From positions 2,418,001-2,482,000 of the forward strand of contig NC_087074.1 in the NCBI RefSeq assembly GCF_026151205.1: 64,000 bases of DNA, in the 5' to 3' direction. This stretch comes from Bolinopsis microptera. Lineage: Eukaryota > Ctenophora > Tentaculata > Lobata > Bolinopsidae. Under the pieces are notes generated by a model. It saw nothing but the letters and a program-made list of their open reading frames with translations. It did not search any database and was not told the origin of the DNA. The position numbers and the translations under genes were made by a program. How positions within the stretch are numbered: the first letter of the stretch is position 1; every line of letters starts with the position of its first letter. This document shows, piece by piece, positions 1 through 64,000 of the stretch.

Positions 1-695
1 TGTAGGGTCAGCTTTCACCCTGGAGCTGGCCCTAAGGTAACCTGATACATGTAACGGTCTGATGAGCAGTGTTTAGTTGTACCCCCTCCTCCATCCTGAA
101 TATGAGGGGGCTGTACATATACAATTTTTGGGGGTTTTAGGGAAATGCCCCCTTCTGGTCCCCGAATATCGAGCAGATACAAGTGTCCGCAGATCAGCTA
201 TTCCCTAGAGAATCGCAGAGCGTACGCTCTGAAATTCCCATCTCACTCAAATAAACATATCATGACTGCTTGACAGGTTGCACCATTCGATTTGAAACTG
301 TCTCAATTTACTAATAAGATCTCACTTTCGCTTTAGAATAGGATCAGATTACTAACTATGAAAAGCAGTTAGTTATCTTGAGACTTGAATCCACCCTCGT
401 ATGTACGGTAGCCTAGTGTGTTGTATGATGGGATATAATTAATAAAGCAAAGTTGTTGATCATCTTTCCAAGTGTGTACGAGATATGATCAATGTTGTCA
501 GTATGGCTCTGTCTGTCCAGAGATTTGATTACCATGTGATTGCCGCTTTACTTAACACACAGCCGTTGTTACCGGCTTTACACTGAAGTAAAGTAAAATC
601 TCACTCTCAGAATCTCACTCATAGTTACTTAGTTACACTGTGTGTTACTGTGTAGTTACACGTAACACTGTTACTGTGTCTCGTGATTCTGGCAG
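1..695. other. Noncoding flank left of the piggyBac element
   Basis: I see no convincing exon, RNA gene or repeat family in this stretch. It is AT-rich with a few G-rich or C-rich patches near positions 80-160. It ends at the TTAA target site at 696-699, where the piggyBac element begins. It is the pre-insertion flank and should join in sequence to the DNA starting at 5905. Confidence 0.5.
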
Positions 696-830
696 TTAAC
701 CCATTAGGGACGACGAGTTTTAAAGTTTGCCGATTTTAATGCCATTTCACACACAAGGTCACTTTACAGCAAAAATGAGATATCCAAAAAAGCTAATCTG
801 TATCTTCGTTACTTTCATAGATATAGCGAT

Positions 831-1302
831 GGTCGCATGCGACCCACTCGTCCGGGTCGCAAACGACCCACTTTGTTTTTCGTATATTACTCGTGAAACA
901 AAGCCGTAAGGAACAAATAAATGATATAGAATACATTAAGAACATATAGTTAATACTGTGCGATTCAAAATATTGAAAATTACTGAAATTGGGTCATTAA
1001 TGACCCACTCGGCACACTTGCTAATCTTTATAAATTATCTTGTAACTGCTTGCATACAGTCTAAAAAAGGAAACAAAAGTACCGAATCGCTTCTTAGCGA
1101 GTGATTATCATACTTAGACAACCAGAAATTAAAAAAAATCAATTACATATGGGTCATTAACGACCCACTCGGACAAAGTCAAGAAATTGATAAGAAAAAA
1201 TGTTATGAAACGTTCGCAAATGTCAAATAGTAATACTAGAATAAAAACTTGTTATTAAAATTTAACAAAATATGTAAACTGGGTTAATAACAACACACTC
1301 GG
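831..1302. repeat. Left-arm subterminal palindromes of the piggyBac element
   Basis: Five copies of a palindrome of the form GGGTC-rTTAAy-GACCC followed by ACTCG lie at about 831-850, 854-872, 991-1012, 1151-1172 and 1281-1302, the last one degenerate. On this arm the ACTCG tag is on the right of each palindrome, and on the other arm the orientation is mirrored. Such arrays usually bind transposase, but that role is inferred here. Confidence 0.8.
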
Positions 1303-1328
1303 AAGTCGGACCATAATTTTAACCAGTC

Positions 1329-3571
1329 TCATACTGATCCACAACCATGGAATGCTGCAAAACAGTTTGAATACAACTTCACTGCACACTTCGAACATTC
1401 GTAGATGGTCTTACTCTTGCATAGACCACATCTCGTTCTCTTCCCTATCGTTCTTTTTATCACGTGACCTATCCCGTCGTAACGCACACTTTCTGGGGGT
1501 CTTTGAATTAAATAATAGTCAATTAAACATAACAAGCAATGTACTATTAATCGGAAATGTTAAACAAATTTGTAAAGGACCAACACTTATTGTTTAATGG
1601 AGACCCACCAGGAACCCGAGCTGCAACTCCTTTACAGGGGTACAAGTTGTTCGTCTTTCCGCGTTTCCTTGTCGTCTTGTACAAGGTCAGGTAGGGACAG
1701 ACGATGCTTCTGATGAAGTCGAGGAATGTGTTGCTGGCGCTAGAATCAGCATACCTGCTCAGCTTCCAGGCATTATACGTGGAAACTTGCAGAATGTACG
1801 AGAAGAGTGGCCAATACCATTTCCGGTTCCGTATGACAGGTCTGTAAACATTTATTGCCTGATCCATGTTATCAGTTCCCCCCATGTGTGTGTTATAGGA
1901 TGTGATGGATTTAGGTCGGGGAACAGAAATCCTCTCCTTCTTCTCGGCAGACCATCTTTGACAGGTATCGGCAGGGGTGTCACAGTCAAAGTTTGAACCG
2001 ATGATCACTTGTTTATTGTCCTGCCACTTGGTGAGTTGAATATTCAGGTCCGTGTGTACAAAAGACTTGAATATACCTCTCCCAGCCTTCACCATCTCGT
2101 TATCGGTTGGAAAAGGGCAGAACTGAATCATTTTCCTACTAAATGTTCCAGTGCATCCTATACCTTCTTGTCCGAGATGATACAACAACTTCGTTGAAGT
2201 AAAAAAGTTGTCAAGGTACACTTCGTAGTTTCCCTTGGGGAGATCATCCATTAGCCCGAGAACAACTCCAGGTCCATGGCCAAATGCCACCTGGTAATCG
2301 GACTGACTCCCCTTTCCTTGGTATATCTCGCAGTTATACATATACCCGTTGTCTAGGTTGAGAGACCACACTTTGTACCCACTTCTTATCGGTTTCATTG
2401 GCATGCGTTGCTTTAGGGCATTGCCAGACTTTCCGAAGTATTGCACCATTGATTCGTCTACATTGAAACATTTGGTGAGGACAGCGTTCTTCTGGAACCT
2501 TGACAGTAACATATTGTAAATAGGCCGGATCTTCCAACATCTGTCTGTTGTCGAACCATCAAGGACTGCATTGTCACAAAAGTGAATATACCGCAGCAGG
2601 TCCAAAAACCTATCCCGCCTCATAGCATCGGACACTAGGTTGTTGTGAACATCTTGTGTTTGCTCCCAGTACATTTTCATTCTTGGAAGTTGGTTGTACC
2701 CACTGAGGAGCAGTATCCCAAAGAAGCACCGCATTTCCTCGATACCCACATCATTCCACCTGTCTGCACCTTTCTGAAGAGCGTAACGATTAGTTTGTTG
2801 ACAAATGAATGTGACAACGTTTTCGTCGAAGAACAGCTCAAACAGCTCGATGGGACTGAGTGTTGCCAGGGACAGTGGATCCTGATTTGTCGTTGGACAT
2901 TCGAATTCTGCTATCTTGCAGAGCAGCTCTGAATTTTCGAACTCATAGGACTCTTTCCACTTGTTCCTTTTTTGCTGTCGCTCCAGTTCTGCTTTTTCTG
3001 CGGCCCTTTTCTTTCTCTCAGCAACAGCTCGAGCAACAGCTTCCGGAGTTTTAGGAGCCTTCCCCTTTCTCTTCGGTTGACTTCGCTCTGTCGGCTCTGT
3101 TGGCTCTGTTGGCTCTGTCACCTCCTCGATGATCGTGTCAATCTCTTCTTCCACAACGTTGGTCAGCCGCAGTTCTTCATCTTCGGGCGTTAAAATTACA
3201 AGTTCAAATCCAGCCTCGAGCTGACAAGTGTTCATATTATCGATACCCCCGCCGTTTGATTCTTCATCACCTGAGTCCTCGTCTGTCAGCTCTGCGATCG
3301 CAGGAGGGCAGATGAATAACTGTGCTGAGCTCCAATGGTTTTCTTCAAGGTAGTTTACGGCATCGTTTACTTTATCTCCTCTGGTCTTCCTGGGTCTCTT
3401 GCTAGGTATTGGCGAAAACGCTGGCTCAAGTTTAGCTCTCTTCTTATTCCTGGCGCTGACTCTACTAATTGGTGGTAATGAAACAGTAGACACTGAGGGG
3501 GGATCAGACATAGAGCAAGTAGCTGTCTTTCCTGCAGCAACTCTAGGCGACTTTCTCGACATGCTGTTCAC
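1329..3571 (-). CDS. piggyBac transposase (DDE_Tnp_1_7), two exons, about 718 aa
   Basis: Cut-and-paste transposase acting in the nucleus on the ends of its own element. Exon 1 is 3571-1587 and exon 2 is 1500-1329, joined across an 86-nt GT-AG intron (1586-1501). The join keeps frame and restores the C-terminal cysteine-rich domain (RCGLC...CSKC...CF..FH), which recognises transposon ends in this family. Residues 1-210 are basic and acidic low-complexity sequence with TEP repeats. The catalytic core follows, with the expected aspartates at D372 (VDESM), D454 (YLDNFF) and D567 (GGTDNMD). Without splicing, the frame stops at 1547 and the zinc-binding end is lost. The start Met at 3571 lies about 50 bases downstream of a TATA run. 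The frame is intact throughout, so the gene could be active. Confidence 0.9.
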
Positions 3572-3618
3572 TAACCGGATAATACCTGAAGGTTAGTTCT
3601 ATTAAGGTCAAGGATCGA

Positions 3619-3631
3619 AATATATATATAA
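3619..3631 (-). promoter_or_regulatory. Putative TATA box of the transposase gene
   Basis: A TATATATATA run lies 48-60 bases upstream of the transposase ATG on the minus strand, in the gap of about 140 bases between the two genes of the element. This fits a separate promoter for the transposase. Start-site data would be needed to confirm it. Confidence 0.4.
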
Positions 3632-3713
3632 GGCAAGAGTCAAACCAATAATATGGGAACAAGCCAAAGTTATTTATTAACAGTGCTACTGCAAACAAAG
3701 CCGTTATATATTT

Positions 3714-4637
3714 TCAAGGCCTACCTGGTGGATAAGGGGTAGTAGTGTAGTGAACTGTACTTTCTGTCATTACCGTCTCCTCCAACATCACCTGGACTGT
3801 ACTCTCTGTCTGCTCCTCATCTCCTATCACCTTGACTGTACTGTCTGTCTGCTCCTCATTTCCTATAACCTTGACTGTACTGTCTGTCTGCTCCTCATCT
3901 CCTATAACCTGGACTGTACTCTCTGTCTGCTCCTCCTCTCCTATAACCTTGACTGTACTGTCTGTCTGCTCCTCATCTCCTATAACCTGGACTGTACTGT
4001 CTGTCTGCTCCTCCTCTCCTATAACCTTGACTGTACTGTCTGTCTGCTCCTCATCTTCTATAACCTTGACTGTACTGTCTGTCTGCTCCTCATCTCCTAT
4101 AACCTGGACTGTACTCTCTGTCTGCTCCTCATCTCCTATAACCTGGACTGTACTCTCTGTCTGCTCCTCATCTCCTATAACCTGGACTGTACTGTCTGTC
4201 TGCTCCTCCTCTCCTATAACCTGGACTGTACTCTCTGTCTGCTCCTCCTCTCCTATAACCTTGACTGTACTGTCTGTCTGCTCCTCATCTCTTATCACTT
4301 TGACTGTACTTTCTGCCTGCTCCTCATCTCCTATAACCTTGACTGTAGTCTTCGTAGATTCAACAGTTACTGCATCAATCGTACCGGTCAAACTTTTCGA
4401 AAGATCTGCTACCGGAATGCCAACCCCTTTGCCATCCACATCGAATTTTACGTATGCTCTTCCATTTGATTTTGATATTGTGATGATACTTCCCCATAGC
4501 ACAAGAATATCACAGGATAACGTGGCTGAGTAACTGGTTTCTTCACGATCGAAATAGTCTCGGGGAACTGATACCCTATCTCCTGGCTTAACAACCGTTC
4601 CTTCCTTATCCTTGTGTCCTCTGCGTCTTTTAGACAT
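3714..4637 (-). CDS. Accessory piggyBac gene: basic N-terminal domain plus 13-residue repeats, 307 aa
   Basis: I do not recognise this protein. Residues 1-8 are basic (MSKRRRGH). Residues of about 17-85 form a compact segment beginning VKPGDRVSVPRDYF and continuing with alternating hydrophobic positions, which could be a small beta-barrel of the SH3/Tudor kind (inference only). From about residue 100 to 290 there are 14 near-identical 13-residue units of the form STVKVIGDEEQTD or STVQVIGEEEQTE, very acidic, plus one degenerate unit. It lies inside the transposon, on the same strand and upstream of the transposase, with no intron needed. The frame stayed open through a recently expanded repeat, which argues that it is translated. 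It could be a DNA- or chromatin-binding helper of transposition, or a captured host gene. Confidence 0.7.
   Translation of the reverse strand: MSKRRRGHKDKEGTVVKPGDRVSVPRDYFDREETSYSATLSCDILVLWGSIITISKSNGRAYVKFDVDGKGVGIPVADLSKSLTGTIDAVTVESTKTTVKVIGDEEQAESTVKVIRDEEQTDSTVKVIGEEEQTESTVQVIGEEEQTDSTVQVIGDEEQTESTVQVIGDEEQTESTVQVIGDEEQTDSTVKVIEDEEQTDSTVKVIGEEEQTDSTVQVIGDEEQTDSTVKVIGEEEQTESTVQVIGDEEQTDSTVKVIGNEEQTDSTVKVIGDEEQTESTVQVMLEETVMTESTVHYTTTPYPPGRP
3790..4350. repeat. 39-bp coding minisatellite, about 14 units
   Basis: Units of 39 bp that read CTGTACTGTCTGTCTGCTCC and onward on the plus strand are repeated head to tail. Because 39 is a multiple of three, other frames also stay open across the array and give apparent long plus-strand ORFs. 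The minus-strand reading, which continues into unique protein sequence at the N-terminal end, is the plausible one. Confidence 0.9.
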
Positions 4638-5078
4638 AATCTAAAGATAACTATCAAAATATATCACATTATTACGCCCTAATAACGCATTAAACGGAAA
4701 ACAGACGTTTCTAGACTCATGTACTTCACTTATGATACCGATACGATTTTGAAAATAACGAGAAATATTTTAAATTTATCAGGCTTGTAGTTGTAAATAT
4801 TTGCCGAGCGCTCTCGCGGGGGCCATAACCCCCTGTACTTTTTCTGAGATCCAACCCCAGCTTAAGGATTTGTATAAATGATAATGCAAAGAGAGAAACA
4901 TTAACTTGAACCTACAGTACAAGCTCAGGAACTAATGTACACAGAACGGTATCTCCCTGATAATCTGTTAAAGATTCAGAGATAAGAGATATTGTGTTCG
5001 AATATATATTTTACAGATATACAATGGAAGACGGAAGTGAAACTATACTAAATTGGTTTTTATACTTTGAATACTAAT

Positions 5079-5888
5079 GGGTCGTTAATGACCCGATAAG
5101 AAAATGTTTTGTTGGAATGTACATACAATTATAATCGTACATAACGTATATAATAGGATATTTCGACCGTTACATCATCGTTAGAGCATAAATTATAGTA
5201 AAAACTGGTTTAGGCGAGTGGGTCGTTAATGACCCAATAAAATAATTTTCGATATTTTTGATACCACTTGATTGGTAATGTCGATTGTCACTATTTCTTT
5301 GAAAAATATAGCTTTTAAACTACTTACTTCATCGTATGGCGTTAGATTAAAGTAAAAACTGGTTTAGGCGAGTGGGTCGTTAATGACCCAATAAAATAAT
5401 TTTCAATATTTTTGATACCACTTGATTGGAAACGTTGATTTTCACTATTTTTTCGAAAAATTAAAACTCTAATATACTTACAGGAGCTGTACCTGATATA
5501 ATTGTAAATGGGTCGTTTACGACCCGGACGAGTGGGTCGGATGCGACCGCAGTTAGGACACAGCATCTAGCTCAGCTTGTGAATCTCTGATTTTCACGGG
5601 CTTTTCACTGACCTTTAGGAAATCGTTGCCCGCAACATTTTTCGCATAGCACCTATGGCCTTCATGAAGTTTAAATGACCCAATAGAGGCCAGAAGTTAA
5701 TTGGAATAATTTCCAATTATCACGACTAATTAACCTAATTATCTAATTGTTAGTCACTCATTAGGCCCATATTTCGAAGTGAATAATGTAGCCCAATAGA
5801 TTTTGAACATTCGTGCATAAAATTTGTGTAATCAAGTATTTTGGTTTGTCATCTACAGCCTCTAGAAAAGATGGGTCGTAAACGACCC
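5079..5888. repeat. Right-arm subterminal palindromes of the piggyBac element
   Basis: Copies of the same GGGTCGTTAATGACCC-type palindrome occur at about 5079-5094, 5215-5235, 5369-5389, 5509-5525, 5530-5548 and 5873-5888. Here CGAGT precedes several of the palindromes, the mirror image of the left arm. A stretch of about 64 bp around two of them (5212-5275 and 5366-5430) is directly duplicated. The palindromes differ mainly at the central bases. Confidence 0.8.
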
Positions 5889-5908
5889 TATCGTCCCTAA
5901 TGGGTTAA

Positions 5909-7047
5909 AATAACTTCACAGATCATCATGATCCTGCAACTATTTGAGAAAGCCCACACAGAGTTGTGATCGTACTTTTAAATACCTGTTTAACTGTTCA
6001 GTCATATGCTCCTATTTTCACTTTGTGGCATTGCAGAACCGAACATTTCCAGATTTACAGCCGCATGTTGCTGGGTTGGGGGAGGCAGTGCATGTTGGAC
6101 CCCAGCCCACATATTACAAAGCTGGAGCTAATGAACTAAAGTAATCATGCTCAGTGTACGCTCGTATCGCATTTCTTATGTTGCAAATGACGACCATGAT
6201 AACTTTGTATCTTGTTTCTTGATGAATTCTCGTGCTGTGTTTCAATATTGCCCAATCGACAATTTAGATACACTTTTCAATGTGTCTTATCATTCATCCC
6301 GGAAAAGAGAAAGCGAAAAATCTCAGTTAACCAGTTGCTATCACATGTGACATGATAACCCCATATTTATTGAATGGTTATGCAATAAACAAAATAGTTG
6401 TGCTCTATAATTTATCTTGCTTAATTTGCAGTTCGCAAATACATGACCTAATGAGTAATGACCGTTTATAGCATAGATGATAAAAGCCAATTCATTTGCG
6501 TAGGGCGAAGGACTAGCCACTAACTTTACCTTATACAAATATGCACGGTTACTGTACTGTATTTAAATTCTTTAAAATTAACTTGTCCAATTTACATTTC
6601 ATTTAAGGGCATGTTCACTGACTTAGCGAACAATTCTAGCTCAGCTAAATGCATCTCATTTATATTTCATGTCATTAAATTATCTCAACCTCTTTGTTCT
6701 GGAGGGAATCTCCCCTTTAATCATGTGGGCCTAGCTAACATGGGCACGTGTCGTTTCAAACGAACCTGACATTCGCTTGTATGAAAACGTAGAGCATTCC
6801 ATCCATCGTGAGATAATTACAAATATAGCTTACATTTGCTTGTATTACGACTATTACCTAGCTTAATATTTGCCTTACCACCTAGTTTATAGTTAACATT
6901 TGCTTGTATAACAGATCCAACTATTTGTTCATGTTATAACAAACCTATCGAATAGTTTCACAGTTAAAACTAACACAGTTAAAACTAACCCTCGCTCGTT
7001 GGACAAGTTAGTTAATATTTTCTCTTACTATTACAGTTCTAGGTAAG
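5909..7047. other. Intergenic DNA upstream of the tetraspanin gene
   Basis: No coding exon was recognised. The motif ACATTTGCTTGTAT or a close variant recurs three to four times between about 6770 and 6910. A CAG acceptor-like site at about 7035, shortly before the tetraspanin ATG, suggests that a 5' noncoding exon is spliced to this one. The promoter probably lies in this interval but I cannot place it. Confidence 0.4.
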
Positions 7048-8521
7048 ATGGGTGGGTGTACTGCATGTACGAAGTTTGTACTTGCAACAGTAAACATTAT
7101 TACAATAATGCTGGGTATAGTACTCGCTGCTACTGGCATTGTAGTCATTGTCAAGGGACACGTGTATTTTCCTGAGGTGCCCAAATACAGGTTTGTTTTG
7201 TTTCGTCTGTTAATTGTGAAATTTGATGATTCTTTGATAGTTTACTGTTTAATTTATAATACTTCAAGTTGAGTAGGCAAATTTAGGAATTATTGAAGAT
7301 TCAGGTATTGTGATATTCTGATGTATTATTTTTCAGCTCTAGTTTTCATACGCCCTGCAGTGTTCTCATAGTATTGGGATTCTTAATGATAATGTTTGGA
7401 GTCTACGGAGCTTATTCAACATTCAGTGGCAGATCTGGCTTCTTAAACTGCTTCTTCTTCCTCATTCTGACTTTTGCTCTGCTTGAAATCGCTGCACTTG
7501 TTGCGCGTAAGTTTTATGTTTTTATACATATAACTATGTTACATTGAAATGAAATATCATTAAAGAATTGATGATCAAGATTAACCTCACGTCTCACAAC
7601 TTTGAACAAAAACGCGCTTGACTCTTTTCAAAACGATTAAAATTGTACTTTTCAGTAATAATCAAAAGACCATTCGTATCTGATTACGTAATGACAAACG
7701 TGGAGGACTGGTTCAACAACGTTAACCACGACAACGCAACAGAACTACAGATGGTAGCCGTATCCACTATACAACTCTCTTTGGAGTGTTGTGGAATGAC
7801 TAAAGTGGATCCCTCGCTGTGTGTCCGGGGAACTTGTTATGTCAATGATAATATAACTGAGTAAGTCTCCAGTCTTTATAAGTATCGTTCTAGCTCATAG
7901 GCTCAACCTTGCATTAACCGCTAGTAAATATCCGCCTCATAATCGACTTTTAGCGCAGTTTTTTAACTGACGACTAATTCGTGAGCTGTCCAAAACGGTT
8001 AACCGTGTAATAATTGTATAACCTGGTTTCCATGGTTCATGATTTGTATGTGTATTGTGAATGTGTGTAACTGCTTGTTATGCACCACCATAACAACAGC
8101 AAGCTCATGTAAGTGATGTAACACTGCACGTCTCAGCACGCGAACAGAAGTAGACGGGACCCAGTACTGGACCATGTGGAACAATAACAACATGGTGCCA
8201 GCCTCCTGCTGTCGCAGCAGAGCTAAACCCACCAGCGCTGCCTACTATTGCAACAGATTTGAGGACCCCAACATCCAGAGCTCACCCTGCTACCCCCGAC
8301 TTGCTGTGTGGCTTGAATACGCTATTTGGGGTCTGGTTGGAGCCTTTGGGGGACTCATTGTGCTGAATCTGTGTCTTATGTTCTCAGCCAAGTGGCTGAG
8401 AAATAAGGAGAGAGATGACGAGTATTTGTACACAAGGTACAATAACCACGACACTTCTAGCAGCTTCACTGAGAAAACCAGGGACACTGCTGATACCGGC
8501 TTCAATTCAACCTGGCTGTGA
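7048..8521 (+). CDS. Tetraspanin, four coding exons, 300 aa
   Basis: Four-pass membrane scaffold protein that organises partner proteins, often integrins, into plasma-membrane microdomains. Exons are 7048-7190, 7337-7506, 7656-7860 and 8137-8521. All joins are GT-AG and phases sum to exactly 301 codons including the stop. The order fits the family: a short cysteine-containing N-terminus (MGGCTACTKF), TM1 in exon 1, TM2 and TM3 in exon 2, a large extracellular loop in exons 3-4 with the diagnostic CCG motif (LECCGMTK) and a later ASCC, then TM4 and a 40-residue tail. The juxtamembrane cysteines are candidate palmitoylation sites. The tail is rich in Ser, Thr and Asp, with YTRY as a possible sorting signal. 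The gene looks intact. I cannot assign an orthologue within the family. Confidence 0.92.
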
Positions 8522-10300
8522 TTCAGCTGTAGCTTCATCTAACACTCCTAGATTGAAATTTGGTCCATTTTGCGGGCTGGAACACTATTACCTCAGTGAT
8601 AACCTTAGTGGTTCTATCCCAGGAGAAAGAATAATCTCGAAGGAGTTAAAATTCAGATACGGAATACGCCAGTACGGTTTTATTATTATTATTTTTACTA
8701 CGTTTTACTTCATCTTTGCTTTTTAAATATCAAACTTGGTGCATATTAGGAAAAACTTGGCTATGTCGATAGGACAGTTCACCAGGAACCACAACTGTGT
8801 TTATGACGTAATAATTTTTGAAAATCACTCATTACTCATAGTTATCTTTGACTCTGTAATTACGGTATTAAACCTCTCTTTGTGATACGCATGAGCGAAA
8901 TAAATGAAACTTTCTTTATTTCTTATTTTAGCATTTGATTCAGTTAAGAGAGTAGGAGTTGAGTTCCTCGCATGTTCCAACGTGGGTAACGCATGTTCAT
9001 TGTTCATAGTGGGATTATTGATATTATGTCATGTTTCACTGAAACCGGATTTTGGTAATCGTCAATAACGACCATTGGTGATACATGGCACCGTACGAGT
9101 TGAACCAGTGGCAGTATGTTGCTTAAAAAGAATGTCACAAGGTGATGATGATGATAGCATTGAGACCAGCGCCATTGAAACTGGATGGCACCAAATTGAA
9201 TGGTAAAACTCTAAGTGGTGCTCATGTACCACTAAATCTTTAAAGATGGCGCCACTTGACACTTTTGACGCTTGCCCTTGAACCATTTCCCAGTTTTCTG
9301 TACAGTATGTTGCTTGAAATAAAGATTTGAGCATTCTTTGTTGCGTATGCAAGTTTTACTTTTATGTTGGTTTTGATTTAATTTTTATTTGATTTTATAC
9401 TCAGAAATTCTAGTTTCATTATTGTGTTCAAACTTTAAAACCTTTAAACTTTAGCTGGCTCACCTAGCTTCTCGTGACAGAAAAAAAACTTAACTAGATC
9501 GAGTGTAGAGGTCGCTTCCTTGTGAAAAGTTCGAAATATTCTATGTTAATGTAATAGTAATACTAATAACTTAATAAGCGTCAATGGTCAAGAGTTGGCC
9601 AGTGGTGCAGTACGCCGCCGCCAAACGCCGCCGCCGCCGATTTTTTGCTCACGTCGAAGAATATTTCAGCGGCGGCGTGAATGCTGAAAGTTGTATTTTG
9701 AGAATTTTGAAAAATCTTCCATCGGTAAAATTAAATTAATTTCTTGGCACCACGTTTGACTCATTGACTGTCAGTTTTGCTGCTCGTATGACGTTGTAGG
9801 TTGCTAGCATGTAGCATTCGCGCGTGTCCTTTACTTGGCTCCAGTACTAAACTATAAACGGTTTTACAGACTGGCCTGGCATTGTTCACCGCCCTTTTGT
9901 TTGACTGTTTATTGAATTTTATGCATAAACTTTGTGCTCCAATCAGTATTGTGTATTGGGCTGATTCGTACTTCATAATTGGCCCTTCGATTTATCAGCG
10001 CTAGAATTTGATCGTTCTGTAAGTGTAAGTGTAAGCTTCCATATAATAATACTTTCCACTTTCGCTAGTATTAATTTTTCCTAGTCGCATTTGGGCAGCA
10101 GATTCGGTGGTTTTGACATTGTTTAGTTCTGCGAGTTTCGGACAGTTTCCTGAGTAGTGAGTAGTAGTACTGTGTATTAATCATCCCTTTTCTTAACCAT
10201 TGATCACGTTAAAATAAATCAATCATAATGATAAACTGAAACTGGAAGCCAAAGCGGTATTTTGAGGCCCATCCCGTACAGAGACTGCATTTGTGTTATG
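8522..10300. other. Intergenic DNA downstream of the tetraspanin
   Basis: No exon was recognised. An AATAAA at about 8899 is a candidate polyadenylation signal for the tetraspanin. At 9613-9680 there is a GC-rich island of CGCCG repeats followed by its inverse (GGCGGCG), a short imperfect hairpin. The remainder is AT-rich and nondescript. Confidence 0.4.
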
Positions 10301-10379
10301 AATATGATTCAGTCATTTGCCTACCATCTGCCTCTTCGAGACTATAATAATAATAAAAAATATGAACGCTGGAGAGGCC

Positions 10380-10680
10380 GGGTTCTTTGATATATATAAT
10401 CCTAACGAGAGATCTACAGAGGCCTTGTACTGTTAATTAATGGCATAACACTATGCACGTGCGTTTGGAGCACGTATATTTGTTATACTTATAGTCTCGA
10501 AAAGGCAAATCACTGAATCATAATCTATTATCATAAATATTGATAAATAATAATATAAAAATATTGATTTCTCAGAACACATGTCATCGGAGGGCTCCAA
10601 ACGCACGTGCATATAGTGTTATGCCAGTAATTAACAACCTCATCTCGTTAGGATTATATATATATATATCAAAGAACCCC
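10380..10680. mobile_element. MITE-like inverted repeat element, about 300 bp
   Basis: The ends are inverted copies beginning GGGTTCTTTGATATATATA (10380 onward, with the complement ending at 10680). The arms run about 90 bp inward to the motif CACGTGCGTTTGGAG. The centre is AT-rich. It has no coding capacity. I could not identify a clear target duplication. Parts of the arms and centre recur in the neighbouring repeats at 10303-10350 and 11058-11215. Confidence 0.75.
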
Positions 10681-11057
10681 TCTTCAACACTTATATTATA
10701 ACTTTGTGAGTTTTCTAACGTATTACTTGCCAATCATTAACAAGTGCATCATTAGCATATTTATTTACATGGCTATAAGGGGCAGCCTAATGTGAGAAAT
10801 GAAATCAACTATTATTATGCATTATGATTTGTTCACATTCACGCATGATGTTTGATAATGAAATTGTTGCTATTAGATCGTTAAATGCATGTGACCTGTA
10901 ACATGGCCCTGGATTACCGTGTAGTTCAACCCTGACCTTGTTTTTCTGAGGCCCACATGATTGCTTATATCTTAGACTTCGGGTAACCTTTTGTAAGTGA
11001 TAACCACGGTTAGTGTTACCTATGGCTGGAAACAATTAAGTGATCAGTTAAGTGATC

Positions 11058-11215
11058 AACGCACGTGCATAATGCACGTGCGTTTGGAGCCCTCCGATGA
11101 CATGTGTTCTGAGAAATCAATATTATTATATTATTATATATCATTATTATATTTATGATAATAGATTATGATTCAGTCATTTGCCTATACCATCTGCCTC
11201 TTTGAGACTATAAAA
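11058..11215. repeat. Second, rearranged copy of the 10.4-kb inverted repeat
   Basis: A near-perfect palindrome built on GCACGTGCAT/ATGCACGTGC opens the copy. It continues with sequence that is the reverse complement of 10550-10610, and then a direct copy of the 10303-10350 segment (TGATTCAGTCATTTGCC). This implies recombination or nested insertion among several copies. No coding capacity. Confidence 0.7.
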
Positions 11216-12500
11216 CGAACTCATGTTTGCTCATGGACGCTGGTTATAACTTAGGAGATGTGATTTAATATCTTGTAAGTTTGAGTAAGACTATGTAATT
11301 GTAATTGTATTTGTATTAATGTTATGGACAAATTTTCCAGCAATCTTTCGTATATTTTTTTGTTTATAATACTGAGCTGCTTGGATCCTTCCTGAAAATC
11401 TAGTTTAAGATTAAGTAGTTTAACTAGCGATTAAGGTGACATATTGACGACTACTTTCGCTCTTAGTCTTTTGACTTTTCCTGAGACAGTGATTTATTTG
11501 CAAAACCCCGCATTAAAAATAGGTGCGAAAGTCAAATGTGAACAGACATTAATTGATGCTAGAGTGCCCTAGTGTTTATTTTAACATTTAATGTCCGTCC
11601 AAGTCAAAGTCATTTGAAATTTTTTCCCAATGGGTAGGCCGGTATTTTATTACGACTTTATTTTCTAGAATATGATTACTTTCTATTAATTATTTCGGTC
11701 AATTTCAAGTTCTATAATCGGACTAAATTATAATTATATTAACACATTTACTGCTTAACGCGACTACTTTTCATGCTTACTTCATAGTTATATCGTTAAG
11801 ATCGATAAAACATTATCCGCTAAAATTGAAAAAACCGCCGAAAAAAAAGAAAAACAAATTTCGGATTTTAGATGGTTTTAAATGCTTTCGGTCGAGCGAG
11901 ATCAGAGATGAACGTAAATTTTAATGTCCAATCGAAATTGTGTCTGTTTACGCAATGTCCGGTCAAATAAGCTAATAAGGTAGGTAAACAAAAGTAAGAT
12001 TCACGACAGTTGTCATTTTAATTTGAAAATTTGATACTGTGCCGGTACGATTCATGGCTCATTAACTGGAATTTCAAAATAACTAGAAGTAGAACTCTTT
12101 GTTCTACGGACCTTATTTTGAGTTCTGACGGCCTAAAATTTACCTTTGTCGAACACAGGACATTTCAAAATGTTTAGGTTCGATTTAGATTTTCATTTAG
12201 GGTCTATAGAATCTTAAAAGATTCCTCGCTAAGTTAAAGTTAAATCCCAGCAGGCTTCTACTTGCTCGGTTACAATCCTCAGTTCTGAGTTGATAACGAT
12301 CAAAAAATCCCAAATATAATTTTGACCATATTACCCTTAATAGTAATACTTTCTTCCATCTTTCATTTTGAGGCTTTGAACGTAATTTGATTTTAGAATA
12401 TATCCATTTGACTCTATGCTATTGCTTGTTCTTATAAAACGATTTTTACCGTAAATATGCTCCTGAAAACAATCATTATTCTGTGTAGATACTAAATGTA
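11216..12500. other. AT-rich intergenic DNA
   Basis: No exon, RNA gene or clear repeat was recognised. It ends where the tandem-duplicated segment starts at about 12505. Confidence 0.4.
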
Positions 12501-12695
12501 GCTAAGGTACGGATAGTTTTAAAATTCAAAATCTTTCCAACGTCTGGCATGGGTTCTTCGATAATTTTTGATATTCATCAGGGCCTGTTTTATTTATCAG
12601 GGCCCTTCTATTTATTAGGGTCCGTTCTATTTACTATAACCTGTCAAACATTATGCTTACAATTACATAACACGAGGTCTCCTTTCAAGACACCT

Positions 12696-13858
12696 ATGAA
12701 TATCTGCCAGGTATTGCTGATACCCTTTCTCATCATGGGAACCACAGCTGGTGTTGAAGGTAGGATCACGTTCTACAGTATACCCATTTCATTGTTATCT
12801 ATTGCATAGAGCATGTGAAGCTAATTTACTTCAAGGCTCTTACTCATTCTGCATTCATCCTATCAACACCTGCAGCTTGTATTTTTATCAGAAGCAGCTA
12901 AGTAGTAATCGAAAAATAGATAAACATACGTGACGTCACATAACATAGCTACTATCAAGTGATACCACACAGGTTGGATAGCAATAACACGTGGTGAGAA
13001 GATAAACTGGGACCTAGAATCCTTCCCAATAGAGATAAAGACTGACAGTGAGCTGCTGAGTATGGATCAAGTAATGTTGTCCTTCTACTCTGTTCAGGGA
13101 GCCGATGCAGGAAGAATCAACATTTACTTCGCTAGAACAGCTCGGTACCAACTCTACTGGTGTAAAAAGTGGACTAACTTCCCGACAAACTTCCCCTCTG
13201 CTTCAGATAAGGTATGGAGGATCACTCTCACCAGGAAATCAGGAATGAGAGCAGTAGTGATACATTGCAACGGAGTGAAACTGGTCGACACACAACTATC
13301 AGACTCAACGTGTGGTGACACTACCTGGAGCTCGTACTGGAACAACGACGTTGCTCAGATACAGTTCTCCCACCATGACAAGGCATCTGATGGATACAGA
13401 TTAGGTATCAAATGGTTGAAACATACCTTATTTTAATTTGTGATTGTTAATGAATAAATATTTGTGAATCAGACTACCCAAGTGCAACTAAGTAGTATAA
13501 TTTTATAAATCATCTCACGTTCAACAATGTTGGTTATTATTCCAATTCCTTAATAATTGTTGCATATAATATTTAAAGGCTGCGAAATGCAAATTATAAT
13601 TATAATCGCCAAATCTCATAAATAATGCAAGTAACAAAATAAATCAATATCAAATCACCATATCAGTCGGCTGCACTGGACTAAAAGCTGAGTGGACAAG
13701 TACGATCACAACGACGACACAGTTCCCAGTAGCTCGAGAAACTGTAGTGGAAGTGACTTGCTCGGGCTCAAAAGCTCTCAACAAAGGGAGCAGTGAAGTG
13801 ACCTGCAAATCTGGGAGTAATTTTACTTACTTACAAGAACCCTCCTGTTCAAAGCCAG
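12696..13858 (+). CDS. Secreted protein, copy 1: signal peptide, unidentified domain, sushi/CCP domain
   Basis: Exons are 12696-12759 (signal peptide MNICQVLLIPFLIMGTTAGV), 12973-13404 and 13667-13858, all in phase 1. The second exon encodes about 144 residues (WDLESFPIEI...SFYSVQGADAGRINIYF...DKASDGYRL). It resembles a beta-sandwich module of the farnesoic-acid-methyltransferase-like type, but I am not certain of this. The third exon has the four-cysteine spacing of a complement-control (sushi) domain (VGC, EVTC, EVTC, EPSC). The last exon may continue into a stop at about 13868, where TAATTTAATAAA also provides a polyadenylation signal, or may splice onward to sushi exons I cannot see. The expected product is a small secreted or cell-surface binding protein. 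Confidence 0.72.
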
Positions 13859-13870
13859 GTATAATTTAAT

Positions 13871-15200
13871 AAATACCAAATTAAATACCAAATTTATTTG
13901 CCATTAATTTGAATTCGAAAAATTTGGGCGAGAGGGCAGCCCAAATTTTTCGTCGCTCAAATTTTTGGGAACAAACTCAAAGGTAGGTCAAAAGTGCATA
14001 AATGGCTTTTAATTTTATTATTTGCCTTAAAATGCCTACGTTTTTAAAAAATAACTCAAACATAAGCATTTTTTAACTTTGATTTTTCCGATTCTGTTAA
14101 CCTTTGACAGGCCCAACAAATTTCATCCCTCTACTCTCTATTATGAAATGTAGGTACATATTATTCCCAGCTTACCGTATTAATTCAAAGTGATCCCAGT
14201 CGTAAAGAAGATCGATTACACCCAGGTAGGATTATGTACTAAAACATATGGACTGAGAAGATTCGGCACTACCACCAGATGGCCGAAACCACCAATTCCA
14301 GCTATTTTCACCTACTTCGGCTACCTCTATTTAGCTACCACCAAAGTTCCTCCAACTTCTGCTATTTCTGGCAACCTCAGCTTAGGCTAGTGGGCTACTT
14401 CTTGCCCTGTCTAGCAACCATCAGCAAAATTTTATTCTGGCGTTTAGAGGTTGCTAGAAACAGCAAGGTTCCTCTTCCTTAATGAGCTGGAAATTTTTGG
14501 ATGCAGCCGGGAGGTAGCATTCATATCAGAGGTTGCTAGAAAGATGTAAAATTATAACGTACTGGTGGTAAATGGGTATATATAGTAGAGTTGGCATGGA
14601 GTTAGCAGAAGGTAGCCAGAAGTAGATTCTGCGACATGACGTTGGATTCGAGTTGATTAGCCATAATAGCCAAGCAGTACTGGAGAGAGCCCCAGAGAGG
14701 GAGCTGAAGGCAGCCTAAGATAGCTGGAAGGAGCTTCTAAAACTGAGTATTTTCGCAGTTATACCAAAATTGAAGTTAGGTGGTATGTGCTGCTCCATAA
14801 ATTTTATCAGAATGTGTTCATGTTGAACGTTTTACTGTGCTGCAAATGTCTCTAAGACTTTTTTAGCCCGAGATACCATAATTAAGTACATGTTTGATGT
14901 TACTATTTGTTACATTTGGTTTTCTGACAACTTAAAAGCTCAAAAAATCTATCATGCCCCACACAAACCGTTTTTAACGTCCTACGTACACTAAAAACCC
15001 GATTCACCGTACAGTTTTCGGTAAAAGAAAATAGTAAATTGGAGTTTTACTGTACGTGGTTTCGAGAAAAACGAAATCGTCAGGAACCTGTTCAGAGCGT
15101 GACGTCATGGTCGATATTGCGAAATCCTTATTATTATAGGCCATTCTATTTCTACTGCGTGGGGTTGACTATTAAGTTTCTATAAAGGAGGTGGTTGGCA
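13871..15200. other. Intergenic DNA between the duplicated genes
   Basis: No further exon of copy 1 was recognised. Short self-complementary stretches occur (for example AAATTTGGGC and GCCCAAATTT at 13916-13950). Around 14280-14620 there is a loose repetition of GGTTGCTAGAAA and related words. No gene call is supported. Confidence 0.4.
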
Positions 15201-15206
15201 GAACCA

Positions 15207-15510
15207 CCTGTATTTAATTGCTATTGTTAGAATAGTATTCTACCAGCTACCTATTCACACACTTTATAATGTCATTTTATTTAAATATAACTATGATTTA
15301 AGCTAATCTACAAGCACTTACCTCATACCTGGGGACCCCAGGCTAGGATTCGGCGGAATGGCAGGCTGAATAAAATAAATACCACCTGTATTTAATAATT
15401 AATCGCTATCGTTAGAATAGTATTCTACCTATTCACAAACTTTATAATGTCATTTTGTTTAAATATCAATATGATTTTAGCTAATCTACAAGCACTTACC
15501 TGGGGACCCC
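15207..15510. repeat. Local duplication of about 130-140 bp
   Basis: Sequence from about 15207 (ACCTGTATTTAAT...AGCACTTACC) recurs from about 15386 to 15510 with small changes. Each copy runs into a short CTGGGGACCCCAG element, so the duplication seems to have carried or attracted that element. Confidence 0.75.
15329..15370 (+). mobile_element. Truncated copy of the 77-bp CTGGGGACCCCAG element
   Basis: It starts CTGGGGACCCCAGGCT and keeps the GATTCGGCGGAATG and CAGGCTGA blocks, but lacks the central TATGTTCATAAACATA block and the GCGGCCCAGTAA end. It is one of four copies in the window. Confidence 0.7.
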
Positions 15511-15600
15511 AGGCTATAATTTTCATAAACATATAATAAAGATTCCGCCGAATAAAGATTCGGCCGAATGACAGGCTGAGCAGTGAGCGCGGCCCAGTAA
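15500..15600 (+). mobile_element. Full-ended copy of the 77-bp element with internal duplication
   Basis: It starts CTGGGGACCCCAGG and ends GCGCGGCCCAGTAA. The ATTCGGCCGAAT-type block is duplicated inside, which makes this copy about 101 bp. The 12 bases on the left (ACAAGCACTTAC) and right (ACAGGCACCTGC) match at 9 positions, consistent with an old target duplication. Confidence 0.7.
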
Positions 15601-15934
15601 ACAGGCACCTGCTCAAATTGCCTTTTAAATTTGATCATTATGATTAAATCGATTCAATGATTTCTCTCCTAACAGCAGAATAGGCATTAGTGCCATAATA
15701 TATTTGATTTTGTTGCCTATGGTCTATAGTATGTAGCAAATTATTTGCAGCTGCAGACAAACCTGGTATTGGTAATGAACACACCTGACTCAGATTTGTA
15801 ATCTTTGACAATAAAAAGCGTAATTTTTCCTTGCCAATTATACTTAGTGAACATGACTACATGTGGTAAGCCAGTTTCTGTGCAATTCGAAATTGCATCG
15901 ATTAATATTTTATTTTTGTAATTTTTTATTTATA

Positions 15935-16984
15935 GGAGTCGTTCACATATTACGTTATCAGCGGAAGGGGGGGGGGGGGGGGGGGGGTTAAGTTCCCAAG
16001 TTTAGTTCTTTAGTTCTTTTGGCGGCCAAATTCTGAAAAATGCCCAACAAATTTCAGAATTCGGCCGCCAAATTTAAAGGCCTAATTTAAAGGCCTCACT
16101 CAAAATTCGGTTCTTTTGCGATAGTCAAAACGCGACAACTAGCGCTGGATGGCGACAACTAGCGCTATCCAGCGCTAGTTGTCGCCATCCAGCACTAGTT
16201 GTCGCTATCCAGCGCTGGATAACGCTGGCCAGCGCAAAATATATATGTTCGATAATTGTCGCTATCCAGCGCTAGTTGTCGCCATCCAGCGCTAGTTGGA
16301 TAGCGATAACTAGCGCTGGCTAGCGCTGGATAGCGACAACTTGAACTAGCGCTGGCTAGCGCTGGCCAGCGCTAGCTGACGAGTAATAGCGCAAAAATTT
16401 TGCGCTGGATATCGATGGCCAGCGCTGGCTATCGCTTAGCGCTGGCCAGCGCTAGTTGTCGCTATCCAGCGCTAGTTATCGAACTGTTTTCTGCGATGGC
16501 CAGTTGCGCTGGCCATCGCAAACTATCGCGTGCGACAGTGTCGCATAGCCAGCGACAACTAGCGCTGGATAGCGACAACTAGCGCTGGATGGCGACAACT
16601 AGCGCTGGATGGCGACAACTAGCGCTGGATAGCGACAATTATCGAACATATATATTTTGCGCTGGCCAGCGTTATCCAGCGCTGGATAGCGACAACTAGC
16701 GCTGGATGGCGACAACTAGCGCTGGATAGCGCTAGTTGTCGCCATCCAGCGCTAGTTGTCGCGTTTTGACTATCGCAAAAGAACCCAAAATTCCACTTCA
16801 AAACTTATTATATATATTAAGGTCATCAGGCAATTCTACGTTAATTCTGAAAATTTCATGAAAAAATATTTAGGGGGGGGGGGGGGGGGGGATAGGTCTT
16901 GATTACGTTTGATTACGGAGGGTGGGGGGGGGGGAGGGGGTGAAAATTGCAAAAATATTGATTACGTAATATGTGAACGACCTC
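15935..16984. mobile_element. Non-autonomous DNA element with GTCGTTCACATATTACG ends and poly-G tracts
   Basis: The left end (GTCGTTCACATATTACGTTA, from about 15938) is the reverse complement of the right end (TTACGTAATATGTGAACGAC, ending about 16981). Inside each end is a long guanine run on the plus strand (about 15967-15987, 16874-16890 and 16926-16934). There is no coding capacity. A foldback element is nested within it. The exact target duplication is unclear. Confidence 0.7.
16109..16785. mobile_element. 677-bp foldback element with 8-bp target duplication CAAAATTC
   Basis: The ends are long inverted repeats starting GGTTCTTTTGCGATAGTC (16109 onward; complement ends at 16785). The interior is almost entirely direct and inverted copies of a word close to AGCGCTGGATAGCGACAACT, so the whole element folds on itself at many registers. 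CAAAATTC flanks it on both sides (16101-16108 and 16786-16793). An 8-bp duplication fits hAT-type or similar transposases, which must act in trans because the element has no gene. Short ORFs here are repeat artefacts. Confidence 0.88.
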
Positions 16985-17645
16985 TTAGTTAGTTTGAGCT
17001 CAAAGAGAGGCCCCTACGACGTTCAGAAGCCGAGATAGAAAAGTCATATATTTGCGCCTGGGGGTAATAAGTAATTTAGACGTTTTGCACCCTAGGGTTG
17101 AAACTACTAATAGAATTTGCGTACCTTATCAATTCTGATGCAGAATGACCCTACAAAGGATCATGTGTTTATAAACGTTGTAGACACTGAACTTCATACT
17201 TAATTTCACTTAATTTCTAGAGTAGATGTTTTACTCGCGCCCAAGTAAAAAACAGTTTTTCTGAATTTTTTCCAAAAATAAGCATTTTGGGCTTTCATGA
17301 CCTTTACAGTGCCAATATTAACATGTGTATTGCGGTCATTTTAAACTCAATTTTGAGTCTCTAAGACCGGACCTTCAGAAGCTCATATACAAATTTCCCA
17401 TATATGCGCCTGATATGAAATATGGGCGTGGCTCCACAGGGTTGGGACTAGCGACACAACATGCGGCCCTCGGTGATTTGAGTTACCAATGACCTATTTA
17501 ACCATATCCAGTAGCAAAAAACTCTATACATCGAAGTGCACACTCAACTCCTCTATGCTACTGGAGTAATTAGAGATATTATTATATAAAATTGGCATAA
17601 AATTAATAACTTTTTCTTACTGAATATTCTGTTTAGCTGTATTTA
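16985..17645. other. Spacer before the second gene copy
   Basis: No exon or recognised repeat. It is plain AT-rich sequence, ending at the start of duplicated copy 2 (about 17646). Confidence 0.4.
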
Positions 17646-17833
17646 AGGTACGGATAGTTAAAAAAATGTTTTCAACGTCTGGCATGGGTTCTTCGATAAT
17701 ATTTTGATATTCATCAGGGCCCGTTTTATTTATCAGGGCCCCTCTATTTATTAGGGTCCGTTCAATTTACCATGACCTGTCAAACGTTATGCTTACATAA
17801 CACAAGGTATCCTTTTAGCAAGTCAAGACAAAT

Positions 17834-18880
17834 ATGAATATCTGCCAGGTATTGCTGATACCCCTTCTCATCATGGGAACCACAGCCGGTGTTGAAGGTA
17901 GGATCACGTTCTACAGTATACCCATTTCATTGTAATCTATTGCATTGTAATCTATTGCATAGTATAGAGCATGTGAAGCTAATTTGCTTCAAGGCTCTTA
18001 CTCATTCTGCATTCATCCTATCAACACCTGCCGCTTTCATTTTACAGCTAAGTAGTAATCGAACAATAGATAAACATACGTGACGTCACATAACAGAGCT
18101 ACTATCAAGTGATACCACACAGGTTGGATAGCAATAACACGTGGTGAGAAGATAAACTGGGACCTAGAATCCTTCCCAATAGAGATAAAGACTGACAGTG
18201 AGCTGCTGAGTATGGATCAAGTAATGTTGTCCTTCTACTCTGTTCAGGGAGCCGATGCAGGAAGAATCAACATTTACTTCGCTAGAACAGCTCGGTACCA
18301 ACTCTACTGGTGTAAAAAGTGGACTAACTTCCCGACAAACTTCCCCTCTGCTTCAGATAAGGTATGGAGGATCACTCTCACCAGAATATCAGGAATGAGA
18401 GCAGTAGTGATACATTGCAACGGAGTGAAACTGGTCGACACACAACTATCAGACTCAACGTGTGGTGACACTACCTGGAGCTCGTACTGGAACAACGACG
18501 TTGCTCAGATACAGTTCTCCCTCCATGACAAGGCATCGGATGGCTACAGATTAGGTACCAAATGGTTTTTAAATATCTTATTCAACAAAGGTAGTTATCT
18601 GATCATTACATTCCCTAATGATTTAGATAATAACTAAATGGCTGCGAATAATAATAACAACATTAATCAATATCCATATCAGTCGGCTGCACTGGACTGA
18701 AAGCTGAGTGGACAAGTACGATCACAACGATGACACAGTTCCCAGTAGCTCGAGAAACTGCAGTGAAAGTGACTTGCTGGAGCTCAAAAGCTCTCAACAA
18801 AGGGAGCAGTGAAGTGACCTGCAAATCTGGCAATCATTTTGCTTACTTACAAGAACCGTCCTGTTCAACTTCAAAGCCCG
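17834..18880 (+). CDS. Secreted protein, copy 2: signal peptide, unidentified domain, sushi/CCP domain
   Basis: Exons are 17834-17897, 18123-18554 and 18683-18880 in the same phases as copy 1. The signal peptide is identical. Exon 2 differs from copy 1 by about five bases, two of which change an amino acid. The sushi exon is six bases longer (an added Thr-Ser before KPG) and carries at least eight amino-acid changes in only 66 residues. All four sushi cysteines are kept. Reading on past 18880 gives a stop at about 18920, so this may be the terminal exon, or a further exon may exist. Intron 1 contains a small duplication (TCTATTGCA repeats) absent from copy 1. The function is unknown; the protein is predicted to be secreted. 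Confidence 0.72.
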
Positions 18881-18924
18881 GTAATTTTATACGCTTAGCC
18901 ATTTTAGTTGAGAGACCGGGTTAG

Positions 18925-19426
18925 TTTTGGAAATTGACTACCGAATTGTTTTGAGGTCTGATTCAAAATTTTGATCAATAATATAATTATAAGGTCGAAA
19001 TATGGGTAAAATTTTGGCATACAATATGGGTATGACAAACCCAAAACCTTGGAGGACTTCGCCGCGCCGCGCAAACTAGAATTTTTTCTTCGACAAGCAA
19101 CGATCTGATCGATGGGTTGACATTGTCAATCAATTCAAACCAGAACAAGTTATCAATACAATTAACATAGATATCACTTTGGTCCCAATTATAAGACATG
19201 AAAAATACAGTCGTCGTACCTTATGGCCACAATGACAAAGATGTGTATTTTTAGTACTACCAGTACCATATATCTTCTGACGCATTTGTTCTCCTTAAAA
19301 GATAGTTTAAATTTATTTCCACAAAGACCTTGAGGGGTGATCATAAGGATTTTCAGATCAAAATGTTGTAGTAAAACTAAAATAAATTTCAAATTGTAAC
19401 CAGTTATTTCAATTAAATCTTTAAGT
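18925..19426. other. Intergenic DNA
   Basis: No exon, RNA gene or clear repeat was recognised in this AT-rich stretch. Confidence 0.4.
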
Positions 19427-19507
19427 TTAACGGGTGATACTCGTAAAATATTTGTTCCGTCGACGAGTCCAACTCGGCGCGCGTCCTGGTAGGTTGTAAA
19501 CCTTCAA
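19427..19507 (+). mobile_element. Three-hairpin short element, copy 1
   Basis: A family of about 93 bp starting TTAACGGGTGATACTCG and ending in a GGTT-GTA-AACC hairpin. This copy lacks about 10 bases in the middle. The predicted folding is described under copy 2. Flanking bases (TTAAATCT / CTAAATCT) give only a weak target duplication. Confidence 0.65.
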
Positions 19508-19668
19508 CTAAATCTATTCGGAAAAGTCGTATCAGAGAATCAGAAATGGCAAGACCAAAGACGGGAACAGCTTCTCACTAGACCTTCCTTCTTCAAGGGA
19601 ACCATCTACTTAGGACGTCCGGCATATTGATATAAGGAGGGGGTGGTTTTGGAATCTCGGACAAATCC

Positions 19669-19761
19669 TTAACGGGTGATACTCGTTAAATATCTGTTCC
19701 ATATACAGGACCGTCGACGAGTCCAACTCGGCGCGCGTCCTGGTAGGTTGTAAACCTACAA
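19669..19761 (+). mobile_element. Three-hairpin short element, copy 2, with ACAAATCC duplication
   Basis: A 93-bp element flanked by ACAAATCC on both sides (19661-19668 and 19762-19769). Three consecutive stems are visible: TTAACG with CGTTAA, AGGAC with GTCCT enclosing CGAGT-CCA-ACTCG, and GTAGGTT-GTA-AACCTAC. It has no coding capacity. A structured RNA copied back into DNA, or a very short SINE, would explain this layout, but neither is shown. Confidence 0.75.
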
Positions 19762-19769
19762 ACAAATCC

Positions 19770-20398
19770 GGACAGGGGGAGCCGGAGGCGAGGGGGTGGC
19801 TTCTTGAAATTTTGGCAGAATCAACAAAAAAGTCCTATTTATTTCAACTTTTTCACTTTGACACTAATTACTCTGTAAGTTTAGATCCCTGTATTTTGAA
19901 CGAGTACTTAAACGGGACTTTTACCGGTGGCGATAGTTTGTAGTTAAGCATTAAGCAAGTTGAAATTAGACATTTACATGATTTAATGTCATCTTATCTG
20001 GCGTCATTTAGCGTGGCCGTGAGATGTCGCCTCATGATGATAAATGACGAATTTCAACTATCGCCATCGGTAAAACACAGTTTATTAACGCAATGCAATG
20101 AATTTGAGTCGGTTTTATTTGTACTTTTAAAAATAACTGGAAATCCGGAGGTCCGGGGGAGGTTTTGAAAATTCGGACAAATCCGGACAGGTTTCTAAAA
20201 ATCTGCGATTTTGGCAAACGTCCTAAGTAGATGGCCCCTGAGAAAGTAGTCTAGATTGGTGTATTTTTGGATCCTGGATCCCAATCCCCCCCCCCCCCCC
20301 CCATGACGTAGGGTAAAAATGCTTCCCTGAAGGGTGGAGTTATGCAGGGCAAAAAACTATTTTAGCCACGTGACAGGCTAGTAAAACATTAACGGGTG
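19770..20398. other. Intergenic DNA with poly-C tract
   Basis: No gene. The word CGGACAAATCCGGACAGG recurs at about 20172, and the same word appears to be the insertion site of the copy at 19669. A poly-C run lies at 20285-20302. Confidence 0.4.
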
Positions 20399-20492
20399 AT
20401 ACTCTTAAAATATCTGTTCCATATATTGGACCGTCGACGAGTCCAACTCGGCGCGCGTCCTGGTACTGGTAGGTTGTATTTGTAAACTTACA
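20399..20492 (+). mobile_element. Three-hairpin short element, copy 3, with AGTAAAACA duplication
   Basis: A 94-bp copy flanked by perfect 9-bp repeats AGTAAAACA (20390-20398 and 20493-20501). The central hairpin is conserved base for base with the other copies. The third hairpin is altered by a short insertion, and the first stem is weakened. Confidence 0.75.
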
Positions 20493-20682
20493 AGTAAAAC
20501 ACGAATTCGATTGTTCAGGGCTCGGGTTGTGATTTGAATTATGGACAGCTTCGGGTCATGGTTATGATAAGGGCCTGCCCACACTACGTGCCTGTTGGCG
20601 ACGGGGCACATGGCCCGAGTCTAGGCCCGCCACCTAAGCACACTGTGCCACTTGGCGTGAGTAGTCACGCCATGTGGCTCAC

Positions 20683-20755
20683 CTGGGGACCCCAGGCTAT
20701 TATGTTCATAAACATAAAGATTCGGCGGAATGCCAGGCTGAGCGCCGCCCAGTAA
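20683..20755 (+). mobile_element. 77-bp-family element inserted inside the 20.6-kb MITE
   Basis: Starts CTGGGGACCCCAGG, has the TATGTTCATAAACATA palindrome and ATTCGGCGGAAT, and ends GCCGCCCAGTAA. The host MITE word CATGTGGC occurs on both sides (20671 and 20756). The neighbouring MITE shows the uninterrupted version of the site, which supports real insertion. Confidence 0.8.
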
Positions 20756-20810
20756 CATGTGGCCCGTCTATCTAAACACACTACGCCTGTTGGCGTGTTC
20801 ATGATTCACG

Positions 20811-20925
20811 ATGTCAATCCTTCGCAGCTCGGTGAGGCGCAGTGGTGCATCTCGCCGATCTACCGTTGGTTGCGAGACGAATTATTTGATGCGCGGCGCG
20901 ACCCAGTAGTGCATCGCGCTACAAG
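20811..20925 (+). mobile_element. SINE-like dispersed repeat, copy 1
   Basis: A segment running from ATGTCAATCCTTCGCAGC to GCATCGCGCTACAA recurs at 60721-60863. The opening (CAGCTCGGTGAGGCGCAGTG) resembles the start of tRNA-related SINEs, but I could not fit clear A and B boxes. The 3' part (GACCCAGTAGTGCATCGCG) shares the CCCAGTA word with the 77-bp element family. Confidence 0.55.
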
Positions 20926-21145
20926 TTGGCGTGAAAACATGTTCCAGGCACGTCACCTGCGCAATGTATTATTATTTTTTAACCCATTTTGATTGGCTGA
21001 CAGGACGATGACGTCACAAATATTCACGCCAAAAGGAGCTCGTTGCGTGACTCCGGTGACTTGTGGCGGGGCTTCTGGACACACTGTGACTTTTGGCCCA
21101 CGATCGCCAACAGGCGTAGTGTGGGCAGGCCCTACGGGTTTATGT

Positions 21146-21378
21146 AGGGGTCTGCCCGTCTGCCCACACTACGCCATGTGGCGACGGGCACATGGCCCGA
21201 TTCACCTAAACACACTGTGCCACTTTCCCCTTGCTAAATCCACGCCAAGTGGTACAGTGTGTTTAGAGGACGGGCCACATGGCGTGGCTACTCACGCCAA
21301 GTGGCACAGTGTGTTCAGCCTTAGGTGAATCGGGCCATGTGGCCCGTCGCCACATGGCGTAGTGTGGGCAGACCCTTA
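21146..21378. mobile_element. Near-palindromic MITE, about 230 bp
   Basis: The two halves are inverted copies centred near 21240, with ends AGGGGTCTGCCC and GGGCAGACCCTT. Words TGCCCACACTACGCC, GGGCACATGGCCCGATTCACC and CACACTGTGCCACTT appear in both orientations. It is a complete relative of the invaded element at 20570-21133. Confidence 0.8.
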
Positions 21379-22208
21379 GGCCTTATACCATTTTCTTCGG
21401 CTGCGAACCAGTAAAAACCCAAGACACGTGATAGTTTTTGGGCGAGCGAGTTAGTAGAACTACCTAGTTATAAACAGTGCCCGGATAGCAGAGAAGACAA
21501 AAGAAAACAAACTATATTTAAATTCGAACATAAAATTTGAATTATTGCTATCAGTAAGATGGTAATAAGATTATGAATTAGGAAAAAATAAAATGCTATA
21601 CTTTTGTAAAGAAGAATCATTAAAAAAGATTGAAGCGAACAGCTGACAAGTTGGTATAGAAGTCATCCCACGTCACTACACACGTGACCTAGATGTTCAT
21701 CTTTAAAAAAACCATCGCGGCAAATTATTCTCAGATCACTGAAATTTGGACCGGTCACCCCACACCCAGCGTCAAGTATAAGTTTCGAGAAGGCAAGGGA
21801 CGAGGGTCATCTTGCTCTATTTCTCAATCAATCTTGAGAAAGTTAACAAGATAAGTGCGCGCGTTGGACGGGTGTGGAATCTTCTTCTCTATTCGATGAC
21901 AATCGGAGCATGGTCTTCTGCAGCTTGCAAAGTCGTCTTCTTCTCATCTGCGCAGTCAATTTGGTGAGAAAAGCTTCATGAGCTCATTTCGTGTGCTGAT
22001 AGTACTGCCAATAGAAAAACAATATAATCGATTGACGAACAGTAACATTTTGACATTGAACACGCATGATTTCATATGATTACAATCACTTTCATTTCTT
22101 CATTAAAATTTTATTGGTTAACAATTATTGAACCACATGATAAAAAGTGCTCCAACGATAACAAAGGATCATATAATAGTGGAATTAGTAGATAAGATTC
22201 CGTCACAC
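21379..22208. other. Intergenic DNA and 3' end of the CHD gene
   Basis: On the minus strand, AATAAA at 22112-22117 lies about 92 bases past the CHD stop codon and is a good polyadenylation signal. No gene was recognised in the rest. Confidence 0.5.
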
Positions 22209-40713
<18,505 letters not shown>

Positions 40714-41000
40714 GGGATGCAGGTAGCGAACAAAGAAGTAAGAACGCTGTCAGTCGACAAAAAACTCGTTACAAAGCATGGACTGTGTGTGCGCTAATCC
40801 CCTGGCCATTGAATCGTAATAGGTTAGTCACATGACATGACGCGCGCCAATCACCCTACCGTATACACGCACGTGACCTAGACGATTGCAGGATGTTGCC
40901 CGTAGTACAAATGTTGCCCGTAGTACAACGCGTAAATGAAATGCAAATGTTGCCCGTAATACAAATCTTGTCAAATTATACCTCTAAAGGTAAGGCAGAA
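40714..41000 (-). promoter_or_regulatory. Likely CHD promoter region
   Basis: This is the sequence immediately upstream of the CHD start. It contains a CCAAT word at about 40848, a CACGTG E-box at about 40871, and three tandem copies of ATGTTGCCCGTAGTACAA or a close variant at about 40893-40965. No TATA box is obvious. Confidence 0.4.
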
Positions 41001-42286
41001 ATTTAGCATTCCCACAAGCTCCACCGCCACTTATTTCGCTTGGGCCTAGGCTCCGATATCTATCTGAGATCAGAAACTGAGATACTGTTAACTGCAGTGT
41101 AACTGCCAACTGGAAGTCGGAAAAGTGGAAGTTCATTTTTTATATAACCTCGAGAAGAAGTGCTATTGAAGTACACACTGTTTACCATAAACACAGCCTA
41201 CCAACTATTATACAATACATTAAATCAACTAGGGACGGGAGTTTCAGTAATATGATTCAAATCGCTCTTTATCGCTTAATGTACTTCTACGAAGTACATT
41301 CTAAGACCTAAGTGCTAAGCAACCCCGAAGGCCAACAGCGAAAGTAAGTTGAAATTAACAGAAATTCCGTACAACTTTCAACTATGTACCACTAGGAAGC
41401 AAAACCGGCCTAACCTCAATATTGCTATAGTAAAATCTTACCATCTTATTTTTTAAGTCAGCGAAATTGAAGCCGATTGCATTGAAAATTGACATTAATT
41501 TAGATCGGAAAATGTTTGGATATAGTCTCAGAATAGAAGTGTCTCAGAACATCAACGTCAAAGAGATGAACTGACAAGTCAACAGTTTTCTACATACTTG
41601 CTCTACAATATATTTTTGCATCCATTGACATATAATATTTAAGTCTCTACTGATAACTGATAAATATCGACAATTTATACTGTGCTGCGTCTACGATATC
41701 AAAAGTGTGGTTTTAAACGTGCGCGGCACGCACACTCCCGCGCTACTATATTGTGTGAACGTCGATGATAAAATTCAACTTTTATTAAACAAAGAACTTT
41801 TGCGCCATACATTTGAGACAACTTCTGATACATGTTTTTTGGCTTTATATGTCCGTGAACTGAGTGGGATTTGCTATGGTATGATAGAGGGGCATGTGTA
41901 CTAAAATTTTCATTAAAATTCAAATTTTTTTGGCGCTTCGCGCCAAAGCCTGAACTTCAAAAAATTTTCGGGTAGCGTACAAAAATGTTGAACAATTAGT
42001 TAATTCATTTTTATTTCTAATTTTTAGTACTTTGTATAAGTTGACAAATGAAATATACTTGTTCGGGGTTGTTGACAAACAACTGTTAATAATTATAAAT
42101 GGTAATCAAAATTCCAAAATGAACTAATTATATATTTACACATTTGTTTGGTTGTATTTTTAAGTGCTCCCTTATCAGTTATTTGTTGCTAAATCGCGAT
42201 AAGCGAACGCGTGCTATTGTACATTTATTGTACATTGCTTGTATAAAACTCAAATAGTGTGTGTAACTGACATTTAAAGGTTCAAT
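41001..42286. other. Intergenic DNA and probable 5' untranslated part of the LINE
   Basis: No exon was recognised. The 5' boundary of the LINE could not be placed because no target duplication was evident. A GC-rich patch at about 41718-41750 and a TGGCGC-TTCG-CGCCA hairpin at about 41931-41944 could belong to either unit. Confidence 0.35.
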
Positions 42287-43738
42287 ATGCAAGACAAGGA
42301 AAACCTGAAATCAGTAAGCGATGATGCTAAGAAACGTGTACTTGGAAGCCTACTTAACAAAGCTGATGCCCCCAGCAAGAAGGTTCTCAGTGTGTATAGT
42401 TTCAGTGCAAGTTATAAGACCAATCTGAAAGATATGAAATCACTCACCGCAGTTCAACTAGAACCCTGTGCAATATTTCTAGGTTTTAATGTCAGAGATG
42501 GTGTGAAGAAACTGTACACGAATAAACAGACTCTATGTGATAGAATGATTCTCAAGATCGAGTCCTTGTTCGACATAGAATGCGAGGACTGTAACGATGT
42601 GTACTGTAATGAACTGGGAAAAGAACCGCTCTTAAGATGCCGGCTATGCTTACAGGGCTCCCACGATTGTGAAGCCATGGCCGAAAAAGCCAAGACCTTC
42701 AACGACCTCATTCAGAAAGGACTGCTTCCTTTAGGAGGATCTTGGCTCTGCTACGAATGTTCAAAAAAGAACGAAACACGCTCACTTCAACCTACCCAGA
42801 AACCTACCAAGAAAAGGAACACAGATAGTATAACAGATCTATCCACTATTAAAGAGGTTGAATCTGAGGTAGAGGGCGAGGGAAACGACGATGAAGATGA
42901 AGATGAGGATGAGGATGAAGACAGGGAAAGCCCTAGAAGAGGTAGACATAATGATACCGAAAATAACCCCCAGATTTGCCGGGAATACACTATGAGGAAC
43001 TGTCCCCACGGCCTCACTGGCAAACGTCTCATTGGTGGTAAGAAATGCTCATACCAGCACCCCATCAGGTGCCGCTTTTACTCCAATTTCGGAGACGACA
43101 AACGCAGAGGATGCAGGAATGGGAAGAAATGCACTTTTTTCCACCCTAAACTGTGCCGTAATTCAGTTGCGAATCACGTATGTTTAAACAGCGATTGTGG
43201 CTTCCATCATCTTAAAGGAACGGCCAGAAAGACTGTTGGAAACGTGAATCTCACTGACAGAAATCGCCTGCCTCAGCAGCAGCAGCCCAAAGATACGAGA
43301 AGAATAGAATTCAACACGAACAGAAGTTCCTGGCCGCCTCCTGGTGGTTATGATGTGGACAGAATGGGTAGTCTAAACTCCCTCAACACCCCCTACCCAC
43401 CCACTGTTGAATATCAGAAACCCCTCAGACAACGTAAAGACAGTACATCTGAGAGGGATAGTGCTTTTTTAGAGAAGCTCATGGAAAACATGAAAAACGG
43501 AATTATAACCCAGATGAACTCCAAAATGGAGGAACTTCGAGGGCAAATTCCAGCCCTTGTCCAAGAGACACAACGGAGCCAGCTGGACCCGAGATCACGC
43601 CAAACATCCTCTCAGCAAATCTCGACACAGTTCCCACCACCAGCACAGTTCTCAGCCCAAGTGCCACTCCCAAACCAGCCAATGCGGATGCCGATGCCAC
43701 TAAACTTCATTCCCAACTATCAAGGATCTTGCTACTGA
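42287..43738 (+). CDS. LINE ORF1 protein: PHD-like and triple CCCH zinc fingers, 483 aa
   Basis: ORF1 proteins of LINEs coat the element RNA. Residues of about 99-158 form a PHD-like cysteine cluster (CEDCNDVYC...LLRCRLCLQGSHDC...SWLCYECSKK). Residues 195-213 are an Asp/Glu run. Residues 231-308 contain three CCCH-type fingers (CREYTMRNC...CSYQH, CRFYSNFGDD...CTFFH, CRNSVANHVC...CGFHH), a likely RNA-binding module. The C-terminal third is Pro- and Gln-rich with a predicted coiled-coil-like stretch (LEKLMENMKNG...KMEELRGQ). Codons 393-395 contain a T TTT TTA slippery site that would redirect part of translation into ORF2. The frame ends at TGA 43736-43738. Confidence 0.85.
   Translation: MQDKENLKSVSDDAKKRVLGSLLNKADAPSKKVLSVYSFSASYKTNLKDMKSLTAVQLEPCAIFLGFNVRDGVKKLYTNKQTLCDRMILKIESLFDIECEDCNDVYCNELGKEPLLRCRLCLQGSHDCEAMAEKAKTFNDLIQKGLLPLGGSWLCYECSKKNETRSLQPTQKPTKKRNTDSITDLSTIKEVESEVEGEGNDDEDEDEDEDEDRESPRRGRHNDTENNPQICREYTMRNCPHGLTGKRLIGGKKCSYQHPIRCRFYSNFGDDKRRGCRNGKKCTFFHPKLCRNSVANHVCLNSDCGFHHLKGTARKTVGNVNLTDRNRLPQQQQPKDTRRIEFNTNRSSWPPPGGYDVDRMGSLNSLNTPYPPTVEYQKPLRQRKDSTSERDSAFLEKLMENMKNGIITQMNSKMEELRGQIPALVQETQRSQLDPRSRQTSSQQISTQFPPPAQFSAQVPLPNQPMRMPMPLNFIPNYQGSCY
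43465..43471 (+). promoter_or_regulatory. Putative -1 ribosomal frameshift site T TTT TTA
   Basis: The heptamer sits in the ORF1 frame as GC[T TTT TTA]. The ORF2 frame has its last upstream stop at 43459-43461 and is then open from 43462 to the end of ORF2. A -1 slip here enters ORF2 immediately. No downstream pseudoknot was established by eye. Confidence 0.55.
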
Positions 43739-46700
43739 ATGCTCGGTCCATCTCCCCAGCCGCAACCAGCACTGTAAAATGGAAGATCCCATTCATCCAA
43801 GACCACATACTTGACGACCTAGGAAGACCCCCGGTCCCTATTCTCGCTATCACTGAATCATGGTTGAAGCCATATATCAGTGATGCTCAAATAGCTATAG
43901 ATGGGTACAACAGTCTTAGAGCAGACCGTCATAGTCGAAAAGGTGGTGGTTGTGTGCTTTACGTTGAAAACTCGCTGCTAGTATCAGATACTGTAAATTT
44001 TAGTGACAAACACTGCAGTATGCTGCATTGTCTCATAGACTCTATGAACGCCCTTGTCTCCGTGATATACCGCCCACCAGATGCTCCTCCCGGATCCTTC
44101 AAAGCAGTCCTGGACCAGGTGCAGGAGAAACTAAATAACTTGACATCGAACGATAGATCACCTGACATCTACATTATGGGGGATTTCAACCTCCCAAATA
44201 TAGATTGGGACTCTTGCCAAGCTTTACCTGGTCAACCGCTTTGTGACCAGCAAGCTTGTTCCGAACTAATTGATTTCATGGAGAGAAATTTCTTGACACA
44301 AATGATCTGTAAGCCCACGAGAAATAACAACACCATCGATCTCGTCCTCACAAATAAACCACAGGACACAGTTGAGACAAATATCTCCGAATGCCAACTA
44401 TCTGACCACAGGCTAGTCGAGCTCGTTCTCGGACATAACCCGCTCTGCCCAAAAGAACATACTCCTATATCTTTCGACAGAAACTCTTTTCGGGCGACTG
44501 ATTTTCATAGAGCAGATTTTGAAGCAATGAACGATCGTTTAGAAGCTGTTAACTGGATCTCTTTGAGAGAACTCTGTTATGAAGATGAAGATGGAAGTGC
44601 CTTTCTGGAGCTGATACGCCTAACTGTCCTCCAGATAACCCTCCTAAACTCGCCTTCTAAAGACCCTACTGGATCTGGCCCTCCCCGCCCCCGTAGAAGT
44701 CGCCAAGTCCGTGAAAAATACACAATGAAGAGGAAAAGAAGAAAACTCAATGCCCAAATAAGTGCACTTACTCAAAACAACCCAACTTCGAGAAAAATCG
44801 AAAAGCTGAAAACCGATGTGAATCTTCTGACCTTCGAAATAAGTGAACTTGTGATCAAGCAACTTAACGAAAAAGAAGTTAAAGCTGTAAGTACAATAAA
44901 GACGAACCCAAGATTCTTTTATTCTTACGCTAAACGATTTGCAAAGGTAAAATCATCCGTCGCCCCAATTAGAGATAAAAACGGAACTCTGAAAATGGAC
45001 CCAGCGGAAAAAGCAGAAATTCTCCAGACTCAATATGTCACAGTCTTCAGCAACCCAAATTCTGCAAATGTTGAAGAATGCCTCGCCGGATTAGATCCTC
45101 ATCCAAAAGAAGATCTCAACACATTCACCTTCACAGCAGACGACATATCAGATGCCATAAAGGAACTGGACCCGTATGCCTCCACCCCTGATGGTGACAT
45201 CCCGGCCAAGATCCTAACTAAATGTCGAAGGACAATCGCTGAACCAATTTATCTACTCTGGAAACGCTCATTTGATAACGGAGTCATACCATCTGGCATG
45301 AAGACACAGTACATCACGCCTGTGTTCAAGAAAGGAGACCGAACATCTGCCGCTAACTATCGCCCTGTCTCGATAACCTCTCACATTATTAAGATATTTG
45401 AGAGAGTGGTCAGAAATCATCTTGTGGAACATATGGAGTCAAACAGCTTTCTCTCCCCCCATCAGCATGGATTCCGCAAGAAAAGAAGCTGCTTAACTCA
45501 ACTAATAGACCACGTAGATAACATCCTGAAAACTCTCAACGACGGCAACGAGGTTGATGTTATATACCTTGATTATGCCAAAGCGTTCGATAAGGTAGAT
45601 CATCAAATATTACTTGCAAAGGCAAAACGCTATGGAATAAAAGGAAAGACTCTGCAATGGCTGACTGAATTCCTGAAGGATCGCCTGCAAACTGTGGTCG
45701 TGGAAGGAAAAAAATCATCCTTTCAGCTAGTAATCAGTGGGGTACCCCAAGGAACAGTATTGGGACCCATTCTTTTCATTCTATACATTGACGACCAACT
45801 TGATACATTGGTTACCGCTCTGGGAAAGGTGTTTGCTGACGACACCAAGCTCATTGGAAAAATCATGGACTTAGCTACCAAAAGCCTACTTCAAGACGAC
45901 CTCCTAAATGTAATCGCTTGGGCCCTGAAGAACAACATGCAACTAAATGAGGCCAAATTCGAAATATTGAATTACAGCTTGAACAATTCATTACTGTTAA
46001 GAGAATTGCCCTTCACCAGTCAATATTCCTGTTACAATTTAACAAATGGAAGAACTATTGACCCAGCCAAAACTGTGAGGGACCTAGGGGTTCTCCTGTC
46101 AAATGACTGCTCCTGGTCTTCTCACATACAGCAGATGGCTAAAACAGCAAGGACGATGACGTCATGGGTCCTTAGCGTATTCAGAGATAGGTCACGCTTC
46201 CTCATGCTCACACTCTACAAAACCATGGTGAGAAGCAAACTCGAATACTGCTGCCCGGTGTGGAACCCTGACAAGATCAGCGATATAGAAGCTATTGAAA
46301 GCATCCAACGACACTACACTCGTCGAATCAGTGGCTGCCAGAACCTTGATTACTGGGAACGCCTGCAGAACCTGAATCTTCTCTCATTACAGAGACGCAG
46401 AGAACGATACATCATAATCCATACATGGAAGATGATGAATGGATTAGCTCCGAACGACATCAACATGCAGTTCAAGGAAAGCTCCCGACACGGTGTAAAG
46501 GCCACTGTGCCTGCATTTAACAAAAAGGCACAATGCTCAATCTCGACCCATTATGAAAACTCTTTTGGAGTAAAAGCAGCCAAACTATGGAACCTGCTCC
46601 CCAAGGAAGTTAACACAATCCAAGTCTTGGAAACTTTCAAATCCTCCCTTGCTAAATTCCTGAAAGGCTTCCCGGACACCCCGCCCACAAAAGGATATAC

Positions 46701-46761
46701 CGCCATCACAAATAATTCTCTTCTGGAATGGACTCTACAAAAAGATCTAAGCCAGGAGTGA
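43729..46761 (+). CDS. LINE ORF2: APE endonuclease and reverse transcriptase, about 1,010 aa
   Basis: It nicks target DNA and copies the element RNA into it. The endonuclease comes first (LNARSI, ITESWL, IMGDFNLPNIDW, TRNNNTIDLVLTN, LSDHRLVEL). The reverse transcriptase follows (PVFKKGDRTSAANYRPVSIT, LDYAKAFDKVDH, SGVPQGTVLGPILFILYIDD, VFADDTKLIG), with catalytic FADD at about residues 702-705. A C-terminal region ends in YWERLQNLNLLSLQRRRERY and further basic sequence. No ATG lies near the start; the first conserved residues are encoded from a TTG. The same frame is open upstream to 43462, overlapping ORF1. Expression therefore probably depends on frameshifting or reinitiation. Confidence 0.88.
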   Translation: MLLNARSISPAATSTVKWKIPFIQDHILDDLGRPPVPILAITESWLKPYISDAQIAIDGYNSLRADRHSRKGGGCVLYVENSLLVSDTVNFSDKHCSMLHCLIDSMNALVSVIYRPPDAPPGSFKAVLDQVQEKLNNLTSNDRSPDIYIMGDFNLPNIDWDSCQALPGQPLCDQQACSELIDFMERNFLTQMICKPTRNNNTIDLVLTNKPQDTVETNISECQLSDHRLVELVLGHNPLCPKEHTPISFDRNSFRATDFHRADFEAMNDRLEAVNWISLRELCYEDEDGSAFLELIRLTVLQITLLNSPSKDPTGSGPPRPRRSRQVREKYTMKRKRRKLNAQISALTQNNPTSRKIEKLKTDVNLLTFEISELVIKQLNEKEVKAVSTIKTNPRFFYSYAKRFAKVKSSVAPIRDKNGTLKMDPAEKAEILQTQYVTVFSNPNSANVEECLAGLDPHPKEDLNTFTFTADDISDAIKELDPYASTPDGDIPAKILTKCRRTIAEPIYLLWKRSFDNGVIPSGMKTQYITPVFKKGDRTSAANYRPVSITSHIIKIFERVVRNHLVEHMESNSFLSPHQHGFRKKRSCLTQLIDHVDNILKTLNDGNEVDVIYLDYAKAFDKVDHQILLAKAKRYGIKGKTLQWLTEFLKDRLQTVVVEGKKSSFQLVISGVPQGTVLGPILFILYIDDQLDTLVTALGKVFADDTKLIGKIMDLATKSLLQDDLLNVIAWALKNNMQLNEAKFEILNYSLNNSLLLRELPFTSQYSCYNLTNGRTIDPAKTVRDLGVLLSNDCSWSSHIQQMAKTARTMTSWVLSVFRDRSRFLMLTLYKTMVRSKLEYCCPVWNPDKISDIEAIESIQRHYTRRISGCQNLDYWERLQNLNLLSLQRRRERYIIIHTWKMMNGLAPNDINMQFKESSRHGVKATVPAFNKKAQCSISTHYENSFGVKAAKLWNLLPKEVNTIQVLETFKSSLAKFLKGFPDTPPTKGYTAITNNSLLEWTLQKDLSQE

Positions 46762-46833
46762 TTGGAGGACGTACTTGATACTGTTGTCCAGAAGCGATCC
46801 CTGCCGAACCTACCTAAAGTAACCTAAAGTAAG

Positions 46834-47308
46834 TAGAACAATTACAGAACTATCATTACAGAAACAAAAAAATTACAGAAAATGTGATTTTAAATAAATT
46901 ATTATCAATAAATCTTTAAAACGGGTGGTTTACAGATCAGTTGGTCACAGTATATTTAACATATGTGTACACAATTAACATTAAACATAAAAATGGAATA
47001 AACTTAAAATGAAATGATACATCAATAAAAATAAACCGTTTGATACATGATATAAGAATAAAGAATCATTGAAAATAGTTATTCTGTTGAAATAAAAATC
47101 AAGGCATATCGAACAATTAACAACCAAACAGGAAACAACGATTGCCTGGCATGATACTTATTATATAATTATAATGCTCATAAGTTAAAAATGTTAATAA
47201 TGTTAAATATAAATTACAATTTACCAAAAAATGCCTTCCTCCTGTCCCTCGCGATTGCCTCCTTATCAATTTATTAAGGTACGACTTGACACTTTCACAC
47301 TGTTTTTT
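46834..47308. other. AT-rich spacer
   Basis: No gene. Very AT-rich DNA between the LINE 3' end and the next repeat. Confidence 0.4.
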
Positions 47309-48428
47309 TTGTGAAACTTGGTTTCGAGATAGCAGTTGACCAACAAACAAGGACCGGTCACCAAACTTTTGAGGGGGTCCCGGACCCCAACCGCCAAACG
47401 GTGCCCGCGGGGCAGTCACGCCAATATTCGGTCCAAATTAGGCCCAATTTAGCCAAATACCCTAAACATGCCCAAAATCCAGATTTTAAGTGCTCTACTT
47501 GTAGCTAGTGGTCCCTTGAACTCGTATATGAATTTTCATCAAGATTGGACAAAAATGAATGAGTTATGAGCCAAAAACCATATGACCATATTTGGGCATA
47601 CGCACCAAATTTGATCGATTTGGCCCATAAATTGGTCAAATATCAATATTTTAAAATAAAACCAACTTTATATGGAAGGTAAGCCTATACTACACATTAT
47701 CTATGATTATCAGCTCAGTATCTACCTAACTGTGGATTCGGTGTTCAAATAATCGCAAAATATGAACAAAATCGCCCATATCTCAGTTCGCGATATTTGC
47801 AAAACTGATTTCGCTCAAAACAATAGAACTCAATAGGGTTTCAATATTTGTACATGAAATTTTCAGAATCAACGTAGAATCGCCGGGCTAAAGTAGTGGA
47901 TGACCTTGCTGTACGGCAAGTTAAACAAGGATCTGAAACTACTAGGTTCCGTACAGACTCAACTCTGCACCCGTGTCAATATGTTCATTATTATATGCAA
48001 GCCTCTTGATTTATAATCACCGAGTCTAGTAATTGTTTGAGAGAGTTCTCTGGCAGTTACGAAACTCGAGAGACTGTGGGATACTGAAGGGAAAGGAAGC
48101 AGTTCTAACGAGCTCTTCTCAAACACAAGGATATATCTTGTGAACTCGGCTAGTATATATGAAACATTTGTCATGGAGTTGTAGAGGGAGTTATGTGCCT
48201 CGCCGGGCTAAAGTAGTGTATGACCTTGCTGTACGGCAAGTTAAACAAGGATCTGAAACTACTAGGTTCCGTACAGACTCAACTCTGCACCCGTGTCAAT
48301 ATGTTCATTTTTATATGCAAGCCTCTTGATTTATAATGCAATTCGCATTTCGACCTTAAGTTTTGGGACAGAATTATGAGTTAGGCCTTTAAAAAAATTT
48401 GGCGGCAAAATTCTGAATTTTGCATTGC
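47309..48428. repeat. Single arm of the TTAA-type palindrome family, interrupted
   Basis: From about 47311 (GTGAAACTTGGTTTCGAGAT) to 47882, and again 48338-48428, the sequence matches one arm and the centre (TTTGGCGGC...) of the palindrome at 62444-63801. The second arm is missing, and a 455-bp insertion splits the first. ORFs across it are non-coding by comparison between copies. Confidence 0.8.
47883..48337 (+). mobile_element. Small insertion with 135-bp direct terminal repeats
   Basis: The segments 47883-48017 and 48203-48337 are nearly identical direct repeats (CCGGGCTAAAGTAGTG ... CTTGATTTATAAT) separated by 185 bp. The layout is either a tiny element with long direct repeats or 1.4 copies of a 320-bp tandem unit. 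The repeat contains CTGTACGG and CCGTACAG as a stem. It is inserted in another repeat at GAATCG|CATTT. It encodes nothing recognisable. Confidence 0.75.
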
Positions 48429-48444
48429 AACCACCCCCCCCCCC

Positions 48445-50344
48445 TTCCCTTCAATGAATACTGGGAGCATAGCCAGCTGAATTCCAAGACGTTTGAGGTC
48501 CAGATCCCCACCAAACTGCTTAGTCAAATTGTCCCCAAACTCTGGATCTTCTCCATTTGCACAATTGATCACCAAATCCTCAATAGAACACAGGTAGCTC
48601 AGGGTAACGGAGCTGAACCTCTCCTTTATCTTTGAGCAGATGAGGTCAATCGCCTCAAGAAACTGTTGCCGGAAGTAGTGGAGTGGGGACTCCCAGGTAT
48701 GGTCGGTGGCTGGTGCTCCACGAAGGTAGTCACCCATCTTCTTTTGCACGTGACGCCTCCTTGGAAGAGAAGGAGATCCCAGTCCCGAGGACTTAGCTGT
48801 CTCCTCAGCAGCGTCGTACAGCTGCTGGAAACTACTTCTCTTGATTTATGATCCCGGCCCGCAGACTCAATACAACTCTTGCATTAATGCCTTTAGCCTG
48901 CAGTTGACTTGCCATTTCTTCGATGGGGCAGAAGATGGCAAGGCACACATCGATTCCTAGCACACTCTCAAAATTCTCCATGCAGGAAAGCAGCCCTAGT
49001 GCAGCCTTTGCACCCTCAGAAGAACCACCTTGTGATCCGATATGGTCTAGAGTCTCCAACAGAGTGCCGTAATTGCTCTGAACGCTCTGCAGAGATGACG
49101 TCCTGCAGGTCCAACGGGTTGGACAGAGGGGTTTCGGGGACTGGAGGTTTGCATGAGTATCGTCACTGGACTGGACCTGTACAATGAGGGATGAGAGTGG
49201 CCGCCTCTTGTAGGACGAGGTTGGTGTTGTGGTTCAGACAATGAGTAAGCATGGCGTTCGGGTTCTTTGCGAGAATCCTGACACCGACTCCGCTGTGTGC
49301 CCCTTGAAGAACAGCTGCTCCGTCATAAGTCTGACCTCGGAGGGACTGAAAGTCTAGACTATGACTCAGAAAGACGGACTCGAGGATCGCAAGTAGACTC
49401 TCAGCATCTGTCTTGTCCGCCTGATGTAGTCCAAGGAGGTCTTCGACCTTCGTGGATCGTATAATCGTCCTCAACCCATCGCAGTACAATCGAAAGCTGT
49501 TCCACTCCAGATATGTTCCTAGTTTCATCAATGATAAGGCCATGATGTTTTGCTGATTTGATTCGAGTGAGGAGCATGTCGAGCGTCGAACGGTAGAGTA
49601 ACTGGAGGATATCGTTGGTAATCTGAGGCGAGGTGTAGTTTCGGTCCAGTACTCTTTCAATCCCGTGACTTTAGGATATTGCTGAAGATTTCCTTCCGCC
49701 TCGTCCTTGTTACGCATGGGGATGTTAGCCCGAGCATGATGGATAACCGCGTCTATTTGTTCGAGTAAGCACCGTCTCATCCTGTCGTACATCTCTTGAT
49801 TCGCCTTCGAGAAGATCTGTGTGATTGGTGTTCCGTATTTGAGGAGCCTCAGTTTGTCGCACGATTCTCTGTGAACCTCCGACTTCTGGTGAGTGTCTAG
49901 GTGTCTGATGCCATCTTTCCAGTCACTGAACCCAGATTTGAAGAAAGTGTCCTGCCCTCGGCCACCTTCACTGATCGCCACTAAATGTATACTGAGTGAA
50001 TATCGACAAGTTTGGCAAAACGCCTTCTTGGCACTTTTACAGAGCACTAGCCATGGATAGGTCGTTAGCCATTCGGTAATAAAATTACGTTTGCGTTTCT
50101 TATCACCTTTGCCGTACTCTTTGAGTGTATCAGCCTTAGGAATATGTAGCCGGGTGGGATTTGCACTTTCCAACTGACAGCAGTTTAAACCGCAAGAACT
50201 AATTGTGGGCTTGACACCTGCAGTTGTAGTCACTCGATCACTATCAGGCTGAACATAAATAGTCTCGACAGAAGATTGACTTGACACAGGTTTAAAGAAT
50301 GAAGTGATTCCAGCGGACTTGGGACGTTCTCTCTTTCTTGACAT
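48445..50344 (-). pseudogene. hAT-type transposase, ZMYM1-like, decayed and truncated
   Basis: Reading from 50344 downward: a basic N-terminus, then a TTF-type zinc-finger region (WLTTYPWLVLCKSAKKAFCQ to HQKSEVHRES), then the catalytic part (LRGQTYDGAAVLQGAHSGVG, LTHCLNHNTNLVLQEAA) and LCPTRWTCRTSSLQSV. Frames switch near 49175 and again near 48830, so at least two frame-disrupting changes are present. The C-terminal dimerisation region is lost at a poly-G junction near 48445. The first 393 codons are otherwise open. I did not find matching terminal inverted repeats. It is a dead or dying transposon copy. Confidence 0.82.
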
Positions 50345-51480
50345 CTGTGATCTGACTAAGACTGATATTAATATTCGATTACCAATGCAACATACATATT
50401 ATATGGTTACAATTTACGGAAAGCACCTAATAATTATCACGTAGCTTAGGACGTAGGACGTAAGTCAGATGACCAAATGAATAGTAAATATAGAAGCTTT
50501 CAACTTTTCTTAAATTAGTTAGACAATCGCAAAATTAGAAGCCTGGAATATTCTATATCGACTTGAAATAATGTACAACCGCCCACAAAACTAAACAAAC
50601 TAAACACTTAAGTAAAGCTGATAAGCAGTGACTACAAATACTTATCAAACAAAAATGCACTTATCAGTTTTAAAACTGCTGTGTCCCATTACTGTAAAGT
50701 GTAAATTGATAACGCTAAAAAATCTCGTTAAATAGTGACGGTAAGTGGTAACACTGAAAGCATAATATTATCTCTTCTACATACCAGCTTAATCTGTAAA
50801 CACGACCAAATGTATCAAATGAGATGCGCTGTTCAGTGTTCACAGTCAACTCATTACTCAAGCCTGGTGTAGAGTTATTTCTACAGGCTACAGCAGGAGT
50901 AAGCAATAGGCACTGAGAAGTGAGAGACCTATAACAGGCTACATCCTCGAAAGTCGAAACAAGTGACCACACTTGTGAGTTGTGAACCAATCTCTATCGA
51001 GGAAGTTTCAAAGCAAGTCTGTGATTTAAAGAACTAACGGACTTAGTTCGGTGCCCAACGAAAACATAGAGAGCCCTACGATACGGCTCTCTTATCTCCA
51101 CATGAGTGATAAGACGAGGAGGGACACTGGCTAGTGGCTAAGAGTGCCAAACAGACTACGGAAGAGAACGAATGGAACCCGATGGTATCTTGGCCTGGCT
51201 ATTTATAGGCAATGCGTGCTGAGATGCAGCCCGGGAGCGAATCAGAGTGCGGGATCGATATCACGTGATTATTTGAAAGCCAATAGAAACGCTCTATTTG
51301 TGTCATGTGACTTACAAACAGCGGCGCTTGACAGGGTTGTTCGCAAGCAGCCACTGTCTAGTACAGTGCTAATCACCGTCTGGCGTCTAGAGCTGAGTCA
51401 CGTGATTGTCTAGAGTCCAGGATGGAGTCACGTGTGTAAGCTACCCTGAACACGTGACCTTCATATTCTGTCACAATCTT
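50345..51480. other. Intergenic DNA with a cluster of CACGTG motifs
   Basis: No exon was recognised. CACGTG occurs at 51263, 51399, 51429 and 51451, four times within 200 bp, three of them in the longer context GTCACGTG or CACGTGAC. This could be an E-box control cluster, but no adjacent gene start is evident. Confidence 0.4.
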
Positions 51481-51507
51481 CAGTTAAACAAAAATTTGTT
51501 TCAAAAT

Positions 51508-52080
51508 TCGTATATCGAGCTTCGAAAACCGAAAAAAATATTTTTGGCTCATAATGATCAGGGTAGCATGAAACATGAACAAAAGTAGTTTCCAAGAAAA
51601 CTTTGAAAATTTTCGATCCGAGTCATTCTCGATACGTACCTCTGAAAGCAGAGCTCCCGAGGTCGGATTGCGAAGGGGAGGCCTGCCTTCCGAGATCGCA
51701 TTACAAAGGGGAACCCTCGAGTCCAAAATCGTATATCGAACTTCGAAAACCGAAAAAAATATTTTTGGCTCAAAATTATCAGGGTAGCATGAAACATGAA
51801 CAAAAGTAGTTTCTAGGAAAACTTTGAAAATTTTTGACTTAGACAATTTTTGGTCCTAGTCATTCCCGATACGTACCTCGGAAAGCAGAGCTCCCGCTTC
51901 CGAGGTCGGATTGCGAAGGGGAGGCCTGCCTTCCGAGATCGCATTATAAAGGGGAACCCTCGAGTCCAAAATCGTATATCGAACTTCGAAAACCGAAAAA
52001 AATATTTTTGGCTCATAATGATCAGGGTAGCATGAAACATGAACAAAAGTAGTTTCCAGGAAAACTTTAAACATTTTTGA
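51508..52080. repeat. Tandem array of 221-243-bp units, about 2.4 copies
   Basis: Units begin TATATCGAACTTCGAAAACC (51511, 51732, 51975) and contain GGCTCATAATGATCAGGGTA and GAAGGGGAGGCCTGCCTTCC. The last unit is partial. The short ORFs on both strands repeat with the unit and are not genes. Confidence 0.88.
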
Positions 52081-52274
52081 CTTAGAAAATTTTTGACTTG
52101 AAAATTTTTCGGGAAAAAGATTTTTTTTCCAAAAATTTTAGAAACCTAATTTAAAAAGTTGGCCCTTTTTGGCCCCTGGCCCAGATTTCATGGGGGGTCG
52201 ATGGCCCCCCTGCCCCCTCACCGCTTCCTACACCCCTGCAAAAAGGGCTCTGGGGCAATGTTTAAATTTTGGTT

Positions 52275-52530
52275 TCAGATTAGTTGAGATTTTGGAACCA
52301 CTTGAGACAAATTTGGAACCACACTTTTGTAGCCGTATTTATGCTTGTACTGACTTGGACCAGGGGAATATTTTGCACTTCTAAGTGGCTGTAAATGTTA
52401 GTACATGTGTCCCTCTACCATATCAGATAGATTCCAAATCAGTACAAGCATAAATACGGCTACAAAAGCCTTGTCTCACTTTTTTCTCAATTCTGTCTCA
52501 TGGTTCCAAATTGGTTCCAAAATCTCGGAT
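52275..52530. repeat. Foldback/MITE-like inverted repeat
   Basis: Left-arm words GAGATTTTGGAACCACTTGA, GTAGCCGTATTTATGCTTGT and ACTGA recur inverted on the right as TCAGTACAAGCATAAATACG, GGTTCCAAA and CCAAAATCTC. The loop is about 70 bp. No coding capacity. Confidence 0.75.
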
Positions 52531-53797
52531 TCATGAACATCCACGAGTACATTAATTCAGAGTTGTCAGGCTATCGCCAGTCAATTACAAAAAATTGCTT
52601 GCCGAGTTCCAAAATCTCAGTCTCTGTGTTCAATTTATCATACCAAGCTATTGTACCTTGCCTAATTATTTATGTAAATAATTTGCATAGGTTTCTGACT
52701 TAGTAAACGATATTTAGACATGAGCTTTCCACGACCCAAATTTCAAAGTTTTTACTGAATTTTTCTTGAATGGTCATCTAACAAGGCCACTGAAGATGGC
52801 ACAAGACACGATTGAGGTACTCAAAGTTCTATTCCCAAAAAAAAAAGCTTTGATAAACCGGCCCCCCAACCGAAATTTCGCGGTTTTGACTGAACGTTTG
52901 ACCAGTGACCAATCAGTGAGGTCGGTGAGAGTGACACAAGTCGCCATGAAGATTGGAGGTATATTGTCTCGATTAAACTCATGGTTACTTTGTATCCTAA
53001 ATATTTCATGCTGGTTTGTACCACTTCCTTGATTTATTATCCTTGATTTATTATCCAATCCTCGGGATTGTAGGCCTATTGCCAGGTGCTGGAGGAATAT
53101 TATTGAAGATAATGTTCAATAATAGAACAATGGCAATCGAATATATCTGAAATGGTTGTACTGCTCGATATAAAATCACTCTGTAATTTAAAGGTTTGTC
53201 GTCCTAATAAAGGAGGTCGTGAAATCTCCGATCCCCGAAAGCCGACCCCTCACCCTAAATATAAAGGCAGAAATCCGGTATCGGGTCTGATTCACTTCAA
53301 ATTTATTGTGAACTTGAAATAAGATCCCTCGTTATATAACAAATAACAAAAGCCGGGCGATTACAGAGGATGCATATTTATTCATTGTCGTAAGTTGCAA
53401 GTCGTAAGTCGTAAGTCGTAAGTTGTTAGGTGATATGAATGGGTCACAATCCCATGATTGACCGTATCTTTAATTTGTCTAGTTTCTTTAGCTAATATAT
53501 GTCTTTCCACACAAGAACCACAATATAGTTACTGACAACTAGCAAAACAACTCTGCAAATTATGTCAACAACTTTTCCTTCAAGATTTTAGTATTTTGCC
53601 TTTTCCCGAAAAGTAGGAAGTTCAATATTCATTATTCATCCTGATTAAATAAAGGAACAATTTACAAACAACTCTTTTACATTTCACTACAGTGCACATC
53701 GTAAGTTTTTTTGCAAATTTGTGACCTGTTTGTTTATTTTTCTGTAGATTCTGCTACTTAAAAAATTTGTTAACCTAATATATAACTCTCCTAGAAA
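52531..53797. other. Intergenic DNA upstream of the integrin gene
   Basis: No exon was recognised. A short tandem run of GTCGTAAGT lies at about 53389-53430. Promoter elements for the integrin gene could not be placed. Confidence 0.4.
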
Positions 53798-56700
53798 ATG
53801 CTCCTCATAGTTGTTATACTCTTGCCGATGATCAGTAGCTATAACATAGACACTGAGAAGTACGTGGTACTGGACGGGGAGTTGGGAGAGTTTGGATTCA
53901 GTCTAGCTACTTCCTCAGATATGATATTTGTTGGTGCTCCTAAAGATAACAAACTAAGAGGATCTCTTTACATGTGTCCTCTTGGAGGTATTTCTATATT
54001 TTTTGTAGGTATTTGTATAACTTTTTTCTCTACAAATTCGATGCTATGAACCGTTAAATATTCGAACTGGAAGTCGATTAAATGAGGTTTTTGCGTGAAA
54101 TCAAAACAGCTTTATGTTCAAAACTTTATACGTACAATGTACATTCCCCCTTTAGGTTTAAAGAAAGGCACGGCGACACACACCGTCAGCAAGACAGACA
54201 AATGCACAGAGTATCCCAACATTCCTCAACCTGACGACACAGATGATACAACTGTAACAAATCAGGGTCTGGGAGAGACTGTAACACTAGACCGAGATAG
54301 GAAAAAGCTTGTAATCTGTGCTCCTCGTTACAAGTCACGTGACTTCTCTTTCTGTGAGATGAGTGATCAAGAGAGGCTGACTAACGTTAGAGGAGTATGC
54401 TATGAAATAGATATTGATAACAATGATGTTTTGTTGAAAACCCATGATTATTGCAGGGGATCAAGTGCGTGGCAGAGTGTCAAGGAAGTAGACGGAGGAA
54501 TTGAGTTACAAGCTTTTCAGAATGACAATGTTTGTCTTCAACTAAGACACGCTAGTAGTTCTGAAATTGATGACAAACTAGTGTTTCATCGAGAAGATGG
54601 TGGTAAAAAGGTACTCGCTATAAAATACAGTTTCGAGAAGGAACTGTTTGAGCTGACCCTTGGTTCACAAGACTCTGTAGAAGTCAGTTGTGAACCAAAC
54701 AGCCTTGCCATAGGTCTCCTTGTAGGTGATAAACTGAGATTTTACTGCAACGGTAAGAGAGCATCACAAGACTTTGACCTGAGTTTAGGAGGATCTTTAC
54801 AAAAGACGACGTTAGAGGGACCCTCAGAATACTGGGTAGAAGGTTTCAAAAGCTTCACACTTTTAACGAACCACAAAAATAAACTCCTGAATCTAGATAC
54901 CTGCATGCTCGGATACTCAGCCAGATTCGATCCTGATAATATTCTAGTCTTATCAGCTCCCGGTTACAATAGATATAAATATCCTGGAAGTTACGGTGGG
55001 TCCCTATTCTTTGGAGAAGATTTCATGGAAGAGTTAAGTAATGGTGATGACGTTGAACAGATTACTGAGAAAGGGTTGATGTTTCGATCTTTACGATTTG
55101 GTTCCACATATTGGGCGGTAATATCTGGTGTCTCAAGAGAAAAATCAGCTCCTAATCGTGGTGTAATGATATTAAGGAACAAACTTTTCCACAGTTTAAT
55201 TTCGGATGAAACTCCTCTGACAGGATTTGGGGCGGCTTTGTTGCTCTGGAAAAGTGAGACCATCCTTCAACTTGTTGTTTCTGCTCCTTTCTCCACTTAC
55301 GATGATCAACTCGACTGTGGGGTTGTGTATATCTACACCTTTCAAAACTCCCAACATTTTCAGCTGGAACACTCTATTCGTGGTGCTTGTGGTGGGTTTG
55401 GTGCGACTATTGAGGATATAGGAGATTTGGATGGTGATGGGTTCTCTGACATCGCAGTCGGAGCTGTGTATGATAATTCTGTTCACATAATCAGGGGCAC
55501 ATCAAACGGCTTGCAAACCTCTATATCTCAGACTATCGAACCCCAAGTGCCTCTTCAAAGCTACATAAGTATGTTCGGATTTGCAGTTTCAGGACATGCC
55601 GGGGTTGTTGCTGTATCGGATCCAATGTTTAACAAAGTTTACATTTATAAAACTCTTGAGGTGTTGGAACTATCAACTGATATAACGTGCGGTGATGTTC
55701 TTGATATAGATGCAGACAACAATTCAGTGAATTGTGAAATTTGTTCTTCTCTTCTATCAAGAAGTAGTAATTCTCCTTTAACTTATCCTGTTAATATTAC
55801 TGTGAGCTGGACGACAAACAACAAACATGTTATTGAACGTAAAGGAGGACTGAGTGAAGTGATGAGCCATTTAATAGATGAATCTTGTGTAAATCTGGAG
55901 TTCTTACGTCGTTCAGATATTGATATCCGATCTTTTGATATTACATATGATCTGGAGTTACGGTTCAGTTTTAGTCAAGGTCCAGATCAGAGACAGGGAG
56001 AATTGCAGCAATAGCTCCAGAAACCTTGACAGAGGAAATCAGAGTTATTGAGACGACCAGCGTTTGTGGGGATAAGTATTGTGAGGCTGACTTTGGTATT
56101 AAAGTGGATTGGGAGATCGTGAGATGGGGACAGACTGAAATATTTGAAGTTATTTCTGATAAAGTTGAAATTCAAGAGAAAACTATTTACCATGGCAGCG
56201 GGAAGGAAGCACTGATATTCAATGTAACTGTGGAGATAATCACAGGTCGATTTATTGACGAAATTCTTGTTCTTGATTTGGGAAAGAATTTTGCTGTGAG
56301 ATACTCAGTAACAAATTGCAATGATTTCTTTCAGAGGTCTAAGATATTGATATATATAACAGAGGATATCGGTCTCTGCAGCTCTGGTGCAATTCAGTGC
56401 GATGAAGGCAGTTATCTAATGTGCTCAATCTCAGGTGAATCAGATGACACCAAAAAGGTCTTTCAGCTCCAAATACCTGTCATTCCACCTACTTACACCG
56501 TGGAAGAAATGCAACTAAACATAGCAGTAAAACCAGTGAGAAACAAAGAACTTGATTCTCAAAACAATGCATTGACCATAGTTCTGCCGTTTTCTGACAA
56601 AAGTGCTTAAGTAACACAAGGTTCATTTTGTGCAAATTGACTTTAAAGATTTCAATTCTGTAATTGCTCTGGGCTAGCTGCTGTCAAATTTAAACTGCAC

Positions 56701-59700
56701 CCACTATGTTTCTAAGGTGCTTTGTCGACTTTTGAGACTTATGACAAGGTTTCATCATCCTAACTTCTCGGAAAGTGCCTAAAAATCACAAATTATAGTT
56801 TGAATTTCTTAGAAAAGTGCTTAAGTACAGTCACATTGGCAAATACTACATGTTCTGATGAAAATGGCCCGTTCAAACCATTGGTCATCGAAAGTAAAAC
56901 GAAAAATTAGCCTAAAACTGTTGTGATGAAACATTGGTTGTAAATAGGGGACACGCTGAAATAGAAAATTTGAAATTTCGTTTTCTGAGAAAAGTGCTTA
57001 AGTACAGCCACATCAGCAAAAGCTCCATGTTCTGATGAAAATGACCCGTTCAAACCATTGGTCATCGAAAGTGAAACGAAAAATTAGCCTAAAACTGTTG
57101 TGATGAAACATTGGTTGTAAATAGGGGGACACGCTGAAATAGAAAATTTAAAAATTTCGTTTTCTGAGAAAAGTGCTTAAGTACAGCCACATTAGTGGGA
57201 ACTTTATCTGCGATCATTCTGACCTAAAATTTTACGACAAATTGATTGGTGATGGTTTAAGAACACGAAAACACTCCCTTCTCCCGAGCGGATTAAAAAA
57301 TAGTCGGAATTCTACCAGCACTTCAACGAAGAGTTGATTGGTGAAAGTACGGGATAATAATAAATAAATTTCTGGTAACTCGGTAATCTGCCGATGCACA
57401 TCTGGGGCACACCTGGGGCACACCTGGGGCACAAACTCGGGCACACCTGGGGCACACCTCGGGCACACCTGGGGCACAAAGCACACCTCGGGCACACCTC
57501 GGGCAGAACCACCTGGGGCACACCTCGGGCACATCTCGGGCACATCTCGGGCAAAATTCGGGCATGGTAATTGGGAAACCTTGGGAAAAGAACCTGTGCA
57601 CATCTCGGGCACACCTCGGGCAATTTCTTTCTTTAGAAATTAAATTAAGAACTCAGATGAGGCTTCCTTCATAAAGACCAATGATTTGCGAATTATTGAT
57701 ATCGTAACGCGGGGCAAAGAAAAACAAGCGTATAAAAATGTAACATAATTGTAAGTAATGCTGTACATAAATAAATGGTAAATAATACAAGAAATAGATG
57801 ATTTTTAGTCAAACACTCGATTAAGATCTGTTATATCTGTACTATCAGGCAAGTTCATCCAGGATACCCTACTACTCAAGGCCATAAGCCTGCACAGTTT
57901 ACGAATAATGTCTTGTTTTTTGGGAGTAGCTATCCCCCGGGGCTCTTCCTGGGCGAAAGCTATTTTGCAACCTATGGAAATGAGTCTCTCGTCTTTTTGT
58001 CTGAGAAATGGAGTGACATGAAGGGAAGCCTCGTCATGATTTGTTTTCCATTCAATTTCTACAGACCCACGCTGGAAACTTACAACTTTAACATCTTTAG
58101 TTTTTTAGTTGCTTGTTCCGTAGGACCTTGGCCACGATTCAAAGTCTGTGCAGTTCATGCTTATCGCAGTACCCACCTGTTCAACTGCCTGAACAAAGTC
58201 CTTATAATCATGAAGTTGACCTGATTGTTTAATGGACAACTCCACTTTATGGTGGAATGAGTCTGCACTCATAAAGGTGTGCACTGGCTCTAGATACTTG
58301 ACCGTTATCTTGTCCAGTTGATAATTGAACATAGGGCAGTAAATAAAGTCCAACACTTGTTTTGAGCAGAACAATTGTCTGCCCAAAAAATGATCTCCCT
58401 GCTACCACCAATCTTGCCAACTGTCAAAATGTTTTATTGCCCTTATCCAAGTCGAGGACACATTCTCATCTTTCCTTCCTGCGATTGACTCATTCCAAAG
58501 AATCGCTAAAGGAGCTCCGTCTGACCCCAGCCTCGCGAAGGTCTCGTTAAATGTGACAAGGCGTCTTGTAAAAATCGCCTCCTTGTACTCCGGCATGTGT
58601 GGTAGTAAAAGAAAGTTCTCCATATCAACAGAGAAGGAGCAGTGAAGCAAATCGCTTCTATCTCTTTGGTAATGTTCCCTTGCCTGTCGATAATCCCGCC
58701 AGTCTCAACTTATAAGAGAATAAAAAATTTTAAAGCAAATTATGACGTATATTTTGAAACGTTCTGCATTGACAAATCGGCAATTTTGACGGCGAAGCTA
58801 GCGTTTCTGAAGTTTATGACCATCACCAATCGATCCGCCGTGAAAATTTAGATTTGTTAGTACCGATTATATAGTTTCAGTTGGCAGAATCGACATTTAA
58901 TTAAACGTATAATGGCACTTAAGCACTTTTGTGAGAAAACGAGCCCGTTTTCACAAAAGTGCTTAAGTGACATAAATTGTTTTTTCCCAGGCCAAAAGAC
59001 CCACGATCACCAAATTGCCGTCACTAGGCCAGTTTTGGACGTAGAAAACAATGCCACCGTTTTCAGTTCCCGAAATGGCACCATTTTTGAAATAAACGGC
59101 ACCCGTTTTCCAAAATGTTACTTAAGCACTTTTCTCAGAAAAATGACCATTTTTTGCATTTTAGGGGGTTCCAAAAAGAGGGTTTTGGGGGGTCGGCGAA
59201 TGTATCCAATGGTCCTCAGGGATAGTTCTCGACCCAAAAACAAAAGTTAGACCAAAAAACCCGAAATTTCCAAAATGTTACTTAAGCACTTTTGTCAGAA
59301 AACGGCAGAGTTATCCCTATTATTAACGTCCTAAATTTGGAAGTTAGTTTTGCTCTTCAACCACCAGAACAGAAAAGGATCCATTTAAGAGATTACAGGT
59401 CAAAGTCATCAACTCTCCAAGGATACGGACCAGAACAAACTTTGCTGATTCAGTTTCAGAATAGAGGAACCCCTACAGTGCAGCACATACAAGTTTCAGT
59501 TCTCTACCCTGTTAATTACAAAGGAGAGGAAATGATATATATTAACAACTTGACCATCACTGCCAGAACATTTAATTGTACTCTAAACACAGACAAAGCT
59601 ATCAACTATAGGAAGCTGACAGATGTTTACGAAAAAGATTCCAAAACTAAGTTAGATGAGCTCCACCCTCCTTCCTTGGTGAAGTGCAGTCATAACTGGA

Positions 59701-60053
59701 TGTGTGTCAATTTGGTTTGTTCGCTGCAAAACATCCAACAAAACAAAGCAGCTTACATGACTGTAGATTCTTACCTAAACGCTGAAGCAGCAAGTGTATA
59801 TTCCAACATAAGCTTCACCATCAGTTACACAACAAAGCTTCTTGACAGACAGAGCCTCGCTATAGAAAAGAGGAAGTTCCAAGAAATTAAGTCGATCGTG
59901 AAAGTGATCAAGACAGCCAGTGCACTGTGGTACATTGTTGGGTCAGTTGTCGGAGGTTCTATTCTCTTGGTCTTGTTAACATTAGTCTTGTTGCGATGTG
60001 GGTTCTTCACACGAAAAGACAGAGAACAGGTTAAATTGTTGAGAACTCGGTAG
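53798..60053 (+). CDS. Integrin alpha subunit gene, interrupted by a transposon
   Basis: Cell-surface adhesion receptor subunit that pairs with an integrin beta. Exon 1 (53798-53987) has the signal peptide (MLLIVVILLPMISS) and the first FG-GAP blade. Exon 2 starts at 54156. Seven propeller blades can be followed, including VICAPRY (blade 2), FGATIEDIGDLDGDGFSDIA with the calcium loop (blade 6) and MFGFAVSGHAGVVAVSDP (blade 7). No vWA (I) domain signature was seen. Thigh/calf sequence follows. The last part (59313-60053) has the transmembrane helix (ALWYIVGSVVGGSILLVLL) and the RCGFFTR form of the conserved GFFKR motif. Two breaks exist: a frame change near 55980-56008, and a 2,725-bp insertion after 56583. 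If both are discounted the protein would be about 1,109 aa, normal for the family. Confidence 0.85.
55980..56008 (+). other. 29-nt GT-AG stretch or frameshift in the integrin CDS
   Basis: The frame before (LRFSFSQ) and the frame after (IAPETLTEEIRVIETTSVCG) differ. The 29 bases from GTCCAG to TTGCAG start with GT, end with AG, and removing them restores frame exactly. Such a short intron would be unusual, since the other introns here are 86 nt or longer. A one-base assembly error is equally possible. Confidence 0.45.
57398..57625. repeat. 11-bp minisatellite inside the transposon
   Basis: Imperfect head-to-tail copies of CACACCTGGGGCA / CACACCTCGGGCA. Three overlapping minus-strand frames are open across it (Cys-Pro-Arg-rich), which is a repeat artefact. 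Confidence 0.85.
58105..58650 (-). pseudogene. Remnant of the transposon's own protein-coding gene
   Basis: Two minus-strand open stretches, 58650-58402 (LVTFNETFARLGSDGAPLAI, LWNESIAGRKDENVSSTW) and 58386-58105 (YLEPVHTFMSADSFHHKVEL, YKDFVQAVEQVG), look like parts of one protein with a stop between and sequence missing. The pattern recalls a family of uncharacterised transposon-associated proteins (DUF7869-like, low certainty). The copy is not functional. Confidence 0.5.
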
Positions 60054-60720
60054 TGAGAGCAGCAGTGTTGACTTCAGTAGCAGAAGTGACTTCAATTGTT
60101 GATCCTACTCCATCTCCTGGGACAAAAGTTCAAGATAAGCAAAGCTTCAATTGATTAATCAGTCAAACTTTGTGTATCATTTTGACAAGTTAAATTGTAT
60201 TGTGTACTTTGGAATTACAAAAAAGCATGTTTTGATATTTCTAATCAAATCAGTCGGGGACATTCAGTATAATAATTTCAAAGAATTGGAATCAATTCTA
60301 AGTAAATAAATGTAAGAGTTGTAAGTAAATTGGAAGACTTGAAAGGTTGAATAAAATAAAAAGCCTAAATAAAAATTCCTTGTAAACTTTAAACTGTTAA
60401 AGTTCCACATTTTTAAAATACTGATAGCATGGACAAAAACCACTATGAAAGATAAAAGGGGCAGTTAAATTTAAATGGGAAAACTGGAAGTTCATAATGG
60501 AGTCATTCCATTTAATCTTATTCTTCGCGTGAATCATAATTAGTGTTTTTATATTGCATTGGATATTCTGGGCATGCAGAACGTGATACTTGTTTTGCGA
60601 TATAAATTAACATATTATAGAAATTTAAATAATTTTGGTAACAATTGACCATTTTCATCAGTTACTGATTACATGTAATGTGTTTACTGATGTTGACTGA
60701 AATTTACGATGTTAATGTCC
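60054..60720 (+). other. Integrin 3' untranslated region and spacer
   Basis: After the stop at 60053 there are several AATAAA signals (for example about 60304, 60350 and 60367). No further gene was recognised. Confidence 0.5.
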
Positions 60721-60863
60721 ATGTCAATCTTTCGCAGCTAGGTGTGGCCTAGTGCAGATTGCAGTGCATCGCCGATTTAACGAGTTGTTCATGATTGCAG
60801 AAAAACATTATTTTACGTTCGCACGGCCGCGGCCCAGTAATCAGTAATGCATTGCGCTACAAT
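60721..60863 (+). mobile_element. SINE-like dispersed repeat, copy 2
   Basis: Shares ATGTCAATCtTTCGCAGC, GTGCATCGCCGAT, GCGGCCCAGTA and GCATTGCGCTACAA blocks with 20811-20925, with insertions between blocks. An old, diverged copy. Confidence 0.55.
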
Positions 60864-61449
60864 TGACAATCAACAATGATCAATGATCATGTTGAGTGTT
60901 TAAAATGTTTGTAAATCATAATTGTTGCCATGCTACAAGTTTAAAATTTATGTTGATCGTTTTAAATTGTCCATTGTTAATGGACCAGCCCGGCGCGGCG
61001 CGCGCTATTTTGGGCTACTTAAAAGAAATTTAGACGAGTAACATCATATATTCGTCAACGTTTCAGAAAATTAAATTATCATTTTTTTATGATTTCAATT
61101 TTTAAAAGCTAAAAAAGTTGTTTATTAACGTTTAATGGAAATTTAGCATTTGCCAATTTAATTTATAAGCAACAAGTTCAAAGTAAGTTTTAAATTATTT
61201 TTGATTCTTGAAAAAATTAATTTAGTTCGATTTTAAACATGCAATGTAATTATGTATTATACAAATATTTAGTTTAAATTATAAATGTACTTTGAATGCA
61301 AATAATAAATATAACCACAATAATTGATAATCAAAAAACTAAAAATAAACTAAAAATTATGCGCGCCGCGCAATTTTTCATTTTCCCTGATTACATTTTT
61401 GTTGTATACTATAGCTGATCTCACTGTTGGCAAAAAGGAATTTGATTAT
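60864..61449. other. AT-rich spacer
   Basis: No gene was recognised. Two short GCGCGCCGCGC-type GC patches interrupt otherwise very AT-rich DNA. Confidence 0.4.
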
Positions 61450-61552
61450 ATGAAACGTTTACCTGAGGACCCCAGGCTATTATGTTCATTAACATAAATA
61501 AAGATTTGGCGGAATGACAGGCTGAGCGCGGCCCAGTAAATGAAACGTTTAC
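61450..61552 (+). mobile_element. 77-bp element with perfect 13-bp target duplication
   Basis: Element 61463-61539, from CTGAGGACCCCAGG to GCGGCCCAGTAA, flanked by ATGAAACGTTTAC on both sides (61450-61462 and 61540-61552). This is the clearest copy for defining the family ends. It keeps the TATGTTCATTAACATA and GATTTGGCGGAATG blocks. Confidence 0.88.
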
Positions 61553-62045
61553 TTCAGGAGAAGAAAATGGGATTAGCAAAGATATTATCCAATAATAAAC
61601 GATATGTTGACGATTTATTTATTATTAACTACCCTTACTTTCATAAATTGATTAAAGATATTTATCCTAATTCATTGGAGATAGAACGAGCTGGTTCCAA
61701 TAATAAAATTATTAAATACCTTGATTTAAATATTAATATTTCCACAGAAGGACTAGAAATATCAGTGTATAACAAAACTGATGATTTTAATTTTCATGTT
61801 GTATCCCTTACATTTCCTCACAGTAACATCCCAACCGAGGTTGGCTACAACGTTTTTTCAAGTCAAATTCTTAGATATGGTAATGTTTGCACTAGATTGT
61901 ATATCTTTACCCCCATCTTCACAAGATATTCAAAATTCTAATTGATAGAGGATATAGCCGTGATAGACTGATTAAAGGTATTAAACGTTGTCTGAAGAAA
62001 TATAATAACGTTTTCAGGAAGTTCGGTATTCTAGATGACCATAAC
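61450..62045 (+). pseudogene. Reverse transcriptase fragment with YVDD box
   Basis: The stretch 61540-61941 encodes RYVDDLFIIN, IYPNSLEIERAG, KYLDLNINIS and the NKTDDFNFHVVSL to NIPTEVGYNVFSSQILRYG segment. This pattern is common in animal retroelements, possibly Penelope-like or another RT family. After a frame change near 61900 the sequence continues as RGYSRDRLIKGIKRCLKKYN up to about 62045. The upstream part is missing, and a 77-bp element has split the fragment at ATGAAACGTTTAC. It is a dead fragment. Confidence 0.65.
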
Positions 62046-62439
62046 ATTATTAAAGAACTCCCCTGATATCTTTTGATTTTATTGAAACACAGGTACTAAC
62101 TCTGCTAAACTGAAAAAATTCTGAAACTTAGGTGAATAAGTGTACAACGTGCTAAACCGAAGTTCAGACTGACCAGTGAAAATGGGCGAGCGTACCAAGT
62201 GTCATTTTAATTAGATGTTTTAGTCAGTGATTTATTATTGAAGCTTGTAATTACAATAACTAATGCTCCTGTAAATACTTTAATTAATTGTTTGTTCCGT
62301 TATTCTTTTTCCTTCCTCTTTTCCTTGTCATCCCCTTTAGTTTTAAGATTCTTGCTATAAATGGCTACAGCTAACACTATTAATGCTAAGTACCAAACAA
62401 CAAGTGGGAGGTGGATCGTTGGTATACCGTTAAATCGAT
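62046..62439. other. Spacer
   Basis: No gene was recognised between the RT fragment and the palindromic element. Confidence 0.4.
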
Positions 62440-63805
62440 TTAAGGGGGGGGGGGCCAATGGATATTTTTTTGTGAAACTTGATTTCGAGATAGCAGTTGA
62501 CCAACAAACTAAGACCAGTGACCGAACTTTTGAGGGGGTCCCGGACCCTAACCGCCAAACGGTGCCTGCGGGGCAGCCACGCCCATATTTGGTCCAAATT
62601 AGGCCCAATTTAGCCAAATACCCTGAACATGCCCAAAACCCAAATTTTAGGTGCTCTACTTGTAGCTAGTGGTCTCCTGAACTCGTATATGAAATTTCAT
62701 CAAGATTGGACAAAAAATGACTGAGTTATGAGCCAAAAATCATATGCCCATATTTGGGCATACGCACCAAATTTGGTAGATTTCGTCCCATAAATTGGTC
62801 AAATATCAATATTTTTCACTGAAACTTACTTTATATGAAAGGTAAGCCTAAACTACATATTCTCTGTAAGTTATAGCTTTATATCTGTTTAAATGTGGAT
62901 ACTAAGGCGAAAAGACCACAAAAAATGAACTAAATTGCCCATATCTTGGTTCGCGATATTCGCGGAATTGATCTCATTAAAATTGTAACAACTCGATCAG
63001 TTTTCAAAATTTTTCCATGAAATTTTCGGAATCGACTCGAAATCGCATTTCCACCTTAGTTTGAGAACAGATTTTTGATTTAGGCCTCCAAAAAAATTTG
63101 GCGGCCAAATTCCAAAATTTTCCCGGAGAAATTCAGAATTTGGCCGCCAAATTTTTTTTGAGGCCTTAATCAAAAATCGGTTCTCAAACTAAGGTGGAAA
63201 TGCGATTTCGAGTCGATTCCGAAAATTTTATGGAAAAATTTTGAAAACTGATTGAGTTGTTACAATTTTAATGAGATCAATTCCGCGAATATCGCGAACC
63301 AAGATATGGGCAATTTAGTTAATTTTTGTGGTCTTTTCGCCTTAGTATCCACATTTAAACAGATATAAAGCTATAACTTACAGAGAATATGTAGTTTAGG
63401 CTTACCTTTCATATAAAGTAAGTTTCAGTGAAAAATATTGATACTTGACCAATTTATGGGACAAAATCTACCAAATTTGGTGCGTATGCCCAAATATGGG
63501 CATATGGTTTTTGGCTCATAACTCAGTCATTTTTTGTCCAATCTTGATGAAATTTCATATACGACTTCAGGAGACCACTAGCTACAAGTAGAGCACCTAA
63601 AATTTGGGTTTTGGGCATGTTCAGAGTATTTGGCTAAATTGGGCCTAATTTGGACCAAATATGGGCGTGGCTGCCCCGCGGGCACCGTTTGGCAGTTGGG
63701 GTCCGGGACCCCCTCAAAAGTTCGGTCACTGGTCTTAGTTTGTTGGTCAACTGCTATCTCGAAATCAAGTTTCACAAAAAAATATCCATTGGCCCCCCCC
63801 CTTAA
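62440..63805. mobile_element. 1,358-bp palindromic element flanked by TTAA
   Basis: Element 62444-63801, with TTAA on both sides (62440-62443 and 63802-63805). The two arms, each about 670 bp, are nearly perfect inverted copies meeting near 63125-63150, where TTTGGCGGCCAAATT appears in both orientations. The ends are G-run then CCAATGGATATTTTTTTGTG. The TTAA duplication fits piggyBac- or Kolobok-type transposases. Matching open frames on the two arms are the same sequence read twice and are not genes. A broken single arm occurs at 47309-48428, and a relict of the centre lies near 16018-16075. Confidence 0.85.
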
Positions 63806-64000
63806 CACCGCAATTCCAGTCGCAAGCCTGGGACCACTACTAGTATTGTCACAACATCTACAAAGCTGCCATATAGCCTGACTGACAATTTTCTCGACTG
63901 ACTGACAATGTTTCTTCTTTTCCCCATTTAGAATACAAAGATTAGAACATTTTAGCTTATGATTAATATTATATTTTTACTTTTACCTATAGTTTACCTA
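63806..64000. other. Window end
   Basis: No gene was recognised in the last bases of the window. Confidence 0.4.

What the first reader, a model, noticed from the sequence alone, without database searches (positions are those of the whole stretch)
43462..43738. CR1-like LINE with a T TTT TTA slippery site exactly at the edge of the ORF1/ORF2 overlap
Seen: the ORF2 frame has a stop at 43459-43461 and then stays open for 92 codons under the end of ORF1. T TTT TTA lies at 43465-43471 in the correct ORF1 phase, and a -1 slip there lands in the ORF2 frame. ORF2 has no nearby ATG. Known: T TTT TTA is a classical -1 frameshift heptamer in other systems. Inference: this LINE makes an ORF1-ORF2 fusion by programmed frameshifting, with ORF1 truncated after about residue 395 in the fusion. 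Most two-ORF LINEs are thought to use reinitiation or internal entry, so this would be notable.
Basis: partly seen in the sequence, partly recalled or inferred. Interest (0 to 1): 0.78.

Follow-up and report, generated by a model that had tools for sequence, protein, structure and literature searches.

The report
Retrovirus-style frameshift in animal-type LINEs
A family of jumping genes appears to make its copying enzyme only when the ribosome slips back one letter at an HIV-type slippery site, and fourteen long-diverged relatives in the same genome have kept that site letter for letter, which offers a testable answer to how such elements translate their second gene.

Summary
The window holds a full-length CR1-like LINE (about 42135-46832). 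T_TTT_TTA lies at 43465-43471 in ORF1 phase, 3 nt after the last ORF2-frame stop; ORF2 is -1 to ORF1. I examined 117 junctions from the same genome: 14 subfamilies (endonuclease identity 39-82%, silent sites saturated) plus a distant clade. In the representatives of all 14 subfamilies TTTTTTA is in phase, 0-63 nt after the last ORF2-frame stop, and the -1 frame is open through to the endonuclease. Of 19 invariant degenerate ORF1 columns only the two shift codons never vary; none of 20 other Phe-Leu pairs uses TTT TTA. Of 84 copies that reach the site, 82 keep it. The distant clade has G_GAT_TTT, another proven -1 site, in phase at the same place in 11 of 21 copies. Nine of 14 subfamilies lack an in-frame AUG before the endonuclease, and ORF1's stop lies inside its first codons. 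Best reading: programmed -1 frameshifting makes a Gag-Pol-like ORF1-endonuclease-RT fusion. No shared downstream RNA structure was found, no translation data exist here, and all evidence is from one genome.

The parts
42135..46832 (+). Full-length CR1-like LINE (approximate ends)
   Evidence: Comparison with other copies: shared 5' start around TTTACA in four other copies, shared 3' end at two CCTAAAGTAA repeats in four others, different flanks
42287..43738 (+). ORF1, 483 aa: N-terminal part (residues 1-165, possibly PHD-like), CCCH-type Cys/His region (229-311), long C-terminal helix (391-432), Pro/Gln-rich tail
   Evidence: ORF; AF2 model; Pfam scan of 16 aligned ORF1s: zf-CCCH_2 in 6 (best E 4.8e-5), PHD in 2 (best E 0.02), neither in the window's own ORF1
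43459..43461 (+). Last stop (TAG) in the ORF2 frame, 3 nt upstream of the heptamer
43465..43471 (+). Slippery heptamer T_TTT_TTA (codons F394-L395 of ORF1), inferred -1 shift site
43472..43728 (+). -1-frame linker of the predicted fusion, overlapping the end of ORF1
   Evidence: Open in 14 of 14 subfamily representatives; synonymous reshuffling of ORF1 keeps it open with P 0.008-0.16 per family
43479..43493 (+). Small predicted hairpin TCATG/CATGA, 7 nt after the heptamer; candidate stimulator, weak
   Evidence: 5 bp; not shared with other families
43729..46761 (+). Endonuclease-reverse transcriptase part of ORF2 (RVT_1 about 45331-45972; endonuclease starts LLLNARSI)
   Evidence: Pfam RVT_1 9e-28, Exo_endo_phos_2 1.9e-14, Exo_endo_phos 9.2e-11; PDB matches include LINE-1 ORF2 protein, best E 2.4e-14, over the RT part
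43736..43738 (+). ORF1 stop codon, inside the first endonuclease codons
46813..46832 (+). 3' terminal tandem repeat 2 x CCTAAAGTAA

Best explanation
The element expresses its endonuclease-reverse transcriptase as a C-terminal extension of ORF1 by programmed -1 ribosomal frameshifting. Most ribosomes read TTT TTA GAG and make the 483-aa ORF1 protein with its C-terminal helix. A minority slip back one base at U_UUU_UUA, continue through a poorly conserved linker of about 85 residues, and make a fusion of ORF1 residues 1-395 with the endonuclease and RT, without the ORF1 C-terminal helix and tail. Shown: the site, its phase, the overlap, and nucleotide-level conservation of the site in 14 subfamilies. 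Inferred: that slippage happens, its rate, and that the fusion is the working form of the enzyme.
For: T_TTT_TTA in ORF1 phase in 14 of 14 subfamily representatives, 0-63 nt after the last ORF2-frame stop. Of 19 ORF1 columns invariant in amino acid over 14 rows, only these two are invariant in codon; the next invariant Leu uses five codons. Zero of 20 other Phe-Leu pairs in the same ORF1 pieces use TTT TTA. Fourfold codon identity between families in the endonuclease is 341 of 1288, 26%, so silent sites are saturated. The -1 frame is stop-free in the overlap in 14 of 14; the product of per-family reshuffling probabilities is about 10^-20.6, taken as independent; 71 stops in the +1 frame; 6-18 ORF2-frame stops in the 300 nt upstream. 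In two subfamilies (L028, L045) the last stop abuts the heptamer, so no earlier shift site is possible there. 82 of 84 copies that reach the site hold TTTTTTA. Nine of 14 have no in-frame AUG before the endonuclease. The same heptamer is HIV's natural shift site (PMC5009743, passages seen). The distant clade has in-phase G_GAT_TTT at the homologous place in 11 of 21 copies, the shift site of pea enation mosaic virus (same passages).
Against: No shared downstream structure: the 14-family consensus fold is empty. Site windows of 50 nt have mean z -1.19 against -0.07 for background, but 80-nt windows only -0.84 against -0.32, several families show nothing, and background windows inside ORF2 are also below zero. 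No RNA or protein data. One genome only. Two copies that reach the site lack it: L051 (TTTTTCA, 99.8% like L050 over 600 nt) and L097 (ATTTTTA, 92% like L032). Five of 14 families do have an in-frame AUG before or at the endonuclease start, at non-homologous places. One N-terminal Cys column, present in 11 of 14 rows, also uses a single codon (55 of 55 pairs), so codon invariance alone is not unique to the site, though it ranks below the Leu codon (z 7.3 against 14.3; the Phe codon 7.25).
Confidence: 0.9

Rival explanations
1. ORF2 starts on its own by termination-reinitiation or internal entry near the ORF1 stop, as proposed for SART1 (UAAUG) and LINE-1; the heptamer is incidental.
For: ORF1-dependent translation of ORF2 is reported for SART1 and L1 (PMC2881922, passages seen). 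The L047 subfamily has an in-frame AUG 7 nt before the ORF1 stop.
Against: Nine of 14 subfamilies have no in-frame AUG upstream of the endonuclease and the window's first one is 97 codons inside it. It gives no reason for the frame to be open back to the heptamer in 14 of 14, or for silent-site conservation of TTT TTA.
Confidence: 0.05
2. TTTTTTAG is a 3' splice acceptor (cis or trans) used to make a separate ORF2 mRNA or an in-frame spliced fusion.
For: A pyrimidine run followed by AG looks like an acceptor; G follows the heptamer in 13 of 14 subfamily representatives.
Against: The L026 subfamily reads TTTTTTATTG in the six of its copies that hold the in-phase site (L025, L026, L027, L062, L063, L065); single copies L077 and L106 read TTTTTTAAAG. 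A spliced ORF2 RNA would still lack a start AUG in most subfamilies. Splicing was not tested directly.
Confidence: 0.02
3. Conserved amino acids alone (Phe-Leu at the start of the ORF1 helix) explain the motif.
For: Phe394 is invariant in 16 of 16 ORF1 rows and Leu395 nearly so.
Against: Amino-acid constraint does not fix silent positions: the 17 other invariant degenerate columns all vary in codon, and the distant L058-type family encodes the same Phe-Leu as TTT CTC.
Confidence: 0.01
4. Polymerase slippage on the T run (in transcription or reverse transcription) yields a fraction of RNAs with a changed number of U, joining the frames without ribosomal frameshifting.
For: A run of six T is present; copies L011 and L116 carry seven.
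Against: Slippage of a polymerase would not need the final A; six T plus A are kept in 14 of 14 subfamily representatives.
Confidence: 0.02

Closest known systems
HIV-1 gag-pol -1 frameshift site U_UUU_UUA
   Same: Identical heptamer in the same phase, followed by G in 13 of 14 subfamily representatives; would make a Gag-Pol-type fusion
   Different: Host element is a non-LTR retrotransposon with APE-type endonuclease; no protease domain in the Pfam scan of the window's ORFs; no conserved downstream structure found
Umbra-/dianthovirus shift site G_GAU_UUU (pea enation mosaic virus)
   Same: The distant clade has GGATTTT in phase at the homologous place (11 of 21 copies)
   Different: No test of a long-range stimulator; only two families carry it
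Dictyostelium TRE5-A and TRE3-A LINEs
   Same: Two-ORF non-LTR elements reported to require a -1 frameshift for ORF2 (PMC5911963, passage seen)
   Different: That passage names no shift site; their lineage and ORF1 were not compared here
CR1/L2 lineage LINEs with PHD-type ORF1 (Metcalfe and Casane 2014, PMC4120745)
   Same: APE endonuclease, RT, Cys/His-rich ORF1
   Different: The terms CCCH, frameshift and overlap have no hit in the main text of that paper (term search)
SART1 and LINE-1 translation of ORF2
   Same: Second ORF with EN and RT, downstream of ORF1
   Different: Those are described as ORF1-dependent unconventional initiation, not a fusion (PMC2881922, passages seen)

Membership tests
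Canonical -1 programmed ribosomal frameshift signal | X_XXY_YYZ heptamer in phase with the upstream ORF | tested here: met
   T_TTT_TTA in phase in the window and in 14 of 14 subfamily representatives (window included)
Canonical -1 programmed ribosomal frameshift signal | Long -1 ORF open from the site into a functional domain | tested here: met
   stop-free through the overlap in 14 of 14; Pfam EN and RT domains downstream in the window
Canonical -1 programmed ribosomal frameshift signal | Site conserved at nucleotide level beyond the amino-acid constraint | tested here: met
   only the shift codons invariant among 19 invariant columns; 0 of 20 other Phe-Leu pairs
Canonical -1 programmed ribosomal frameshift signal | Downstream stimulatory structure a few nt away | tested here: inconclusive
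   modest mean excess at 50 nt, little at 80 nt, no shared structure
Canonical -1 programmed ribosomal frameshift signal | Measured fusion product | not testable with these tools
   No expression or protein data
CR1-clade LINE | APE endonuclease plus RT in ORF2, two ORFs | tested here: met
CR1-clade LINE | 3' end of short tandem repeats rather than poly(A) | tested here: met
   CCTAAAGTAA twice at the end of the window copy and four others; that this marks CR1 is recalled
CR1-clade LINE | RT placement with named CR1 elements in a tree | not tested
PHD-type ORF1 | PHD finger | tested here: inconclusive
   Pfam PHD in 2 of 16 members, best E 0.02; not in the window's own ORF1
SART1-type stop-start coupling | AUG overlapping or adjoining the ORF1 stop | tested here: not met
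   none in the window; of 14 representatives only L047 has an in-frame AUG close by (7 nt before the stop), L032 has one 7 codons upstream of the endonuclease
2A-type in-frame polyprotein LINE | ORF1 and ORF2 in one frame | tested here: not met
   different frames in 14 of 14

The most novel reading that the evidence does not exclude
A whole lineage of LINEs makes its endonuclease-RT only as a Gag-Pol-like ORF1 fusion, using retrovirus-type -1 slippery sites, and the site has turned over in evolution between G_GAU_UUU and U_UUU_UUA through sequences such as GGAUUUUUUA that hold both in one phase (seen in 2 of 14 subfamilies). The shift also removes the ORF1 C-terminal helix from the enzyme, so it would set both the ratio and the assembly state of the two proteins.
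Probability: 0.5. Interest if true: 0.82.

Novelty: new variant of a known kind. Interest (0 to 1): 0.74.

Why it matters
How two-ORF LINEs translate ORF2 is mostly unsolved or put down to reinitiation. Here the sequence record itself points to a defined shift site, kept letter for letter while the rest of the junction diverged. That makes the question testable with a short reporter, suggests a fixed ORF1 to ORF1-ORF2 ratio as in retroviruses, and gives a marker for finding the same strategy in other LINE lineages. It would bring LTR-type Gag-Pol logic into non-LTR elements.

Tried and rejected
Downstream pseudoknot or hairpin: per-family folds, background comparison (one search was the same idea and timed out without output) and consensus folds of four groups and of all 14. 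No shared structure; the L036/L039/L047 group gives a long stem with some covariation, suggestive only. No pseudoknot program was run.

Splice acceptor, reinitiation, amino-acid constraint and polymerase slippage were weighed and rejected as given under rivals; none was tested with RNA data. GGGAAAG near the ORF1 stop of the L058-type family was considered as another shift site; it is absent from the L055-type copies, so I left it open.

Fold search of the ORF1 model found nothing significant (0 matches at E <= 0.001). A scan of viral contigs with the endonuclease found nothing, so no other species could be compared.

My notebook (entry) says 13 of 21 for GGATTTT; recounted, 11 are in phase and 2 out of phase. 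An ungapped first alignment with minus-strand loci in the wrong orientation was replaced.

Literature: ten searches of the held open library. Two lists were capped (30 of 42 shown; 15 of 103 shown). I saw passages of nine papers and no whole text. In what I saw there is no slippery heptamer described at a LINE ORF1/ORF2 junction. Most subscription papers are not held, and two papers on LINE translation could not be opened.

Full report
What is there. The window (G000:C3:2418001-2482000) holds a LINE of about 4.7 kb. Comparison with other copies puts its ends near 42135 and 46832, with two CCTAAAGTAA repeats at the 3' end and different flanks. ORF1 is 42287-43738. The ORF2 frame is open from 43462 to 46761 and carries RVT_1 and APE-type endonuclease domains; its best PDB matches are LINE-1 ORF2 protein, over the RT part. 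T_TTT_TTA is at 43465-43471 in ORF1 phase, and ORF2 is in the -1 frame.

Copies and census. A DNA search with the junction listed 27 matches: the window copy, nine more long ones of 96-100% identity, one long 90% match, short pieces, and diverged relatives of about 67-71%. A search with the endonuclease N-terminus scored 150 matches out of 1119 candidates, so all counts here are lower bounds. I took every scored match whose alignment starts at query residue 9 or earlier, 117 in all including the window, and examined 600 nt around each endonuclease start; the other 33 of 150 were left out because their match starts further in. TTTTTTA lies in phase and within the open ORF2 frame in 76 of 117. 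Of the 41 misses, 21 belong to a distant clade (endonuclease NIQG type). The other 20 were aligned to the 14 representatives: in 12 the alignment does not reach the site (5' truncated, rearranged or too decayed), 6 hold TTTTTTA but have a frame lesion (one of them, L011, with seven T), and 2 have a changed site (L051 TTTTTCA, L097 ATTTTTA). So 82 of 84 copies of the 14-subfamily clade that reach the site hold the heptamer.

Subfamilies. I sorted the copies by eye, by endonuclease motif and search identity, into 14 subfamilies and took one representative each. Their first 100 endonuclease residues are 39-82% identical (median 51%), and fourfold codon identity between them is 26% (341 of 1288), that is, silent sites are saturated. 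In all 14 the heptamer is in ORF1 phase, the last ORF2-frame stop lies 0-63 nt upstream, the ORF1 stop begins 4 or 7 nt past the start of the first endonuclease codon, and the -1 frame is open throughout. In two subfamilies (L028, L045) the stop directly abuts the heptamer, so a shift upstream of it is excluded there.

Nucleotide-level selection. In the ORF1 codon alignment 19 columns are invariant in amino acid over 14 rows and degenerate in code. Only two are invariant in codon: TTT (14/14) and TTA (14/14). The other 17 all vary, and the invariant Leu five alignment columns on uses five different codons. Five of those 17 (columns 185, 212, 218, 355, 356) lie where the L015 or L044 row is probably not homologous; the remaining 12 vary too. 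Among 85 columns scored for silent conservation the Leu codon ranks first (z 14.3) and the Phe codon third (7.25). Second is an N-terminal Cys column, present in 11 of 14 rows, that also uses one codon (z 7.3); fifth is the Glu after the shift site. The ORF1 pieces hold 20 other Phe-Leu pairs, none written TTT TTA. With codon usage from these pieces the expected share is 6%, giving about 1e-16 for 13 further matches if independent. Families share a tree, so this is a guide only. L044 contains an unrelated N-terminal stretch that entered the codon-usage count; it does not touch the site.

Open overlap. Reshuffling synonymous codons of ORF1 in the overlap leaves the -1 frame stop-free with probability 0.008-0.16 per subfamily; the product is about 10^-20.6, again taking families as independent. 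The +1 frame has 71 stops in the same overlaps, and the ORF2 frame has 6-18 stops in the 300 nt upstream of the heptamer.

Start codons. Between the opening of the frame and the endonuclease start, nine of 14 subfamilies have no in-frame AUG; in the other five the AUGs are at unrelated places (-60, -45, -34, -7 and 0 codons). In the window the first in-frame AUG is 97 codons into the endonuclease, beyond the Asn of LLLNARSI, which I recall as catalytic. Since ORF1's stop lies within the first endonuclease codons, reinitiation after ORF1 could not easily give a whole domain.

Distant clade. The 21 copies of the NIQG-type clade lack TTTTTTA at this place. In 11 of 21 GGATTTT is in phase at the homologous place, 6-9 nt after the last ORF2-frame stop in ten of them (in L121 the frame is open further upstream); in 2 it is present out of phase and in 8 absent. 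Four copies of the two families (L054, L055, L057, L058) keep a stop-free -1 frame through the ORF1 overlap, with weaker support (P 0.04-0.07). G_GAU_UUU is the shift site of pea enation mosaic virus and U_UUU_UUA that of HIV (PMC5009743, passages seen). Two of the 14 subfamilies (L034, L039) read GGATTTTTTA, which holds both in one phase. I infer that the site can turn over without loss of function.

Structure of products. The AF2 model of ORF1 (mean pLDDT 68.7) has a well-predicted N-terminal part (1-165), a Cys/His region (229-311), disordered linkers and a helix 391-432. Pfam at E up to 1 finds zf-CCCH_2 in six and PHD in two of 16 aligned ORF1s, neither in the window's own. The shift codons are residues 394-395, at the first turn of that helix. 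The fusion would therefore lose the helix and the Pro/Gln-rich tail and gain an unconserved linker before the endonuclease.

Stimulatory RNA. Windows of 50 nt starting 7 nt after the heptamer have mean z -1.19 against -0.07 for 326 background windows, about 3.8 standard errors; 80-nt windows give only -0.84 against -0.32 (1.6 standard errors), and 50-nt background windows inside ORF2 average -0.5 to -0.7. L036, L041 and L044 fold strongly here (z below -3), others not at all, and the consensus fold of all 14 is empty. Stimulators, if any, are family-specific; this remains open.

Known context. Passages seen describe ORF1-dependent translation of ORF2 for SART1 and L1 (PMC2881922), a -1 frameshift requirement for Dictyostelium TRE5-A and TRE3-A (PMC5911963), frameshifting for the Drosophila HeT-A gag (PMC5009743) and a suggested +1 shift, reinitiation or readthrough in Paramecium LINEs (PMC5405496). 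Frameshifting in LINEs is thus not a new idea. What I did not find in ten searches, seen as listings (two capped) plus passages of nine papers, is a conserved slippery heptamer at the ORF1/ORF2 junction of an APE-type LINE lineage.

Verdict. Programmed -1 frameshifting is the best explanation at 0.9. It is a known mechanism in a setting where it has been suggested but, as far as I could search, not documented in this form.

Noticed in passing
L054-L058, L102, L103, L109, L111, L113, L121 (NIQG-type clade): GGATTTT in phase at the homologous shift position in place of TTTTTTA (11 of 21 copies).
   Followed up: partly
L057-L060, L109-L113, L118, L121, L123, 42-45 nt before the piece's endonuclease start: In-phase G_GGA_AAG close to the ORF1 stop in the L058-type family; a second possible shift site, absent from L054-L056, L102, L103.
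   Followed up: no
L036, L039, L047, from about 8 nt after the heptamer: A long consensus stem with some covarying pairs between three subfamilies; possible stimulatory structure.
   Followed up: partly
L047, L048, L100: In-frame AUG exactly at the first endonuclease residue, 7 nt before the ORF1 stop; this subfamily could in principle also reinitiate.
   Followed up: no
L033: Heptamer only 66 nt before the endonuclease, against 267 nt in L032: a 201-nt in-frame shortening of the linker in one copy.
   Followed up: no
L044, N-terminal part of the open frame: The frame continues upstream into unrelated sequence; one of the 16 scanned ORF1 rows matches GIY-YIG (E 0.0017; the member is not named), probably this chimeric copy.
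   Followed up: no
window 42971-43219 (ORF1 residues 229-311): Cys/His-rich CCCH-like fingers in a LINE ORF1; the term CCCH has no hit in the main text of the ORF1 survey PMC4120745.
   Followed up: partly
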